NCBI RefSeq assembly: GCF_014075995.1 | Contig: NZ_CP055153.1 | Coordinates: forward strand, 4,836,001-4,900,000 | Length of the DNA stretch: 64,000 nucleotides | DNA from: Adhaeribacter radiodurans | GTDB taxonomy: Bacteria > Bacteroidota > Bacteroidia > Cytophagales > Hymenobacteraceae | Direction of reading: 5' to 3' | Shown here: positions 1 to 64,000 of the stretch, piece by piece | Position numbering within the stretch: position 1 is the first letter of the stretch | How the letters are laid out: each line of letters opens with the position of its first letter | Made by a program: the position numbers and the translations under genes | Notes under the pieces: generated by a model | What the model saw: only the letters and a program-made list of their open reading frames with translations | Database searches by the model: none | What the model was told of the DNA's origin: nothing

Positions 1-276
1 ATTTCGAGTAGCCCCTTCGATGAAGATATGTTATTAGGGATTAACGAATTAATTCAGGAAAAATTTAAAGTAAATGAGTTTGAAGTACCTTACCTAATGA
101 TATCAGGTAAAATAAGTAATAACGCCTACGAAGGTCACGGCAAATCCATTGATGTGCTAACCAAACTCGGCCACGTAGTGGATGTAGCCGATGCCTCCGA
201 TTTACCGAATATTCATGCCCTAAGTACTACCGTGGAAAAATATTTTGTATGTTACCCGAAGGAGATAACGCATTAA
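1..276 (+). CDS. C-terminal end of an HD-domain phosphohydrolase-like protein (partial)
   Basis: The reading frame is open from the first base of the window, so only about the last 91 residues are present. The first in-frame ATG (position 28) is internal and should not be taken as the start. The tail has the pattern DVADASDLPNIHAL followed by KYFVCYPKEI. I associate this with the C-terminus of Bacteroidota HD-superfamily (dGTPase-like) phosphohydrolases, which commonly sit just upstream of lpxD in this phylum. The catalytic HD motif would be outside the window, so the function rests on this tail and on the lpxD context. It is not tightly coupled to lpxD here, because a minus-strand lipoprotein gene and about 900 bp lie between them. 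Confidence 0.55.
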   Translation: MSSSPFDEDMLLGINELIQEKFKVNEFEVPYLMISGKISNNAYEGHGKSIDVLTKLGHVVDVADASDLPNIHALSTTVEKYFVCYPKEITH

Positions 277-512
277 TTATGGGTGTTTAAGTATTGATAA
301 GGGAAAATACTTTTAATAATTAGAAATAAGTAAAAGAATAGAATAAGATTAAAGTAAATCCGCACCTTCCTTAAGGGTTCTTCTGGAGGAAACTATCTTA
401 CTGCGTAACTAAAGATTCTTTCGGAAGGACATATTTATCTAATTTATTTTTACCCGGTTATTTACTACGTTTAACCCAACGCATTTAAGATTGCTATATA
501 AGTTACAAACTA

Positions 513-794
513 TCACAAACAATGGCGATAGTTACTTAGCTCTTTTAAAATAGTATCTTGCCGGTTGGTGGCACCTTTAATCTGAACGTTAATAGCATCT
601 CTATCAGCTCCCTGGGCATTTGGCAATTGGGCTTGCAAAGTACTTACTTCGGTTTCAATAGCCTCTACTTGCTGAATTAAACCATTGATATAAGAAGGAT
701 TGGGACAGTCAACTTGAGGAGCATCATCTTCGGAACAGCCGTTGGTGAATACTAAAATAGCAAAAAGCGCCGTAAAAGTTAGAAATCGTAGCAT
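513..794 (-). CDS. small putative lipoprotein with coiled-coil region
   Basis: This encodes 93 residues from the ATG at 794; a longer reading from a TTG at 803 is less likely. The N-terminus (MLRFLTFTALFAILVF) is hydrophobic and ends in a lipobox-like TNGC, followed by acidic residues (SEDDAP) as in surface or periplasmic lipoproteins. The rest is rich in E, Q, L and A with heptad-like spacing (LIQQVEAIETEVSTLQAQL), suggesting a helical or coiled-coil body. Two cysteines outside the lipobox (near residue 30 and next to the C-terminus) could form a disulfide. No known domain was recognised and the function is unknown. It is transcribed against the flanking genes and stands alone. Confidence 0.65.
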   Translation of the reverse strand: MLRFLTFTALFAILVFTNGCSEDDAPQVDCPNPSYINGLIQQVEAIETEVSTLQAQLPNAQGADRDAINVQIKGATNRQDTILKELSNYRHCL

Positions 795-803
795 GTAACT
801 CAA

Positions 804-1182
804 ATATAATAATAGTTTGGCTGGCGTAATTTACTTTAAAATAGCAAGCAATTTTTAAATTTTACAACCAGATTACCTTGCCCCGAAAGGGGTTTTTAAA
901 TGCTGGCTTTGTTTCACCTGGCCTAAACGTGCTTTCTTTCTTCTTTCAGAAAACAAGATTTATGTTCCTTAATTGCATCGTAAATGAAGCTTTATTTATT
1001 TTTGCACCTTTCTTTTTTACTGTATTAACTCCAAAATATACCAGCCCTCTTTCTTAAAATAGAGAAATTAAATAATTGTTTCTGCTTATTTAAGGAATCT
1101 TTATTAGAGATTTCACAACAATATTACCTTTGCTACCCCAAAGAAATCGCACTTTAATTAAATTCTTTATTAATTTTGGCGC
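804..1182. other. intergenic region before lpxD
   Basis: This AT-rich 379-bp spacer separates a minus-strand lipoprotein gene from lpxD, so it should hold two divergent promoters. One Bacteroidota-type -7 candidate for lpxD is listed separately. No RNA gene, repeat or ORF worth reporting was seen. Confidence 0.6.
1125..1132 (+). promoter_or_regulatory. candidate Bacteroidota -7 promoter element for lpxD
   Basis: TACCTTTG matches the Bacteroidota -7 consensus TAnnTTTG and lies about 50 bp before the lpxD ATG, leaving a plausible short leader. The -33 side is weak (only a TTTA-like stretch near 1100). This is a pattern match only; a mapped transcription start would decide. Confidence 0.35.
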
Positions 1183-2205
1183 ATGAAATTCACCATCGGA
1201 CAAATAGCTGAGTTATTAGGAGGAACAGTAGAAGGCAATGCAGCAGCTTCCGTTTACAAACTAGAGAAAATTGAAGAAGCCCGGGAAGGTTCCCTGGCTT
1301 TTTTATCTAATCTTAAATACGAGCACTATTTATACACTACTCAGGCCACAGCGGTAATTGTAGCCCATTCCCTGGTTTTAAAGCAGCCTACTGCAGCATC
1401 CCTGATCCGGGTAGAAGATCCGTATCTGAGTTTCACGCGCTTGCTGGAAGAATACCAGAAAGCCAAAGGGCGTTTACTGCAAGGGGTAGAAGAACCTAGT
1501 TTTATGGGGGAAAATGTAACTATCGGCGAAGCGCATTACCGGGGTGCTTTCTCGTATATTGGCCACAATTGCCAAATTGGGAAAAATGTACGCATTTACC
1601 CGCAGGCTTACATTGGCGATAACGTGGTTATTGGCGATAGTACCATAATTTTTGCCGGTGCCAAAATTTACGCCGATACCGTTATTGGTAACAATTGTAT
1701 TATTCATGCGGGGGTGGTAATTGGTAGTCCGGGTTTTGGTTTTGCCTTGCAAAAAGACGGCACTTACCGCGACATTCCGCAACTAGGTAATGTTATTTTA
1801 GAAGATAACGTAAATGTAGGAGCGAATACTACGATTGATTGCGCTACCATGGGCTCTACCATTATCCGGGAAGGTACCAAAATAGATAATCTGGTAATGC
1901 TGGCTCATAACGTAGAGGTAGGTCGCCATACGGTTATTGCGGCCCAAACCGGAATCTCCGGCTCTGCTAAAATTGGCGATAATTGCGTATTGGCTGGACA
2001 AGTAGGTATTGTGGGCCATATTTCATTAGCGAATAAAACCACGGTAGGTGCGCAATCAGGCGTTTCTAAATCGGTAAAAGAAGAAGGTACCATTATTCAG
2101 GGATCGCCGGCTTTTGATTACAAGCAAAACCTACGGGCATTAGCCGTATTGCGGCGCTTGCCGGAGTTGGAAAAACAACTGAACGAATTAAAAGAAAAAA
2201 TTTAA
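1183..2205 (+). CDS. lpxD: UDP-3-O-(3-hydroxyacyl)glucosamine N-acyltransferase
   Basis: Catalyses the third step of lipid A synthesis: transfer of a 3-hydroxyacyl chain from ACP to the 2-amino group of UDP-3-O-acyl-glucosamine, in the cytoplasm. The protein is 340 residues, the usual length. Residues 1-100 form the N-terminal uridine-binding domain. From about 105 to 310 there is a left-handed beta-helix of hexapeptide repeats (IGENVRIYPQAYIGDNVVIG-type). The catalytic histidine is predicted at H242 in LVMLAHNVEVG. A C-terminal helix (LRRLPELEKQLNELKEKI) closes the protein as in the family. It starts a same-strand run lpxD, lpxC-fabZ, lpxA, ABC ATPase, the standard order in this phylum. Confidence 0.97.
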   Translation: MKFTIGQIAELLGGTVEGNAAASVYKLEKIEEAREGSLAFLSNLKYEHYLYTTQATAVIVAHSLVLKQPTAASLIRVEDPYLSFTRLLEEYQKAKGRLLQGVEEPSFMGENVTIGEAHYRGAFSYIGHNCQIGKNVRIYPQAYIGDNVVIGDSTIIFAGAKIYADTVIGNNCIIHAGVVIGSPGFGFALQKDGTYRDIPQLGNVILEDNVNVGANTTIDCATMGSTIIREGTKIDNLVMLAHNVEVGRHTVIAAQTGISGSAKIGDNCVLAGQVGIVGHISLANKTTVGAQSGVSKSVKEEGTIIQGSPAFDYKQNLRALAVLRRLPELEKQLNELKEKI

Positions 2206-2333
2206 TTTTGCCTGTTGCCGGTAAATGCACTTTAAGCTATTACCTTACACCCTTAATAACCTGAGGAAAAATTAAATAGCTAATAAAACATAACGTAAAA
2301 CGTATCACCTAAAACGTTCCGCGTACTTAGTAA

Positions 2334-3731
2334 ATGAACGATAAACAACATACCATTAAAGCGCCGGTAACAGTATCGGGCATAGGCTTGCATACTGGCG
2401 TAGTAGCCAACATGACTTTTTTACCCGCGCCGGTAAATCATGGCTATAAATTTCAGCGCATCGACTTACCCGGCCAGCCGATTGTTGCAGCCGACGTAGA
2501 TAATGTTGTTGATTTATCGCGGGGTACCACCATCGAGCAAAATGGTGCCCGCATTAATACGGTAGAACATACCCTGGCCGCCATGGTAGGGTTGCAGGTT
2601 GATAATATTCTGATTCAGTTAGACGGACCGGAACCACCTATTATGGATGGCTCTTCTATTGAATTTATTAATGCCTTAGAAGAAGTAGGTCTGGAAGAAC
2701 AAAATGCTCTGCGCAATTTTTTTGAGATTCCGCAAGGTATTCATTATAAAGATAGTGAGCGCGAGGTAGAATTAGCGGCTCTACCTTTAAATGATTATCG
2801 GGTTACCGTTATGGTGGATTACAATTCACCGGTTTTAGGTAGTCAGCACGCCTCCATTACCGCCATTGATCAGTTTCGCGATCAGATTGCCTCTAGTCGT
2901 ACTTTTTGCTTTTTGCATGAGTTAGAAGCTTTGTACAAGCAAAATTTAATTAAGGGCGGCGATTTAGCCAATGCTATAGTAGTAGTAGACCGGGTTGTTA
3001 CGGAAGAAGAATTGAGCAACTTAGCTACTTTGTTAAATAAACCCAAAGTGGCGGTAAAAAAAGAAGGCATTTTAAATAACGTAGAACTGCGTTACAAAAA
3101 TGAACCGGCCCGTCATAAATTACTAGATCTAATTGGCGATTTAGCTTTAGTTGGCCGACCTTTAAAAGGCCAGATATTAGCTGCCCGGCCTGGTCACGCA
3201 GCCAACGTAGCCTTTGCTAAAAAGATTAAAAAACAAATGCAGGAAGTTGCTATCCAAAATGTACCGGTTTACGATCCTACTAAGGAGCCGGTTATGGATA
3301 TTAATAAAATTACCCAAACCCTGCCGCATCGTTTCCCTTTTGTGCTGATTGATAAAATTATTTACCTTGATGAAAGCACCGTAATTGGGGTAAAAAACGT
3401 TACCATGAACGAGATGCAGTTTCAGGGGCATTTTCCGGCTAATCCGGTTTATCCGGGCGTTTACCAAATAGAATCAATGGCTCAAACCGGAGGAATATTG
3501 GTACTCAGCACCGTACCTGATCCGGAAAATTACTGGACTTATTTCTTGGGCGTTGATAAGTGTCGTTTCCGTCGTAAAGTTATTCCGGGCGATACTATCA
3601 TTTTTAAGTGCTGGTTATTGGCCCCCATTAAGCGTGGTATTGCTAAAATGGAAGGAAAAGCTTTTGTAAACGGCAAAGTAGTTATGGAAGCCGAAATGTC
3701 GGCTAGCATTGTCCGGAAAGAGGGCGTATAG
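2334..3731 (+). CDS. lpxC-fabZ: bifunctional UDP-3-O-acyl-GlcNAc deacetylase / 3-hydroxyacyl-ACP dehydratase
   Basis: A 465-residue fusion of two enzymes. Residues 1 to about 305 are LpxC, the zinc deacetylase that commits to lipid A synthesis; zinc ligands are predicted at H79 (NTVEHT), H261 and D265 (HKLLDLIGD). From about 315 to 465 it is FabZ, the dehydratase of fatty acid elongation, with catalytic H332 in LPHRFPF and the partner acidic residue in PGVYQIESMAQ. Known background: this fusion is normal in Bacteroidota and may balance the pool of 3-hydroxyacyl-ACP, which both activities use. It lies 128 bp after lpxD and 163 bp before lpxA; the second gap holds an AT-rich inverted repeat. 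Confidence 0.97.
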   Translation: MNDKQHTIKAPVTVSGIGLHTGVVANMTFLPAPVNHGYKFQRIDLPGQPIVAADVDNVVDLSRGTTIEQNGARINTVEHTLAAMVGLQVDNILIQLDGPEPPIMDGSSIEFINALEEVGLEEQNALRNFFEIPQGIHYKDSEREVELAALPLNDYRVTVMVDYNSPVLGSQHASITAIDQFRDQIASSRTFCFLHELEALYKQNLIKGGDLANAIVVVDRVVTEEELSNLATLLNKPKVAVKKEGILNNVELRYKNEPARHKLLDLIGDLALVGRPLKGQILAARPGHAANVAFAKKIKKQMQEVAIQNVPVYDPTKEPVMDINKITQTLPHRFPFVLIDKIIYLDESTVIGVKNVTMNEMQFQGHFPANPVYPGVYQIESMAQTGGILVLSTVPDPENYWTYFLGVDKCRFRRKVIPGDTIIFKCWLLAPIKRGIAKMEGKAFVNGKVVMEAEMSASIVRKEGV

Positions 3732-3732
3732 T

Positions 3733-3886
3733 TATTATGAATTAGAAATTATGAATTAGAAATTTTAAAAGTGCCTTTAGCATTCTTTTTGATTTACTAA
3801 TTCCGAACAAAATTGCTGGAAAACATTTCCATTGAATCTCCCGGCACAGATAATTTCTAATTTTTAATTCATAATTTTTAATTTAA
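3733..3886. repeat. AT-rich imperfect inverted repeat between lpxC-fabZ and lpxA
   Basis: The left arm (about 3733-3765) has two tandem copies of ATGAATTAGAAATT. The right arm (about 3852-3886) carries the reverse complement of a near-identical unit. The arms could fold into a long AT stem around a roughly 85-nt unique loop. It fills a spacer inside an otherwise compact gene run and resembles intergenic AAATTATGAATTA repeats that I associate with this bacterial group. Its role (attenuator, RNA processing site or inert repeat) cannot be told from sequence. Confidence 0.5.
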
Positions 3887-3894
3887 AAGAAAGA

Positions 3895-4689
3895 ATGAAT
3901 CAACCTTTAGCCTATATTCATCCGGAAGCCAAAATTGCCCAGAATGTAGTAGTCGAGCCTTTTTCTACCATTTATAAGAATGTCGAAATCGGCGAAGGCA
4001 CGTGGGTAGGCCCTAATGTAACCATTATGGAAGGAGCCCGCATTGGTAAAAACTGCAAGTTGTATCCTGGCTGCGTTATTTCGGCGGCACCTCAAGATTT
4101 AAAATACAAAGGTGAGGCCAGTACGGTTTATATTGGTGATAATAGCGTAATCCGGGAGTGCGTAACCATTAACCGGGGCACGGCAATGGATAAAAACACC
4201 ACCAATATTGGCAATAATTGCTTAATTATGGCCTACGTGCACATTGCCCACGACTGCATTATTGCTAATAATGTGATTGTGGTAAATTCTGTGCAATTGG
4301 CCGGTCACATCGAAATTCAGGATTACGCGATAATTGGAGGTACTACCGCTGTACAGCAATTCGTAAAAATTGGTGCCCACGCTATGATTGGCGGAGGTTC
4401 GTTGGTGCGCAAAGATGTGCCGCCCTTTGTGAAGGCTGCTCGGGAGCCGCTTACCTATGCCGGAGTGAACTCTATTGGTTTACGCCGCCGGGGTTTCTCC
4501 AACGAAAAAATCAACGAAATTCAGGAAATATACCGGACCTTGTTTTTAAGTGGCTTAAATCACAGCAAAGCCTTAGATAAAATTGAATTGGAAATGCTAC
4601 CCAGCGACGAACGCGACGAAATTGTTAATTTCTTCCGGACGTCGGAGCGGGGAGTAATCCGGGGTTATTTATCAAAAGATGCAGATTAA
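3895..4689 (+). CDS. lpxA: acyl-ACP--UDP-N-acetylglucosamine O-acyltransferase
   Basis: First enzyme of lipid A synthesis: transfers a 3-hydroxyacyl group from ACP to the 3-OH of UDP-GlcNAc, in the cytoplasm. The 264 residues match the family length. Residues 1 to about 185 are hexapeptide repeats forming a left-handed beta-helix. The catalytic histidine is predicted at H119 within HIAHDC (H125 in the E. coli enzyme). The C-terminal part (about 190-264) is the helical domain with the family sequence YAGVNSIGLRRRGF. The last 11 bases overlap the following ABC ATPase gene, indicating translational coupling. Confidence 0.97.
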   Translation: MNQPLAYIHPEAKIAQNVVVEPFSTIYKNVEIGEGTWVGPNVTIMEGARIGKNCKLYPGCVISAAPQDLKYKGEASTVYIGDNSVIRECVTINRGTAMDKNTTNIGNNCLIMAYVHIAHDCIIANNVIVVNSVQLAGHIEIQDYAIIGGTTAVQQFVKIGAHAMIGGGSLVRKDVPPFVKAAREPLTYAGVNSIGLRRRGFSNEKINEIQEIYRTLFLSGLNHSKALDKIELEMLPSDERDEIVNFFRTSERGVIRGYLSKDAD

Positions 4690-5302
4690 GCTTACCAAGC
4701 TCGGTAAACGCTACAATTACGATTGGATTTTTCGCCATTTAAATTACGAATTTGAATCGGATAAGGCTTACGCCATTTTAGGCTACAACGGCTCTGGTAA
4801 ATCAACTTTTATCAATACTTTATCGGGTAACCTGGTTCCCAGCGAGGGTTTAATTGAGTACCATGTGCATTCAAAAAAAGTACCGGTAGAAGAAGTTTAC
4901 CGCTATCTTTCTTTTTCGGCGCCTTACCTGGAGCTGGTGGAAGAATTAACTTTAATTGAGCTAATACACTTTCATACCCGCTTTAAACCACTACGCGATC
5001 TTACGCCCCAACAGCTAATTGAGCGAATGTACCTGGAAAAAGCCCGCTATAAATTCGTGAAAGATTTTTCGTCGGGCATGAAACAGCGGCTTAAGTTAGG
5101 CTTGGCCATTTATACCGACGCTCCTCTCCTGCTCCTCGATGAGCCTACTACAAATTTAGACCAGGCAGGTATTAACTGGTACCTGGATCATGTGAGCCAG
5201 AATCAGGCAGGCCGCTTAGTAGTAGTATGTTCCAACATTGCACACGAATACCAGTTCTGCGACGAAACATTAGATATTACAGAATTTCATTTCCCGAAGT
5301 AG
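4679..5302 (+). CDS. ABC transporter ATP-binding protein overlapping lpxA
   Basis: A 207-residue single nucleotide-binding domain. Walker A is GYNGSGKST (near residue 35), the signature segment is FSSGMKQRLKL, and Walker B plus D-loop is LLLLDEPTTNLD. There is no membrane domain, and no permease gene is adjacent: the next gene is on the other strand. The 11-base overlap with lpxA suggests co-translation, so a link to envelope or lipid A export is possible. That is inference; lone ABC ATPases can pair with permeases encoded elsewhere. Confidence 0.85.
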   Translation: MQIKLTKLGKRYNYDWIFRHLNYEFESDKAYAILGYNGSGKSTFINTLSGNLVPSEGLIEYHVHSKKVPVEEVYRYLSFSAPYLELVEELTLIELIHFHTRFKPLRDLTPQQLIERMYLEKARYKFVKDFSSGMKQRLKLGLAIYTDAPLLLLDEPTTNLDQAGINWYLDHVSQNQAGRLVVVCSNIAHEYQFCDETLDITEFHFPK

Positions 5303-5363
5303 ATAGAAAGTTATAGGTTTAAATTCGATTTTTGAATTTAATGTTTTGCTTAAAAAGTTAGCA

Positions 5364-5420
5364 TAAAGAGCCGTTATAAGCTAATTAACTTTAATTTTGA
5401 TATCTCATAACGGCTCTTTA
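5364..5420. terminator. bidirectional terminator candidate between the lpx run and the giant secreted protein
   Basis: A perfect 14-bp inverted repeat (TAAAGAGCCGTTAT at 5364-5377, its complement at 5407-5420) encloses a 29-nt AT-rich loop. It sits between two convergent genes, where a two-way terminator is expected. The loop is long and the T-tract short, so efficiency is uncertain. Confidence 0.6.
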
Positions 5421-5523
5421 CTTAGTATCAGTTAGCAATACCTTAAAAATCAATGTTTCAGCATTAATCGATTGAGGTAAATTTGTATAAGATTATAATA
5501 AAAAAATTAGTGGCTTTTTCCAT

Positions 5524-8500
5524 TTAATTAACTATTAATTTAATAGCAGATTTACTATTTTCATTGATCACATAATACAAACCACGTGGTAACTTAGTAA
5601 TACTAATTGCCTCTCCTTTTTTGTAGTTACCTCTATGCAGGATATTACCATTAGCCGATTGGATACGAATAACAGCATCCGAATCTAAATAGAAATAATC
5701 TTTGGCCGGATTAGGATAAAGTTTAAATGGCCGAAATTTTTCATTTAAAACTAGTAAAGTAGCAGAAGGTGGATTGGTATAACTTGTTTCATCTGCGCCA
5801 ACGTCTATGCGGCTACTTTGCAGCCTTAATTCTCCATCAATATCTCTTTCTCTAATGACCGGTATGTAATTAGGATCACCTGAATTAATAGCCAGAGAGT
5901 TAGAAGATAAATGTAAATTGGGATTTGGTAAGGTGGTAGTAACAAAAATGGGGTTTGCATAATGTCCATTAGCTTCCAGGCCGGTGCCTGTTTTGAAGGA
6001 AGCTAAACTATTATAGTCTTTGCCATTACTATCAATAGTATGCCAGTCAAAAATAATTTGATCGTTATTGCCTGTGGCAGCACTATAATAATGATTATAA
6101 TTCATAGCAAGTTCGGTTGAAATATAACCTGCTCGTGCAATAACTACTACATTGCTAAGGGCATATATAATATTATTCTTTATAGTAATTCCATAAGTAT
6201 TCTGCAGGTATATCTCGCCCCCATAATCTCCACGCGAATTGTTCTTGAAAAAAGTATTATTGTTGATTTTGGAGGATTCTACTCTGCTGCCAGAAGCATT
6301 AGCTCCCACGATAATGCCGCCTTCTATATTATTATATATAAAATTACTCCGAACACTTATTTCTGTAGCTGTACGGTTAGGATTCTCACAGCCCAGAGAA
6401 ATGCCCACACCATTTTCAAAAGACTTATTGCCTTCAACAATAATCATCTTGCCTCCATCTACATAAATACCAGCCGAAGTAGCCACTTGCGATACGCAAC
6501 GGTAAGCGGTATTGCCCAATACTTTTCCATTGCGAGCCTGATTTAGATTTTCGGCACCTTCTGCCACTGTCCAGGAATAATGTCCGGCAATAACTATCCC
6601 GATATTGGTATTATCATGAACCGTATTTTTTTCGACCACGAAATTTTCTACGTTACCCGTAATTGTTAGGCTTTCGCTATAACCAGTAATGTTATTATAT
6701 ATTTCGTTGGAACCAATGTACAGGTTATTGTAAGAGGCAGAACTATTACCGACAATAACGAACGGATTAGCATTATTACCCGAACCAGGCTTGGTGCTGG
6801 CGTTTGAAGTCCAGCCAATATTATATACTTTACAATTAGTTACCTGAACGTTGGTACCTGCACCGTGTATAAAAATACCTTTAGCATAGTCGCGGTAATA
6901 ATTGTGAATTTGCAAACCGTTGATGCGGACATAGCTTTTACTAGCGATCTCAAATAAGGCAATATCCGCTTTATCGTTAAAATTACTTCCATCTAATTCA
7001 GCAGATTCAGCTTTGTAATTGGTTAATTTAATGGGAGCCGTGACTGTGCCGGAATTCTTCCAAACCAACCTCTCCTGGTAAACGCCTTTTCTAACATAAA
7101 TAGTAGCGCCGGGGATAGCCAAATCTAAGGCATGTTGAATGGTGCGCAGAGGTTTAGTAATGGTACCTGGATTACTATCGCTGCCGGAAGTACTAACATA
7201 GTAATCCACTTCAAAACCTATTGTTAGAATCCAATAATCTCTTCTGCTCCGCAAAGCTTGTGTTTTATCACCGCTTTTAGGTGATTCGGAGCTGCCTGCT
7301 AGCAGATAAGTGCCATTAAAGTTGTTTACTACAGTGGCCAGTTCATCATTGCCAGTGCCACCATAACGCTTATCTCCAAACTTAATACCCGTGTTGCCTA
7401 TTTTCACAACCCAGTAATCATATCTACCTTTGCCTAAAACAAAAACCGAATTGGCTTTCCCTCCTAATAAGTAACCGCCATCTGCAGTACTTATAACGGA
7501 AGTAAGTTCATCATCCGTTATTATATTGCCATACGTTTTATCCCATTGTTTATCGCCAACTTCATTGACCTTTAAAACCCAATAGTCTCTGGTAAAACTA
7601 TCTTGCGATTTATCATTGTTGATAAGAGAATTGGAAGTTCCAGCCAATAGGTAACCGCCATCAGAAGTGCTTACTACCGAAGCCAAGGCATCATTACGCG
7701 TTCCGCCATACCTTTTATCCCATTGCTTATTACCATTATTATCTGTTTTAACTACCCAATAATCATTGCCACCTTTGCCTACTCCTTTTATTGTACTACC
7801 TGTACCCGTAACCAAGTAGCCGCCATCGGATGTACTTATTACTTCCGCCAATACATCATCACTAAAGCTGCTGTAAGTTTTATCCCATTGTCTGGCACCT
7901 TGGCTGTTAACCTTCACAACCCAATAATCTCTCGAAAAACTGGACTGTGACTTGTCGCCGCTGGCTTTTGAATTGGAAGTTCCTGCTAAAAGGTAACCGC
8001 CATCAGCGGTGCTTATCAACGAACTTAACTCATCTTTGCCATTACCACCGTATTTTTTTTCCCATTGCTTCGTACCAGTGCTGCTGATTTTAACAAGCCA
8101 ATAATCACTTTTTTCCTCGCTATCATATGAAGTACCTGCCAACAAATACCCCCCATCGGAAGTTTGAATAATCGAAGCCAGTTCATCCGACCAATTATCA
8201 CCAAAAGTTTTATCCCATAGCCTATTACCACGGCCATCTGTTTTTACAATCCAGTAAATACTCTTGGTATAGTCTGGCCAATAATTTGTCGCCGAAGAAG
8301 TTATTCCTAAAATAAAATTTAGATAATTGCCAGCGAGTATATAGCCTCCATCAGCAGTTGGAAGAGTTGCTTTTAAGTTATGCCAGCTAAAATTACCTGT
8401 ATTCTTTGCATAGGATCTGTCCCAGGAAACAGGTTCGTTAAATTCATAAGAATAAGAAACAATAACGCCCTTTTCACCAAACCCAGCAATGTCCGCCCGG

Positions 8501-9654
8501 TTGTCGCCATTAATATCCGCCAGAATCCGGGGATGACTTTCCACTCGCCACCCATTATTATAACCATACTCCTCTACTCCTAGTTTAGGCGTCGTAAAGC
8601 CCTCTCCTGTGGAATAGGAAACATAAACGCCATCCTCCGTAATCCCCACAATATCTGCCATATTATTACCATCGATATCTGCCAAATACCGCGGATGTTG
8701 CTCCACCCGCCATCCTCGGTTATAACTAAAGTTTTGTAATACCCGAATCGGGTCGGTAAAGTCAGTACCAGTAGAAAAAGACACGTATACGCCCCTGTTA
8801 CCAAACGCCACAATGTCGGACCGCTTGTCGCCGTTAACATCCGCCAAAAAACGAGGATTTCGATCTACACGGTATCCCTCACTTTCATAACCATAGTTGC
8901 TCAATAATCGCGCTGGTGCCGTAAAATTCTTACCCGTAGAAAAAGAAACATCAACCCCATAGCTGGAGAATCCGACAATATCTGTTTGGTTATCGCCATT
9001 TACATCAGCCAGAAACCGGGGATGCCGATCTACTCGCCACCCGCCAGCCAACCTACCAAACTCCTCTACTTCTAACTCAGGAATTGTAAAACCAGTACCT
9101 GTTGAATAAGATACATACACGCCACTGCTTGCAAACCCAACTATATCCGCCCGATTATCGCCGTTAACATCAGCCATCATCCGGGGATGATTCTCTACCT
9201 GCCACCCCTTATCCGTACCAAAATCTTCTACTTCTAATTGAGGGCTTGTAAAACCGGTACCAGTTGAATAGGATACATGCACTCCATTATCGTAAAAGCC
9301 AATAATATCAGCCTGGTTATCCCCATTCACATCGGCCAGAAACCGGGGATGTTGCTCTACCCGCCACCCGCGGTTGTAACTAAAGTTTTGTAATACCCGA
9401 ACAGGAGCTTCAAAACTAGTTCCTTTGGAGTAGGATACATAAACACCCTTATTACCAAAAGCTACCACATCGGCTTGTTTGTCGCCATTCACATCTGCTA
9501 AGAATCGCGGATGTTGATCTATCCGGTATCCTTGCCTAACACTAAAGTTATTTATTTGTCTTTCAGGAGGCGTAAAACTTCCTTGGCCGTAAACAGACGT
9601 TAGAGAGAAAGCAAGGGCAGGTACTAACAATAAAAAAAATGCAGATTTTTTCAT
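5524..9654 (-). CDS. giant secreted protein: two seven-repeat propellers, parallel beta-helix, T9SS sorting domain
   Basis: About 1376 residues from the ATG at 9654 (a TTG two codons upstream is unlikely). The signal peptide is MKKSAFFLLLVPALAFSL and so on. Region 1 (about 27-400) has seven repeats of about 55 residues built on HPRFLADVNGDNQADIVGF, an FG-GAP/VCBS-like pattern with DVNGD calcium-type loops. Region 2 (about 410-815) has seven repeats with TSDGGYLLAGT and DYWVVK, a second propeller type. Region 3 (about 820-1290) opens with YYVSTSGSDSNPG and runs as a right-handed parallel beta-helix of the DUF1565/pectate-lyase-like kind, rich in N and I turns (NNTFFKNNS). The last 70 residues carry KLYPNPAKDYF and GLYYV, the type A T9SS C-terminal domain. 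Expected at the cell surface or released. The substrate is unknown; carbohydrate binding or cleavage is inference. Confidence 0.88.
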   Translation of the reverse strand: MKKSAFFLLLVPALAFSLTSVYGQGSFTPPERQINNFSVRQGYRIDQHPRFLADVNGDKQADVVAFGNKGVYVSYSKGTSFEAPVRVLQNFSYNRGWRVEQHPRFLADVNGDNQADIIGFYDNGVHVSYSTGTGFTSPQLEVEDFGTDKGWQVENHPRMMADVNGDNRADIVGFASSGVYVSYSTGTGFTIPELEVEEFGRLAGGWRVDRHPRFLADVNGDNQTDIVGFSSYGVDVSFSTGKNFTAPARLLSNYGYESEGYRVDRNPRFLADVNGDKRSDIVAFGNRGVYVSFSTGTDFTDPIRVLQNFSYNRGWRVEQHPRYLADIDGNNMADIVGITEDGVYVSYSTGEGFTTPKLGVEEYGYNNGWRVESHPRILADINGDNRADIAGFGEKGVIVSYSYEFNEPVSWDRSYAKNTGNFSWHNLKATLPTADGGYILAGNYLNFILGITSSATNYWPDYTKSIYWIVKTDGRGNRLWDKTFGDNWSDELASIIQTSDGGYLLAGTSYDSEEKSDYWLVKISSTGTKQWEKKYGGNGKDELSSLISTADGGYLLAGTSNSKASGDKSQSSFSRDYWVVKVNSQGARQWDKTYSSFSDDVLAEVISTSDGGYLVTGTGSTIKGVGKGGNDYWVVKTDNNGNKQWDKRYGGTRNDALASVVSTSDGGYLLAGTSNSLINNDKSQDSFTRDYWVLKVNEVGDKQWDKTYGNIITDDELTSVISTADGGYLLGGKANSVFVLGKGRYDYWVVKIGNTGIKFGDKRYGGTGNDELATVVNNFNGTYLLAGSSESPKSGDKTQALRSRRDYWILTIGFEVDYYVSTSGSDSNPGTITKPLRTIQHALDLAIPGATIYVRKGVYQERLVWKNSGTVTAPIKLTNYKAESAELDGSNFNDKADIALFEIASKSYVRINGLQIHNYYRDYAKGIFIHGAGTNVQVTNCKVYNIGWTSNASTKPGSGNNANPFVIVGNSSASYNNLYIGSNEIYNNITGYSESLTITGNVENFVVEKNTVHDNTNIGIVIAGHYSWTVAEGAENLNQARNGKVLGNTAYRCVSQVATSAGIYVDGGKMIIVEGNKSFENGVGISLGCENPNRTATEISVRSNFIYNNIEGGIIVGANASGSRVESSKINNNTFFKNNSRGDYGGEIYLQNTYGITIKNNIIYALSNVVVIARAGYISTELAMNYNHYYSAATGNNDQIIFDWHTIDSNGKDYNSLASFKTGTGLEANGHYANPIFVTTTLPNPNLHLSSNSLAINSGDPNYIPVIRERDIDGELRLQSSRIDVGADETSYTNPPSATLLVLNEKFRPFKLYPNPAKDYFYLDSDAVIRIQSANGNILHRGNYKKGEAISITKLPRGLYYVINENSKSAIKLIVN

Positions 9655-10324
9655 GATCAATAAATTTAAATGAACTCAGAAAATGAAAGAATCAGGGAGG
9701 AAATGTTTTCCCAAACGGGACGAAAAGAATAAAATAGAGGAAAAGCTTTCTTAAAAAAGCAACGGAAGTAGATTATTCCTGTTCAATCTAACTTACTCAA
9801 TTAATCAAATAATCTATTGAACACTTTCAATAGAAATATTGATATAAATAGCCGAAACCTTGTATTTACCTATATTCCGGATGATACAATTAACTAAAAA
9901 TGTAAGATACCCTACTCCGAAATTAATGTAACACTTAAGGTACTAAATAGAGCAATAAGGGTATTATTAATATAAATTTTTAATTAGTGAATTATCTGAA
10001 ATAACCTGGCTAATTAAAAATAAATTGTAAATAATTGAATACCGAGCGGCCTTTATTAAGTTGAGAAGGCATTAGAAATTTAGAAATAAATTACCAAATC
10101 TCAAATAACAATTAATGTAAATTATTAAGGTGTTTTGGAGAAGTGCGTTTTTAGAATAATAAGAAAGATAATAGTAAGATTAAATAAAGGAATCCAAATG
10201 GCTATTAGGGAATAGCCATTTGGATTCCTTTAACTACTTTACAAATTTAATTTACGGTAAACCGTCTGAATGGGTGTAAGTACTATATTCTCATACTTAT
10301 AGCATCTTTTAACCTGCCCTTAGC
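9655..10324. other. intergenic region upstream of the giant secreted protein gene
   Basis: About 670 bp, very AT-rich. It must contain the promoter of the minus-strand secreted-protein gene on its left. It also holds the terminator of the minus-strand gene on its right, listed separately. No ORF, RNA gene or repeat was recognised in the remainder. Confidence 0.55.
10186..10231 (-). terminator. strong intrinsic terminator after the erythromycin-esterase-like gene
   Basis: A perfect 21-bp inverted repeat (10186-10206 and 10211-10231) has a 4-nt loop AGGG. On the minus strand the stem is followed by a T-rich run (TTTATTTAAT), fitting termination about 95 bp after the stop of the gene at 10325-11608. 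Confidence 0.8.
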
Positions 10325-11608
10325 TTACGTTCCCCAAGGGTATAATTCAGGAGGTTGGTGCGAATCGCGGTAGTTATGCAACGGATGCACGGATTCGGTT
10401 TCATCAATAAACAAAAATGCATCGTAACGTTCCGGTATCCGGGAGGGAACATAATTAATAAATGCTTCAAAATCTGGATTATATACTACCCCAATTGCCC
10501 GATGACCAATGGGCTTTTGTAAATCTTCCAGTTCCCGTAGTTCCTGGGTTAGCAGTAATTTATCGCCGGAACCGGCCTCGTGTAAGCGGGCTTCCCAACT
10601 TTCAGGCTTTGCTCTTGGCACTTCCATTTTCTGCATGGGAGCGCCCCATTTTCGGCCAGCCATTACGGTACCCCAATAAGAGCCAAATCCTACCAAAAAG
10701 GCATTCTCCCGACCGTGTTCTTCCCGCACCAACTGCCCAATATTTACCATGCCGCTGCGAGCCATATCGGTGGCACGGGCATCGCCAATATGCGTATTAT
10801 GTTCCCAAACAATGGCTTTAGCTTCGGGGCCATGCAAGGTCATAAGGCGGTTTAGGGTTTCCATCATATGCCGGTCACGTACGTTCCAGGAGCAACCTCC
10901 CCCTCTAATCATGGCGCGGTAATATTTTTCGGCGTTAACGGCTACCAAGGCGTTTTGCTCGGCTCCAAAATTAGCTTCCCGGTCATTAGAAAATTGAGGG
11001 GCATTGGCACTTATTTTTTGCAGCATCTCCAGTACCTCCTTCTCACAACCTTTATCCACAAAAGCCACAGCTTCGGCGTAAGCCTGGGGATCATCGCCGA
11101 AAGGTTCAAAACACCGGAAAGCTTTTTTAGCAGCTTCCACGGTAGTGCCATCGTTTTGTTCCAGGTATTGCACAATTTGCTCCAGCGAATTCCAGAGGCT
11201 ATATACATCTAAGCCGTAAAAACCAGCTTTTTTATCTATTGGTTGATTTTGGTTATGTTCACGCAGCCATTCTACCAAGGCGGCAACCTCCCAGTTACCC
11301 CACATCCAGGTAGGCCAGCGGGTAAAATTCTTTAAAACATCGCGCACCGTAGTACCAGCGTCCGGGTAGCCTTTTATAAACCGGTTTACCAAATAACAAT
11401 CTGGCCAATCGCCTTCTACGGCAATAAAATTAAAATTCTTTTCGGTAATTAGCCGCCGTGAGATGGTGGTGCGCCAAGTATAATATTCGGAAGTACCGTG
11501 CGACGCCTCACCTAATAGAACAAAACGGGCATCGCCAATAACTTCGAGCAGCACATCCAAGCTTTGATTATTTTCGAGCGGATAATACGGTAGTTTACTT
11601 TCTGCCAT
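10325..11608 (-). CDS. erythromycin esterase family protein
   Basis: 427 residues of the erythromycin esterase/succinoglycan biosynthesis (EreA-like) fold. Family landmarks are LLGEASHGTSEYY near the N-terminus, the acidic AVEGDWPDCY segment, the IVWEHNTHIGDARATDM segment with conserved histidines, and a late AIGVVYNP. These supply the histidine and glutamate residues used for water activation in EreA/EreB. No signal peptide is visible, so it is probably cytoplasmic. Most members in environmental Bacteroidota are uncharacterised hydrolases, so macrolide resistance should not be assumed. It is a single gene with its own terminator. Confidence 0.85.
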   Translation of the reverse strand: MAESKLPYYPLENNQSLDVLLEVIGDARFVLLGEASHGTSEYYTWRTTISRRLITEKNFNFIAVEGDWPDCYLVNRFIKGYPDAGTTVRDVLKNFTRWPTWMWGNWEVAALVEWLREHNQNQPIDKKAGFYGLDVYSLWNSLEQIVQYLEQNDGTTVEAAKKAFRCFEPFGDDPQAYAEAVAFVDKGCEKEVLEMLQKISANAPQFSNDREANFGAEQNALVAVNAEKYYRAMIRGGGCSWNVRDRHMMETLNRLMTLHGPEAKAIVWEHNTHIGDARATDMARSGMVNIGQLVREEHGRENAFLVGFGSYWGTVMAGRKWGAPMQKMEVPRAKPESWEARLHEAGSGDKLLLTQELRELEDLQKPIGHRAIGVVYNPDFEAFINYVPSRIPERYDAFLFIDETESVHPLHNYRDSHQPPELYPWGT

Positions 11609-11781
11609 AATTGAACCGGTTTGACTAAATCTAAATTAATTTTACCTGTGCAGGAGGCAATTGGTTGTATTTAGATGTAATAAATTTAGTAGTAAATGGC
11701 ACACCTCTAATTTATTCCTAATCCTCAGGCCAGAGTACAGGATTGTTTTAACTAAAAGACGAAAACCTGCTTAAAAACAAA

Positions 11782-11806
11782 AGTCCTCCTGGATTACAGG
11801 AGGACT
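11782..11806 (-). terminator. intrinsic terminator after the DUF4197 gene
   Basis: Inverted repeat AGTCCTCCT (11782-11790) and AGGAGGACT (11798-11806) with a 7-nt loop. On the minus strand it is followed by TTTGTTTTTAA. It lies about 40 bp after the stop of the gene at 11849. Confidence 0.8.
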
Positions 11807-11848
11807 CTAGCAACATAAAACGTTTAACTTACAACCTAATACATGAAA

Positions 11849-12586
11849 TTACGATTTAGATTGTTTCGAGAACACGCGTTTTAGTAAATCAGTGGTACGG
11901 GCAACCGGGTTCTCGCGAATATTAGCTTCTTCCTGGGCTACTAAAATAAATAAACCATCAATTGCTTTTTTTGTGGCGTAATCGTTCAGGTTAGGATTTA
12001 CTTTTTGCACCAGCGGAATAGCATTATAGGCTGACATTACATCCGTGTAATACTTGGTAGCGTAGGTTTTATCCAGCGATTGCTGAATGTGTGGCGCAAA
12101 CGCCCGGTATAATTCGTCGGAAGTAGTACGTTTTAAAAACTGAGTAGCCGCATCTTTTTCGCCGGTTAAAATATTCCAGACATCTTTAAAAGTCAGTTTC
12201 CGGATGGCACCAATAAAGATAGGCTTGGCCGTTTGGGCTGCATCTTCAGCAGCCCGGTTCAACGACAATACAAATTTATCTACCTGGCTACCTAAACCTA
12301 CACTGCGTAAAGTAGATTCCACGCGTTTAACATCTTCCGGAAACGGAATGCGTATTAACTGATTACCGAAATACCCGTCTTGTTGCGAAGCCTGGGTAGC
12401 ACCTTTGGCAATACCCTGGGTTAAAGCTTCTTTCAGGCCGCCGGCTACTTCATCAGAGGTAAGTGGTTTACTTTTATTTAAAGCATCGTTAATGGTACCA
12501 ACACTGGGTAACTTACCTAATTGGCCGGAGCAACTAAAAGAAATTATGGAGATAAATAACAAAAAGTATACGGAGGTGGTTTTCAT
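11849..12586 (-). CDS. DUF4197 family lipoprotein
   Basis: 245 residues from the ATG at 12586; a start three codons earlier (12595) is also possible. The N-terminus MKTTSVYFLLFISIISFSC is a lipoprotein signal with a cysteine at the expected place. The body matches the DUF4197 family as I know it: LTSDEVAGGLKEALTQGI near the start, then IRIPFPEDVKRVESTLRSVGLG, AAEDAAQTAKPIF and a middle AIRKLTFKDVWNIL. It is mostly helical. The family function is not established; members are exported. It is transcribed divergently from cinA with only about 50 bp between the starts. Confidence 0.85.
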   Translation of the reverse strand: MKTTSVYFLLFISIISFSCSGQLGKLPSVGTINDALNKSKPLTSDEVAGGLKEALTQGIAKGATQASQQDGYFGNQLIRIPFPEDVKRVESTLRSVGLGSQVDKFVLSLNRAAEDAAQTAKPIFIGAIRKLTFKDVWNILTGEKDAATQFLKRTTSDELYRAFAPHIQQSLDKTYATKYYTDVMSAYNAIPLVQKVNPNLNDYATKKAIDGLFILVAQEEANIRENPVARTTDLLKRVFSKQSKS

Positions 12587-12635
12587 GCGGAACATAATAA
12601 TTTGCGTTAACTTTAAAGCTCAATTTACCCGTTAA

Positions 12636-13919
12636 ATGCATAAATCGAACCAAAACCCTAACATTGTATTGGCCGAAATAATTACCATCGGCGACGAAAT
12701 TTTATACGGACAAATAGTAGATACTAATTCAGCTTTTATCGGCACCGAACTCGGTAAAATCGGAATTAAGGTAAAGCAAATTACCTCTGTTTCGGACGAT
12801 GCCACACATATAAAAAAATCGTTTGATGATGCGCGTTCCCGGGCCAATATTATTTTAATTACCGGTGGCCTTGGCCCTACTAAAGACGATTTAACTAAAT
12901 CTACTTTAGCCCAATACTTTGGGGTAGGTTTAAAACTAGACGAACAATCGCTGTTGGATGTTACCGAAATTTTCCGTCGGCACGGGCGGGAAGTAACAGA
13001 ACTTAACCGGCAGCAAGCCTTTTTACCCGAAAATTGTGAACCCGTTCGCAATGTTTTAGGCACTGCCCCGGGCATGTGGTTCGAGGTAGATAACAAAATT
13101 ATGGTTTCGATGCCGGGCGTACCATTCGAAATGAAGCGCATGATGACGGATATTGTATTACCGCGCTTGCAGCAATATTTCCGGTTGCCGAAGATTAACC
13201 ATAAAGTAATTATGACCATTGGTATTGGAGAATCTTTTCTGGCTGAAAAAATTGCGGATTGGGAAGACAACCTGCCTAAAAATATAAAACTAGCTTATTT
13301 ACCTAACTTGGGCAGTGTGCGACTGCGCTTAACTGGCCTGGATACCGGCATCGGCGATTTAGAGGCGCAAATGCAGGCCGAAGTAGATAAACTGAGTAAC
13401 ATTATTCCGGAATATATTTTTGCCTATGGTGAGGTTAGTTTACCGCAAGCCATTGGTAATTTACTTAAAAAGCACTACCTCACTATTTCTACCGCCGAAA
13501 GCTGCACTGGCGGTAACATAGCCCATAAGTTAACTACTATACCTGGTTCATCGGCTTATTATAAAGGTGGCATTATTTCCTACGACAATGCTGTAAAAGT
13601 GGAACAGTTAGGTGTTTCGGAAACTACTTTGGAAACCTTTGGCGCCGTAAGTGAAGAAACCGTAAGCGAAATGGCGCAGAATGTTCGCTTGTTACTGAAA
13701 ACGGATATTGGTATTGCTACCAGCGGCATTGCCGGACCAACTGGCGGCACTACCGAAAAACCAGTTGGTACCATCTGGATTGCTTATGCTGATGCTCACC
13801 AAACTGTAACCAAAAAACTTAATTTTAACCGTACCCGCGAGCTAAATATCGAATACACTACCATGATGGCGCTGAACCTGGTACGGCAAAGTTTACCTGA
13901 AGCCTTTCGGATCGGGTAA
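12636..13919 (+). CDS. cinA: CinA family protein (competence/damage-inducible; NMN deamidase type)
   Basis: 427 residues with two domains. Residues 1 to about 175 are a molybdopterin-binding-like (COG1058) domain with ITIGDEILYGQIVDTNS and ITGGLGPTKDDLTK. Residues from about 265 to the end are the CinA amidase domain with STAESCTGGNIAHKLT, GGIISYDNAVK and GIAGPTGGT. The C-terminal domain deamidates nicotinamide mononucleotide in characterised homologues (NAD salvage); the N-terminal domain in some homologues hydrolyses ADP-ribose. Length and motif order are standard. An in-frame ATG is used right after the divergent lipoprotein promoter region. Confidence 0.93.
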   Translation: MHKSNQNPNIVLAEIITIGDEILYGQIVDTNSAFIGTELGKIGIKVKQITSVSDDATHIKKSFDDARSRANIILITGGLGPTKDDLTKSTLAQYFGVGLKLDEQSLLDVTEIFRRHGREVTELNRQQAFLPENCEPVRNVLGTAPGMWFEVDNKIMVSMPGVPFEMKRMMTDIVLPRLQQYFRLPKINHKVIMTIGIGESFLAEKIADWEDNLPKNIKLAYLPNLGSVRLRLTGLDTGIGDLEAQMQAEVDKLSNIIPEYIFAYGEVSLPQAIGNLLKKHYLTISTAESCTGGNIAHKLTTIPGSSAYYKGGIISYDNAVKVEQLGVSETTLETFGAVSEETVSEMAQNVRLLLKTDIGIATSGIAGPTGGTTEKPVGTIWIAYADAHQTVTKKLNFNRTRELNIEYTTMMALNLVRQSLPEAFRIG

Positions 13920-14077
13920 TTTTTCCTAAATTTGACGGGTTGAACAGACGTTTTTGGCTAACCTTAACTTGTTAAGCAAGTGGTTACCAAAAAGTTTATA
14001 GTTCCTTAAAAGCATTTTAAACTTAAAAAGCTGGTAATAAGGCTATACTTTATGGCCAAAAATCCGGAAAGAAAAAT

Positions 14078-15475
14078 ATGGCACTGGTAGAAATGGTAAT
14101 GCCCAAAATGGGCGAAAGTATCATGGAAGGAACGGTACTACGTTGGTTAAAAAACGTAGGTGACCGCATCGAAGAAGATGAATCTGTACTCGAAGTAGCC
14201 ACCGATAAAGTAGATACCGAAGTACCAGCCATTCAAGGTGGAATTTTAACAAAGATTTTGGCCAATGAAGGCGATGTCATTCCGGTGGGTCAGGCCATTG
14301 CTTTAATTGAAACAAATGTCAATTCGGCAGGTGTTACCTCCTCACCAGAATCTACCGAAACATCCAACGAAAATAAGGCAAGTGCTGCTCCTACTATCAC
14401 GGAAGAAGTATCCTCTACTCCTACTCCATCCGTACCTGTTGCCGCGGAGAGTGGCCTTACCATCGCTGAAACTAAAACAAAGCCCACCTTTGAAGGCCGG
14501 TTTTACTCACCGCTGGTACTGAATATTGCCCGCCAGGAAGGAATAAGCATGGCCGAACTGGAAAAAATACCTGGGACAGGTAATGAAGGCAGGGTAACCA
14601 AAAAAGACATGCTGGAGTACCTGGAACACCGGCAAGAAGCACCAGAAATCAACGCTTCTGCCGCTGAAGTTCCTGCATCAGCTTCTGCTACAGAAGTTCC
14701 ACAACCAGTTGCTGCATCTGTGCCGGAACCAACTGTTGGAGCTCAACCGGCCGTATCGGTGAGTGGCGATGTAGAGATTATAGAAATGGACCGCATGCGC
14801 AAAATGATTGCGCAACGCATGGTAGATAGCAAACGTATTGCCCCGCACGTAACTTCTTTCGTGGAAGCCGACGTGACCAATATTGTAATGTGGCGCAACA
14901 AGATGAAAGATGCCTACCAGAAGCGCGAAGGCGAAAACCTGACTTTCACGCCAATCTTTATAGAAGCGGTAGCCAAAGCCATCAAAGACTTTCCAATGAT
15001 TAACATTTCCGTGGATGGTGACCGCATTATCCGACGGAAGGACATTAATATTGGCATGGCTGTAGCCTTACCCAGCGGAAATTTAATTGTTCCGGTTATT
15101 AAAAACGCCGATCAAATGAACCTGAACGGCATTACCAAAAAAGTAAATGATTTAGCAAACCGCGCTCGGAATAATAAGTTAACTCCCGATGATTTATCGG
15201 ATGGTACGTATACCTTGACCAACGTTGGTTCTTTTGGCAACGTGTTAGGTACCCCTATCATCATGCAGCCGCAAGTCGCGATTATGGCTGTAGGCGCGAT
15301 CAAGAAGAAACCGGCCGTTATCGAAACTCCCCAAGGCGACTTAATCGGCATCCGGCACTTTATGTTTTTATCGCACTCCTACGACCACCGCGTCGTAGAT
15401 GGCTCCTTGGGCGGCATGTTTGTAAAACGGGTTTCAGATTATTTAGAAAACTTCGACTTAGATACAAAAATTTAA
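14078..15475 (+). CDS. dihydrolipoamide acyltransferase (E2) of a 2-oxo acid dehydrogenase complex
   Basis: 465 residues in three parts. The lipoyl domain (1-80) has the attachment lysine at K44 (EVATDKVDTEVP). A Pro/Ala/Ser/Glu-rich linker leads to the E3-binding domain at about 142-185 (YSPLVLNIARQEGIS, GNEGRVTKKDML). A second linker leads to the catalytic acyltransferase domain (about 230-465) with H437 and D441 in DHRVVDG. The single lipoyl domain and the MGESIMEGTV start are typical of branched-chain or generic Bacteroidota E2 proteins. The acyl substrate cannot be fixed from this gene alone, as E1 and E3 genes are not next to it. Confidence 0.9.
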   Translation: MALVEMVMPKMGESIMEGTVLRWLKNVGDRIEEDESVLEVATDKVDTEVPAIQGGILTKILANEGDVIPVGQAIALIETNVNSAGVTSSPESTETSNENKASAAPTITEEVSSTPTPSVPVAAESGLTIAETKTKPTFEGRFYSPLVLNIARQEGISMAELEKIPGTGNEGRVTKKDMLEYLEHRQEAPEINASAAEVPASASATEVPQPVAASVPEPTVGAQPAVSVSGDVEIIEMDRMRKMIAQRMVDSKRIAPHVTSFVEADVTNIVMWRNKMKDAYQKREGENLTFTPIFIEAVAKAIKDFPMINISVDGDRIIRRKDINIGMAVALPSGNLIVPVIKNADQMNLNGITKKVNDLANRARNNKLTPDDLSDGTYTLTNVGSFGNVLGTPIIMQPQVAIMAVGAIKKKPAVIETPQGDLIGIRHFMFLSHSYDHRVVDGSLGGMFVKRVSDYLENFDLDTKI

Positions 15476-15498
15476 AAAATTATAAATACCGCTATAAA

Positions 15499-15528
15499 AG
15501 CCTAGCCTCAAGCTGGGCTTTTTGCTTT
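15499..15528 (+). terminator. intrinsic terminator after the E2 gene
   Basis: Stem AAGCCTAGC (15499-15507) pairs with GCTGGGCTT (15512-15520), with one G-T wobble and loop CTCA. It is followed by a T-rich run (TTTTGCTTTTA). It lies about 25 bp after the stop codon. Confidence 0.75.
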
Positions 15529-15890
15529 TACCTTCCAGAAAACTAGCGTAAGTGTTAAGCGTATCGTCACTTGAGTTTACGAACAAAGGTCAGTTTCCTG
15601 ACTAACGTTTTCAAACTATACCGCACACTAGCAAGTATTTAGTAATTCTATTCCGCCAGTCGGGAGACCAATGTCATTAAGTTAAGGATTTTCGCACGAA
15701 TCTACTTTTAATTTATAGGCAATTAATCTCTAAAAAAGAGAGGCACGGAAGTAACTTCCGCGCCATAGATGCCATAGATTGGCTTTGTCAATAAGTCACA
15801 AGTTCCACTCCGCTAAGACTTGCGCCAGAATAGAAACAGAAAAGAGTACCTATAACTTTAAATTATTTTAAATTTTACTGCATCATAAAA
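15529..15890. other. intergenic region with small palindromes, upstream of repeat copy 1
   Basis: No ORF of note. A near-palindrome GCACGGAAGT/ACTTCCGCGC lies at about 15743-15763, followed by a short direct echo (GCCATAGAT twice, near 15762 and 15771). These look like decayed intergenic repeats rather than a gene. Confidence 0.4.
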
Positions 15891-16110
15891 CAGTAGCTAA
15901 GCGCCAAGATACCAGTTTGACTATTGAGGGTCTTCTGGATTCTGCGAATCTTTGGTTCTGATTTTGCGCAGCAAAATTCCGCAGACGCAGTCGAGGAAAG
16001 GAAGCTTAGACCGCCCGCCGAAACAGCCAAATGAGGTCCGCCGGCCATGAGGCAAACTCAGCCATATCAAATACGATAGCACCGCCATCTGAATACTTGA
16101 AAAGGCTCCA
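15891..16110 (+). repeat. dispersed structured intergenic repeat, copy 1
   Basis: About 220 bp sharing ordered blocks with three other places in the window (22957-23165, 40904-41111, and 44980-45175 inverted): GTAGCTAAG, ACCAGTTTG, the shared GTCGAGGAAAGGAAGCTTAG block, the core CCGCCGGCCATGAGGCAAAC, and the end TTGAAAAGGCTCCA. It has an inner hairpin ATTTTGC-GCA-GCAAAAT (15961-15977). The outer stem is weaker here than in copy 2, suggesting decay. Open frames through it (for example minus 15921-16121) are chance. No transposase or flanking duplication was seen. Confidence 0.8.
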
Positions 16111-16165
16111 CAGAAAAGCATTCACCTTACCAGTTCATTTCGAAAATTACAACTTATCCATTCCC

Positions 16166-16206
16166 GGACAGACTGTCCATTCGTGGACAATAATTACACG
16201 GTGTAA
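16166..16206. promoter_or_regulatory. palindrome array, probable activator sites for the sigma-54 efflux promoter
   Basis: Three palindromes lie in 41 bp. GGACA-GAC-TGTCC is at 16166-16178. TGTCCA-TTCG-TGGACA is at 16174-16189 and shares a half-site with the first. TTACAC-G-GTGTAA is at 16194-16206. They end about 40 bp before the -24 element at 16245, where enhancer sites of NtrC-type activators are expected. The response regulator at 23336-24727 is the likely ligand (inference). Confidence 0.6.
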
Positions 16207-16244
16207 ATAAGGTAATATATTGATAATCAATAAGTAAAATTTCA

Positions 16245-16260
16245 TGGCATGTACTTTGGA
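16245..16260 (+). promoter_or_regulatory. candidate sigma-54 (-24/-12) promoter of the efflux operon
   Basis: TGGCATG-TACT-TTGGA fits the sigma-54 consensus TGGCACG-N4-TTGCA with the right spacing. Only the usual C of the -12 GC pair is changed. Transcription would begin near 16270, which lies after the first ATG (16266) and before a second in-frame ATG (16293). This supports 16293 as the true start of the adaptor gene. Confidence 0.65.
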
Positions 16261-16292
16261 AATAAATGAGTAAGTCATCAACATTTCTAAAA

Positions 16293-17540
16293 ATGGACAG
16301 AGAAATTGCTCCGGAAAAACTCCGGAAAAATAAACTAAAAGACTATGGCAAAATAGCCGGAATACTGGTGCTGGTAGCCACAGGTTTGCTCGCTTTCCGG
16401 TTTGCCCTTCGTACTTCCGAAAATCGCTCCAGCTTGCGCACTTCTGTTGTTACCCAAGGATCAATAGAAGCCTCATTGAATGCTACTGGGGTATTAGTGC
16501 CCGAAAATGAAGCCGTCGTAACCAGTCCCATTCAGGCGCGACTAGAGGCGGTGTTGCACCACGCCGGCGAAAAAATAAACGCCAATCAATCCATTCTGCA
16601 ACTCGACAAAGAATACACCAAACTGGCTTACCGCAAACTACAGGACGAGCAGCAACTCAACCAAAACGAAACCAGCAAGTTGCAATTAAAACTTACTAAA
16701 GAAGTAAGCGAATTGCAATCCAGATTTAATATTAAACAAATGCAGGTAAAACGGTTGCAGGCTGCATTAAGCGATGAGAAGTATTTACTTTCTATTGGCG
16801 GCGGTACTGAAGAAAACGTGCGGCAAGCCGAAATGAATTTAAAAGTAGCGCAATTAGAAGCCGATCAACTCTCGGCGCAAATCCGACAACAAAAGCAAGC
16901 CAATTCCGCCGAATTGAAAGATGTAGGTTTTGAAATGAGCATCCAGGAACGTAACCTCCAGGAAATGCAACGCAAACTCGACCTGGCCGATTTAAAATCT
17001 CCCATTAGTGGCGTACTGACTTTTGTAAATGAAGAAATTGGGACAACAGTTAATCCGGGTGATGCTTTGGTGCGGGTTGCTGATTTAAGTAGTTTTAAAG
17101 TAAAAGCCACCATCGCCGATTCTTACGCTGACCAATTGTCACCCGGTGGCCCAGTAACTGTGCGCCTGAATGATACCGACCTGAAAGGTACGATTGCGAC
17201 TATCCGGCCCGCCGTAGAAAATAACCAGGTTACCTTCTTCGTGCAGCTAGACCAGAAAAATCATCCGCAGCTGCGGTCTAATTTAAAGGTAGAAGTATTT
17301 GTGATCACTTCTTTTAAAAACCAGGCCATGCGGGTGAAAAATGGTCCTTTCTTTACCGGTGCCCGCGACCAGAAAGTATTCGTGATTAAAGGAAATAAAG
17401 CCAATGCCCGCACGGTGCAAATTGGATTAAGCAACTTTGATTGGGTAGAACTGCAAGGCGTGCAGCCCGGCGAAGAAGTTATTATCTCCGATACCAAGGA
17501 ATTCCAACACCTGGATGAGTTTGCCATCACCAATGATTAA
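16293..17540 (+). CDS. efflux periplasmic adaptor (membrane fusion protein, HlyD/MacA type)
   Basis: Links the inner-membrane ABC permeases to the TolC channel. From the ATG at 16293 the protein has 415 residues (MDREIAPEKLRKNKLK start); an ATG at 16266 would lie upstream of the predicted transcription start. A short cytoplasmic basic segment is followed by one membrane helix (YGKIAGILVLVATGLLAF). A beta-barrel/lipoyl half (GVLVPENEAVVTSPIQARLEAVLHH), a long helical hairpin (about 110-225) and the second lipoyl half (LKSPISGVLTFVNEEIG) come next. The C-terminal beta domains end in VQIGLSNFDWVELQGV. It is the first gene of a same-strand set with TolC, ATPase and two permeases. Confidence 0.9.
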   Translation: MDREIAPEKLRKNKLKDYGKIAGILVLVATGLLAFRFALRTSENRSSLRTSVVTQGSIEASLNATGVLVPENEAVVTSPIQARLEAVLHHAGEKINANQSILQLDKEYTKLAYRKLQDEQQLNQNETSKLQLKLTKEVSELQSRFNIKQMQVKRLQAALSDEKYLLSIGGGTEENVRQAEMNLKVAQLEADQLSAQIRQQKQANSAELKDVGFEMSIQERNLQEMQRKLDLADLKSPISGVLTFVNEEIGTTVNPGDALVRVADLSSFKVKATIADSYADQLSPGGPVTVRLNDTDLKGTIATIRPAVENNQVTFFVQLDQKNHPQLRSNLKVEVFVITSFKNQAMRVKNGPFFTGARDQKVFVIKGNKANARTVQIGLSNFDWVELQGVQPGEEVIISDTKEFQHLDEFAITND

Positions 17541-17560
17541 CCCTCTTATTAGCTAGAATT

Positions 17561-19018
17561 ATGAAAAAACTAATACTATTTTTCCTGCTGCTAATAGGCT
17601 TTAATTGTACCCAAGCGCAGGATTCCAGCCAGGTAGTTACCCTGAAACAAATAATTGCCCAAGCACAAAATAACTCGCTTACCTTTCGTCAGGCCGAAAC
17701 CAGCCGGGAAACCAGTTACTGGCAATGGCGCACGTACCTGGCCGATTACAAACCCACGTTAAGTTTAGCCGGTACTTTACCCGATTTCAGCCGCAGCATT
17801 AACCCTGTAACGCAACCCGATGGTACTACCGATTTTAAACAGGTTAGTTTAAATAATTCTCAGCTTAATTTAGGAGTTACCCAATCCATTGGCTTAACCG
17901 GCGGGCAAATATTTGTAAATTCCCAACTGCAGCGCTTCGACGATTTTAATGCGGGAGCTACCCGGTATAACAGCAATCCGGCCTTGATTGGTTTTTCGCA
18001 GCCTTTGTTCCGGTTTAATAAACTAGGTTGGGCCCGTAAAATCGAACCCTTGCGCTACGCCGAATCGCAGAAAAAATTTGTAGAAGACCGTGAAGCCATT
18101 GCGCAGGACGTTACCAAATTATACTTCGATTTATTACTGCAACAGGTAAACCAGAATATTGCCACAAAAAACCGCACCAACACCGAAGATATTATCCGGA
18201 TTGCCGAAGAAAAATTTAAACTAGGTAAAATTTCAAAAAACGATGTGTTGCAACTGCGCCTGAGTTTACTAAATTCTCAAATTGCCCAGGCCGAAGCCGA
18301 TTTAGCCGTAAAAAATGCCACGCTGGCGTTAAACAGTTACTTAGGCGAGCCGGCTACTAAACCAATACTGCTGGCAGTACCAGGAGAATTGCCCCGCTTA
18401 CAGGTAACCGAAAACCAGGCTCTGGAGCAAGCCCGGCAAAACCGGAAAGAAAGTTTGGCTTTTAAACGTGCGTTGTTGCAAGCCGAACGCAACCTGGCCG
18501 AAGCCCGTCAATCGAATGGTTTTAATGCTACCATGTTTGCTACTTTTGGTTTAACCAACCAGGCCTCCACTTTAATGGATTCTTACAGCAACCCCGAAAA
18601 TCAGCAACAAGTACGGATAGGTTTTGAACTGCCGATTATGGATGGCGGCAAGCAAAAATCCTTACGCAAAACGGCCCAGGCAAATTTAAAATTAACCCAA
18701 TACGCGGTAGAGCAAGACCAGTTAGAATTTGAGCAAAACATCCGGACGCAGGTAAACCAGTTTGAAATGCTCAAAACCCGCGTAGCCATAACCGCCGAAG
18801 CCGACCAGATTGCCCAAAGCCGCTACGATATTGCCAAAGCCACTTACGTAATCGGCCGCATCAGCATTACGGATTTAAATATTGCCCTCGGCGAAAAAGA
18901 CCAGGCCAAGCGCGCCTACATTGCCTCACTACGCGATTTCTGGAACGCCTTTTACAACTTAAGAACCCTTACCTTATACGATTTCGAAAAAAATATACCG
19001 CTAACACTAGAACCATGA
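17561..19018 (+). CDS. TolC-family outer membrane efflux protein
   Basis: 485 residues with a cleavable signal (MKKLILFFLLLIGFNCTQAQ). Two tandem OEP repeats are visible as long helices rich in Q, A, E and N. The first runs through about 25-260, with KLYFDLLLQQVNQNI and EEKFKLGKISKNDVLQLRL. The second ends with ARQSNGFNATMFATFG and IAKATYVIGRISITDLNIALGEKDQAK. It is the outer-membrane exit channel of the efflux pump. It starts 20 bp after the adaptor gene and its stop overlaps the ATPase start by 4 bases (ATGA), so the genes are translationally coupled. Confidence 0.93.
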   Translation: MKKLILFFLLLIGFNCTQAQDSSQVVTLKQIIAQAQNNSLTFRQAETSRETSYWQWRTYLADYKPTLSLAGTLPDFSRSINPVTQPDGTTDFKQVSLNNSQLNLGVTQSIGLTGGQIFVNSQLQRFDDFNAGATRYNSNPALIGFSQPLFRFNKLGWARKIEPLRYAESQKKFVEDREAIAQDVTKLYFDLLLQQVNQNIATKNRTNTEDIIRIAEEKFKLGKISKNDVLQLRLSLLNSQIAQAEADLAVKNATLALNSYLGEPATKPILLAVPGELPRLQVTENQALEQARQNRKESLAFKRALLQAERNLAEARQSNGFNATMFATFGLTNQASTLMDSYSNPENQQQVRIGFELPIMDGGKQKSLRKTAQANLKLTQYAVEQDQLEFEQNIRTQVNQFEMLKTRVAITAEADQIAQSRYDIAKATYVIGRISITDLNIALGEKDQAKRAYIASLRDFWNAFYNLRTLTLYDFEKNIPLTLEP

Positions 19019-19743
19019 ACCACTTTAAATTAGACCCGCTTGCTACTGACGATGCTTTAATAGCTGAAGCTCCCAGCATGATTACCCTCACCGATATTGA
19101 GAAGGTTTACCAAACCAAAACCATTGAAACCGTAGCCTTGCACAACATTAACATCAGCATCCGGAAAGGGGAGTTTGCCTCGATTATGGGTCCATCGGGG
19201 TGCGGCAAAAGTACTTTACTCAACATTATGGGATTACTGGACGAACCCACCCGCGGTACCGTGTCTATCGATGGTTCTCCGGTTCGTTCCTTTTCCGACC
19301 AGGCTTTGGCGCGCTTACGCAACCAGAAAATTGGTTTTGTATTTCAGAGCTACCATTTAATTAACGATTTATCCGTGACGGATAATGTGGAACTGTCGCT
19401 TTTATACCGCAGCATGTCGGGGTCGGAGCGCCGGAAACGCGCTATTGAGGCACTGCACAAAGTAGGATTAAGCGCCCGTACCAGCCATTATCCCAATCAA
19501 CTTTCGGGCGGGCAGCGCCAGCGAGTAGCCATTGCGCGGGCTTTGGCTGGACAACCGGAAATTATTCTGGCCGATGAACCCACTGGTAACCTGGATTCGG
19601 TAATGGGTAACGAAATTATGGACATTCTGCTGCGCCTGAACCAGGAAGAAGGCACCACGATTGTAATGGTTACCCACGACGAACTCATGGCCAAAAAGAC
19701 CGAACGCCTGATTCGCTTATTCGACGGGAGTCAGGTGCTTTAA
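19015..19743 (+). CDS. ABC efflux ATPase (MacB/LolD type)
   Basis: 242 residues. Walker A is GPSGCGKST, the Q-loop is FVFQSYHLI, the signature is LSGGQRQRVAIARAL, Walker B is IILADEPTGNLDS and the H-loop is MVTHDE. It energises the two FtsX-type permeases encoded downstream. The 4-base overlap with the TolC gene supports the start at 19015. Related proteins often begin at the equivalent of the internal methionine at 19078 (MITLTDIEKVY), so the first 21 residues may be absent in the cell. Confidence 0.93.
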   Translation: MNHFKLDPLATDDALIAEAPSMITLTDIEKVYQTKTIETVALHNINISIRKGEFASIMGPSGCGKSTLLNIMGLLDEPTRGTVSIDGSPVRSFSDQALARLRNQKIGFVFQSYHLINDLSVTDNVELSLLYRSMSGSERRKRAIEALHKVGLSARTSHYPNQLSGGQRQRVAIARALAGQPEIILADEPTGNLDSVMGNEIMDILLRLNQEEGTTIVMVTHDELMAKKTERLIRLFDGSQVL

Positions 19744-19899
19744 TGGTTGCAGGTTGGAAGGTTGGAAGGTTGAAAAGTTAAAAAAGTTTTCTAACGGTTC
19801 CAGAATTCCTTCTTTCAACATAATTACAATTGGCATTCATCTATTTAATAAGTACGCAATATAACTTCTAAACAATTCCACAATCCAAAATTAAAAACC

Positions 19900-20262
19900 A
19901 TGAAAAAGCTCTTTATACTTTTATTCTTTGTGCCCTTCTTTAGCTTCGGCCAAACAACTGCCACTCCAACCAGCATTGCTTCCAACTCTAACCAGGAAGT
20001 AAGTATATCCAATGATGTTCTTCAAAAATACGCCGGAGTTTACGAGCTGAACAAAGATTTTCAGGTAACAATATCGGTAGAGCAGGACAAATTATTTGCC
20101 TTAGCTCCCGGCGATCAGGAAAAATCGGAGTTCACCCCTGAAACCATTACTAAATTTTACCTGAAAGGCACGCCGGCAAAAATTGAATTTGTAGAAGAAA
20201 ATGGCCAATTGTACTTACTGGTAAACATGCAGGGCGGACTTAAATTAAAGAAGGTTAGTTAG
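19900..20262 (+). CDS. small exported DUF3471-like protein inside the efflux operon
   Basis: 120 residues with a clear signal peptide (MKKLFILLFFVPFFSFGQ). The body (about 40-118) matches the DUF3471-like domain pattern: LQKYAGVYELNKDFQVTISVEQDKLFAL, then FYLKGTPAKIEFVEENGQ. In other proteins this domain hangs on the C-terminus of beta-lactamase-like or peptidase enzymes; here it stands alone. It lies 156 bp after the ATPase and 85 bp before the first permease, on the same strand. A periplasmic accessory role in the pump is possible but unproven. Confidence 0.75.
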   Translation: MKKLFILLFFVPFFSFGQTTATPTSIASNSNQEVSISNDVLQKYAGVYELNKDFQVTISVEQDKLFALAPGDQEKSEFTPETITKFYLKGTPAKIEFVEENGQLYLLVNMQGGLKLKKVS

Positions 20263-20347
20263 GGCCAAGCAAAGCTCCTTAGCCATTCAAAATTTAAAAT
20301 TTTAAAAATTTCCGTGGTCTACCAACCATGGACCATCGTCTAAACCT

Positions 20348-21604
20348 ATGTTAAAAAATTATTTAAAAATAGCCTGGAAAGTACTGCTTCGCCGGAAGTT
20401 TTTTACTTTCATTAGCCTGTTCGGGATCAGTTTCACGCTCATGATTCTGATGGTGGCCACCGCCATGGTAGATCACCTGACCGGCTCGCACACTCCCGAA
20501 ACCCACATGGATCGCACGATCTTCATCAATTTTAACAAAATGACGAGTGAAACAAAAAACTCCATGATGAATTCGGTGCCTAGTTATTATTACCTGCAGC
20601 GGTACGTAATGCCCATGAAAACGCCGGAAAAAATAGCCATTGGCAGCACCTTTAAAGGCGTAAACAGTTATGTAAACAACAAGCGCCTTTCCCTGGATTT
20701 AAAATACACCGATGCTAATTTTTGGGAAATTCTGGAATTTAATTTTCTGGAAGGAAAAGCCTTTAACCAGCAAAATTTAAAAAATGCCGATAAGTTAGCC
20801 GTCATTACCGATTATACCCGCGACCAGTATTTTGGCTCGGATGTGCCGGCCGTAGGCAAATCTATTGTAGTGGATGGTGTTCGGTACCAGGTTTGCGGGG
20901 TAGTAGAAGATGTGCCTATTTCACGCTTTAACTCTTACGCGAACGTTTGGGTGCCACTCTCCACCTCCAATATAAACAAAGGCGATATTAGCTTATTTGG
21001 GGAACACATGGCGATTATTCTGGCCAAGAAGCCATCCGATATTCCAAAAATCAAAGCGGAGTACCAGCATATTGTGAGGCAAATTAAAGTACCCGATCCG
21101 CAAAACTTTGATCGGTTTGCCAGTTACGCCGAAGGAATTCTGGAGGGAGTGGTAGTGCGGCAATTGTTTGGGAGCCGGTACGGCGACGACTCCGGCATGG
21201 GTAAATTTGTGGCGGTAGTTTCGCTGATTGTTTTATTGTTCATGCTGATGCCTACCATTAACCTGGTAAATATTAACGTAAGCCGCATCCTGGAACGGTC
21301 CTCGGAAATAGGAGTACGCAAAGCTTTTGGCGCTTCTTCGCGCATGCTAATCGGGCAGTTTCTGGTAGAAAATATTTTTTTAACCTTGCTGGGCGGATTA
21401 CTGGGCTTTTTACTGTCGGCTTTGGCACTGCAACTTATTAGTAGCAGCGGTATTATTCCTTATGCGCAGTTAACGCTAAACTGGCGGGTATTTGCCGTTG
21501 GCATTGGATTGAGTTTAGTTTTTGGTTTACTGTCCGGCGTAATCCCGGCTTACAAAATGTCAAAATTACAAGCCGTAGAGGCACTGAAAGGAGGCCAATT
21601 ATGA
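20348..21604 (+). CDS. ABC transporter permease (MacB-PCD / FtsX type), first of two
   Basis: 418 residues. One N-terminal membrane helix (FFTFISLFGISFTLMILMVA) is followed by a large periplasmic MacB core domain (about 45-270). The FtsX domain follows with three helices (FVAVVSLIVLLFMLMPTINLV, then LVENIFLTLLGGLLGFLLS, then VFAVGIGLSLVFGLLSGVIPA). The C-terminal AYKMSKLQAVEALKGG is the usual ATPase-contact end, and SRILERSSEIGVRKAFGAS is the conserved coupling segment. It forms a heterodimer with the next gene product (inference); their frames overlap by 4 bases (ATGA). Confidence 0.92.
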   Translation: MLKNYLKIAWKVLLRRKFFTFISLFGISFTLMILMVATAMVDHLTGSHTPETHMDRTIFINFNKMTSETKNSMMNSVPSYYYLQRYVMPMKTPEKIAIGSTFKGVNSYVNNKRLSLDLKYTDANFWEILEFNFLEGKAFNQQNLKNADKLAVITDYTRDQYFGSDVPAVGKSIVVDGVRYQVCGVVEDVPISRFNSYANVWVPLSTSNINKGDISLFGEHMAIILAKKPSDIPKIKAEYQHIVRQIKVPDPQNFDRFASYAEGILEGVVVRQLFGSRYGDDSGMGKFVAVVSLIVLLFMLMPTINLVNINVSRILERSSEIGVRKAFGASSRMLIGQFLVENIFLTLLGGLLGFLLSALALQLISSSGIIPYAQLTLNWRVFAVGIGLSLVFGLLSGVIPAYKMSKLQAVEALKGGQL

Positions 21605-22800
21605 TCCGCCATTTATTTACCTTAATCTGGAACCGGAAGAAAAGTAACTTCCTGATGATAACCGAAATTTTCTTCTCCTTTTTAGTTTTGTTTGGAGTGT
21701 TGAGTTTGGCTTTTTACTACCTAAATAATTACAACAAGCCATTGGGCTTTCAATACGACAAAGTTTGGGTGATGACCCTGCGCTGGAACCAGGAAAAGCC
21801 TTTGGAAATTAAAGAAATCCAAAGCCGGTTAAAACAGCAATTAAAATCTAACCCCGAAGTAGAAGGCGTAGCATTTTCTAGCGTGAACACGCCTTTTACC
21901 ATGCAGAACATGAACGGGGGCTTTTTTTACAATAACCGCTCGGTACTCTCGTCTTTCTACCAGGTCGACGAAGATTTTGCCCAAGTAATGCAAATGCGTT
22001 TAACCGAAGGCCGTTGGTTTAACGATCAGGACCAAAGTTCTTCTTACAGCAATGTTGTTATTAATGAAGCCCTCCGTCAGGCTTTATTTAAAAATGAGCC
22101 GGTAATCGGGAAGGTTGTAGCCGGTTTAAGCGGAGACAATAAGAACCCTAAAACTCGGATTGTGGGCGTTATGGAGGCGTATAAACAGCAAGGAGATTAC
22201 TCCGAAGACAGCCCCGGCTATCTGGAATATAAAAAATTAAAAAAACAGGCTGATTCTACGAATGTGTTTTTTAATACCTTGCTGATCCGGGTAAAACCAG
22301 GTGTAACCAGCGCTTTCGAGGAAAAATTAACCAAACAAGCCAGCCAGATTGCCAAAGGCTGGACCCTCGAAATCAAATCCATGAACGAGATGCGCGCTTC
22401 GCATAATAAAGTAGCTTTAATTCCGCTGATTGTTTTCTCGGTGGTATGCGGTTTCTTAATTATTAACGTGGCATTGGGTTTATTTGGCGTATTATGGTAC
22501 AACATTAATCGCCGCATTTCTGAGATTGGCTTACGTCGGGCCATTGGTGCCGCTTCCGGCCAAGTTTACCGGCAGTTCATCGGAGAAGTGTTGGTACTGG
22601 CTACTTTTGGAGTCTTGTTCGGGGTAGTAGTAGCGGCGCAATTCCCCTTGTTGCAGGTATTTCAGGTACAAACAAGTGTGTACGTAACCGCTTTGGGAGC
22701 AGCCGTTGTAATCATTTATGCCCTGGCCGCTGGCTGCGCCGCTTACCCCAGCCGCCAAGCTGCCAGAATTGCTCCCGCCACTGCCCTGCACGAAGAGTAA
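21601..22800 (+). CDS. ABC transporter permease (MacB-PCD / FtsX type), second of two
   Basis: 399 residues with the same plan as the preceding permease: an N-terminal helix (EIFFSFLVLFGVLSLAFYYL), a periplasmic domain of about 240 residues, then the FtsX helices starting VALIPLIVFSVVCGFLIINVALG. The coupling segment is NRRISEIGLRRAIGAASG and the C-terminus is PSRQAARIAPATALHEE. Sequence divergence from its partner suggests fixed left and right halves of one heterodimeric pump. The start overlaps the stop of the first permease. Confidence 0.92.
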   Translation: MIRHLFTLIWNRKKSNFLMITEIFFSFLVLFGVLSLAFYYLNNYNKPLGFQYDKVWVMTLRWNQEKPLEIKEIQSRLKQQLKSNPEVEGVAFSSVNTPFTMQNMNGGFFYNNRSVLSSFYQVDEDFAQVMQMRLTEGRWFNDQDQSSSYSNVVINEALRQALFKNEPVIGKVVAGLSGDNKNPKTRIVGVMEAYKQQGDYSEDSPGYLEYKKLKKQADSTNVFFNTLLIRVKPGVTSAFEEKLTKQASQIAKGWTLEIKSMNEMRASHNKVALIPLIVFSVVCGFLIINVALGLFGVLWYNINRRISEIGLRRAIGAASGQVYRQFIGEVLVLATFGVLFGVVVAAQFPLLQVFQVQTSVYVTALGAAVVIIYALAAGCAAYPSRQAARIAPATALHEE

Positions 22801-22895
22801 TTTTAGTTGTTCGTTGCTGGTTGATAGTTGTTAGACCATAGACCATAGTCGAGAGTTTGGGTAAATCGTTTGCCTTATTCGTTTACCACCCCCAG

Positions 22896-22916
22896 CCCCT
22901 CCTAAAACAGGAGGGG
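22896..22916. repeat. C-rich hairpin repeat downstream of the efflux permeases
   Basis: CCCCTCCT (22896-22903) and AGGAGGGG (22909-22916) form a perfect 8-bp stem with loop AAAAC. A C-rich lead (ACCACCCCCAG) precedes it. It may end the efflux transcript, though only three T follow on the plus strand. A degenerate relative (CCCCCTTCAAAGAGGG) occurs near 23220, so it may be an interspersed repeat instead. Confidence 0.5.
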
Positions 22917-22956
22917 AGCTTTGCAGACTATAACAATTCGGGAGAATGAAAAAGAT

Positions 22957-23165
22957 CAGTAGCTAAGAATAAATGACACCAGTTTAGCTAGTGAGGACCT
23001 TTTAAGGTTCCGGTTCTGCGCAGCAGAATTTCGCAGGCGGAGTCGAGGAAAGGAAGCTTAGACCGTCCTCACTAGCTAAACGAGGCCCGCCGGCCACGAG
23101 GCAAAACTTAGCCGTGTCAAATAAGATGGAACCTGAGCATGGAGGCTGGAACAGGCTCCAAGTAG
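22957..23165 (+). repeat. dispersed structured intergenic repeat, copy 2 (best-preserved stem)
   Basis: Same family as copies at 15891, 40904 and 44980. A perfect 17-bp inverted repeat (GTTTAGCTAGTGAGGAC at 22982-22998, complement at 23065-23081) encloses 66 nt. Inside is the hairpin TTCTGC-GCA-GCAGAA (23014-23028); copy 1 has ATTTTGC-GCA-GCAAAAT at the same place, a paired base change that keeps the stem. After the stem come the GC-rich core (from about 23081) and the end block with GGCTCCAAGTAG. It sits between the efflux permeases and the response-regulator gene. Confidence 0.85.
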
Positions 23166-23335
23166 TAACAAGAAATAGTAAATTTTAAAAATTAAATCTG
23201 CTGCCGTGTATCATCCCCTACCCCCTTCAAAGAGGGACTATTTACTATAACAGTACTATAAACTTGGTAGAAGAACCAGCATTAGGTTAACACTAAAAAT
23301 TTTGTAATTTTAAATAATCGGCGGAATTTGCCTGC

Positions 23336-24727
23336 ATGTATATGATTCTGATTATTGATGATGATGTTGCCGTCCGGACTTCGCTGGGTTTGCTGTTAAA
23401 GCAAGCCAAGTACCAAACCGTTTCTGCGGCCGGAGCCAAAAGCGCCTTGTACGTGCTGCACCAATCCCAACCCATCGACCTGATTATCCTGGATATGAAT
23501 TTTTCCATGGATACTTCCGGCCAGGATGGTTTGGAATTACTTGTGAAAATTAAGGAATTAAACCCACAGATACCGGTTATTTTAATCACCGGTTGGGGTT
23601 CTATTGCGTTGGCTGTGGAAGGCATGAAAGCCGGCGCTTTTGACTTTGTTTCCAAACCCTGGAACAACGAACACTTGCTGCAAACTATTCATACGGCGCT
23701 GCACTTAAACAAAACTACGCCGGAGCCCGATAATAGCAATCTCAACCGAAAACAGTTAAACCAACAATATCAATTCGCCAACATTATCGGCGAAGATTCG
23801 GCATTAATACAAATTCTCCGGCAAATTGGTCAGATTAGCGCTACGGATGCCTCGGTGTTAATTGAAGGCGAAAGCGGTACGGGGAAAGAACTCATTGCTG
23901 AAGCTATTCACCAAAACAGTTTGCGCAAAAACCAGAATTTTGTGAAAGTAAACCTGGGCGGTATTTCCAGCAGCTTATTTGAAAGCGAAATGTTCGGCCA
24001 TAAAAAAGGTGCTTTTACCGATGCCAAAGGCGACCGTGTGGGGCGGTTTGAACTGGCCAACAAAGGCAGCATTTTCCTCGATGAAATTGGTGAATTGGAT
24101 TTAAGCAGTCAGGTAAAACTTTTACGGGTTTTACAAGACCGCACCTACGAAGTACTCGGCGACAGCAAACCCCGCCAACTGGATATCCGGGTAATTTGCG
24201 CCACCAACCGCGACTTGGCTGAAATGGTAGCTCAGGGCAAGTTCCGGGAAGATTTATTTTATCGGATTAACTTAATTACGGTTAAACTGCCTGCTCTGCG
24301 CGAACGGCCTCAGGATATACCGCTATTAGTAAAACATTTTCTGCAGAATTTACAAAAAACGTATCATCGGCCCAGCCTGCAAATATCCGAAACAGCGTTG
24401 CGTTATTTGGCGCAGCAGCCTTTACCCGGAAACATCCGCGAATTAAAAAATTTGGTAGAACGTACCGTATTAGTTTCAGGGAAAGACTATTTAGATATTG
24501 CGGATTTCCAGGGCCAGCAACCGAGAAATTTAAAAAAAGCGGAAAATCAGGTAATGACGGGTTTGGGCATGATGACCCTGGAAGAAATGGAAGCCGTATT
24601 AATTCGTCAATCTATGGAACAGCACAAAGGCAATATTAGTAAAGTAGCCAAATCGCTGGGTTTAAGCCGGGGCGCCTTGTACCGGCGTCTCGAAAAATTC
24701 GACATTCCTTATGACGCTGCGGACTAG
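23336..24727 (+). CDS. sigma-54-dependent response regulator (NtrC family)
   Basis: 463 residues in three domains. The receiver (1-120) has the phosphoacceptor at D53 (IILDMNF). The AAA+ activator domain (about 148-380) has Walker A GESGTGKE (178-185) and the sigma-54 contact loop at 225-230, which reads GAFTDA rather than the common GAFTGA. The C-terminal Fis-type helix-turn-helix (about 420-460) has NISKVAKSLGLSRGALYRRL. It is a phosphorylation-driven activator of sigma-54 promoters and the best candidate to act at 16166-16260. The histidine kinase gene overlaps its end by 17 bases. An ATG two codons in (23342) is an equally good start. Confidence 0.95.
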   Translation: MYMILIIDDDVAVRTSLGLLLKQAKYQTVSAAGAKSALYVLHQSQPIDLIILDMNFSMDTSGQDGLELLVKIKELNPQIPVILITGWGSIALAVEGMKAGAFDFVSKPWNNEHLLQTIHTALHLNKTTPEPDNSNLNRKQLNQQYQFANIIGEDSALIQILRQIGQISATDASVLIEGESGTGKELIAEAIHQNSLRKNQNFVKVNLGGISSSLFESEMFGHKKGAFTDAKGDRVGRFELANKGSIFLDEIGELDLSSQVKLLRVLQDRTYEVLGDSKPRQLDIRVICATNRDLAEMVAQGKFREDLFYRINLITVKLPALRERPQDIPLLVKHFLQNLQKTYHRPSLQISETALRYLAQQPLPGNIRELKNLVERTVLVSGKDYLDIADFQGQQPRNLKKAENQVMTGLGMMTLEEMEAVLIRQSMEQHKGNISKVAKSLGLSRGALYRRLEKFDIPYDAAD

Positions 24728-26018
24728 GTTTATTTTGTTTGCGGTTCTCATTCACGCGGTAATGGCCCTTATTGCGGCCCGTTTACTCACCACCGATAAA
24801 GTTTGGTTTGTAGCTACCGAGGCGCTGATTATAGTTTCCATTTTCGTAACCATAAACATTTACCGTTCTTTTGTCCGGCCCCTGGATATTATCTCGGCCG
24901 GCATTGAATCTATCCGGAGCAAAGATTTTACCGTGAAGTTTCTGCCGGTCGGTCAGCGCGAAGTAGATCAGTTGGTAGAAGTTTATAATACCATGATCGA
25001 CCAGTTGCGTCAGGAACGTACGTTGCAAGCCGAAAAGCATTATTTACTAGAACAATTGCTGCTGGCTTCACCTTCCGGAATTATCTTACTGGATTTCGAC
25101 CAGAATATTGAAAATATAAATCCGGCAGCTTCGCGGTGGTTAAACGTTAATTTGGCCGATTGTAAAGGGAAACCGCTTTGGGTTTTATCCAACCAATGGG
25201 GAACCGATCTGGCCGACTTAACCGAAGGGCAATCCAAATTGTTTAACGTAAACGGCATCCGGTTGTTTAAATCCCAAAAAGCCCATTTCGTAGACCGGGG
25301 CTTTCCGCATTATTTCATTCTGATTGAAGAACTGACGGAAGAACTAGTGCGGCAGGAGAAAGTGGCCTACGAGAAAATCATCCGGATGATGTCGCATGAG
25401 GTGAATAATTCGATTGGCGCCATTAACTCCATCTTGCAAAGTTTCAAACATTACACGCCGCAACTGGAAATCGATTTGCAACCCGATTACGAAAATGCCT
25501 TACAAATTTGCATTGACCGCAATACGCAATTAGCAAACTTTATGGGTAAGTTCGCCGGTTTGGTTCGCCTGCCTTTGCCTACTAAACAAACCCTGGATTT
25601 GCATGCGCTGCTCCAGCATGCCTACTATTTAATGCGCCCTCTGGCCGAAGAACGCCACATTGCCTGGATTTGGGACTTAGCTCCTGAGCCCATCGTTATT
25701 CAGGCGGACGAGCAGCAACTCGAACAAATTGTTATTAATATTATTAAAAATGCCTTCGAGGCCATGGAGCAAGACGGCAAACTTACCATTATAACTATTG
25801 CGCAGCCTCCCACTTTACACATCGAAAACAATGGTCCGGGTATTCCGCCGGAAGTAAGACAACAATTATTTTCGCCGTTTTTCAGTACTAAAAAGAACGG
25901 CCAAGGCATCGGCTTAATGCTTATCCGCGACATTCTCATGAACCACGGCTTCCCGTTCTCTTTAGAAACCATTGCCGACCATCGAACGGTTTTTACCATC
26001 CGATTTTCTAAAATGTAA
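24711..26018 (+). CDS. membrane histidine kinase paired with the sigma-54 regulator
   Basis: 435 residues. Two membrane helices (about 5-24 and 33-52) with almost no periplasmic loop are followed by a HAMP-like stretch (about 53-105), a PAS-like domain (about 112-205), and the kinase core. The phosphorylated histidine is H229 in MMSHEVNNS. N and G boxes appear as IVINIIKNAFEAM, ENNGPGIP and GQGIGLMLIRDIL. With such a small external part it probably senses membrane or cytoplasmic signals. The 17-base overlap with the regulator gene indicates a cognate pair that controls the adjacent efflux genes (inference). Confidence 0.93.
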   Translation: MTLRTRFILFAVLIHAVMALIAARLLTTDKVWFVATEALIIVSIFVTINIYRSFVRPLDIISAGIESIRSKDFTVKFLPVGQREVDQLVEVYNTMIDQLRQERTLQAEKHYLLEQLLLASPSGIILLDFDQNIENINPAASRWLNVNLADCKGKPLWVLSNQWGTDLADLTEGQSKLFNVNGIRLFKSQKAHFVDRGFPHYFILIEELTEELVRQEKVAYEKIIRMMSHEVNNSIGAINSILQSFKHYTPQLEIDLQPDYENALQICIDRNTQLANFMGKFAGLVRLPLPTKQTLDLHALLQHAYYLMRPLAEERHIAWIWDLAPEPIVIQADEQQLEQIVINIIKNAFEAMEQDGKLTIITIAQPPTLHIENNGPGIPPEVRQQLFSPFFSTKKNGQGIGLMLIRDILMNHGFPFSLETIADHRTVFTIRFSKM

Positions 26019-26109
26019 TTAAATAGTAAATTTTTTCTGTTAGAGTACTTTTTGCATCAAACAGAATTTTCGTATCTCCTAAAACATAAAAATATTAAAA
26101 ACAATAGAC

Positions 26110-26142
26110 TAACCCATATGGTGGTAAACACCATATGGGTTA
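26110..26142 (-). terminator. terminator after the FAD oxidoreductase gene
   Basis: A perfect 14-bp inverted repeat (TAACCCATATGGTG at 26110-26123, complement at 26129-26142) with a 5-nt loop. It lies 16 bp after the stop of the minus-strand gene at 26158 and could also stop transcription from the kinase gene on the plus strand. The T-tract is weak on both sides. Confidence 0.65.
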
Positions 26143-26157
26143 ATCTAACTATTAGTT

Positions 26158-27540
26158 CTAAACTGGTATTATATTTTGGTTTACTCTAAATAAATTATTG
26201 GGGTCGTACTTTTTCTTAATAGTTACTAATTTTTCGTAATTAGAGCCATAGGTTGCTTTCACCCGATCCTGACCTTCTTCCATCATAAAATTAATATAAG
26301 AACCTCCTTCACTATGCGGATGCACAGCATTCCAGTAATCTTTTGCCCAAGTGGTAATAACATCTTTGTTCGCGGGATCCGGATCAATACCTGCAATTAC
26401 CATGGCATAATTGGCATCGCGGAAATTCCAAGCCATTGCATTTTTATCTACCCGTCCGGCAGCGCCATTTATAGGATAAAGATGCATAGTAGACAGCATG
26501 GTAGGCAATTTAGAACCATGTTCTATATATAAATCAATGGCTTCGTCGGTTAATTCTTTTACATAATCCCCTTTCCAATACCATTGCATTCCGGTTGGCA
26601 TTAAAGGATCGAACATGCTTTGCAGGGCAGGTACAGGTAATGGACCAACCAGGTCAAGTGCCGGTTTTTTAAAATTGCGAATGGGCTCAAATGCTTTTTC
26701 TGCATCTTCCAATTTGCCAGTATAGCACCAAACTACGGCGCACATATTTCTCAGATGCAGATGTTCGGGGAAGGGAGGACCGGGAGGTACCGTTAAAAAA
26801 GCAAAAAATCCATTAATGTCATCAGATGCTCCTTTTATAAATTCGTGATACCACTTCATTACTTCCTTGGCATCGGTTAGTTCCCAAAGCATAGGTCCAC
26901 CATAAACCATACTGATGGGATGAGTCCGAAACAAAAAAGAAGTAACTACCCCAAAGTTGCCACCCCCACCCCGTATTGCCCAGAACAAATCGGAATTCTC
27001 CTCTTCGCTAGCCCTAACAAATTGACCATCAGCCAATACAACATCTGCTTCCAGCAAATTATCGATGGTAAGACCACATTTACGGGAAAGATGACCTACT
27101 CCCCCGCCTAAGGTAAGTCCGGCTATACCGGTTGTAGACTGAATACCCATAGGGATTGCCATGCCAAAGGCATGCGTAGCATGATCCACGTCGCCTAAGG
27201 TGCAACCGCCTTGCACTTGAATGGTTTTTTCTACCGCATCCACGTGCGTTCCTTTCATTAATGAAAGATCTATCACCAGGCCCCCATCGCACATACCTAA
27301 ACCAGCACCATTATGGCCACCACCTCTGATAGCCACTAACAAATTGTTTTCCCGGGCAAAGTTTACGGCAGCTATAACATCAGCCTCATCTAGGCACCGG
27401 GCAATCATAGTGGGGCGCTTATCAATCATGCCATTGTAAACTTTCCGGCAGGTTTCATAATCTGCATCGTGCGGTTCAATAAGTTTACCCCTGAGGTTCA
27501 TTTTAAATTGGGCAATAGGCTCTACTTCTGCTAACATCAT
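26158..27540 (-). CDS. FAD-binding oxidoreductase (berberine-bridge-enzyme-like)
   Basis: 460 residues (start at either of two adjacent ATG codons). The FAD-binding type 4 domain (about 40-210) has RGGGHNGAG, where H76 is the usual 8-alpha-histidyl FAD attachment. The second covalent site of bicovalent members (Cys in a GVCPTVG-like turn) is replaced here by GIQSTTG, so a single His-FAD link is predicted. The substrate domain follows, and the BBE C-terminal motif is seen as YGSNYEKLVTIKKKYDPNNLFRVNQNI. No signal peptide. Such enzymes oxidise sugars, alcohols or polyphenols with O2; the substrate here is unknown. It is a single gene. Confidence 0.9.
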   Translation of the reverse strand: MMLAEVEPIAQFKMNLRGKLIEPHDADYETCRKVYNGMIDKRPTMIARCLDEADVIAAVNFARENNLLVAIRGGGHNGAGLGMCDGGLVIDLSLMKGTHVDAVEKTIQVQGGCTLGDVDHATHAFGMAIPMGIQSTTGIAGLTLGGGVGHLSRKCGLTIDNLLEADVVLADGQFVRASEEENSDLFWAIRGGGGNFGVVTSFLFRTHPISMVYGGPMLWELTDAKEVMKWYHEFIKGASDDINGFFAFLTVPPGPPFPEHLHLRNMCAVVWCYTGKLEDAEKAFEPIRNFKKPALDLVGPLPVPALQSMFDPLMPTGMQWYWKGDYVKELTDEAIDLYIEHGSKLPTMLSTMHLYPINGAAGRVDKNAMAWNFRDANYAMVIAGIDPDPANKDVITTWAKDYWNAVHPHSEGGSYINFMMEEGQDRVKATYGSNYEKLVTIKKKYDPNNLFRVNQNIIPV

Positions 27541-28027
27541 TTTGTTTGGAAAATAGTAAATAGATTAAGTATACCGGATAGGATCATACAAGCTTCTTAG
27601 GAATATAAGGAGTTTCTGGCGTGGTCAATTAGTAGGATAATACTCCTTTTCAGCAAAATTCCCTAACTGAAATAAATGCTCCAAAGCACTTATGGAATAA
27701 TGCGGTTGAGTAATTAGTGGTTTGTAGTTGCTACCTCTGCAATGATATGCAGCATCTAAGGAGGAAAGTGTAAATTATTAATTACACTATAGTTAACTAA
27801 TAAGAAACGTTTTGCTAAGTAGTATTTGAATAGTAAAAAGTACAAAAAATATAAAATATTTACAAGAATGTTCTAGAATTAATTTCCGGACTATCCTTTT
27901 CTATTCTGAATAAAGAGGGGTAATTTTTTAAGCTTGCAGATTAATCTGGTGTTTTGTATTACTTTTAGTTCCTTACGGAAGGCTTCTGAATAATTTAGTG
28001 GCTTTTACTTTAATATCTCATTAAACA
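27541..28027. other. intergenic region between divergent genes
   Basis: 487 bp, AT-rich, between the minus-strand FAD oxidoreductase and a plus-strand membrane protein, so it should hold two promoters. No convincing ORF, RNA gene or repeat was found. Confidence 0.5.
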
Positions 28028-28531
28028 ATGAAAAACCTAATTTTTATATTACTCATTGCCTTTGGTTTGTTTTTAGCACTTTTTTTCTACCGCAAATACG
28101 CCCTTACGCAAACCGAGCTAACATTAGCTAACCAGCGTATTCTGGACCGGGACCGGTTAATTTACAATAATGAAAAAAAATTAGATGCTCTTAAAAGCAA
28201 CAACCCAGGCATTGCAAAAGGCAGTGAAAACTTTAGTGGTAGTTCTGATTTAGGTACTTTAAGTGACGGCGATTTAACCCGTTTACAAGAAAAAGGCTTA
28301 ACCAGTCCGGAAACTAACTTACGGGAGGATTTACTAAGCAAACAGAATATGTTATTACCGAAAGGCTCATTAGGCGGCACAATGGCCATCCAGAAGGTAA
28401 AAGTTTTAAACGACCGCTACGTACTAGCTTATTTTGAAGATGGCCACAATGGAGGTTATTTGCTGCTTCGGTTTTCCATTGAGCCCGACAAACGTATTAA
28501 CTGGAAGGTACTGGATTATTATTTAATGTAA
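28028..28531 (+). CDS. small membrane-anchored protein of unknown function
   Basis: 167 residues. One N-terminal hydrophobic helix (IFILLIAFGLFLALFFY) followed by a basic flank suggests an anchor. Next is a short helical stretch (TQTELTLANQRILDRDRLIYNNEKKL), then a Gly/Ser/Asp-rich linker. The C-terminal part (about 115-167) looks like a small beta domain (VKVLNDRYVLAYFEDGHNGGYLLLRFSI). No family recognised. It is alone on its strand, with a minus-strand permease gene ending convergently at 28673. Confidence 0.7.
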   Translation: MKNLIFILLIAFGLFLALFFYRKYALTQTELTLANQRILDRDRLIYNNEKKLDALKSNNPGIAKGSENFSGSSDLGTLSDGDLTRLQEKGLTSPETNLREDLLSKQNMLLPKGSLGGTMAIQKVKVLNDRYVLAYFEDGHNGGYLLLRFSIEPDKRINWKVLDYYLM

Positions 28532-28672
28532 GCCAATGCATATATAACCTCTTCTTAACGCTAACTATCCTTATAAAGACTCACGTTTCAGATTACTTTG
28601 ATTAGCTCCATTTTGTTTATAGGTTAGTAAACTTCCTCTCCTTATCAATGATTAGAAAGAAGCTTACAGGAT

Positions 28673-30046
28673 TTAAGATGAGGTTGAATATTTATTTTTT
28701 ATAGCTCCCGCAAGTACGGCTGCTGTGTTCAGGATGAGGAAACCAATGAGGTATTGGCTGTCTTGGCTGGTTAATACAAATGCGGTAAAAAGCATAACAA
28801 TAATGGGGCAAATTGGCCAAACAGGCATCCGATATGGCCTTAGTTCTTGCGGAGATTTAAAGCGCGACCACAAACCCATTAGTCCAACAAAAAAATAAAT
28901 TGTAGTAACACAGGTACCCAAAAAAATAACCAGCCAATTAAGCGCGCTCACAAAAATGAGTAGGAGCGAAACAAAAGCTATTACCACTATTGCCACACCA
29001 GGTACACTATACCGGTTAAGGGTGGAAATCTGATGGGTAAATCCACTTCCCCACATTCCATCCCGGCCCATGGCATATAAAAGCCGGGGGAAATACATTA
29101 ATGCCCCAATCATTGCGGTAAATAAAGCAACGCAAATGCATACATTAATAAAGGTCGCCGTTTCGTTTCCAAAAGCTTGCTGAATGGAGTAGATAACAGG
29201 GGTAGGTGACTGAAGGAATGCCACCAGATTAGGAGCTGCCACAACCGCTGCGGTAAGCGGAATTAAAATCAATGGAATACCCAGAAAGCTAGAAATTAAA
29301 ACTGCTTTGGCAAGCGTTTTTGTATTGCCAATTAACTCTTCCGAATAGCCCAGAACAAGTTCAGGTGCTGTAATCATACTAAAAGCGGCAGGAAGTGTCG
29401 CTAACAAAAAGCCAGTAGTAACCGGAGTGAGATGCCCACTTTGAAGCCTGGTGGGTTGGAGTAGAATATCCGGCACAGATTGATGCGGATGAGAAAACCC
29501 TGCTACAATAATGGTTCCTAAAGCAATACATTCCACTACAATTAGTACTGCATTAATAATGGCTCCTAATTCTACCTTAATAAGTGCAATACTTGTAGCA
29601 ATTAGCAACATGAGAATTGCAATTAATTGATCCGGTACCCGGAAGCCAGGCAGTAAATTTTTGAGAAATGGAGCTATTCCCAGACTTGATACAGCGAGAA
29701 ATATAACTCCCATCACGAGTATATTAAATCCCACCATCCACATGATGGGTCCTGGAAGAATGCGACGAGCTAAGGAATAAATTCCGCCGGTAACCGGGTA
29801 CAAGGCACCAAGTTCAGCAATAATAAGAGTTAAAGGGATAGCAATAAGATTAATAATAATATTTGCACCAATGGTAAAAGTACCGCCAACAGAAAAAACC
29901 GCAGTAGCCAACAGAAATACTGCTACTGTTGGACTCATAAGTGCCAGCGCTAAACCAACAACATGCCAGATATGGAGCCGTCGACGCAGACCTTGCGGAT
30001 GGCCTAGTTCCAATAACCTTTTATCAATGTCTGTTGCCTTATCCAA
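28673..30046 (-). CDS. APC-family amino acid permease
   Basis: 457 residues with about 12 hydrophobic segments. The first has the family signature VGLALALMSPTVAVF, and the second to third segment includes ELGALYPVTGGIYSLARRILPG. The start is TTG: the only good ribosome-binding site is AAAGGAGA just upstream (30054-30061 on the plus numbering), eight bases away, and there is no ATG nearby. It probably imports or exchanges an amino acid or polyamine; the substrate cannot be told. It lies 80 bp downstream of the methyltransferase gene on the same strand and may be co-transcribed. Confidence 0.88.
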   Translation of the reverse strand: MDKATDIDKRLLELGHPQGLRRRLHIWHVVGLALALMSPTVAVFLLATAVFSVGGTFTIGANIIINLIAIPLTLIIAELGALYPVTGGIYSLARRILPGPIMWMVGFNILVMGVIFLAVSSLGIAPFLKNLLPGFRVPDQLIAILMLLIATSIALIKVELGAIINAVLIVVECIALGTIIVAGFSHPHQSVPDILLQPTRLQSGHLTPVTTGFLLATLPAAFSMITAPELVLGYSEELIGNTKTLAKAVLISSFLGIPLILIPLTAAVVAAPNLVAFLQSPTPVIYSIQQAFGNETATFINVCICVALFTAMIGALMYFPRLLYAMGRDGMWGSGFTHQISTLNRYSVPGVAIVVIAFVSLLLIFVSALNWLVIFLGTCVTTIYFFVGLMGLWSRFKSPQELRPYRMPVWPICPIIVMLFTAFVLTSQDSQYLIGFLILNTAAVLAGAIKNKYSTSS

Positions 30047-30053
30047 ATTATAT

Positions 30054-30061
30054 TCTCCTTT
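30054..30061 (-). promoter_or_regulatory. Shine-Dalgarno site deciding a TTG start
   Basis: Read on the minus strand, AAAGGAGA lies with 8 bases between its AGGAG and the TTG at 30046. Strong SD sites are uncommon in Bacteroidota, so this one is informative and fixes the APC permease start. Confidence 0.6.
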
Positions 30062-30126
30062 GGCTGCCTGCTTACAATGGAAGAATTTTATTTGCGTTAT
30101 TGGTAAGCTATATCAGGTGTATGCCA

Positions 30127-31209
30127 CTATTTACGAATAACATACCAGTTATTTATAATATCATGGGCCAGTTGGTTTGTTTTAATCTTCGTGAAGCCGG
30201 CTCGGTTTAAATAATCTTTGGTAAGGGCTTCTCCCCACATAGCTCCCAGGCCTTCTCCATTTTGAGCTAAGGATACCGTCATGCAGTGCATACAAGATAC
30301 AGTATACAGGTAAGTACCCAGGGGATGCTTTTTGTCTTCTTCCAGATGACTGGTACCGTTGATATCCTGCATCAGGTAAATACCATCTTTCTTCAAAGCC
30401 CGGTAAATCCCTTGTAAAACCAGTAGTGGTTGTCCTTGGTCATGAATAGAATCAAAGGTGGTAATAAAATCATATTCCGCTTCTGGTGCTGTTTGGTCAA
30501 AATCAGAGAGGTCTTTACGGATAAATTCAACGTTGTTTAGATTTAGATTAGCTGCTTCCTCCTTACCGTTGGCAATAGCTTCAGCCGACAAGTCCATTCC
30601 CGTAAATTGTGATTCAGGATAAAGGGATGCTAGTTTATTAATAACTCTACCGGAACCGCACCCAACATCCAGCATGTTAATTCCGGTTTTTAATTGGTGG
30701 GTTAATTCAGGAACCAGAGGAAGAATATGGGTTTCCAGAGAAGACAGAACTATTTGCCCGCTTTCTTCAGCCATAACCTCATGAAAGCGGTGGAACTTGG
30801 AATAAGGTACTCCGCCTCCTTTTATAAAGCACTCCAGTATCTCATCTTCCACTTCGCCCAAAACCGCCGCATTTTGCATGGCCATGGCTATATTATTTAC
30901 CCCAGCCTGCCGGGTGACAAATGCCGCATGCTCCTTTGGTAAGTAATAGGTTTTCGATTCAGATGAATACTTTACTACACCGCTTGTTACCATAGCGCCG
31001 AGCCATTCTCGCACATACCGTACATTGAGTTGGGCAACACGGGCAATTTCTGCTGAGGTAGCAAAATCCATTTCGCTCATTTTATCGAATAATCCGGAAC
31101 GATGCCCAATGGATAACATAAAAGATAAGGCACTTTTATTTAATGTATCCATTAAAAAGCTTGAAAAGTACTCAGCTTTAGCTGCATTATAAGGAGGTGA
31201 GTTGTTCAT
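30127..31209 (-). CDS. SAM-dependent methyltransferase with N-terminal winged helix
   Basis: 360 residues. Residues about 20-105 resemble a winged-helix dimerisation region (TSAEIARVAQLNVRYVREWLGAMVTSGVV). From about 165 there is a class I Rossmann fold with motif I MLDVGCGSGR, an acidic FTGMDLSAEAIANGKEEA, and the later FDSIHDQGQPLLVLQGIYRALKKDGIYL. The plan resembles Rv2258c-like and small-molecule O-methyltransferases. The substrate is unknown. It precedes the APC permease gene on the same strand. Confidence 0.85.
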   Translation of the reverse strand: MNNSPPYNAAKAEYFSSFLMDTLNKSALSFMLSIGHRSGLFDKMSEMDFATSAEIARVAQLNVRYVREWLGAMVTSGVVKYSSESKTYYLPKEHAAFVTRQAGVNNIAMAMQNAAVLGEVEDEILECFIKGGGVPYSKFHRFHEVMAEESGQIVLSSLETHILPLVPELTHQLKTGINMLDVGCGSGRVINKLASLYPESQFTGMDLSAEAIANGKEEAANLNLNNVEFIRKDLSDFDQTAPEAEYDFITTFDSIHDQGQPLLVLQGIYRALKKDGIYLMQDINGTSHLEEDKKHPLGTYLYTVSCMHCMTVSLAQNGEGLGAMWGEALTKDYLNRAGFTKIKTNQLAHDIINNWYVIRK

Positions 31210-31520
31210 CTGCTATCATTTTAATAAATGAAGTTTCTACCTATAAAATTATCGTTGAGCAGTATTTGATTAATTTAAGCAAAAAGAAGGAAATATAACA
31301 GTAAAATATAATATTATTTAGGCAAAGTAGGGTATTTAGCAAGCTCTCCGCTTAGCTTTGAAGAGTAGCTTTTATACTTACAATCTATATTATCTAACGC
31401 ATTAGTTGCTTAATATTAGGTCAGCAAACTTCCATGAGGGTGTTTAATACTTAAATCCTAATAGTTTTAAGAAACTCCATTTACTGCTAGTTTTTACTAG
31501 TATACAATCTTTTTTGTGCT
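31210..31520. other. intergenic region, nothing recognised
   Basis: 311 bp of AT-rich sequence between two minus-strand genes. It should hold the promoter of the methyltransferase-permease pair. No repeat, RNA gene or small ORF could be supported. Confidence 0.45.
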
Positions 31521-32261
31521 TCAGAAATTAGAAGCTCTGGTTGTCAAAAAATTAGAATTAGCTGGTTCTACCTGCAAGTTTTGGGTAATAGGACTAATTG
31601 TAAGTTGCTCGGTATACTTATACTTATGATCACTTGTGGCAACTGTTAAAGTATAAACACCTGGGTATAAACCTCTAAAATCAAATACACGACGATATTC
31701 TGCTATACTTTCATATTCTGAATAAAGAACTTTTCCTTGTTCATCTATTAATGAAACATTTACACTTTTACGTTCCGGATTCTTATATAATACACAATAG
31801 TTTGTAGAACCAGCATATTTAAAGTTGTTTAGAATTATGCCCGAATCACTAAAAGCACGAGCATTTACTTTTTTATGATTAAAATGAGTTGTACTGTTTT
31901 CTTGAACAGATTGCTGCGGAGGGCCTAACGGCAGTGCATTAGATTTCACCTTAGCCTGGATTAAATGGTTTCTTGTCACCTGGTCAAAGGCTTCGTTAAT
32001 CTTATTTATGTTTCGGTCGGTTAGTTTAACGTACTTTTCCGGAATTACCTCTTCATAAACCTGATGATGGTTAACATCAAAAAATTTCACACTTGTAGTT
32101 CGGGTAGCAGCATCGGTATATAATTTCCAATATCCTTTAGCTGGATTATAGGGATCGCGGTAATGTACGTTTTGAGCCTGAGTAGAAGTAGATACAACTA
32201 ACAAAAGAACTACTATAAGGAAATTAATAAATGAGTGAATAAAGTAAGTTAAAGATTTCAT
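31521..32261 (-). CDS. exported protein of unknown function
   Basis: 246 residues with a signal peptide (hydrophobic FLIVVLLLVVSTSTQAQ, cleavage after AQA-like residues). The N-terminal half has a beta-like segment (YWKLYTDAATRTTSVKFFD) and the middle is polar. The C-terminal part contains FDFRGLYPGVYTLTVATSDHKYKYTEQLTI, resembling the beta-sandwich of T9SS-type C-terminal domains or gliding-related secretins. The usual final KxxV/I pattern is missing, so T9SS export is not claimed. It lies downstream of the sensor gene on the same strand, but 547 bp away. Confidence 0.65.
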   Translation of the reverse strand: MKSLTYFIHSFINFLIVVLLLVVSTSTQAQNVHYRDPYNPAKGYWKLYTDAATRTTSVKFFDVNHHQVYEEVIPEKYVKLTDRNINKINEAFDQVTRNHLIQAKVKSNALPLGPPQQSVQENSTTHFNHKKVNARAFSDSGIILNNFKYAGSTNYCVLYKNPERKSVNVSLIDEQGKVLYSEYESIAEYRRVFDFRGLYPGVYTLTVATSDHKYKYTEQLTISPITQNLQVEPANSNFLTTRASNF

Positions 32262-32808
32262 GGCTGATTCGGTTAAGTGTTAATGATAATATTCTGAAGC
32301 TGAAAATATTAAAGCAGAAGAGCTAACTAGATTTACCTTATTGGCAACGGGAGATGACGGGTTTTAAAATTTACTTTCTGGCGCCAGAAATATTTTTTAA
32401 ACCTTGCTGAAAGGTAGGGCCTAGGGCTAACAAGGGGTTAGCAATATTGTTGCAGGAGTTAGTAAAAATGAGCTTTGAAACATTTTTACTATCTTTTGAG
32501 CTGTTTTTACCCGTTAAGATTCTATAATCTTAATCCTTGTTTTAATTAGAAGTCAAAATTTATTCTGAGAAGGTAACTTTGATAAAATTTAAACTTAAAA
32601 GGAACAGATAAAATAATACCAGCCAGCAAAGAAGACCTGGAATGAATGAAGTAGCAAAAACAACTTTAAAAAGTATAAGCTTAACCTTTTAAAGTTTTCT
32701 TAATAATTAAAAGGATGAGGTGAAAGATTGGGTATATGAAGTAAATTAGATGAGTTTCTGAATTTACCTATTCAATAAAAATTAAAAATCTAGAAAAGTA
32801 AGAGAGGA
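32262..32808. other. intergenic region, nothing recognised
   Basis: 547 bp between two minus-strand genes. Low-complexity AT sequence with no ORF, hairpin or repeat that could be supported. It should hold the promoter of the exported protein gene. Confidence 0.45.
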
Positions 32809-35800
32809 TTATTCTTGCTTTGCATTCGCAACTGGGTTACTACGCACGTATTCTGAGGGAGTTTGTCCGTATAATTCTTTAAAGCATTTCGTAAAATAAT
32901 TAAGGCTGCTAAATCCCACCTGGTAAGCAATCTCACTGGCATTTCCGTGATGTTGTCTTAACAAACTGGCCGCTCTTTTTAAGCGCATATTTTTAATCAA
33001 TTCATTGGCTGATTGATTCGTAAGAGCAGTAAGTTTCCGGTGCAGTTGGGCCCGGCTCATGCCTATTTCTTTACTGAACATGGTTATATCGAATTCTGAA
33101 TTCGCCATGTTGGTCTCGATAATGGATAAAGCCCCCTGCAGGAATTTTTCGTCTACGGAGTTAACCGTGATTTCCTTTGGATCTACCGAAATATGTTTAC
33201 CGAAACGCTCCCTAAGTTTTTTGCGTCCTTCAATTAAATTTCTTACCCGTATTTTTAATTCATCTATTTTAAAAGGCTTTGCTAAATAATCATCGGCCCC
33301 GCTTTCTAAACCTTTTAACTTAGATTCAATATCTGCTTTTGCCGTAAGTAAAATAACGGGAATATGAGAGGTTCGCTCATCTGTTTTAAGCTTTTCACAT
33401 AAAGTTACCCCATCCATTTTCGGCATCATCACATCCGATATAATCAAATCGGGTATTATTTCCAGAGCTTCCGCCCATCCTTTCAGCCCATCTTCTGCTT
33501 CCAGAATTTGATAGTCTTTCAGGAAATGGTTTTTAATAAAGGTGCGTAAATCCTTATTATCCTCTATTACAAGAAGTTTTATATAGGAGTTTGAAAACTT
33601 TGAAGAGGAATGCGGTAATGCAGTTGACTCCTCCTGGAATTCAGGCAGAGGATTAGTAGGTAATAGCTTTTCTTCCAATTTTTGAGCTTCATCGGGCGAA
33701 CAAACTTGTAAAGGAAGATGAACAGTAAATAGAGTACCTTTACCCGGAGTACTGGCAACCGTAATTTTTCCGCCGTGCAATTCCAGTAATTCTTTGGCCA
33801 AGGCCAAACCAATACCGGTTCCTTCGTAGGCTTTGGTAGCCGAGGAATCTGCCTGATGGAAGCGTTCGAAAATTTGGTTTAATTCTTCCGGGGAAATACC
33901 AATGCCATTATCTTCTAATACCAACTTTACCTGCACAGAAGTAAAAGTTTGCTGCTCCACATCTACTCTAAAATTCACTATTCCCTGGGGTAGAGTAAAT
34001 TTAAAAGCATTGGAAAGCAGGTTAGTGATAATCTTTTCTAATTTATCGGCATCATAGCTGGCATAGAGTAGCCTATCCGGCAAATAAAAAGAGTAAGTTA
34101 TCTGCTTACTTTCAAATAAAGAAACGAAGGAACTGGCTAATACCTTTAAAAAGCCAATTATCTCTCCTGGCTGCGGATTTAACTCCAATTTTCCGGCTTC
34201 TAATTTAGAAAGGTCTAGTAACTGATTGATAAGCTGGAGAAGTCTATCGAGATTTCGGTTAATCAACCTATAATCTTCTTTACTATTTGTTAATGAATTA
34301 CCATTACGCCATAACTTTTCTAAAACTCCTCCAATAAGGGTAAGGGGAGTACGGAATTCATGCGAAATATTCGCGAAAAAGTTAGATTTCAAACTATCTA
34401 TTTCACGTAGTTTCTCTGATTCAATTTGTTTGATTGTTAAATCGGCTTTTAACCTTTCCCGGTTTATAATTACCCGGCGAGCTACAAGAAGGCTAGCTAT
34501 TACAAAAAAGGTATATATAGAATATGCCCACCAGGTCTTCCAGGGAGGAGGATGTATGATAATTTTCAGGCTAGCGCCTTTCTCATTCCATACTTTGCCA
34601 TCGCTGGTGGCTTTTACCCGAAATACGTAAGTTCCGGGGTCCAAATCGGTATAACTGGCTTGTTTTATATTACTACTAAACACCCATTTGTTTTCTAACC
34701 CTACCAACTGGTAAGCATATCGATTCTTCTCGGGTGCATCATAGTTAATGGCCGCAAATTCAAACGAAAGAAAGTTTTTATCATAGGGAAGCTTTATACT
34801 ACCAGCAGGTACCGGTTGGCTCTTTTCTAATACTTTGAAGTTTGTTATATAAACAGGCGGAGGAAGCATTTGCTCCTGGATACTGTCGGGATAGAAAACA
34901 ATTAGGCCATCCTTGTTGCCGAAAAACAGTTTACCATTTCGGCTAAACACACTTCCTCTTTCCAAAAACTCATTTCCAGGCAGGCCGTCACTTACATTAA
35001 AGTTGCGAAATGTATTAGTTTTGGGATTAAAGCGACTCAAGCCGTTCCCCGTGCCAATCCAGATATTTCCCTTTTCATCCCCAATTAGATTCATTATCCG
35101 GTTGCTGGGCAAACCCTGCTGGGTAGTATAGTAAGTGAAAGTATTTGTTTTAGGATCTAAACGGTTTAAACCTCCTCCGTGCGTACCTATCCAGATAATG
35201 CCTGCCTGGTCTTCGTAAAGTGCCATGGCAATGGCGTCATTGATGCTGCCGGAGGGAGAACGGTAATTGGGTTGGTAACGAGTAGAATATCCGGTGACAG
35301 GGTTCATTCGGCCCACCCCTGTGGTAGTAGCCATCCATACCTCTCCAGTCCGGCTAACCATCAGGTCATCAATAAAACCCGAAATTAAACTGGTAGAGTC
35401 CTTTTCGTTTGCTTGGTAATAAGTAAACTTTTTGGTAATAGGATCAAATGAGGCCATCTCGCCAGCAACACCCCCTATCCAGAGCTTTCCGGAAGCATCC
35501 TTATCCAGCATACGAACCGAGAACTTGCAAGGATACTGAATAAATTTGCCGGTTGCTAAGTCATGTTGGTACAGGCTATTTTGCGTGCCCACCCAAAACC
35601 GACCTTTTTGATCTTCCAGGAGGGGCCACCCTTGAGAACGCACCTTAGATATTTGTTGATCGAGCGGATTTACCACAACTTTGGAAAAGCCATAGGATTT
35701 ATTATTCATCCGGTAAAGGCCATGACCTGCACTGCTTACCCAAACAGTACCGTCCTGGTCTTCCACTATAGAAAATATTTCGTTTTCTAGCTGGTGGAAA

Positions 35801-36840
35801 GAAGGGGGAGTAGGGATAATTTGGTAGGCCTGAAAAGGTCTTCTATGAAGGGAGGCCTTGTTTATGCCATTCTGGGTGCCCAACCACAATTTTCCTGGTC
35901 GGCCCCAATAAATGGGTCCAATAAAACTATTGCTCAAACTACCGGGCTGGGATGGGTCTGATCGGTAAGTTGTAATTTGATTTGTCTTTTTATTTAGGAT
36001 CTGCAGCCCTTCTGTTGTTCCTATCCACAGGTAATCAGCGACTGCGTAAATTTTAATGATTGATTTATTCAACAATCCTTTGGAATCAAAGGGAGTATAG
36101 TAGCTTGGCCTGCGGGTATCCATGTAGTATAGACCGCCTTCCGTACCCAACCACGCAATACCTGCTGTATCAATATCAAACCCAATCGAACTTATAAACT
36201 GGTTACCGGAGGCTGTAACTAGCGGGAAAATGGTATACTTGCCCGTTTTCGGGTCAAATTGGTAAGAACCGGCCCAAAGTCTGCCCATGGCATCTTCCCG
36301 TATCTGGCCAATACTTTCCCCATTAGGGCTGGCATATAAGGCGTAGGAATGGCTGTCCGGATTGAACCGGGCTATCCCGAGTGATGTTCCAAGCCACAAT
36401 ATTCCCTTTTTGTCTTCATAAATAGCTTCTAGTAGGTCCCATCGACTAGAGTGTTTAGCATCTATAGGATAGGCAATGGATTTACCGGTTGGCTTATCAA
36501 CTTGATGCAACCCGGCTCCCCAAGTAGTTACCCAGAGTCTTCCCTTTCGGTCTTCGTGGATGGCGCTTATGAGATTAGATCGTAAGGAATGGGCCGGATC
36601 AGCCGGATTTAACGCATAGCTGGTAGCTGAATGTCCATCGTATTTGTATAATCCGTCGTAGGTACCAAACCACATGAAACCTTCTCTGTCCTGACAAATA
36701 CTCCAAACCCAACTCTGTGGAAGGCCTTGCCGGGCACTTAAATGTTCGAATTGAAGAGGTTGGGATTGAGCATAAACTCTCCTACTACTATTAAAGAGGA
36801 AAAAAGAACTAATAATACTTATATGGAGAAAAGTTTTCAT
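32809..36840 (-). CDS. hybrid two-component system protein (sensor, kinase, receiver and AraC regulator in one chain)
   Basis: 1343 residues. A signal peptide is followed by a periplasmic sensor of many two-component propeller repeats (GFMWFGTYDGLYKYDG, IWIGTHGGGLNRLDP) up to about residue 680, then a Y_Y_Y domain (about 690-760) and one membrane helix (about 770-790). The cytoplasmic part has the HisKA domain with H827 (NISHEFRTPL), a HATPase domain (about 930-1045, DNGIGISPEEL, GTGIGLALAKELL), a receiver with D1136 (IISDVMMPKMDG), and an AraC-type helix-turn-helix to the end. Such proteins usually switch on polysaccharide utilisation genes, but no susC/susD or glycoside hydrolase genes are next to it. 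Confidence 0.95.
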   Translation of the reverse strand: MKTFLHISIISSFFLFNSSRRVYAQSQPLQFEHLSARQGLPQSWVWSICQDREGFMWFGTYDGLYKYDGHSATSYALNPADPAHSLRSNLISAIHEDRKGRLWVTTWGAGLHQVDKPTGKSIAYPIDAKHSSRWDLLEAIYEDKKGILWLGTSLGIARFNPDSHSYALYASPNGESIGQIREDAMGRLWAGSYQFDPKTGKYTIFPLVTASGNQFISSIGFDIDTAGIAWLGTEGGLYYMDTRRPSYYTPFDSKGLLNKSIIKIYAVADYLWIGTTEGLQILNKKTNQITTYRSDPSQPGSLSNSFIGPIYWGRPGKLWLGTQNGINKASLHRRPFQAYQIIPTPPSFHQLENEIFSIVEDQDGTVWVSSAGHGLYRMNNKSYGFSKVVVNPLDQQISKVRSQGWPLLEDQKGRFWVGTQNSLYQHDLATGKFIQYPCKFSVRMLDKDASGKLWIGGVAGEMASFDPITKKFTYYQANEKDSTSLISGFIDDLMVSRTGEVWMATTTGVGRMNPVTGYSTRYQPNYRSPSGSINDAIAMALYEDQAGIIWIGTHGGGLNRLDPKTNTFTYYTTQQGLPSNRIMNLIGDEKGNIWIGTGNGLSRFNPKTNTFRNFNVSDGLPGNEFLERGSVFSRNGKLFFGNKDGLIVFYPDSIQEQMLPPPVYITNFKVLEKSQPVPAGSIKLPYDKNFLSFEFAAINYDAPEKNRYAYQLVGLENKWVFSSNIKQASYTDLDPGTYVFRVKATSDGKVWNEKGASLKIIIHPPPWKTWWAYSIYTFFVIASLLVARRVIINRERLKADLTIKQIESEKLREIDSLKSNFFANISHEFRTPLTLIGGVLEKLWRNGNSLTNSKEDYRLINRNLDRLLQLINQLLDLSKLEAGKLELNPQPGEIIGFLKVLASSFVSLFESKQITYSFYLPDRLLYASYDADKLEKIITNLLSNAFKFTLPQGIVNFRVDVEQQTFTSVQVKLVLEDNGIGISPEELNQIFERFHQADSSATKAYEGTGIGLALAKELLELHGGKITVASTPGKGTLFTVHLPLQVCSPDEAQKLEEKLLPTNPLPEFQEESTALPHSSSKFSNSYIKLLVIEDNKDLRTFIKNHFLKDYQILEAEDGLKGWAEALEIIPDLIISDVMMPKMDGVTLCEKLKTDERTSHIPVILLTAKADIESKLKGLESGADDYLAKPFKIDELKIRVRNLIEGRKKLRERFGKHISVDPKEITVNSVDEKFLQGALSIIETNMANSEFDITMFSKEIGMSRAQLHRKLTALTNQSANELIKNMRLKRAASLLRQHHGNASEIAYQVGFSSLNYFTKCFKELYGQTPSEYVRSNPVANAKQE

Positions 36841-36992
36841 TCACTTACTAATAATAGTACAAACCATTAGTTAAGCTCTATATAACTCTGAAAACTATTA
36901 CGTTAAGGTACTAAATATTTATCTTAGCTGCATTTAAATACTTTAAATTATTATTTTAAACAGACCTTAGTGTACTAACTATATATCAATAA

Positions 36993-37026
36993 AAAAGCCT
37001 TACTAAAAAATCTTGGTAAGGCTTTT
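36993..37026 (-). terminator. terminator after valS
   Basis: AAAAGCCTTAC (36993-37003) and its complement (37016-37026) form an 11-bp stem with a 12-nt loop, flanked by A and T tracts. It lies about 20 bp after the valS stop on the minus strand. Confidence 0.75.
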
Positions 37027-37047
37027 CCACGATAAAAAATTTAACTT

Positions 37048-39675
37048 TTACCCAATTGCTGCTAAGCTTTGCTCCAAAGCAGCAATCTTGGCTTCGGCAT
37101 CAGCTTTTTTCTGGCGTTCTTTTTCCAGCACGGCTTCTGGTGCACCGCTTACAAACCGTTCGTTACTTAATTTTTTGCCTACTGATGTTAAGAAACCTTT
37201 GGTGTATTCGAGTTCTTTTTGCAGACGTTCCCGTTCTACTGCCACGTCCACGTTGCCTTCCATCGGGATGAAAAACTCGCTGGCACCTTGTACAAAACTA
37301 ATAGCGTTATCTAAACCAGTTTCTACGAAGCTGATTTCTGAAATATTCGCTAATTTCTGAATAATGGGTTGAAAAGCATTAATCAGGCTGGCATCCGCAG
37401 CTTTTACCGATAACTCTAGTGCTTTGGTGTTCGGAATATTTTTGGAGCTCCGTACATTTCGGATACCCGCTACCACTTCCATAGCCTTATCCATATTCTG
37501 AATAATTTCGGTATCCGCCGTTTTTACTTCGGGCCAACTGGCTACAATCAGGTAATCTTTGGCTTGCCGTTCGCGGAGTTCGTGCCATAACTCTTCGGTA
37601 ATAAACGGCATAAACGGATGCAGCAGCTTCATTAAATTTTCAAAAAATGCAAGGGTGCGCTTGTAGGTTTCGCCATCAATGGGTTGCTGGTAAGCGGGTT
37701 TAATCATTTCGAGGTACAACGAACAGAAATCGTCCCAAACCAGTTTGTAAACCGTAAGTAACGCATCCGAAATCCGGAATTTATCAAAATGATCTTCGAG
37801 CTGGGTTACTGCTTCGTTGAATTTAGCTTCGAACCAGTTAATGGCCAGTTCGTTCGGGAAAGGCAACTCGGTGTTTACTTCCCAGCCTTTAACTAACCGA
37901 AAGGCATTCCAAATTTTATTGCTGAAATTACGGCCTTGCTCGCACAACTTTTCGTCGAAGGGCAAATCGTTACCAGCCGGCGAACTAAACAACATGCCGG
38001 TACGCACACCGTCAGCGCCATATTGTTCAATTAAGTTAAGCGGATTGGGGGAGTTACCCAGCGATTTCGACATTTTACGGCCGATGCTGTCGCGCACAAT
38101 GCCGGTTAAATACACGTTCCGGAAAGGTAATTCGCGCCGGTACTCAAAGCCCGCCATAATCATACGCGCCACCCAGAAAAACAAAATTTCGGGAGCGGTT
38201 ACCAGGTCGTTGGTAGGATAGTAGTATTCAATGTCCGGGTTATCGGGGTCTTTAAATCCGTTGAACACCGAAATGGGCCACAACCACGACGAGAACCAGG
38301 TATCCAGTACGTCTTCGTCTTGCCGCAAATCCTGGTGGGTTAAGTTTTCGTTACCGGTTTGTTGCTTCGCCAGAACTAAGGCTTCTTCGGCGTTAATAGC
38401 CACTACAAACGAGCCATCCGGCAGGTAATAAGCCGGAATCTGCTGTCCCCACCACAATTGCCGCGAAATGTTCCAGTCGCGGATGTTTTCCATCCAGGAC
38501 CGGTACATATTTTTAAATTTTGGCGGGTGCAGCTTTATTTCGTCATCCATCACGGCCTTTAATGCAGGTTCTGCCAGTTTCTCCATTCGGCAAAACCATT
38601 GCATCGATAACTTGGGCTCAATTACGGCATCAGTACGCTCGGAGTAACCCACGTTATTGGTAATTTCTTCGGTCTTCACCAAAGCGCCGGTGGCATCAAT
38701 ATCTTTTACAATTTTCTTACGCACCACAAACCGGTCTTCGCCGATGTACAATTGGGCGCTTTCGTTTAAAGTACCGTTATCGTTTAAAATATCAATGCTG
38801 GCTAAATTATGCCGATGCCCGAGTTCGTAGTCGTTAATGTCGTGGGCTGGGGTTACTTTTAACGCGCCGGTACCAAATTCCATATCCACGTACTCATCCT
38901 GAATAATCGGGATGGCCCGGTTAATGAGCGGCACCAAGGCTTTTTTACCTTTTAAATGCTGGTAGCGGGCATCGTTGGGGTTTACGCATATTGCGGTATC
39001 GCCCAAAATGGTTTCAGGCCGGGTTGTAGCAATGGTAATGTAATTTTCCGGCTCGCCTTCAATCTGGTAATTAACGTAGTACAGCTTGGAGTTTACCTGC
39101 TTATGAATTACTTCTTCGTCGGAGACGGCAGTTAAACCTTGCGGGTCCCAGTTTACCATCCGGATGCCGCGGTAAATGTATCCTTTGCGGTGCAAATCCA
39201 CGAACACCTGAATAACAGCCGCCGAAAGATCTTCTTCCATGGTAAAGCGGGTACGATCCCAGTCGCAGGAAGCGCCTAGCTTTTTAAGCTGCTCCAGAAT
39301 AATGCCGCCGTATTTTTCTTTCCACTCCCAGGCATATTTTAAAAATTCTTCACGGGTAATATCTTTTTTACTTATTCCACGCTCCTTGAGCATGGCTACA
39401 ACCTTAGCTTCGGTTGCAATAGAAGCGTGGTCGGTGCCGGGTACCCAGCACGCTTCTTTGCCCTGCATGCGGGCGCGGCGTACCAGTATATCCTGAATGG
39501 TATTGTTAAGCATATGGCCCATGTGCAGCACGCCCGTAACGTTAGGCGGCGGAATTACAACCGAGTACGGCTGTTTGTGCGGATTGGGCTTTGATTTAAA
39601 TAAGCCGTTCTCCAACCAGCTTTGGTACCATTTATCTTCTACTTCTTTCGGATTATAAGTTTTGGCAATCGACAT
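37048..39675 (-). CDS. valS: valyl-tRNA synthetase
   Basis: Charges tRNA-Val and edits mis-activated threonine; cytoplasmic. 875 residues from the ATG at 39675 ([20 protein letters not shown]). An apparent extension of nine codons begins with TTG and is not needed. The class I HIGH-type motif is [14 protein letters not shown] (near residue 42) and the KMSKS motif is [10 protein letters not shown]. The CP1 editing domain lies between about 200 and 400. The C-terminal coiled arm ([31 protein letters not shown]) is typical. Single gene. Confidence 0.97.
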
Positions 39676-39757
39676 AATATCATTACGGATTTTGGACGGC
39701 AAAATTAACGAATAAAGGTGTGGGTTAAAAATAATCTTGTTTCGATAATACTCTTCT

Positions 39758-39956
39758 ATGAACGAAGTGGAAACCCTGTTGAACCCGAAAGCTTTTTACC
39801 GGGTAAACCGCTCCTGCATCTGCCATATAAAAGGTGGACAAATTCATTCTTACTTTAACGGCAAATTAAAACTCGATTTAACTCTTGCAATGGATAAAGA
39901 AGTACTAATAAGCCGCGAAAACGCTACAGATTTTTAAAAATTGTATGGGTCCGTAA
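39758..39956 (+). pseudogene. remnant of a LytTR-type response regulator (C-terminal DNA-binding end only)
   Basis: A 59-codon frame (39758-39937) encodes [19 protein letters not shown], then GQIHSYFNGKLKLDL, then KEVLISRENATDF. This is the last half of a LytTR DNA-binding domain (family pattern: FYRVNRSYIV, I-SYFNGKLKL, VSREKA-FK-WLG). The upstream part is missing; an in-frame TAA stops it at 39746. At the end, removing one T from the run at about 39931-39935 restores F-K-N-C-M-G, the normal family ending, followed by a stop at 39954-39956. So it is truncated in front and frameshifted behind: a decayed copy, not a functional small gene. Reading by eye, no alignment was run. Confidence 0.7.
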
Positions 39957-40055
39957 GAGTTGCAGGTTTAAAAAGTAAAACCCTCCGGAAGCTCAGCAAG
40001 TAATAGAAGTGGTTTGCACTTGAACTATTTTCCAAAAAATTTAAAACAGAACGTT

Positions 40056-40832
40056 ATGGAGAAATTAAAAGGCAAAGTAGCCTTAATAACCGGGTCCGAC
40101 TCCGGTATCGGCCGAGCCACCGCTATAGAATTTGCCAAAGAAGGCGCAGATGTTGTAATTTGTTACCACTCAGATAAGGAAGGTGCCGAAGAAACGCTGA
40201 CCGAAGTTACTAAACTACAGCGTAAAGGTTTGTTATTACAGGTAGATATAAGCGATGAACAATCGGTGGAGCAGTTGTTTGCCGATGCCTTGAAAGAATT
40301 TAATACCCTTGATATTTTGGTAAATAACGCCGCTGTAAATGGTTCGGGCATTAAGGTAGCCGATATGAGTACCGACGTATTCGACCGCACCATCCGTACG
40401 AATCTCTATGGTACGTTTTTCTGCTCCCGGGCTTTTATCCGGCATCGTCAAAAACAGGGCGGTAAAGGAAAAATAATAAATGTAAGTTCTGTACACGAAG
40501 AAATTGTTTCGGCTGGTACCGCCGATTACTGTGCTTCTAAAGCGGCTGTCCGTAATCTTACCCGCACGTTAGCGTTGGAACTTGCCGAAGACGGCATTAA
40601 CGTAAATAATATAGCGCCCGGTATGATTCTTACTCCCATGAACCAGGAAGCCATGGATAGTAAAGAAGTAAGAGAAGAAAAATCTCAGCACATTCCTATG
40701 AAGCGCCCAGGCAACCCCGAAGAAATTGGCAAGTTAGCGGTTTTTCTGGCTTCTTCCGACTCCGACTATGTTACCGGTTCCAGCTATTTTATGGACGGCG
40801 GTTTATCCCTGTTCATGGGTCAAGGCGCTTAA
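40056..40832 (+). CDS. short-chain dehydrogenase/reductase (glucose-1-dehydrogenase-like)
   Basis: 258 residues from the ATG at 40056. A longer frame from a TTG at 40014 adds 14 unlike residues and is rejected. The Rossmann cofactor motif TGSDSGIG is at 12-19, NNAAVNG follows in the middle, and the catalytic pair is Y158/K162 in YCASKAA. The end carries the SDR pattern GSSYFMDGGLSLFMGQGA. Close in style to glucose/ribitol-type SDRs that oxidise sugars with NAD(P). It stands alone after the LytTR remnant; the substrate is unknown. Confidence 0.9.
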   Translation: MEKLKGKVALITGSDSGIGRATAIEFAKEGADVVICYHSDKEGAEETLTEVTKLQRKGLLLQVDISDEQSVEQLFADALKEFNTLDILVNNAAVNGSGIKVADMSTDVFDRTIRTNLYGTFFCSRAFIRHRQKQGGKGKIINVSSVHEEIVSAGTADYCASKAAVRNLTRTLALELAEDGINVNNIAPGMILTPMNQEAMDSKEVREEKSQHIPMKRPGNPEEIGKLAVFLASSDSDYVTGSSYFMDGGLSLFMGQGA

Positions 40833-40903
40833 AGTAGTTGTTAGTTGTTAGTTGCTAGACTGATGATTCATTCAAGTATTTAGTTTTCAATTTGTTAGAA
40901 CTA

Positions 40904-41111
40904 GGTAGCCAAGAAAAACTGACACCAGTTTGGCAATTGAGCGCCTTGTAGACTTCCGGTGCCGAGGAACGAGGCATTCCGCAGCAGAGCGAGAAAAGGA
41001 GGGATACACCGCGCGAAAGAGCCAAATGAGGCCCGCCGGCCACGAGGCAAAACTTGAAGCTAAAAAGTTAGATAGCACCACAGCCTGGAGGCTTGAAAAG
41101 GCTCCAAGTAG
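40904..41111 (+). repeat. dispersed structured intergenic repeat, copy 3
   Basis: About 208 bp of the same family: GTAGCCAAGAA, GACACCAGTTTGGC, an internal variable GC-rich part, AGAGCCAAATGAGG, the core GCCCGCCGGCCACGAGGCAA and the end TTGAAAAGGCTCCAAGTAG. The stem base is TTTGGC (about 40929) pairing with GCCAAA (about 41021), plus GCGC with GCGC. The inner loop sequence differs strongly from copies 1 and 2, while the ends and core are kept. An 80-codon frame at 40930-41172 crosses it and is considered chance. Confidence 0.85.
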
Positions 41112-41177
41112 GCACAGTAAAAATATCTTAGACTCCGACCTGCTTATTCTATTTACAATAAAATACCTCTAAAAACA

Positions 41178-41206
41178 AAAGAGCCTGCTTTAAAAGCAGG
41201 CTCTTT
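41178..41206 (-). terminator. terminator after the ferredoxin gene
   Basis: AAAGAGCCTGCT (41178-41189) and AGCAGGCTCTTT (41195-41206) form a perfect 12-bp stem with loop TTTAA-like bases. T-rich sequence follows on the minus strand (TTTGTTTTTAGAGG). About 20 bp after the ferredoxin stop. Confidence 0.8.
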
Positions 41207-41226
41207 AAATTGGCATTTAACAAAAA

Positions 41227-41577
41227 TTAACTAGCTGCGTGCAGCCAATCTTTTTTAGCCAGTAAATCTTCTTCACTTTCGCGATAGTCCGGATCATCTA
41301 CGCAGCAATCAACGGGGCAAACGGCCGCACATTGCGGTTCCTCGTGAAAGCCCATACACTCGGTACATTTATCTGAAACTATGTAGTAATATTCATCTGA
41401 AATAGCTGATTGCGGTGCATCGCCGGCTACTACCTCGCCGCCGTCAATCTCGACTTCGGTTAAAGAAGTACCGCCGCCCCAAGTCCATTGTACACCGCCT
41501 TCGTAAATAGCGGTGTTGGGGCATTCTGGCTCGCACGCACCACAATTAATACATTCGTCGGTGATCATTATAGCCAT
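41227..41577 (-). CDS. dicluster 4Fe-4S ferredoxin
   Basis: 116 residues. The first cluster motif is [12 protein letters not shown] near the N-terminus. The second, [21 protein letters not shown], has a longer spacing between its second and third cysteines, as in Alvin-type and other 2[4Fe-4S] ferredoxins. Between them is an inserted acidic beta segment (about 30-65). Cytoplasmic electron carrier. It is divergent from an acyl-CoA reductase gene with 122 bp between the starts, an arrangement I associate with Bacteroidota. Its redox partner is not known. Confidence 0.92.
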
Positions 41578-41699
41578 AATCGTGTCTCCTGTTAATTTTT
41601 ATTTAATTTTGTAATTTTATACGCCGGTAAAATTAGAAGATTACCTTCTATCATTCAAAATTTTTCCGGTTTAATTCGAAATTTGTTAATTTTTTATTT

Positions 41700-42722
41700 A
41701 TGCTTTTAGAAAACCGCTTGCAAACTTTTATTCAACTAGGTCGCCAGTTAAATGCCCTATTACCGGAACAAGTGCAGGATTTAGCTCAGCAAGCCCGCCG
41801 CCAGAATGCCTGGTTCGATGAGCCAAACGTACAGCAAGCCCTGAGCAACATTGCCTCTATGCTCAACGAAAGCCAATTACGCACCTGGTTGGCTGCTTAC
41901 AATTTAGAAAACCTGCAACCCCGGAAAGTCGGCGTAGTTATGGCCGGCAATATTCCCTTAGTAGGTTTTCACGACTTACTAACCGTTCTTTTAAGCGGCA
42001 ATTACCTCTACGCGAAATTAAGCTCCGAAGATACTTTTTTACCTAAATGGCTCGTACAGCAATTAATAACTATAGAACCAGAGTTTAAAGATTTTGTTCT
42101 ATTTGTTGATTTACTTAAAGACGTAGATGCCGTAATTGCCACCGGCAGCGATAATACTGCCCGTTATTTTGAATATTATTTTGCTAAAAAACCCCATATT
42201 ATTCGCCGGAACCGGAGCAGCCTGGCTGTTTTAACTGGTTTCGAAAGCCCCGAAGAACTTGCTAAGTTGGGAAGCGATATTTTTCAGTATTATGGCTTAG
42301 GATGCCGCAATGTTTCCAAGTTGTTCGTACCCGAAGGATATAACCCGGAGCCTTTTTTCCAGGCTCTAGAGCCTTTTAAAGGAGTGCTGGATCATCATAA
42401 ATACGCCAACAATTACGATTACAACAAGTCGATTTTACTGGTAAACCAAACACCGCACTACGATAATGGCTTTTTGTTGCTCACCGAAAACAAGCAATTA
42501 GTTTCGCCAATTTCAGTTATTCACTTGGAGACGTATAGCAGTCAGGAAGATCTAAAACAGAAATTAAAAGCCCTGGAGGAAAAAATTCAATGTATTATTT
42601 CAGCTTTGGGCTGGTACCAAGGCAGCATTCCCTTCGGCGAAGCACAATGCCCTACTCCATCTCAATACGCCGACAATGTAGATACCCTTGCTTTTTTATC
42701 GGGCTTAAATAGTTGGGCTTAA
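41700..42722 (+). CDS. acyl-CoA reductase (LuxC-like)
   Basis: 340 residues, shorter than classical LuxC but matching Bacteroidota members. Landmarks are RKVGVVMAGNIPLVGFHDLL (cofactor-binding side), VIATGSDNTARYFEYYF, and the likely catalytic cysteine C202 in YYGLGCRNVSKLFVP. It would reduce a fatty acyl-CoA (or acyl-enzyme) to aldehyde with NADPH. No luxE or luxAB gene is near, so bioluminescence is not suggested. It is divergent from the ferredoxin gene. The next gene (42794) follows on the same strand after 71 bp. Confidence 0.88.
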   Translation: MLLENRLQTFIQLGRQLNALLPEQVQDLAQQARRQNAWFDEPNVQQALSNIASMLNESQLRTWLAAYNLENLQPRKVGVVMAGNIPLVGFHDLLTVLLSGNYLYAKLSSEDTFLPKWLVQQLITIEPEFKDFVLFVDLLKDVDAVIATGSDNTARYFEYYFAKKPHIIRRNRSSLAVLTGFESPEELAKLGSDIFQYYGLGCRNVSKLFVPEGYNPEPFFQALEPFKGVLDHHKYANNYDYNKSILLVNQTPHYDNGFLLLTENKQLVSPISVIHLETYSSQEDLKQKLKALEEKIQCIISALGWYQGSIPFGEAQCPTPSQYADNVDTLAFLSGLNSWA

Positions 42723-42793
42723 CTTCATAAAATAATATATAATTTCGTTATATTAATATACCCGAACTTGAAGCAAAGTATACCATTACCCTT

Positions 42794-43108
42794 ATGGATA
42801 AATTATCTACTGAAGCCTGGATTGCGATATGGGCTACCCTTGGTGGCGTTTTATTGTTCCTATGGCTCTATTTTGGCGATAGCTTTTATAAAAGCCGCAA
42901 GTACCTGCCTAAGCATCTGCAGCCCGGAGATAAGTTTATGTACCGGATAGAAAGGGTAAACGGGCCTACCCTCTTCGATGTAACCTACGAATGCCGCGTA
43001 ATGCAAAGAACCGATAAAGGAGTAGTTACCCGCATGCACGGTGATAACGATAATCACTATGTTACCTTTAAAGAACTGGAAGAAAGTAAAGGATTTACTA
43101 TTTTGTAA
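42794..43108 (+). CDS. small membrane protein of unknown function
   Basis: 104 residues. One membrane helix (AWIAIWATLGGVLLFLWLYF, residues about 8-27) is followed by a basic stretch and a soluble part with beta-type sequence (GDKFMYRIERVNGPTLFDVTYECRV, then VVTRMHGDNDNHYVTFKEL). No family recognised. It follows the acyl-CoA reductase gene closely and may share its transcript. Confidence 0.7.
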   Translation: MDKLSTEAWIAIWATLGGVLLFLWLYFGDSFYKSRKYLPKHLQPGDKFMYRIERVNGPTLFDVTYECRVMQRTDKGVVTRMHGDNDNHYVTFKELEESKGFTIL

Positions 43109-43228
43109 AAACTAAATAAATTTCTAGTCTATCTTGGCCTTGGTCATCTGGTTACCAAAGTCTGAAATAATATAGAAATTACAATTAATTTTAAGGCCGA
43201 TCTATTTTCTTAAATAAAAGGCTTAACA

Positions 43229-43256
43229 AAAAACCTGATTTATAAATCAGGTTTTT
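43229..43256 (+). terminator. terminator after the small membrane protein gene
   Basis: AAAAACCTGATT (43229-43240) and its complement (43245-43256) give a 12-bp stem with loop TATA. TTTTTTG lies in and after the second arm. It is about 120 bp after the stop at 43108 and would end the 41700-43108 transcript. The rest of the 43109-43582 spacer shows nothing else. Confidence 0.8.
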
Positions 43257-43582
43257 TGTTTTCCCAACACTGGAACGCCGACTTTCTTAGATGTTTTTTA
43301 TAAGGTATTTCTTGAACAAATTTACTTTTTCCTTTCCGTCCATTTTTTAGGCTTGCATCCACCTTAATGCACTGTAACCAGAAATATTTTCCACTAACCA
43401 GCAGCTTAATTTCGGGCTTTTAATTTTAATCCATTAAATACCTCCAGAAAAAATCTGCATAACTTTTAACTGGTAATTTGGTTTATATAATCAGCTTTCT
43501 ATAAAAATATTTAATTAATATATATTGAATTATTTCAGGAAAGCGTATACATTGAAATAAAGTAAAATTATTATTCTGAATT

Positions 43583-43882
43583 ATGGATACAAGCCAACTG
43601 CACGCAAATTTGATTGAAAAAGAAGTAATACCTGAATTAAAATTTGCTCACGAAGATGTTATTACCGACAAGATGGAGAAGGTAAAACGTCTGCACGATT
43701 TAAAATGGGCCGCCATTTTGGGTAACGGTTATCACGGAAAAGTAAATATTTTATTTCAGACCGAAGATGGCGATGTTAAAAGAGTAGAAACTACCATTTG
43801 GGCCTTCGATCAGGACTTTGTTACATTAAAATCGGGTACTTCTATCCCATTACGTTGCATTTTAAGTATTGAGCATATTTAA
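43583..43882 (+). CDS. conserved small protein of unknown function
   Basis: 99 residues, soluble, no signal. The N-terminal third is helical (LIEKEVIPELKFAHEDVITDKMEKVKRLHDL). The rest reads as a small beta barrel (AAILGNGYHGKVNILFQTEDG, VETTIWAFDQDFVTLKSGTSIPLRCILSIEHI). I do not recognise the family; the beta part could resemble a PilZ-like or Sm-like fold, but no motif proves this. It stands alone, convergent with the nucleoside phosphorylase. Confidence 0.7.
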   Translation: MDTSQLHANLIEKEVIPELKFAHEDVITDKMEKVKRLHDLKWAAILGNGYHGKVNILFQTEDGDVKRVETTIWAFDQDFVTLKSGTSIPLRCILSIEHI

Positions 43883-43966
43883 TTTCAGGTTAAAGAATAA
43901 ACCGGTAATTGTTGCTTTTGATTTAAGTTGGTAAGTTAAAAGCTATTGTTTCAAGCTCCGATTTAT

Positions 43967-44006
43967 AAAATGAGAAAGGCAACTACAACGTTGCCTTTCT
44001 CATTTT
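43967..44006. terminator. bidirectional terminator between convergent genes
   Basis: AAAATGAGAAAGGCAAC (43967-43983) and its perfect complement (43990-44006) form a 17-bp stem with a 6-nt loop, carrying A tracts on one side and T tracts on the other. It lies between the stops at 43882 and 44032. Confidence 0.85.
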
Positions 44007-44031
44007 AACAGCTAAGCTAATTAAATTTTTA

Positions 44032-44898
44032 TTAAGAAATAGCCACCAACCTATCTAGGGTTTTAGTAATTAGGCTTTCTATCGTTTGCTCTGCATTTGG
44101 GTCAAATTGCTGGGTGATGCGGTTTACTACAATAGCATTTAACGAAGTTACTTCGTGCCCGAGTAATACTCCTAAAGCGTAATAACCAGCAGTTTCCATT
44201 TCAAAATTAGTTAACCAGAAATCATCTACATTAAACCGGTTAAAATTATTTACTAAATCGGCATCTTTTAACTCTAACCGTAACACCCGACCTTGGGGAG
44301 CATAAAAACCAGGGCAAGTAAGCGTATTACCCGTAAGTAAATCTTTACCCAGCTGTTCCCGCAAAATATCCGAACCTTTTACGCAATAAGGCTGAAAGCC
44401 CAGCTGCAGACTTTCCTGGAGGGCAGAGCTAATGGTATTTTCGTAACCAGTTTGTACGAAAGGGTAAAACTGCATGAGCGTATCTAAACCAATGGCGTAT
44501 TCGGTTACTAAGTGGCTACCCACCGGAATAGATTCTTGTAAAGAACCAGAAGTACCAATCCGGATAATTTTTAGGGAAATGGGATCTTCGTTAATCTCGC
44601 GCGAAACCAGGTCGATATTTACTAAGGCATCGAGTTCATTCATTACAATTTCTACGTTATCAGTGCCCATACCTGTGGAAAGCACCGTTAAACGTTTGCC
44701 TTTGTAGTAGCCTGTATGGGTTACAAACTCCCGCTTCGCTATTTCTACTTCAATCGAATCAAAATATTTACTTATCCGCGGCACCCGCTCCGGATCGCCT
44801 ACCGTTATAATGGTATCCGAAATATGTTCGGGTAATAAGTTTAAATGGTAAACACTTCCGTCGGCGTTTAATATTAATTCTGATTCGGCAATTGGCAT
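44032..44898 (-). CDS. nucleoside phosphorylase (uridine phosphorylase-like)
   Basis: 288 residues of the PNP/UDP phosphorylase superfamily. The phosphate-binding VGDPERVPRISKYFD is near residue 33. Further landmarks are TGYYKGKRLTVLSTGMGTDNVEIVMNEL, IRIGTSGSLQESIPVGSHL, and the late ligand-site segment NFEMETAGYYALGVLLGHE with the Met/Glu pair used for ribose binding. It cleaves nucleosides with phosphate for salvage. Uridine rather than purine specificity is inferred from the general pattern. Single gene; repeat copy 4 lies upstream. Confidence 0.85.
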   Translation of the reverse strand: MPIAESELILNADGSVYHLNLLPEHISDTIITVGDPERVPRISKYFDSIEVEIAKREFVTHTGYYKGKRLTVLSTGMGTDNVEIVMNELDALVNIDLVSREINEDPISLKIIRIGTSGSLQESIPVGSHLVTEYAIGLDTLMQFYPFVQTGYENTISSALQESLQLGFQPYCVKGSDILREQLGKDLLTGNTLTCPGFYAPQGRVLRLELKDADLVNNFNRFNVDDFWLTNFEMETAGYYALGVLLGHEVTSLNAIVVNRITQQFDPNAEQTIESLITKTLDRLVAIS

Positions 44899-44979
44899 GA
44901 CAGGGAAAGTTTAGGTTAATTGTAATACGAAATTAAATTTGTTTAGTCGTATACGAAAAGAGTAATAATTGTTTGCTGG

Positions 44980-45175
44980 TGGAGCTTTTCAAGTCTCCAG
45001 GGCTCGGTGCTATCTAGCTTGAGATTTCAAGTTTTGCCTCGTGGCCGGCGGGCCTCGTTTGGCTCTTTTGGGCGATTTAGCGAACCCACTCCGTTGCGCC
45101 GCCATGCTGCTGCGCCCCACCGGAACGCTAAAAGGCCATCCATAGCCAAACTGGAAATTATTGCTAATGGCTACC
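44980..45175 (-). repeat. dispersed structured intergenic repeat, copy 4 (inverted)
   Basis: Read on the minus strand it has the same block order: GTAGCC, CCAGTTTGGCTATGGATGGCC, a GC-rich variable part, AGAGCCAAACGAGGCCCGCC, CGGCCACGAGGCAAAACTTG, and the end CTTGAAAAGCTCCA. The stem base GTTTGGCT pairs with AGCCAAAC. The CGAGGCCCGCCGGCCACGAG core and AGATAGCACC are shared with copy 3. A 64-codon plus-strand frame (45007-45201) crosses it and is judged chance. Confidence 0.85.
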
Positions 45176-45271
45176 TTGCTCCAGGTAGTAGGGATAATTG
45201 AATTAGTAAATACGTCTTCTAAATTACAATTTCTAGTAAAATAAAAAATAGGTGGGAAGAAAGATGGGGGT

Positions 45272-45319
45272 TTAAAATAAAGCCTGGTAAATTTTAAAAT
45301 TTACCAGGCTTTATTTTAA
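45272..45319. terminator. long hairpin between the phosphorylase spacer and trhO
   Basis: A perfect 24-bp self-complementary pair (45272-45295 and 45296-45319) centred on GGTAAATTTT/AAAATTTACC with AT-rich ends. It lies about 140 bp after the trhO stop on the minus strand and is a likely terminator. The rest of 44899-45459 contains repeat copy 4 and no ORF of note. Confidence 0.7.
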
Positions 45320-45459
45320 TTTAAGTAAGGAAACAGAATTGATTTAATCTATTTGATAGAAATACATTTTACTTAATTGGTAGTAAACCTATAACACACA
45401 ATAAAGTCTTGTGTCTAATATCTTGATACTTGTGTCTTATTACTTAAATTATGCAGGTA

Positions 45460-46413
45460 TCAAACGGCTTTGGTGCGTTTTAAACCTTTCAGGGGATTAT
45501 AACCATTCAGTTCTTTCTGGTAATAACCAGTACCATCGTAAAGCCGAACTTTTGGGTGCTCTTTACAAGTGTCGGAGCAGGCTCCATGCATGGTTTCGCC
45601 GCATTGTTCGCACATCGCCACATGAATATTACACTCCGGATTGGCGCAGTTCACCATCCGGTCGCTGGCAGTGCCACACACGTAACATTGCGAAATAACG
45701 GTTGGATTTACTTTGTTTACATCCACAGTCAGGCGGTTATCAAACACGTAGCATTTGCCTTCAAAATCTTCGCCACCGGCTTCGAATCCGTATTTAATAA
45801 TGCCCCCGTGTAACTGGTACACGTTCTCAAAACCTTGCTCCAGTAAAAAGGCACTGGCTTTTTCGCACTTAATGCCTCCGGTGCAATACGTTAAGATTTT
45901 CTTGCCCTTATATTTTTCTTTTAATTCCTCAATCTTCTCCGGAAAATCGCGGAAATTTTCGATGGGTAAAGTAACCGAGTTTTTAAATCGACCTACCGAA
46001 TGCTCGTAATCGGAGCGCACGTCCAGAACTACTACATCCGGCTGGTCTTTCATTTGCTTAAATTCAGTTGGCTCCAGATGAACTCCGGTGCGTTTGTTTG
46101 GGTCTATGTGGTGTAGTTTACTGTGTACTATTTCTGGTTTGTGGCGCACGTGTAATTTGGCAAAAGCGTGTTTCTCCGCTGCGTCAACCTTAAAGTCAAT
46201 TTCAGCAAAACGCGGATCAGCTTTCACCATTTCCATGTACTTTTCGCAGTCTTGGCGTAAGCCCGAAACAGTTCCGTTTAAGCCTTCGGCAGCCACAATT
46301 ATCCGGCCCCGCAAATTTAAAGACAAACAAAGGCGGTGGTGTTCTTCCCGGAAGGTTTCCGGATCGGCAATGGAAGTGTAGCAGTAATAAAGTAAAATAC
46401 TATAATTTTTCAT
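45460..46413 (-). CDS. trhO: tRNA uridine(34) hydroxylase (rhodanese family)
   Basis: Adds a hydroxyl to U34 of certain tRNAs in characterised homologues; cytoplasmic. 317 residues. The N-terminal UPF0176-type domain (about 1-95) has IVAAEGLNGTVSG. The rhodanese domain (about 120-215) has the active cysteine C177 in YCTGGIKCEKAS. The C-terminal domain is rich in paired cysteines (CYVCGTASDRMVNC, CEQCGETMHGACSDTC), a probable zinc site. Length and order match the family. Single gene, upstream of nothing on the same strand within 100 bp. Confidence 0.9.
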   Translation of the reverse strand: MKNYSILLYYCYTSIADPETFREEHHRLCLSLNLRGRIIVAAEGLNGTVSGLRQDCEKYMEMVKADPRFAEIDFKVDAAEKHAFAKLHVRHKPEIVHSKLHHIDPNKRTGVHLEPTEFKQMKDQPDVVVLDVRSDYEHSVGRFKNSVTLPIENFRDFPEKIEELKEKYKGKKILTYCTGGIKCEKASAFLLEQGFENVYQLHGGIIKYGFEAGGEDFEGKCYVFDNRLTVDVNKVNPTVISQCYVCGTASDRMVNCANPECNIHVAMCEQCGETMHGACSDTCKEHPKVRLYDGTGYYQKELNGYNPLKGLKRTKAV

Positions 46414-46524
46414 ACAAAGCTTGGTTTCAGACCGAGTGTATCTTTTTTTGATTTTAGATATTGGAAATTAGATTTCTAAATAAATTTTAAATTTTCTTCT
46501 AAGGTAATCAGCTAAACAAAGGTT

Positions 46525-47157
46525 TTAAACTTTTTGTGCCGGGTTACCGAAAACCGTTTGATTGGCCGGAACATTGGCTACTACTACGGCTCCGGCTCCT
46601 ACCCGACCTTTTTTCCCGATTTTTATACCGGCTACTACTACCGCGCCCGCTCCAATAAAGGCGCTTTCTTCTACTTCCACGTCGGCACTTATAATAGCTC
46701 CGGCACCAATCTGCACAAAATCGGCAATTTGCGCTCCAGAATCTACTAGGGCATTAGAATTAATAATGCAATTATTGTTAATGCGGGCATTGGCATTTAT
46801 TACAACTCCGGCGTTTATTAAATTACCGTGGCCCAGCCAGGCATGTTCCGACACCGAAGTAAACTTATGAATGGCATTTACCGGTATGGCCTGGTACTCT
46901 TCTTTTAGTAAATTTATCAAACTTTTGCGGGTAGCGGTTTCCTCAGCGGCTACAAAAACCTCGCATTTTTTACCCAAAATTTTTAAAAACTCCGGGTCGT
47001 CGGTTGTACCCATTATGGTAATACCGTTTACCTCCGTTTGGTGCAGTTTCACCTCATCGTCCAAAAAACAGTATACAATTACGTTATTGCTTTGAAAAAT
47101 ATCTAACGCCACAACGCCCAGTTTTTGAGCACCTAATATAATTACAGGATTTTCCAT
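46525..47157 (-). CDS. NeuD/PglD-type sugar O-acyltransferase
   Basis: 210 residues. The N-terminal Rossmann-like domain (1-80) starts VIILGAQKLGVVALDIF. The rest is a left-handed beta-helix of hexapeptide repeats (INAGVVINANARINNNC, FVQIGAGAIISADVEV, FIGAGAVVVAGIKIG). It ends NVPANQTVFGNPAQKV as in acetyl-transferring family members. It would acetylate a nucleotide sugar or an amino sugar. No sialic acid or N-glycan gene set is nearby, so the substrate is unknown. Confidence 0.85.
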   Translation of the reverse strand: MENPVIILGAQKLGVVALDIFQSNNVIVYCFLDDEVKLHQTEVNGITIMGTTDDPEFLKILGKKCEVFVAAEETATRKSLINLLKEEYQAIPVNAIHKFTSVSEHAWLGHGNLINAGVVINANARINNNCIINSNALVDSGAQIADFVQIGAGAIISADVEVEESAFIGAGAVVVAGIKIGKKGRVGAGAVVVANVPANQTVFGNPAQKV

Positions 47158-47293
47158 AAATCAATAAAAGTTAAAAGTAACCGGGTTTAAACTTGCTAAA
47201 GGTTATGCATGCTGTTAAAACAAGTACGCCCCATACTTTATGATAAATAAACCGCAAAGGTAATGCTTTCCGAACCGGCTTACAACTCCTGAT

Positions 47294-48604
47294 TTAATTC
47301 ACTTTAATAGTTAACAGGCGATTAACCCAACTTTCCAGTCGATTTATTATTTTTAAATTAGCCCCGGTTTGTAATAGTAAGTACAACAAAAAAGGCAAAA
47401 AGGCTACCTTGTAACGGCTCACCGAACCTAAATTGGCAGTAGAAAAACCAATTAATGCGGCCAGTAAAAGAATATAAATAAGCAGGGAAATTACTAAAGT
47501 AATCGGCAGAATGGGTTTATGCTTCCAAAAAGAAAGTAAGCTAATTACCGCCAGAAACAATATCAATAAATTTTCTAGTCCGGTTAACAGGTATTCCACG
47601 GAATTTATTTCACCGATAATAGGACGGAAAATAGCGCTGCTAATTGCTTTTGGGGCGTATTGAATTAAACTCGCGAAAGTGGGTTTTAAATTAGGTAAAT
47701 CGATAAAGGCTTGGCGGGTGGTAGCTAACCGGGAGGTCTGGTAGCTGTTTATTACCTCCCGAAAGAAATAATCCAGGTTTACCGCTTCGTGTAAAAATGA
47801 AGCACCTACACCTAAAACCAGTAAGGCACTAAGATAAAAGAAAAGTTTTTGTTTCCCAGTTAGGTGCCACTGGCGGGCAGCCATCTCCACAAGAGCAAAA
47901 CCGGCTAATAACGGGAAATAAGCTACGGCGAAATAAAATCGGATTTTAAAGCAAATAAACACGGCAATTAGTAAAATTATGCTGCGCGCAAATACTTTGT
48001 TCTTATCAGGCAGATAAACCAGTTGCAGCACCACGGCAAGCAGCCAGGCCGTACTACCCACTAAAATACTTTCTTTTAACACTCCTGACGACCAAAAAAC
48101 TACCGATGGGAAAAACAAAAAAGCCAAAGCCACCGCCACTTTGGTAACCGGAAAAATTTTAGTAATAATTACCGTTAGTTGCCAGCAGCCGAAAAAACTA
48201 AACAACGAAAAGTAAACTGCATTTAAATAGTAGTTATAACCGGTAATAAAATTTAAAAAGTGCAGCAGCAGCACCATAAAGAAAGAATTGGAATACTCCC
48301 GGTACTTCATTACATCGTATAAATATACGCTCTGGTACTCGCCGGTTAGTAAAAAACTCAGGTAATTACGTGGGTCTTGCGAAGCATATCGGCTTAGAAT
48401 TTCGGCTTGACTTTGATAAACGAACGTATCCCCTCCGCTTAAATAATGCTGGTAAAGCCAACCTACCAATAACCCGCAACTCAGTTTAAACAAGAATGCA
48501 GGCCAGAAAATAATCTTTAAGAAAGGTGTTGTTTGTTGATTCCACCACCGGTAAGATAAAACTCCAATTGGTAAAATATTGGCCAGGAAATACCATACAT
48601 TCAT
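47294..48604 (-). CDS. polytopic membrane protein of unknown function
   Basis: 436 residues with roughly ten hydrophobic segments (for example IIFWPAFLFKLSCGLLVGWLY, LSALLVLGVGASFL, LVISLLIYILLLAALIG). The plan resembles Wzy-like polymerases or mannosyltransferases (GT-C fold), but no catalytic motif was found to support either. It overlaps the DUF2851 gene upstream by 4 bases, so the two are translationally coupled. Confidence 0.75.
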   Translation of the reverse strand: MNVWYFLANILPIGVLSYRWWNQQTTPFLKIIFWPAFLFKLSCGLLVGWLYQHYLSGGDTFVYQSQAEILSRYASQDPRNYLSFLLTGEYQSVYLYDVMKYREYSNSFFMVLLLHFLNFITGYNYYLNAVYFSLFSFFGCWQLTVIITKIFPVTKVAVALAFLFFPSVVFWSSGVLKESILVGSTAWLLAVVLQLVYLPDKNKVFARSIILLIAVFICFKIRFYFAVAYFPLLAGFALVEMAARQWHLTGKQKLFFYLSALLVLGVGASFLHEAVNLDYFFREVINSYQTSRLATTRQAFIDLPNLKPTFASLIQYAPKAISSAIFRPIIGEINSVEYLLTGLENLLILFLAVISLLSFWKHKPILPITLVISLLIYILLLAALIGFSTANLGSVSRYKVAFLPFLLYLLLQTGANLKIINRLESWVNRLLTIKVN

Positions 48605-49908
48605 CTGGCGGGTTGGTTTTTCTTTAAAATAAAATTACCAATACTGCATTGCAGGCAGTTTCGCGGGGCACAATACAATTGGTTTAGTTGTAGTAACGCC
48701 TGCGAATCGGCGGCATTTTGGTGATAAAAATTTAAACCTGTATACAAACGGGTAATACGATTATCTTCCGGAGGTAATTGCTCCAGTAAGGCAATCGCTT
48801 TTTCTACGTAATTATCTTCGTTTTTATACTTGCCATATGCTACTAATAACGGAGCCACGGCATTTATTAATAATAAGTGGATGCTGCTTTTACCCAAACC
48901 TTTAGGCGCATGTCTGGTCTCCTGGCCCAGTAATACATGCGTTTGCCAGTACTCGGATGATTTTACCTGGAAGTAGCCTTGCCAGGCAGTAATAGAGTCA
49001 GCCGCGAGTAAATTGGCAAACAAGTGTTCTTGCTGGTGCAGCAAAGCGGCAAATTGCGCCAGCCTTACGGTGGGAAAATTTGCCGGTCGGAGCCGCAGAA
49101 AGTTCCAATCGGCACGTTTTAAGCCAGCGGGCAACGCATATTTATGTTGTAGAAAAGTAAATTCCTGGAACAAGGTACGCCCGTAATCATCCGGAGCATC
49201 GGGCTGCAAAAAACCAGCCTGCCCAAATAACAATGCTTCTAGCGCGATTAACTGGTGCCGATGCTTACGTAATATAGTGTAAGGTAAAACCTTAGCGAGC
49301 CGCAGCATGCCCGTTTGGTTTATTTTAAAGCCGAAATTACTCAGTAGCCAGGCATAACAGGTTTCTTCCCAATTGTTTTGAGTAACCGTTAATAAGGCTA
49401 GTACCCGGTCGGCTTTTGCTTGCAGCCGTTCCATCCGGACCCGCTCCTGCATGCTAATTTTAATTAAACCGGGAACTTGCGGCGCAAAAGGGCTACACGG
49501 AATCTCATCCCGATTCTCTAAAAATTGCTGATAGGTGTGTACCAAATGCAGCGGAATCCGGCCGCGTAAAGCTATGGTGGGAATAACCGTACCATCGGCG
49601 CGTTGAGCCGGTTTGTCATCTTCCCAAACCACGTGCAAAATTACCTGGTTGTATTTAGGGTCGGTTTGGTGGTTGTGCTTTTCCCAATCAGAGGCATAAA
49701 CATGAATCTCCACACTGCCATTCCATTCTTCGGCTCCTATGCGGAGGCGGGCATCTGTAAAATCCGGGCCGGCATTGGTATTGTAAAACCCGGGTTTTAG
49801 TACGTGTAATTCTTCCTTGTGCGAGGTAACCAATCCGGCTTTATCGAAATACTGTTGCTGCCATACATAATGCAGAAAATCTTCTTTAAAGGGAGGCGTT
49901 CCGTTCAC
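48601..49908 (-). CDS. DUF2851 family protein
   Basis: 435 residues, start codon GTG at 49908. The N-terminal segment matches DUF2851: FKEDFLHYVWQQQYFDKAGLVT, GFYNTNAGPDFTDARLRIG, and EWNGSVEIHVYASDWEKHNH with the conserved acidic and histidine residues that look like an enzyme site. The middle is helical. The C-terminus has a cysteine cluster (YCAPRNCLQCSIGNFILKK) that could hold a metal or Fe-S cluster. The function is unknown; DUF2851 is widespread in Bacteroidota. Its stop overlaps the start of the membrane protein gene. Confidence 0.85.
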   Translation of the reverse strand: MNGTPPFKEDFLHYVWQQQYFDKAGLVTSHKEELHVLKPGFYNTNAGPDFTDARLRIGAEEWNGSVEIHVYASDWEKHNHQTDPKYNQVILHVVWEDDKPAQRADGTVIPTIALRGRIPLHLVHTYQQFLENRDEIPCSPFAPQVPGLIKISMQERVRMERLQAKADRVLALLTVTQNNWEETCYAWLLSNFGFKINQTGMLRLAKVLPYTILRKHRHQLIALEALLFGQAGFLQPDAPDDYGRTLFQEFTFLQHKYALPAGLKRADWNFLRLRPANFPTVRLAQFAALLHQQEHLFANLLAADSITAWQGYFQVKSSEYWQTHVLLGQETRHAPKGLGKSSIHLLLINAVAPLLVAYGKYKNEDNYVEKAIALLEQLPPEDNRITRLYTGLNFYHQNAADSQALLQLNQLYCAPRNCLQCSIGNFILKKNQPAR

Positions 49909-49949
49909 ACTTTTAATTTTTTATGGTACAAACCGGTTCAGCCAAACTG

Positions 49950-50786
49950 TTACTTTGCCAGATATTTAGTTAAGTAACCGGCCATTTCCTGTTGAATCAA
50001 TAAAGCAGCAGCCCGGGCTTTTTCGGCAAAGTCGGTGTTATTAGAAGCGTAAATAATATTCCGCGACGAGTTTACGAGCAACCCGCATTGTTGGTTCATG
50101 CCTAAACGCGAAATATCGGCCAGGCTTCCTCCCTGGGCACCTACTCCCGGCACCAGTAAAAAATGGTTTGGAACTATCTCCCGCACCCGCTCGATAAAAT
50201 CGGGCCGGGTAGCACCTACTACGTACATTAATTGTTCATCGGTAGCCCAGGCTTTACTTGTATTTAATACATTCTCAAATAAGCAACGGGAAAAATCGTC
50301 GGTGCCGTCATCGGTTTGCAGTAACTGAAAATCGGCACTGCCTGGGTTTGAGGTAAGCGCCAGTAAAATCACCCATTTATCGGCTTTTAACAAAAATGGT
50401 TTAACAGAATCTTCGCCCATGTAAGGAGCTACGGTAATCGAATCAAAATTTAAATTTTCGAAAAAAGCCCGGGCATAAAGTTCAGAAGTATTGCCAATAT
50501 CGCCCCGCTTGGCATCGGCAATGGTAAAAATATCCTTAGGAATGTAGTTTAAGGTTTTTTCCAAACTAATCCAGCCTTTGGGACCAAGAGCTTCATAAAA
50601 GGCAATATTCGGTTTATAAGCCACGCAGAAATCTGCGGTGGCATCAATAATTTGCCGGTTAAATTCAAAAATGGGGTCTTCCAAATCGCGTAAATGGGCG
50701 GGTATTTTGTGCAGGTCGGTATCTAAACCCACGCATAAATACGATTGTTTCTTTTTAATCTGGTCGAATAACTGCTCTTTGGTCAT
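49950..50786 (-). CDS. pyrF: orotidine 5'-phosphate decarboxylase
   Basis: Last step of UMP synthesis: OMP to UMP, cytoplasmic. 278 residues, the longer (type 2) bacterial form. Catalytic D91 and K93 lie in [15 protein letters not shown]. The phosphate-binding end is [14 protein letters not shown] followed by [12 protein letters not shown]. It lies 41 bp downstream of the DUF2851 gene's start side and shares strand with the 47294-49908 pair, so a common transcript starting before pyrF is likely. Confidence 0.95.
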
Positions 50787-51062
50787 TATGGTAGCGGTAA
50801 TCTGAAAACTTTTTGTACGAAATAGAAATTAACTATTCGGCAGCAATTTACAGGATTATTCTTTTGCAGTTTATCAAACCAGTTGAATAACTTTATTGGG
50901 TTATGGTTTTATATAGCTCGCCTTACTCCTTAACTTTACTGCGCTGGCGGCACAAGAGTACCATTTAAATGCCGTTTGTTTACTTAAAGTGCTAATCTGG
51001 TACTTCAAAGAAATTTTAATTTGCTGTGCAAATTCCGGATATTGGCTATTCACCTACTAAGC

Positions 51063-52070
51063 ATGAATCACGAATTAATAAAAAATATTCTTTGCGAACT
51101 CGGGGAAGCCGTGTGCCGGAAAGTTCACCAGTCGCTTAGGCAGAGTTCGACGGAAGCACTAAGCGCCGTTTATAAAGAAGGCGAAGATGATACCATTTAC
51201 CAGATTGACCGCGACGTAGAAGAAGTTTTAATTCCTCAGTTAACGAGTTATGCCCCACAATTAGGCGGTATTGTATTAATTATGGAAGGCGTTAACGAAA
51301 TGGTACTGCCAGAGGGGTTGCCTTCGGAACAAGCACAAATCCGGCTGATTATTGACCCCATTGATGGAACCAGAGGTATTATGTACGATAAGCGGTCAGC
51401 TTTTTTTCTGGCCGGTGCCGCGCCCAATAACGGGCCGGAAACTTGTTTACAGGATATTGAAGTAGCCGTAATGACGGAACTTCCCACTTCCCGTTCGTTT
51501 TTGAGCGATACCTTGTGGGCCATTAAAAATAAAGGTGCCCATGCTTTTACCCGCGATTTAAAATCAAACGAATTTTTTCCCCGGAATATATCTCCTTCTA
51601 AAGCTAAAACTATTGTAGGAGGCTTTAGCCAAATTGCGCGTTTCTTTCCTCCGGGCCGGTCTATATTAGCTCAGTTAGATGATGAATTAATTCAGATTTT
51701 AGCACCGGATATGCCCGCAGGTAAAGCCATTTTGTTTGAAGACCAATATATTTCGAGCGGCGGGCAATTGTACGAAGTATTAATGGGCCACGACCGTTTT
51801 ATTGCCGACCTCCGGCCATTGCTTTACAACCGGCTGGCCCGCGAGGGTAAGACAATTGGTTTGGTTTGCCATCCGTACGATGTTGCCGCCCATTTAATCG
51901 GCAGCGAAGCTGGCATTATTATTACAAATGAGTTAGGCGAGCTGCTTAATCCGAAATTAGATGTTACTTCGCCGGTTGGTTTTATGCTTTTCGCAAACGA
52001 ACATATCCAGCAGCAGGTACAACCCGTTTTACGGGAATTGTTGATTAAAAACGATTTACTGACAACCTGA
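51063..52070 (+). CDS. inositol monophosphatase family protein
   Basis: 335 residues from the ATG at 51063; a TTG at 51021 would add 14 residues and is less likely. The metal-binding motif is IIDPIDGTRG (D98 and D101), and a downstream GSEAGIIITNELGEL supplies the late acidic residues of the superfamily. It differs from standard IMPase in the first metal segment (LIMEGVNEM) and carries insertions, so it may act on another phosphate ester (fructose-1,6-bisphosphate, NADP or PAP are possible). Divergent from pyrF. Confidence 0.8.
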   Translation: MNHELIKNILCELGEAVCRKVHQSLRQSSTEALSAVYKEGEDDTIYQIDRDVEEVLIPQLTSYAPQLGGIVLIMEGVNEMVLPEGLPSEQAQIRLIIDPIDGTRGIMYDKRSAFFLAGAAPNNGPETCLQDIEVAVMTELPTSRSFLSDTLWAIKNKGAHAFTRDLKSNEFFPRNISPSKAKTIVGGFSQIARFFPPGRSILAQLDDELIQILAPDMPAGKAILFEDQYISSGGQLYEVLMGHDRFIADLRPLLYNRLAREGKTIGLVCHPYDVAAHLIGSEAGIIITNELGELLNPKLDVTSPVGFMLFANEHIQQQVQPVLRELLIKNDLLTT

Positions 52071-52112
52071 AAAGAATCTGGTTATAACAAAATTTTAAAA
52101 CTACTACCATTC

Positions 52113-52484
52113 ATGCTTACCGTACTAGAACTAAACCACGTTGCGCTCCACGTGCAGGATGTTGTGGCCAGTTGCCACTTTTACGGCGACTTATTAGGTT
52201 TCCGTTCGCTGCCGCGTCCTGCTTTTGACTTTCCGGGTGCTTGGTTTGCGTTAGGGCCACTCCAGGAACTGCACCTAATCGGCGACCGGAACCAAGCCGT
52301 ACATAGCCACCATCGCGGAAATCATTTCGCCTTAAAAGTAGCCTCCATTCAGGAAACCGAAGCCCATTTACGCAGCGCCAGATTAACCTTTATGGGTCCT
52401 AAAAAACGGCCGGATGGTATGTGGCAAATTTTCCTTACCGATCCCGATGGCCACATCCTGGAATTTACCGAACTACCCGGCTAA
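52113..52484 (+). CDS. VOC-family (glyoxalase/bleomycin resistance-like) protein
   Basis: 123 residues made of two beta-alpha-beta-beta-beta units. Metal-type residues are in ELNHVALHVQDV (His) and in the final DPDGHILEFTEL (His and Glu). NHFALKVASI supplies the middle histidine. The substrate is unknown; such proteins include lyases, dioxygenases and antibiotic-binding proteins. It lies 42 bp after the phosphatase-like gene on the same strand. Confidence 0.87.
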   Translation: MLTVLELNHVALHVQDVVASCHFYGDLLGFRSLPRPAFDFPGAWFALGPLQELHLIGDRNQAVHSHHRGNHFALKVASIQETEAHLRSARLTFMGPKKRPDGMWQIFLTDPDGHILEFTELPG

Positions 52485-52779
52485 GTTAAACTTTGGTAGA
52501 GAAGTAGACTTACTAAACCCCGGTTAAAACCTTAATCGTTGATTTTCTTTGGATTTTGTGAATAAAAAGCTATAGAAATTTTGTTAAACTTCGGTACAGA
52601 TTTTTCTTTGGTTTTAATAGTAATAAACAAGCTGCCAATAAATATTCGTTTGTATTAATACTTAAAACCATGGAATAGTTTTAGCAGTATGATAAACTAT
52701 ACTTCATCATTTGTAAGTTTCTATTTTGTAGGTTCTTAAATATAGTATTACTTTATACAAAGTTTTTATTTTTTCCTTC

Positions 52780-54063
52780 ATGCGCGCGCAATTACGGTTT
52801 ATATTTACTTTATTATTTACAGCCTGCATCTTCGGGCAAGCCTTTGCTTTTGACGATGGTTTGGAGGCTTTGCAAAAGAAAAAATACGATAAGGCATTTA
52901 CCATTTTTGATAAATCTTTAACAGAAAATCCGGATGATGTGGCCGCTTTATACGGGATGAGCAAATTGCTTAGCCTACCCGATTACAATTCCTTTAACCT
53001 CGAAAAAGCGTATGTTCATGTTGTAAATGCCAAGGGGGCCTACCCATTAGCGAACGAAAAAGTAAAAAAGAAGCTGCTGAAAGCTAAGATCGACGAACAA
53101 GCTATAACGGACTTGCAAAACCGGATTGATTCGCTGGTATTCGCCGAAGTAGTGAAAAAAAACACAATAGAAGCGGTTCAGGAATACATCGACATTCACA
53201 AAACTTCGCTTTACCTGGATAAGGCCAATGAATTAAAAGAAGAATTAACTTTTCAGGAAACCTTGCGCGAAAATACTGATAAAGCTTACAGTGCTTTTCT
53301 TAAAAAGTACCCGAACTCCAAGAACAAAGCTGAGATTAAAAAGAAGTACGACAAGCTGATATATACCAAAGTTACCGAATCAAAGGATCACAAGGCATAT
53401 AAATACTTTATTGAAACGTATCCGGAAAGCCCTTACATAGAAGAAGCCAAAGAAAAATACGAATTAGCTTTGTTTAAGCACTTAACCGCCGACGATACTG
53501 AAACCAGTTACGAAGCTTATATTACCAATAATCCGGATAGTAAATACGTGAAAGTAGCCGAAGACAGTATCTTTGCCAAGTATACTTCTTTTCCTTCCAT
53601 TCCCGAGTACGAGCGCTACATTCAGAAATACCCAACCAGCAAGAAAATATATGAAGCCTGGAATAAGATTTACATTTTGTATACCGATAGCGGCGATCCC
53701 GAAGTATATACCCAGTTTTTAACCAAATACCCTGATTACCCTTACAAGAACGAAGTTCAGAACGATGTAGAACTGGCAACTTTTGGGTTGAATATGCTCC
53801 TGAATAACTTCCGTGGTTTCAAAGACGACCAAATAGACGCCTACGTTAAACTAGCGGCCCCCACCGACCAAGCTCTTAAAGTGTTAATGTTAAAATTACA
53901 ACCATTATTAGCAAATAATCAGCGACAAAAAGCCATTGATATTCTGGAAATGCACCGGCCCGAGTTTCAGAACAAGGGGTATAAAATTGATAAAGCCATT
54001 GCTACTATTAAACAAGGTGGCGGCAAAACACCAGCCAATAATGTTACTTTGAAAACCGAATAA
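52780..54063 (+). CDS. exported helical-repeat (TPR-like) protein
   Basis: 427 residues with a signal peptide (FIFTLLFTACIFGQAFA). Residues about 25-75 form a TPR-like unit (ALQKKKYDKAFTIFDKSLTENPDDVAALYGMSKLL). From about 125 to 345 there are repeats of about 35-40 residues built on a Y-x-x-F/Y-(5-6)-YP/NP pattern (AYSAFLKKYPNSKNKAEIKKKY, AYKYFIETYPESPYIEEAKEKY, EYERYIQKYPTSKKI, VYTQFLTKYPDYPYK). These resemble tetratricopeptide-type outer membrane assembly factors. The C-terminus is basic. The role is unknown; a periplasmic scaffold is likely. Confidence 0.75.
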   Translation: MRAQLRFIFTLLFTACIFGQAFAFDDGLEALQKKKYDKAFTIFDKSLTENPDDVAALYGMSKLLSLPDYNSFNLEKAYVHVVNAKGAYPLANEKVKKKLLKAKIDEQAITDLQNRIDSLVFAEVVKKNTIEAVQEYIDIHKTSLYLDKANELKEELTFQETLRENTDKAYSAFLKKYPNSKNKAEIKKKYDKLIYTKVTESKDHKAYKYFIETYPESPYIEEAKEKYELALFKHLTADDTETSYEAYITNNPDSKYVKVAEDSIFAKYTSFPSIPEYERYIQKYPTSKKIYEAWNKIYILYTDSGDPEVYTQFLTKYPDYPYKNEVQNDVELATFGLNMLLNNFRGFKDDQIDAYVKLAAPTDQALKVLMLKLQPLLANNQRQKAIDILEMHRPEFQNKGYKIDKAIATIKQGGGKTPANNVTLKTE

Positions 54064-54173
54064 GAACTGCTTAAGCCTTAAATATTGGTCCTAAAACCAA
54101 GTAATAATTGAAAATTTAAGCATAAATCACCTTACAACTAAAAAATTCCGTATAAAGCTTTAAAAGCCACATT

Positions 54174-54410
54174 ATGGAAACGAATAAAACTGAACCGGTA
54201 CAACCGCCTAAAGAAGACGAGCAAATTACCAATTCCGACGAAAGCAAAGTATTACCTGATGCCAACCCGGATCCACTAACCGGCAACCAGACCGATATTT
54301 ATGATGCTGAGTACGAAGGAAAAGAAGAAGCAGGTAATGTTGGCGCCGAAAACGAATGGGATGCGGAGCAACTTGATGGCAGCACTGCTAATAATATCCG
54401 AACCAAGTAA
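54174..54410 (+). CDS. small acidic protein, function unknown
   Basis: 78 residues, very rich in E, D, N, Q and P, with few hydrophobics, so it is probably disordered. No signal or known domain. It follows the exported repeat protein by 110 bp on the same strand. Confidence 0.5.
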   Translation: METNKTEPVQPPKEDEQITNSDESKVLPDANPDPLTGNQTDIYDAEYEGKEEAGNVGAENEWDAEQLDGSTANNIRTK

Positions 54411-55027
54411 AATTACCTTTCTTTAAAATTCCCTTTAAAAATGTAGCTTTTGTTCGCAGGTACATAAGGCGTACCTATTTATGTTCTTTAGTGTAACATA
54501 GTTGATAATTGAATTTCCGCTTATTTTTATATCTACTTTATAGAATCAAGTGTTTTAGTCATCCTGATCCATCTACTAAAAAAGTAAATTACTCCTTTAC
54601 GGGCAACTCAAAATAACCAGGTGGTTAAACAGTTAATCAGCAAAAAATTAGAAATAATTGTATAAAAGATGAGAGCTATCTTATAGTAGCCAGCATTAAA
54701 GTATCTGCTCAATCCGAATATTCAAGCTTATGTTAAAACTTAGTAATTATTGCATTTTATCAGCAAAGTAAAAGTAAGTTATATAACAGTATACTTAAAA
54801 TAGCAAATAACTTATTCTAAATTAAACTTTTGCAAATTAGTTTTAGTTATCTACCCAAATTTAAATATAATAATTCCAGAAAATAATTATCTAAAGTAAA
54901 GTTCTATAACACTCTATAGCTTCTTACTGGCATGATTTTTATTATATACAAATCAATATATTCCTTTTTAAACTAATTTATTTTAATACTTACCAGCTTT
55001 ATTACTATTTCTTTTAATTAATATTTT
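54411..55027. other. long AT-rich intergenic region
   Basis: 617 bp with no ORF that could be supported. It holds a small hairpin AGGTAC/GTACCT (54458-54476) and a lone TTTTAGTCATCCTG (about 54552-54565) that matches one end of the inverted repeat element at 57298-57427. The promoter of the lipoprotein gene at 55028 should lie in its right part. Confidence 0.45.
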
Positions 55028-55522
55028 ATGAAGAATCTATTTTCCATTTTATTACTCCTCGTAGTATTTTCATTTAGTGGTTGTCAGAAAGACGATGAAG
55101 TTAATCCAGATGAAGCATCTGCTCAAGTAGACTTAGGCGTTTTTAAAATCACGCAAGATCCAACTAGTGGCAAAGCAGTTAAAGCTCCTCTTAACTGCAC
55201 CATCTGGATGTGGAGAACAGAAAACCACGATTATGATGTTGCTGCCTCCGGATCAGAAATTTATGTAGGAAGAATTTTCGATAAAACAACTAAAACCTAC
55301 GTTAGTGCTGAATACGGCGCAATTGGAGTAGTTATGACGGAAAAAATTAAACCGGGTAAATATTTGGTTTATGTAGTAATTAATAAGTCCGATCAATTAG
55401 GCAGCCAAGCCTATTCTTATACAAACGTAGAAGTTGGCGCAGAAAAAACCTTAAATATTAAAAAGGTATTTAGCCAAAACGTTGGTACGATGCAGTTCGA
55501 AGCTTGGGAAAAAAACCAATAA
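55028..55522 (+). CDS. putative lipoprotein of unknown function
   Basis: 164 residues. The lipoprotein signal is MKNLFSILLLLVVFSFSGC, followed by QKDDEVN (acidic after the cysteine, as in surface-exposed Bacteroidota lipoproteins). The body is beta-rich (YVSAEYGAIGVVMTEKIKPGKYLVYVVINKSD), suggesting a single sandwich domain. No family recognised. It is followed by a clear terminator and is monocistronic. Confidence 0.75.
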   Translation: MKNLFSILLLLVVFSFSGCQKDDEVNPDEASAQVDLGVFKITQDPTSGKAVKAPLNCTIWMWRTENHDYDVAASGSEIYVGRIFDKTTKTYVSAEYGAIGVVMTEKIKPGKYLVYVVINKSDQLGSQAYSYTNVEVGAEKTLNIKKVFSQNVGTMQFEAWEKNQ

Positions 55523-55542
55523 TTACTAAATAACCAAAGTGG

Positions 55543-55570
55543 AAAAGGTAGATATATTTATCTACCTTTT
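55543..55570 (+). terminator. terminator after the lipoprotein gene
   Basis: AAAAGGTAGATA (55543-55554) and TATCTACCTTTT (55559-55570) form a 12-bp stem with a 4-nt loop. TTTATTTTAT follows. It starts 20 bp after the stop. Confidence 0.85.
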
Positions 55571-55756
55571 TTATTTTATATAGAATATAAAACGAATTAG
55601 TTACTAGCCATATTGAACCATACGTTTAACAATATACTTATCATTACAGAGCAAATTAAATTTATTTTAATACTTTAACACACAAATTACCATCTCGCCT
55701 GAATTAGCTTTAAATAATTAAGGTAAAAACAGGCAGCTATTCAAGAAAAAACAAGA

Positions 55757-57016
55757 ATGTTATTTACAGATTTACAGATAATTGAGCCTATCTTAAAGGC
55801 ATTACAAACCGAAGGATATACTCATCCTACTCCTATTCAGGAAAAATCTATTCCTATTATATTAAAGAAACAAGATTTATTAGGTTGTGCCCAAACGGGT
55901 ACAGGGAAAACAGCCGCTTTTGCTATTCCTATCATCCAATTATTACACAACCAACAAACCCCTACCAAAAGTTACCGGCCTATAAAAGCCTTAATTTTAA
56001 CCCCAACCCGGGAATTGGCTATTCAAATTGGGGAAAGTTTTACTGCTTATGGTCAGCATACGAACCTACGGCACCGGGTTATATTTGGCGGTGTACCGCA
56101 AAAAGCGCAAACCGATGCTTTACGCGCCGGCGTAGATATTTTAATTGCTACTCCCGGCCGCTTGCTCGATTTAATGAATCAAGGATTTATAAGCCTGCAG
56201 CAATTAAACCTGTTTGTTCTCGATGAAGCCGATCGGATGCTGGATATGGGTTTTGTACACGACGTGAAGAAAGTTATTGCCAAGCTTCCGGTAAAACGGC
56301 AATCTTTGTTTTTTTCGGCCACCATGCCGCCTGAAATTGTAAAACTTGCCGATACTATTTTAGTAAATCCGGTTAAAGTAGAAGTAACTCCTGTTTCCTC
56401 AACGGCACATACCATTGACCAGGCGGTTTATTACGTTCAGAAAGAAAATAAAAAGCCTTTATTAATTCATCTCTTAGGCGATTCTTCTATTGAAACTGCG
56501 CTTATTTTTACCCGTACCAAGCACGGAGCCGATAAAGTAGCTAAAGATTTAAATCGCGCTGGAATTGGAGCAGAAGCTATTCACGGCAATAAGTCGCAAA
56601 ATGCCCGGCAACGAGCTTTAACAAATTTTAAGACCCGACAAACCCGCGTTCTGGTAGCTACCGATATCGCGGCCCGCGGCATTGACGTGGAAGAATTAAC
56701 GCACGTTATTAATTTTGAATTACCCAACGTACCCGAAACCTACGTACACCGGATTGGCCGTACTGGCCGGGCAGGCAATAATGGCATTGCCTGGTCTTTT
56801 TGCGACGCCGAAGAACAACTTTATCTCCGCGATATAAATAAGCTTATTTCAAAAACTATCCCGGTCATAAATGATCATCCTTATCCGATGACTCTTCTTG
56901 CGCAACCAGCTTTGTCGGTATCCAATGTTAAAAAAGAAGTAGCCACGGCCAAAAACAGAAGTAACAATAGAGGCCAAAGAAGATGGTCTAACACTTCGAA
57001 GATTAAAACGCAATAA
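55757..57016 (+). CDS. DEAD-box RNA helicase (RhlE-like)
   Basis: 419 residues. Q motif [12 protein letters not shown], motif I AQTGTGKT, motif Ia PTRELA, motif II DEAD ([14 protein letters not shown]), motif III SAT, motif [13 protein letters not shown] and motif [12 protein letters not shown] are all in order. The C-terminal tail is short and basic ([18 protein letters not shown]), as in small RhlE proteins that help RNA decay or ribosome assembly. It is a single gene with a strong terminator. Confidence 0.95.
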
Positions 57017-57041
57017 GCATATTTACCTAAGAACTTTATTT

Positions 57042-57077
57042 GCCGCCGCTATTTTCCTTAAATAGCGGCGGCTTTTT
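57042..57077 (+). terminator. terminator after the helicase gene
   Basis: GCCGCCGCTATT (57042-57053) and AATAGCGGCGGC (57061-57072) form a GC-rich 12-bp stem with a 7-nt loop, followed by TTTTTATT. It lies 25 bp after the stop. Confidence 0.9.
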
Positions 57078-57297
57078 ATTTAATTTAAGCCTGCTATTAT
57101 AGTCTTTGTCCAATAAATTCAATGCGGTATTATCCGTTTTAATCCTTCCAACTTCAACCATCCTATTTATACCAGGTAGTATTTACAAATTACCATAAGA
57201 GAATATTAGAAAGAAGTCAATCCGGTAGGTATTGAAAACAGGAATATTGAAAACTTGCCTGAACAATAGATTGATAGTAGCTACTTCTTTCACTTTA

Positions 57298-57427
57298 GTC
57301 ATCCTGAAAGGAACTAACCGGCAGAAAAGAAGAACGGATGGTTGGAAGTAAAGGGAATTACCTACTATAACTTTCCAGACAACCTTGCGGCAGTCACTCT
57401 AAATTGGTTAGATCCTTCCAGGATGAC
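57298..57427. repeat. 130-bp element with 21-bp imperfect inverted ends (MITE-like)
   Basis: The left end GTCATCCTGAAAGGAACTAAC (57298-57318) and the complement of the right end (57407-57427) agree at 19 of 21 positions. The inside has no ORF. No clear target duplication flanks it. A lone similar end occurs near 54552. It could be a miniature mobile element or a long hairpin repeat. The remainder of the 57017-57650 spacer shows no other structure apart from the helicase terminator and the promoter side of the next gene. Confidence 0.65.
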
Positions 57428-57650
57428 GGGAATAAGCAGAAAAAACTGTTTTAAACTTCTATTTCTAACAATCCTGTTGTAAAGACTGTGGGGCTTGAAC
57501 TATCGAAGGTACTTTTTACTATTTGGTATTAGTAGCGGTTAAGGAAAGTATTAATAATTCCCGCTTGCATAAAATAATAGTTAATTCATACAAATTTTTA
57601 GTATCGCTCCCCTATATTTAATGCTTCGTATTTAAAAACAGAAAAGAACT

Positions 57651-58487
57651 ATGAAATTATATCGTCTTAAGACCGGCATTTTACTCGAAGAAGATCAAAC
57701 TTTTTATCTTTCGCAGGATACAGACTGGGATAGATTTATCAACCGGGAAAACTTGTATGAGGAGGTTAAATCAGAAATAAGCCGGCTTCGTCCGGAAACA
57801 AACGGTGCGCAATTACTCGCGGATGAATTATTAGTACCTATTGTACGACAAGAAATTTGGGCCTCCGGAGTAACGTATTACCGCAGTAAAAATGCCCGGA
57901 TGGAAGAATCGAAAGATGCTGGAGGGGGAGATTTCTACGACCGGGTTTACGACGCGGAACGTCCGGAATTATTTTTTAAAGCTACGGCTGCCCGTACGGT
58001 TGGTCATTTAGGTCAGGTTAATATCCGGAAAGATTCTACCTGGGATGTTCCGGAACCAGAGCTTACGCTTTTTATTAACAGCAAAGGCCAGATAGCGGGC
58101 TATACTATCGGCAACGATATGAGTTCCCGCAGTATTGAAGGCGAAAACCCCTTGTATTTACCTCAGGCAAAAACTTATGATGCCAGTGCGGCTATAGGCC
58201 CCGGTTTATACATTGCTGAAAACAAAATTGATCCGGATGCTAACATTAGTCTTGAAATTGCCCGGAAAGGAAAAACTGTATTTTCCGACACAATCAGCAT
58301 TAACCAAATTAAGCGTAACCACCATGAATTAGTAGACTTTTTGTTCCGGGAATGCAGCTTTACTCACGGAGTATACTTAATGACCGGTACCGGCATTATA
58401 CCACCCAATGATTTTACTTTAGCCAGTGGCGACGAAATCCAGATTAGTATTGACCACATCGGCATATTAATTAACTACGTGCGGTAA
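57651..58487 (+). CDS. fumarylacetoacetate hydrolase-fold protein (2-keto-3-deoxy-pentonate dehydratase-like)
   Basis: 278 residues of the FAH superfamily. The C-terminal catalytic fold has the metal-type glutamates in [10 protein letters not shown] and the acidic [25 protein letters not shown], and ends [18 protein letters not shown]. The pattern [17 protein letters not shown] in the middle is typical of AraD1-type 2-keto-3-deoxy-arabinonate/xylonate dehydratases. It would turn a 2-keto-3-deoxy-pentonate into 2-oxoglutarate semialdehyde, the substrate of the next gene's enzyme type. The order and strand support this pairing. Confidence 0.8.
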
Positions 58488-58603
58488 ACCAATTTATATA
58501 AAGGAAACGAGAAGTTATCAGCATTTACCTTACCTCTCTCCAGCCACTGTAAGGTAGATTCACAACAGCTTATTGTTAAAAAAGCACGTAATTAGTAAAT
58601 TTT

Positions 58604-58611
58604 TATTTTTG
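58604..58611 (+). promoter_or_regulatory. candidate Bacteroidota -7 element for the dehydrogenase gene
   Basis: TATTTTTG matches TAnnTTTG and lies about 45 bp before the ATG at 58656, in a 168-bp gap after the dehydratase-like gene. No good -33 element was seen at proper spacing. It is weak support for a separate promoter. Confidence 0.25.
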
Positions 58612-58655
58612 GTGACCTTTAAATGCGAGGCCCCTAAACCTTAAATACGATAACC

Positions 58656-60233
58656 ATGGCAGATAATAATATATTAACAGAAGTTTCTCCCCAACAATCT
58701 AATACATTCCGGGCGTTTAACCCGGCTAAAGGCGAATGGCTAACCACTGACTTTACGGAAAGTACCCCGGAAGAAGTAGCCGCCGCCGTAGAGAAAGCAG
58801 AAGCTGCCTTTTTAGTTTACCGGAAAAAGACCGGAGCGGAACGGGCCGATTTCCTGCAGAAAATTGGCGAAGAAATAGTGAACTTAGGCGACGCGCTAAT
58901 AACTCTTTGCCAGGGAGAATCTGGTTTACCCGAGGCTCGTTTGCAAGGAGAAAGAGGACGCACCGTTGGGCAATTAAATATGTTTGCCGGTTTGTTACGG
59001 GAAGGTTCCTGGATAGATGCTACCATTGATACGGCTGTACCCGACCGAAAACCTTTACCTAAATCGGACTTGCGGCGCATGAACATTGCTTTAGGTCCGG
59101 TTGGCATTTTTGGGGCGAGTAATTTTCCGTTGGCTTTTTCAGTAGCGGGCGGCGATACGGCATCGGCATTGGCGGCAGGTTGTACGGTAGTTGTAAAAGG
59201 TCACCCGGCTCATCCGGGAACTTCGCAGTTAATTGCCGAAGCGGTGCTGCGGGCAGCTCGGGCTTCTAACATGCCCGAGGGAGTATTTTCGATGGTACAC
59301 GGCCAATCCACGGCAGTAGGTATGGCTTTGGTAGAACATCCTCTTATTAAAGCCATTGGTTTTACCGGCTCTTACCGGGGCGGCAAAGCTCTTTTTGACG
59401 CAGCCGCGCGCCGGCCAGAACCTATTCCGGTATATGCCGAAATGGGCAGTACCAATCCGGTTTTTATATTACCAGGCGCGTTAAAAGAACGCGGCGCTAA
59501 TTTAGCCCAAGGACTTGCCACTTCGGTAACGTTGGGCGTAGGTCAGTTTTGTACGAATCCAGGTTTAGTGGTGGCTCAGCAATCGGTAGAATCAGAGCAA
59601 TTTTTAAATAAAACAACCGAGGCATTTACTGGTTTAACGGCTGGTACCATGCTAACTCCTAATATTAAAAAAGCTTTTGATGCCGGTATTCAAAAGTTAA
59701 CGCAAACTGCCGGGGTATCAGTATTGGCTACAGGTGTAAGCAATGAGAGCGTTTGTGGCGGCACGCCGCATTTATTAAGGGCTGATGCAGCTACCTTTTT
59801 GGCTACTCCGGAAATTGGCGAGGAAGTTTTCGGACCATCTACCGTTTATATTTCGGCAACGGGCAAAGAAGAATTAATGGCTATCGCCAACGGTTTACAT
59901 GGGCACTTAACGGCCACTTTACAAGCTACTCCAGAAGACTTAGTAGAATATGCCGATCTTATTTCTATTTTAGAACGTAAAGTTGGTCGCTTACTAATAA
60001 ATGGTTTTCCGACCGGGGTAGAAGTTTGCGCCTCTATGGTGCACGGGGGTCCTTTCCCAGCTACTACGGATGCACGTACTACTTCAGTGGGAACAGCCGC
60101 TATTTACCGGTTTAGCCGTCCTATTTGCTACCAAGATTTTCCGGATACTGTGTTACCCGCAGAACTACAAAATAGTAATCCTTTGAATATCTGGCGGAAC
60201 GTGAATGGTCAATTAACTAAAGAGAAAATATAA
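58656..60233 (+). CDS. aldehyde dehydrogenase (NADP), 2-oxoglutarate semialdehyde dehydrogenase-like
   Basis: 525 residues, longer than ordinary ALDH and in the range of the ketoglutarate semialdehyde dehydrogenase (type III) group. The catalytic cysteine is C299 in GVGQFCTNPGL, and the conserved acidic residue is in VYAEMGSTNP. Cofactor motifs are FTGSYRGGKALFD and IGFTGSY. It would oxidise 2-oxoglutarate semialdehyde to 2-oxoglutarate, ending a non-phosphorylating pentose or sugar-acid route together with the preceding gene. The specificity is inferred from family and neighbour. Confidence 0.85.
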   Translation: MADNNILTEVSPQQSNTFRAFNPAKGEWLTTDFTESTPEEVAAAVEKAEAAFLVYRKKTGAERADFLQKIGEEIVNLGDALITLCQGESGLPEARLQGERGRTVGQLNMFAGLLREGSWIDATIDTAVPDRKPLPKSDLRRMNIALGPVGIFGASNFPLAFSVAGGDTASALAAGCTVVVKGHPAHPGTSQLIAEAVLRAARASNMPEGVFSMVHGQSTAVGMALVEHPLIKAIGFTGSYRGGKALFDAAARRPEPIPVYAEMGSTNPVFILPGALKERGANLAQGLATSVTLGVGQFCTNPGLVVAQQSVESEQFLNKTTEAFTGLTAGTMLTPNIKKAFDAGIQKLTQTAGVSVLATGVSNESVCGGTPHLLRADAATFLATPEIGEEVFGPSTVYISATGKEELMAIANGLHGHLTATLQATPEDLVEYADLISILERKVGRLLINGFPTGVEVCASMVHGGPFPATTDARTTSVGTAAIYRFSRPICYQDFPDTVLPAELQNSNPLNIWRNVNGQLTKEKI

Positions 60234-60392
60234 GTGGTTATTGGTTATTAGCTGTTCACTATCTAAATAATTTATTAATAATCAACAATTTAATATATAT
60301 TTTAATTAAAGCTCCTTTTGTAGAAATACTTAATTGTAAGTAGTTTCTCTTAGTTTTTTACAAAGTTTAGGTTTTGGTTAGATACCATAGAA

Positions 60393-60440
60393 AAAGCCGG
60401 GCGAAAGATATTTCATATCAAGAATCTTTCGCCTGGCTTT
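60393..60440. terminator. terminator between convergent sugar-pathway and transporter genes
   Basis: AAAGCCGGGCGAAAGAT (60393-60409) pairs with ATCTTTCGCCTGGCTTT (60424-60440), one G-T wobble, loop of 14. It lies 19 bp after the RbsC-type stop (minus) and 160 bp after the dehydrogenase stop (plus), so it can serve both. Confidence 0.8.
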
Positions 60441-60459
60441 CTTATTTAAATAGCTGTTT

Positions 60460-61434
60460 TTATACGTTTACCCGGTGTTTTAAGCGGTCAATTAAAACAG
60501 CTCCTACTATTATTATTCCGATGATTATTTCCTGCACGTAATTAGGTAATCCTAACATATTGCAGCCATTCCGCAAAACTGCCATAATTAAAGCCCCTAT
60601 TATAGAACCTAGGGCACTACCCTCGCCACCACTTAAAGAGCCACCGCCAATTACTACGGCAGCAATAATATCGAGCTCCATGCCATTAGCAGCGGTAGGG
60701 TCACCAACGGTTAAGTTACTATACTGCATTACCGAAGCAATACCAGCAAATACCGAACTCACGGTGTAAATCATGGCTTTGTTTACATTTACTTTAATAC
60801 CGCAAAGCCGGGCCGTTAATTCATTAGAGCCAATAGCAAAAATATGACGGCCAAAAACCGTATATTTTAAGAGTACAGCCAGTAAAGCAAATAATAATAC
60901 AGTTATCCAAACTCCCGGCGCAAAAATCAACCAGGAGGGTTCCGGATCCAATAACATTAAATCTTGCAACCAGTTAGAGGGAGTACTGATAGTTTGTTCT
61001 TTCCCGATCCATTTTGCTACTCCACGGGCAATCTGCATCATGCCCAAGGTTACAATAAAAGGCACAATGTTGAACCGCGAAATAAACGACCCAATAATTA
61101 AGCCGCATAAAGCACAGGCACCAATCGCGGCCACAGCTGCTAATAAAGGCAGCGCCCCGCCCACCGAAGTAACTTCCGGTCCTCCTCCTAGATTCATAAC
61201 CGTAGCAATTACCACTGTACCTAAGGCAATTTGGGAACCTACGCTTAAATCAATACCACCGGAAATAATAACCATGGTCATGCCGAAAGCTGCAATTCCG
61301 ACGATTACACTTTGGGTAAGTATGGTTTTTACGTTATAAAAAGAATTAAACTGCGGCGGACAAAGAATGGTAAACAGAATAATAACAAACAGCAGCCCGA
61401 AAAACGGTCCAAACCTGGCTAAAACTTTATTCAT
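60460..61434 (-). CDS. sugar ABC transporter permease (RbsC-like)
   Basis: 324 residues with about nine hydrophobic segments. Family segments are IISGGIDLSVGSQIALGTVV near the N-terminus and GGGSLSGGEGSALGSIIGALIMAVLRNGCNML near the C-terminus, both typical of ribose/xylose-type permeases. It would form the membrane channel with the ATPase at 61574 and the binding protein at 63211. It is the last gene of the minus-strand importer set. Confidence 0.92.
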   Translation of the reverse strand: MNKVLARFGPFFGLLFVIILFTILCPPQFNSFYNVKTILTQSVIVGIAAFGMTMVIISGGIDLSVGSQIALGTVVIATVMNLGGGPEVTSVGGALPLLAAVAAIGACALCGLIIGSFISRFNIVPFIVTLGMMQIARGVAKWIGKEQTISTPSNWLQDLMLLDPEPSWLIFAPGVWITVLLFALLAVLLKYTVFGRHIFAIGSNELTARLCGIKVNVNKAMIYTVSSVFAGIASVMQYSNLTVGDPTAANGMELDIIAAVVIGGGSLSGGEGSALGSIIGALIMAVLRNGCNMLGLPNYVQEIIIGIIIVGAVLIDRLKHRVNV

Positions 61435-61573
61435 ATATCAGGTAAAATCAGATAAGCAGAAATAATTACCCGGGCTAAATACTTAGTTATCTTTAATTTA
61501 AAACCCGGCAAATAAATTCAAATACATTGTTTTACAACTTTCAGTTGAATGGTTTTTTTAAAACCAAACAGAA

Positions 61574-63070
61574 TTAAGCCGTTACTTTGGTGCCGGAGGT
61601 AGCGTACAGCATAATATCATGTTCTGTCCAGGCAGATACTGGCTTAATATCTGACATCTGGCCCCGGTACATAACAGCCAGGGTATCGCACACTCCTAAT
61701 AATTCCGGTAAATAAGAACTGACCACTACAATGGCCTTGCCTTCTACCGCTAAGGTTTGAATTAACCGGTATATTTCGGCTTTACTTCCTACATCAATTC
61801 CACGGGTGGGCTCGTCCAGAAACAATATGTCGCTATCGTGGTGCAGTAAACGCGCAATACAAGCCTTTTGCTGGTTCCCACCGGATAAACGGCCAATAGC
61901 CTGTTTCGGGTCACGGCATTTTATGCGCAACTTTTCAGACCACTCAGTAGCGGTTTCGTATTCTTGGCTTAAATTTAACAGGCCAAATTTACTATATTTA
62001 TTTAAAGCCGATAAAGTGATATTAGTAGCGACTGATAAATTTAAAGCTAAACCTTCTTCTTTCCGGTTTTCGCTTAGTAAATCCATTTCGGTAGCTAAAG
62101 CTTTGCCCGGATTAATATAAACCGCATTGAGTTCGGGATGACTTTTAATTTTTACCTGACCGTTGCGTACTTTTTCCAAGCCGAATATACTCCGGATAGT
62201 TTCGGAACGGCCGGCTCCTACTAAGCCCGAGATACCTAAAATTTCGCCTTTTCTTAAATTAAAGGTTATTTCTTTATGATAGGGGGCAGTTACTAAATTA
62301 CGTACTTCCAGTAGCGGCTCCTGAATAGAATGGGAAATTTGCGGATAAAGCTCCTCAACGGAACGGCCAATCATGTGCCGGATAATTTCCGGAATAGTTA
62401 CCTCGGCAATATTACCGGAAGTAATAGATTCCCCATCGCGAATAACGGTAAAGCGGTCGGCTACCTCCATTACTTCTTCCAGAAAATGGCTGATGTAAAT
62501 AACCGAAATATTATTCTCTTTTAATTTCCGGATTACATTAAACAATGCGCGGGCATCTTCGGCGGTTAAGGAGCTGGTAGGTTCGTCCAGAATAACTACC
62601 CGAGATTCAATAACCAAGGCCCGGGCAATTTCTACGAGCTGTTGTTTGCCTAAACTCAACCGATTAACCGGCATATCGGGGTTCAGATGCCCTTGTCCGA
62701 GCCAGTCGAGCGCTTCTTTTACCTTTTGCTGCTGCTTTTTTACAAAGCCAAAACTAGTACGCTCCAGCCCCAGCATTATATTTTCTTCAATAGATAAATG
62801 CGGCGCTAAAGTTAGTTCCTGGTAAATCATGGCAATACCCGACTGACGACCTGCCGCCGGCGAAGCTGGGGCGTACAATTGCCCATCTAAATGCATGGTT
62901 CCGCTATCGGGTGTGTAGGCCCCGCTCAAAACTTTCATGAGCGTACTTTTACCCGCACCATTTTCGCCGATTAAAGCGTGTACTTCGCCTTGTGCTACCT
63001 GCAAACTAACGTTTTTCAAGGCTTTTACCGGCCCGAAACTTTTGCTTATATTTTCTAAAGAAAGTAGCAA
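61574..63070 (-). CDS. sugar ABC transporter ATP-binding protein (RbsA-like, two ATPase domains)
   Basis: 498 residues in two nucleotide-binding halves. The first has GENGAGKST (near residue 36), LSLGKQQLVEIARAL and VVILDEPTSSL. The second has the degenerate Walker A GLVGAGRSE, LSGGNQQKACIARLL and ILFLDEPTRGIDVG, as usual for RbsA/XylG proteins. The start at 63070 is a TTG (LLLSLENISKSFG); no in-frame ATG lies just upstream. It energises the RbsC-like permease, which follows after 139 bp. Confidence 0.92.
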   Translation of the reverse strand: MLLSLENISKSFGPVKALKNVSLQVAQGEVHALIGENGAGKSTLMKVLSGAYTPDSGTMHLDGQLYAPASPAAGRQSGIAMIYQELTLAPHLSIEENIMLGLERTSFGFVKKQQQKVKEALDWLGQGHLNPDMPVNRLSLGKQQLVEIARALVIESRVVILDEPTSSLTAEDARALFNVIRKLKENNISVIYISHFLEEVMEVADRFTVIRDGESITSGNIAEVTIPEIIRHMIGRSVEELYPQISHSIQEPLLEVRNLVTAPYHKEITFNLRKGEILGISGLVGAGRSETIRSIFGLEKVRNGQVKIKSHPELNAVYINPGKALATEMDLLSENRKEEGLALNLSVATNITLSALNKYSKFGLLNLSQEYETATEWSEKLRIKCRDPKQAIGRLSGGNQQKACIARLLHHDSDILFLDEPTRGIDVGSKAEIYRLIQTLAVEGKAIVVVSSYLPELLGVCDTLAVMYRGQMSDIKPVSAWTEHDIMLYATSGTKVTA

Positions 63071-63210
63071 GGAATGTATTTGTTATAAGGTCTGAATAAT
63101 TTGTATCGTAGAATTTTATTGGCCAACTTCTAACTCTAGAAAATACTCCAATAAACCAGCAATAATAACTAACCCTTGAGCGATGGATTATCGCTCCTAG
63201 TCTCATCTTT

Positions 63211-64000
63211 CTATTGCTCTTGCAGGTATTTAAGATCTGGAGTAAGTAGCGTTTTAATTTTAGGATCGTTAATGTTTTCTTTCGTAGCCATGGTAACTCC
63301 TGTGTCAATCCGTTTTTCGAATTTTTCGCCTTTAATAAGAGCCACAATGGTTTTAACACCCAGGTACCCCATATTGAACGGATCCTGTAAAGCCAAGCCA
63401 TGAACTGTGCCTTGATCTAGGGCTGTTACTAAAGTTTCGTTCGAATCAAAACCTACTAATTTTACTTTTCCAGCTTTGCCGGCGGTTTGCAGTGCGCGCA
63501 ACATGCCTTGCGTAGCAGATTCATTAGGGCAGAAGATGCCATCTACGTTGGCAAAACGATTTAACAAATTCTGCGACGCCTGAAAAGCTTTTTCCATGGT
63601 GGCACCGGCGTATTGGTTAGTAGAAATTAATTTAGCGTTAGGCGCATATTCTTTCATACCTGCCAAAAAACCTTCTTCGCGGGCGTGGGTACTGGCAGAA
63701 CCTTCGCTATAGCGTAGTAAAATTATATTACCTTTTCCGTCGAGCAATTTAGCCATTTGCTGGGCGCACAATTTACCGCCCGCAAAATTATCGGTAGCCA
63801 CAAAACTGGCGTAATCTTTCGAAGCCAGATCCGAATCAAAAATAACAACCGGAATTTTACGGTTAATGGCCGCTTTAACCGGTGGCACTAAGCTTCGCTC
63901 GTCGAGAGGGGCTAATACAATACCGTTTACACCCCGGCTCACAAAATTCTGTACCACCTGAATCTGCATCTGCCGGTCATCTTCCTTATGCGGCCCTTGC
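63211..64000 (-). CDS. sugar ABC transporter substrate-binding protein (RbsB-like), partial
   Basis: At least 263 residues; the gene runs past the window end. The methionine at 63969 is internal, since the frame stays open upstream with GPHKEDDRQMQIQVVQNF, the typical periplasmic-binding-protein segment. Landmarks are NGIVLAPLDERSLVPPVKAAI, PVVIFDSDLASKDY, GGKLCAQQMAKLLDGKGNI and GIFCPNESATQGMLRALQ. The N-terminal signal is outside the window. It lies 141 bp upstream of the ATPase gene, first in the importer set. The ligand (ribose, xylose or arabinose-like) cannot be fixed. Confidence 0.88.
   Translation of the reverse strand, partial: QGPHKEDDRQMQIQVVQNFVSRGVNGIVLAPLDERSLVPPVKAAINRKIPVVIFDSDLASKDYASFVATDNFAGGKLCAQQMAKLLDGKGNIILLRYSEGSASTHAREEGFLAGMKEYAPNAKLISTNQYAGATMEKAFQASQNLLNRFANVDGIFCPNESATQGMLRALQTAGKAGKVKLVGFDSNETLVTALDQGTVHGLALQDPFNMGYLGVKTIVALIKGEKFEKRIDTGVTMATKENINDPKIKTLLTPDLKYLQEQ

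Follow-up and report, generated by a model that had tools for sequence, protein, structure and literature searches.

A dispersed, pseudoknotted repeat of the Cytophagales with a plus-strand fold maintained by compensatory change

What kind of unit is a repeat of about 205 nt that lies between genes of Adhaeribacter radiodurans, is built around a long perfect stem and recurs throughout the genome? The window, as we call the whole stretch analysed here (64,000 nt, positions 4836001–4900000 of a 6.94-Mb genome), holds four copies of this element, three on the plus and one on the minus strand (Table 1). All are intergenic, and each is in sense orientation to, and downstream of, the gene on its 5′ side; by eye, the genes beside the four copies are of differing kinds. 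A preliminary description of copy 2, made from the sequence alone, had reported a 17-bp stem with a 66-nt interior; its arms (5′ arm, GTTTAGCTAGTGAGGAC) are indeed exact reverse complements enclosing 66 nt, and a longer but imperfect form of the same inverted repeat was also detected. The nearly invariant segment that the description had placed outside the stem starts at 23081 (CGAGGCCCGCC) and directly adjoins it. Likewise, no ORF of at least 100 aa overlaps any of the window copies, in agreement with the claim that no protein is encoded.

Table 1. Element copies in the window and substructures of copy 2 (gene names by eye).
Feature	Coordinates	Strand	Remarks
Copy 1, single	15890..16114	+	Sense, 3′ of dehydrogenase-E2-like gene
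Copy 2, single	22957..23165	+	ABC-permease-like and response-regulator-like genes either side, both +
Copy 2, 17-bp stem, 5′ arm	22982..22998	+	P1 22982-22989, P2 22995-22998
Copy 2, 17-bp stem, 3′ arm	23065..23081	+	P2 23065-23068, P1 23074-23081
Copy 2, inner multi-stem arm	23001..23062	+	Covarying pairs in A2
Copy 2, P3	23001-23006/23057-23062 and 23008-23011/23052-23055	+	Within inner arm
Copy 2, P4 hairpin	23013-23029	+	Within inner arm
Copy 2, P5	23030-23032/23047-23049	+	Within inner arm
Copy 2, H-type pseudoknot	23084..23102	+	Stem GGCC/GGCC 23084-23087/23092-23095
Copy 2, pseudoknot loop pairing	Loop 23089-23091 with 23100-23102	+	
Copy 2, 3′ terminal hairpin P7	23140..23160	+	Three-base loop; A2 and ortholog alignment
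Copy 3, single	40903..41110	+	Sense, 3′ of SDR-like gene; ferredoxin-like gene convergent
Copy 4, single	44976..45177	-	Minus-strand gene on either side, sense to both

Two further features of the window lie outside the element. A CCCCTCCT...AGGAGGGG palindrome at 22889–22920, upstream of copy 2, is conserved, with slight alterations, throughout the seven genomes that we aligned at the copy-2 site, and a similar sequence occurs within the spacer of one type of paired copies. Periodic repeats at 7283–9565, spaced mostly 153–180 nt apart (families D1–D5), probably code for a repeat protein, although this is a guess.

A plus-strand fold maintained across five families

Copy 2 folds with a z-score of -5.68, a value that none of 200 shuffles equalled; that of the opposite strand is similar (-5.66). 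The element consists of an arm (P1-P2-P3) with variable hairpins at its tip, followed immediately by an H-type pseudoknot. An alignment of 30 sequences (A2; 28 from Adhaeribacter and two from Pontibacter) supports P1 to P5, the GGCC/GGCC stem with its pseudoknot, and the 3′ hairpin, with pairing in 93.6% of the cells and two-sided changes at 26 of the 46 pairs. Cells with double changes amounted to 164, against 44.2 ± 5.5 after shuffling (none of 500 shuffles reached 164), and sliding the structures by 1–3 columns left only 30–51% pairing. Without guidance, the RNAalifold structure of sixty copies from A. radiodurans showed double changes in 13 of 35 pairs. A second alignment (A8), of 37 copies across families, gave 278 double-change cells against 83.5 ± 8.6 in shuffles, and pairing in 93% of the cells against 28–43% for slid structures; A8 was aligned to covariance model R2 (see below), and such fitting favours the modelled structure. 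Relatedness among sequences also inflates covariation tests like these.

The pseudoknot was counted separately, in the 166 distinct copies that represent 205 alignment entries once the 8 outside our regular expression are removed. The second pair can form in 165 of the 166 copies (maximum of 2000 shuffles, 142) and the third in 153 (maximum, 95), while the first hardly varies; thus the loop and its 3′ partner covary. A potential fourth pair, found in 23 of the 166 copies and so under the shuffled mean of 46, was excluded from the pseudoknot. G-U cells exceeded A-C cells both in A8 (51:11) and in A2 after removal of its constant G-U pair (41:10), indicating that the folded strand is the plus strand, either as RNA or as single-stranded DNA. 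Altogether, compensatory changes have maintained the plus-strand fold in five families, as these are grouped in the genome collection used. By eye, nothing but the pseudoknot and its preceding arm is left in distant copies, and the 3′ domain varies from genus to genus; P7 is present in the Adhaeribacter copies and was not found by eye in Pontibacter or in distant ones.

These results refine the preliminary picture of a stem base that other copies keep by different sequence: the base is kept, but the base pairs that differ do so by covariation, and further conserved sub-stems lie inside the stem. The opposition of a conserved core to a variable arm holds only in part: base pairing constrains the arm, and the core, too, is folded, as a pseudoknot. 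A common fold is shared by copies genome-wide and order-wide, and no end of a known insertion sequence was recognised in the loci inspected. The element also matched no known RNA family: Rfam 15 yielded nothing at the gathering score in the window and nothing at E ≤ 1 for copy 2, and among the loci of five relatives we obtained a single chance match, to rli40, away from the element.

With covariance model R1 we found the element in 69 of 200 genomes of Hymenobacteraceae, belonging to four of the six genera sampled (g1, g2, g3, which is Pontibacter, and g6), most of them with at least 12 scored matches; genera g4 and g5 of this sample gave no R1 match. In the order, R1 matched 12 of 291 genomes, including G251 (family f5) and G362 (f11), and model R2 (117 positions), built from six copies of G251, matched 23 of 390 genomes, from families f1, f5, f15 and f19. 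Searching 395 genomes drawn from the phylum, R2 matched only two, both within Cytophagales, and there was no match outside this order. Therefore, beyond its home family the element occurs sporadically in four other families of Cytophagales; stricter filters apply above 40 genomes, so these counts are lower bounds.

Dispersal and the paired form

The core of the element has 165 matches with no more than 3 mismatches in the A. radiodurans genome (84 forward and 81 reverse), and a control with the reversed core pattern gave none. Allowing up to 2 mismatches there were 157, and 1 to 102 per genome in seven congeners, the lowest numbers being those of G007 (1, in a 78% complete genome) and G004 (2). 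The suggestion of a mobile unit in the preliminary description is supported both by this spread, from 1 to 157 core matches within the genus, and by the many copies that lie in inverted pairs bounded by terminal repeats and flanked by 3-bp duplications of the target.

Arrangement was tallied for part of the copies of the genome, from around 100 places among the matches listed, where a profile search produced 160 hits, 138 of them scoring at least 45. By position, these 138 copies make up 42 singles and 48 head-to-head pairs (a minus copy followed by a plus copy, with their 5′ ends towards each other and less than 1.5 kb apart), the latter an upper figure because the pair at 34473/35005 (gap of 329) consists of two unrelated singles and another one (gap of 994) has an intervening gene. 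The gap is of 163–183 nt in 27 of the 48 pairs, and three pairs overlap, as shortened fused palindromes. Other close neighbours were limited to one tail-to-tail case, 1.3 kb apart, and two on the same strand. Among 83 loci of relatives there were 19 head-to-head pairs, in G003, G006 and G001, whereas in 75 other loci (74 from Pontibacter and one from Adhaeribacter aquaticus) no two hits were less than 1.5 kb apart. One head-to-head arrangement was seen in family f15 (genome G308, locus L360; 1501–1615 minus and 1629–1750 plus, with 13 nt between).

The copies appear to be non-coding. ORFs of 107–171 aa lie over or between copies at 8 of 90 sites, their frames being compared by eye, and one of them (171 aa) is a separate gene between two copies; seven units examined for coding potential contained only short ORFs. 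Viral contigs gave two matches, both due to chance. Singles 68615, 1480380 and 4346819 of A. radiodurans have similar flanks, found likewise beside copies in G006 and G003, and this shared flank is probably a paralogous gene. In the Pontibacter loci L224–L303 other repeats surround the element in a longer mosaic, with a GGACAGGT...ACCTGTCC palindrome upstream and ...GAAATGACAAA downstream.

Alignment of eight pair units defined a unit of approximately 690 bp, composed of an outer end, a reversed copy, a spacer, a copy and the other outer end, with terminal inverted repeats of the form TACC...GGTA. Of the 48 pairs, 22 had two recognisable ends and 26 did not. The target triplets on both sides were identical in 11 of these 22 pairs, against a shuffled mean of 5.1 (10 of 5000 shuffles were as high), and 29 of the 44 flanking triplets were TTA or TAA, consistent with a 3-bp TWA target duplication. 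The element is therefore a dispersed, multicopy one whose pairs in Adhaeribacter lie head-to-head inside a miniature inverted-repeat transposable element (MITE), with the terminal inverted repeats and target-site duplications proper of these. By eye, a terminator-like hairpin holds one such unit (pair 20163) in its loop. Conversely, inspection by eye of the 42 singles revealed no target duplication, and MITE-like ends in only one exception (single 5326741).

Five extra loci have a MITE end: L312 is a full pair absent from the core list, L313 and L316 are shortened pairs or remnants, and L314 and L315 have the ends without the element. Ten further loci proved to hold either small elements from a second MITE family whose ends are similar, or single ends, or matches due to chance; no transposase-bearing form with these ends was recognised by eye among the five and ten loci, nor did we find an enzyme mobilising the element. 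The 3-bp target duplication nonetheless points to a DDE-type transposase acting in trans. A second, different MITE-like element of 359 bp, with TACC...GGTA ends and TTA on both sides, occupies 57170–57528 of the window, and small elements with ends of similar type occur at L324, L327, L328, L329 and L330.

Position behind genes and history of the single copies

The copies are intergenic and mostly located behind genes, whose positions we determined by simple ORF calling; orientations are given in the order 5′-side gene, 3′-side gene. The singles of A. radiodurans are ++ in 23 cases, +- in 10, -- in six and -+ in one, with two incomplete. The set from its relatives (69 hits minus 8 of less than 120 nt) includes loci from G003 and G006, picked non-randomly by match strength or place in the list, with 12 ++, 4 +- and 1 -- in G003, and 12 ++, 6 +-, 3 -- and 1 -+ in G006; the other congeners contributed 4 ++, 2 +- and 1 --, and a smaller set from Pontibacter, which leans antisense, 2 ++, 5 --, 5 +-, 2 -+ and one incomplete. 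At tandem sites, the ratio of ++ to -- is then 23:6 in A. radiodurans, 12:1 in G003 and 12:3 in G006, or 47:10 when pooled (p = 7.5e-7, among sites of which some are orthologous and hence non-independent). A larger Pontibacter set, with 6 short hits dropped and no duplicates, comprised 29 +-, 18 ++, 12 --, 4 -+ and 16 incomplete sites (17 when the Adhaeribacter locus is counted), and its bias (18:12) was not significant. Six of the seven copies in G251 and G362 are sense to the upstream gene, 23–70 nt past its end, and among 16 distant loci, two of them common to that set, the copy is sense in 11 of the 15 with a 5′-side gene. The pairs of A. radiodurans lie between convergent (22), tandem (23) or divergent (2) genes, with one incomplete.

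Six congeners (G001, G002, G003, G005, G006 and G007) also carry a copy at the copy-2 site, and G004 gave no match there. Of 65 sites in G006 (45) and G003 (20), 18 correspond to a site in A. radiodurans by orthology of both flanks, and 13 of these 18 to a single in this strain. Nineteen comparisons of orthologous copies, including six for the copy-2 site, revealed 189 pairs that form in the A. radiodurans copy and differ in the ortholog: 105 double and 47 single changes keep the pairing, and 27 single and 10 double changes break it. However, orthologs were no closer to each other than to copies from other sites, ranking 2–81 of 123 in 13 comparisons, so the compensatory changes, although they look like selection acting on individual sites, fall short of proving it, and the case for it is weakened. 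The orthologous copies from Adhaeribacter (L073–L079, L143–L193) thus keep their site between species with a sequence no closer than elsewhere, a pattern suggestive of ectopic conversion, in which other copies overwrite the resident one.

Explanations, resemblances and implications

With moderate confidence, we interpret the element as a mobile repeat of Cytophagales that is old, non-autonomous and apparently non-coding, and in which the folded plus strand is selected, probably as RNA. Selection would act on this strand in the 3′ region or an intercistronic part of mRNAs, a location suggested by the copies of Adhaeribacter and most of the distant ones examined, which lie behind genes in sense orientation; we infer such an action as the best supported by the sequences, rather than as a demonstrated fact. 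A factor supplied in trans probably recognises the fold, allowing the element to spread and be kept. Singles would be older copies, overwritten via sequence exchange with other copies, and pairs would reflect a more recent route of amplification by the putative transposase.

The same sense orientation and 3′ position would be expected of a cis element useful to the host, whose fold in 3′-UTRs or intergenic regions protects, processes or terminates mRNAs and whose mobility is incidental. The four window copies, all sense and downstream of their 5′ neighbour, agree with this role, as does the occupation of the copy-2 site in six congeners. We nevertheless deem it unlikely, if worth serious consideration, because core matches range from 1 to 157 within a genus, R1 gave no match in g4 or g5 among the family genomes sampled, the genes around the window copies differ in kind, the orientation bias is not significant in Pontibacter, and the terminal hairpin of copy 2 is not followed by a T-run. 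Somewhat more doubtful to us is that the element could be a SINE-like RNA parasite, whose gene-less pseudoknotted transcripts would copy themselves in sense behind genes across the order by means of a trans-supplied factor able to read the RNA fold, and would only recently have been packaged as head-to-head pairs in a DNA transposon.

In another reading, a Y1 (RAYT) transposase would read the fold as single-stranded DNA, with the head-to-head pairs as a REPIN-like replicating form. The coexistence of inverted pairs with older singles parallels that of REPINs and REPs, four Y1 matches exist in the A. radiodurans genome and, by eye, many Adhaeribacter copies start with GTAG. We hold this to be quite improbable, since the core (up to 4 mismatches) is absent from the 1.5-kb flanks of those four matches, G008 and G021 have at least 12 scored copies each and no Y1 match at E ≤ 0.001, Y1 genes occur also in genera free of the element, the pairs carry terminal repeats with 3-bp duplications, and GTAG is not general among distant copies (by eye). 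A guide RNA (omega-RNA), or the relic of a ribozyme or intron of a known class, diverged past recognition, would share with the element its mobility, its arm and pseudoknot and a size of about 115–205 nt, similar in those classes. The lack of any Rfam match at the element, at the thresholds given above, speaks against it, and we hold it to be very improbable. Finally, although the paired copies do form the arms of a real MITE, it is scarcely credible that the structure is only a by-product of the inverted repeats: the covariation in A2 and A8 and the pseudoknot counts concern a fold inside each copy, not between the two, and already contradict it, and, moreover, MITE ends are absent by eye from nearly all singles and end-only MITEs exist without the element.

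In its manner of working, the element is best likened, by analogy, to known small mobile repeats such as YPAL, REP and MITE sequences. As described in PMC2229807, the YPAL/RU-2 repeats of Yersinia and relatives are mobile, of around 168 bp, with internal inverted repeats and without TA termini, and they target sites spanning or adjoining dyad symmetry, recalling the Adhaeribacter pair inside a terminator-like hairpin. Compared by description, the element of Cytophagales differs in host group, in its multi-stem arm and pseudoknot with order-wide covariation, and in having a paired MITE form. According to the same source (PMC2229807), bacterial MITEs such as RUP, Correia/NEMIS and ERIC have inverted repeats at their termini and duplicate a short target, as the paired form does, whereas the element is also widespread without MITE ends. 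REPs, according to PMC3733652, are palindromes of 20–40 bp often near RAYT genes. The element is likewise extragenic, folding and of high copy number, with single and inverted-pair forms and GTAG at many 5′ ends in Adhaeribacter, but, at about 205 nt, branched, pseudoknotted and away from Y1 genes here, it does not match their short GTAG palindrome and we rejected its membership in REP/RAYT systems. We found no published account of this repeat in the open-licence PMC literature, and the family is apparently absent from Rfam 15 and undescribed in the literature searched. The BOX elements of Streptococcus pneumoniae are likewise modular, structured, intergenic and multicopy, a likeness that is one of general description.

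The dispersed bacterial repeats compared here are short palindromes or simple stem-loops, unlike the pseudoknotted element of Cytophagales. An elaborate fold in five families, together with 165 core matches in one genome, makes the element a strong candidate for a new class of structured RNA, and the two covariance models, R1 and R2, could be used to annotate the genomes of Cytophagales. If the element is transcribed, dozens of mRNAs in each genome would carry 3′ regions shaped by it, and the spread of bacterial repeats without genes would become a testable question.
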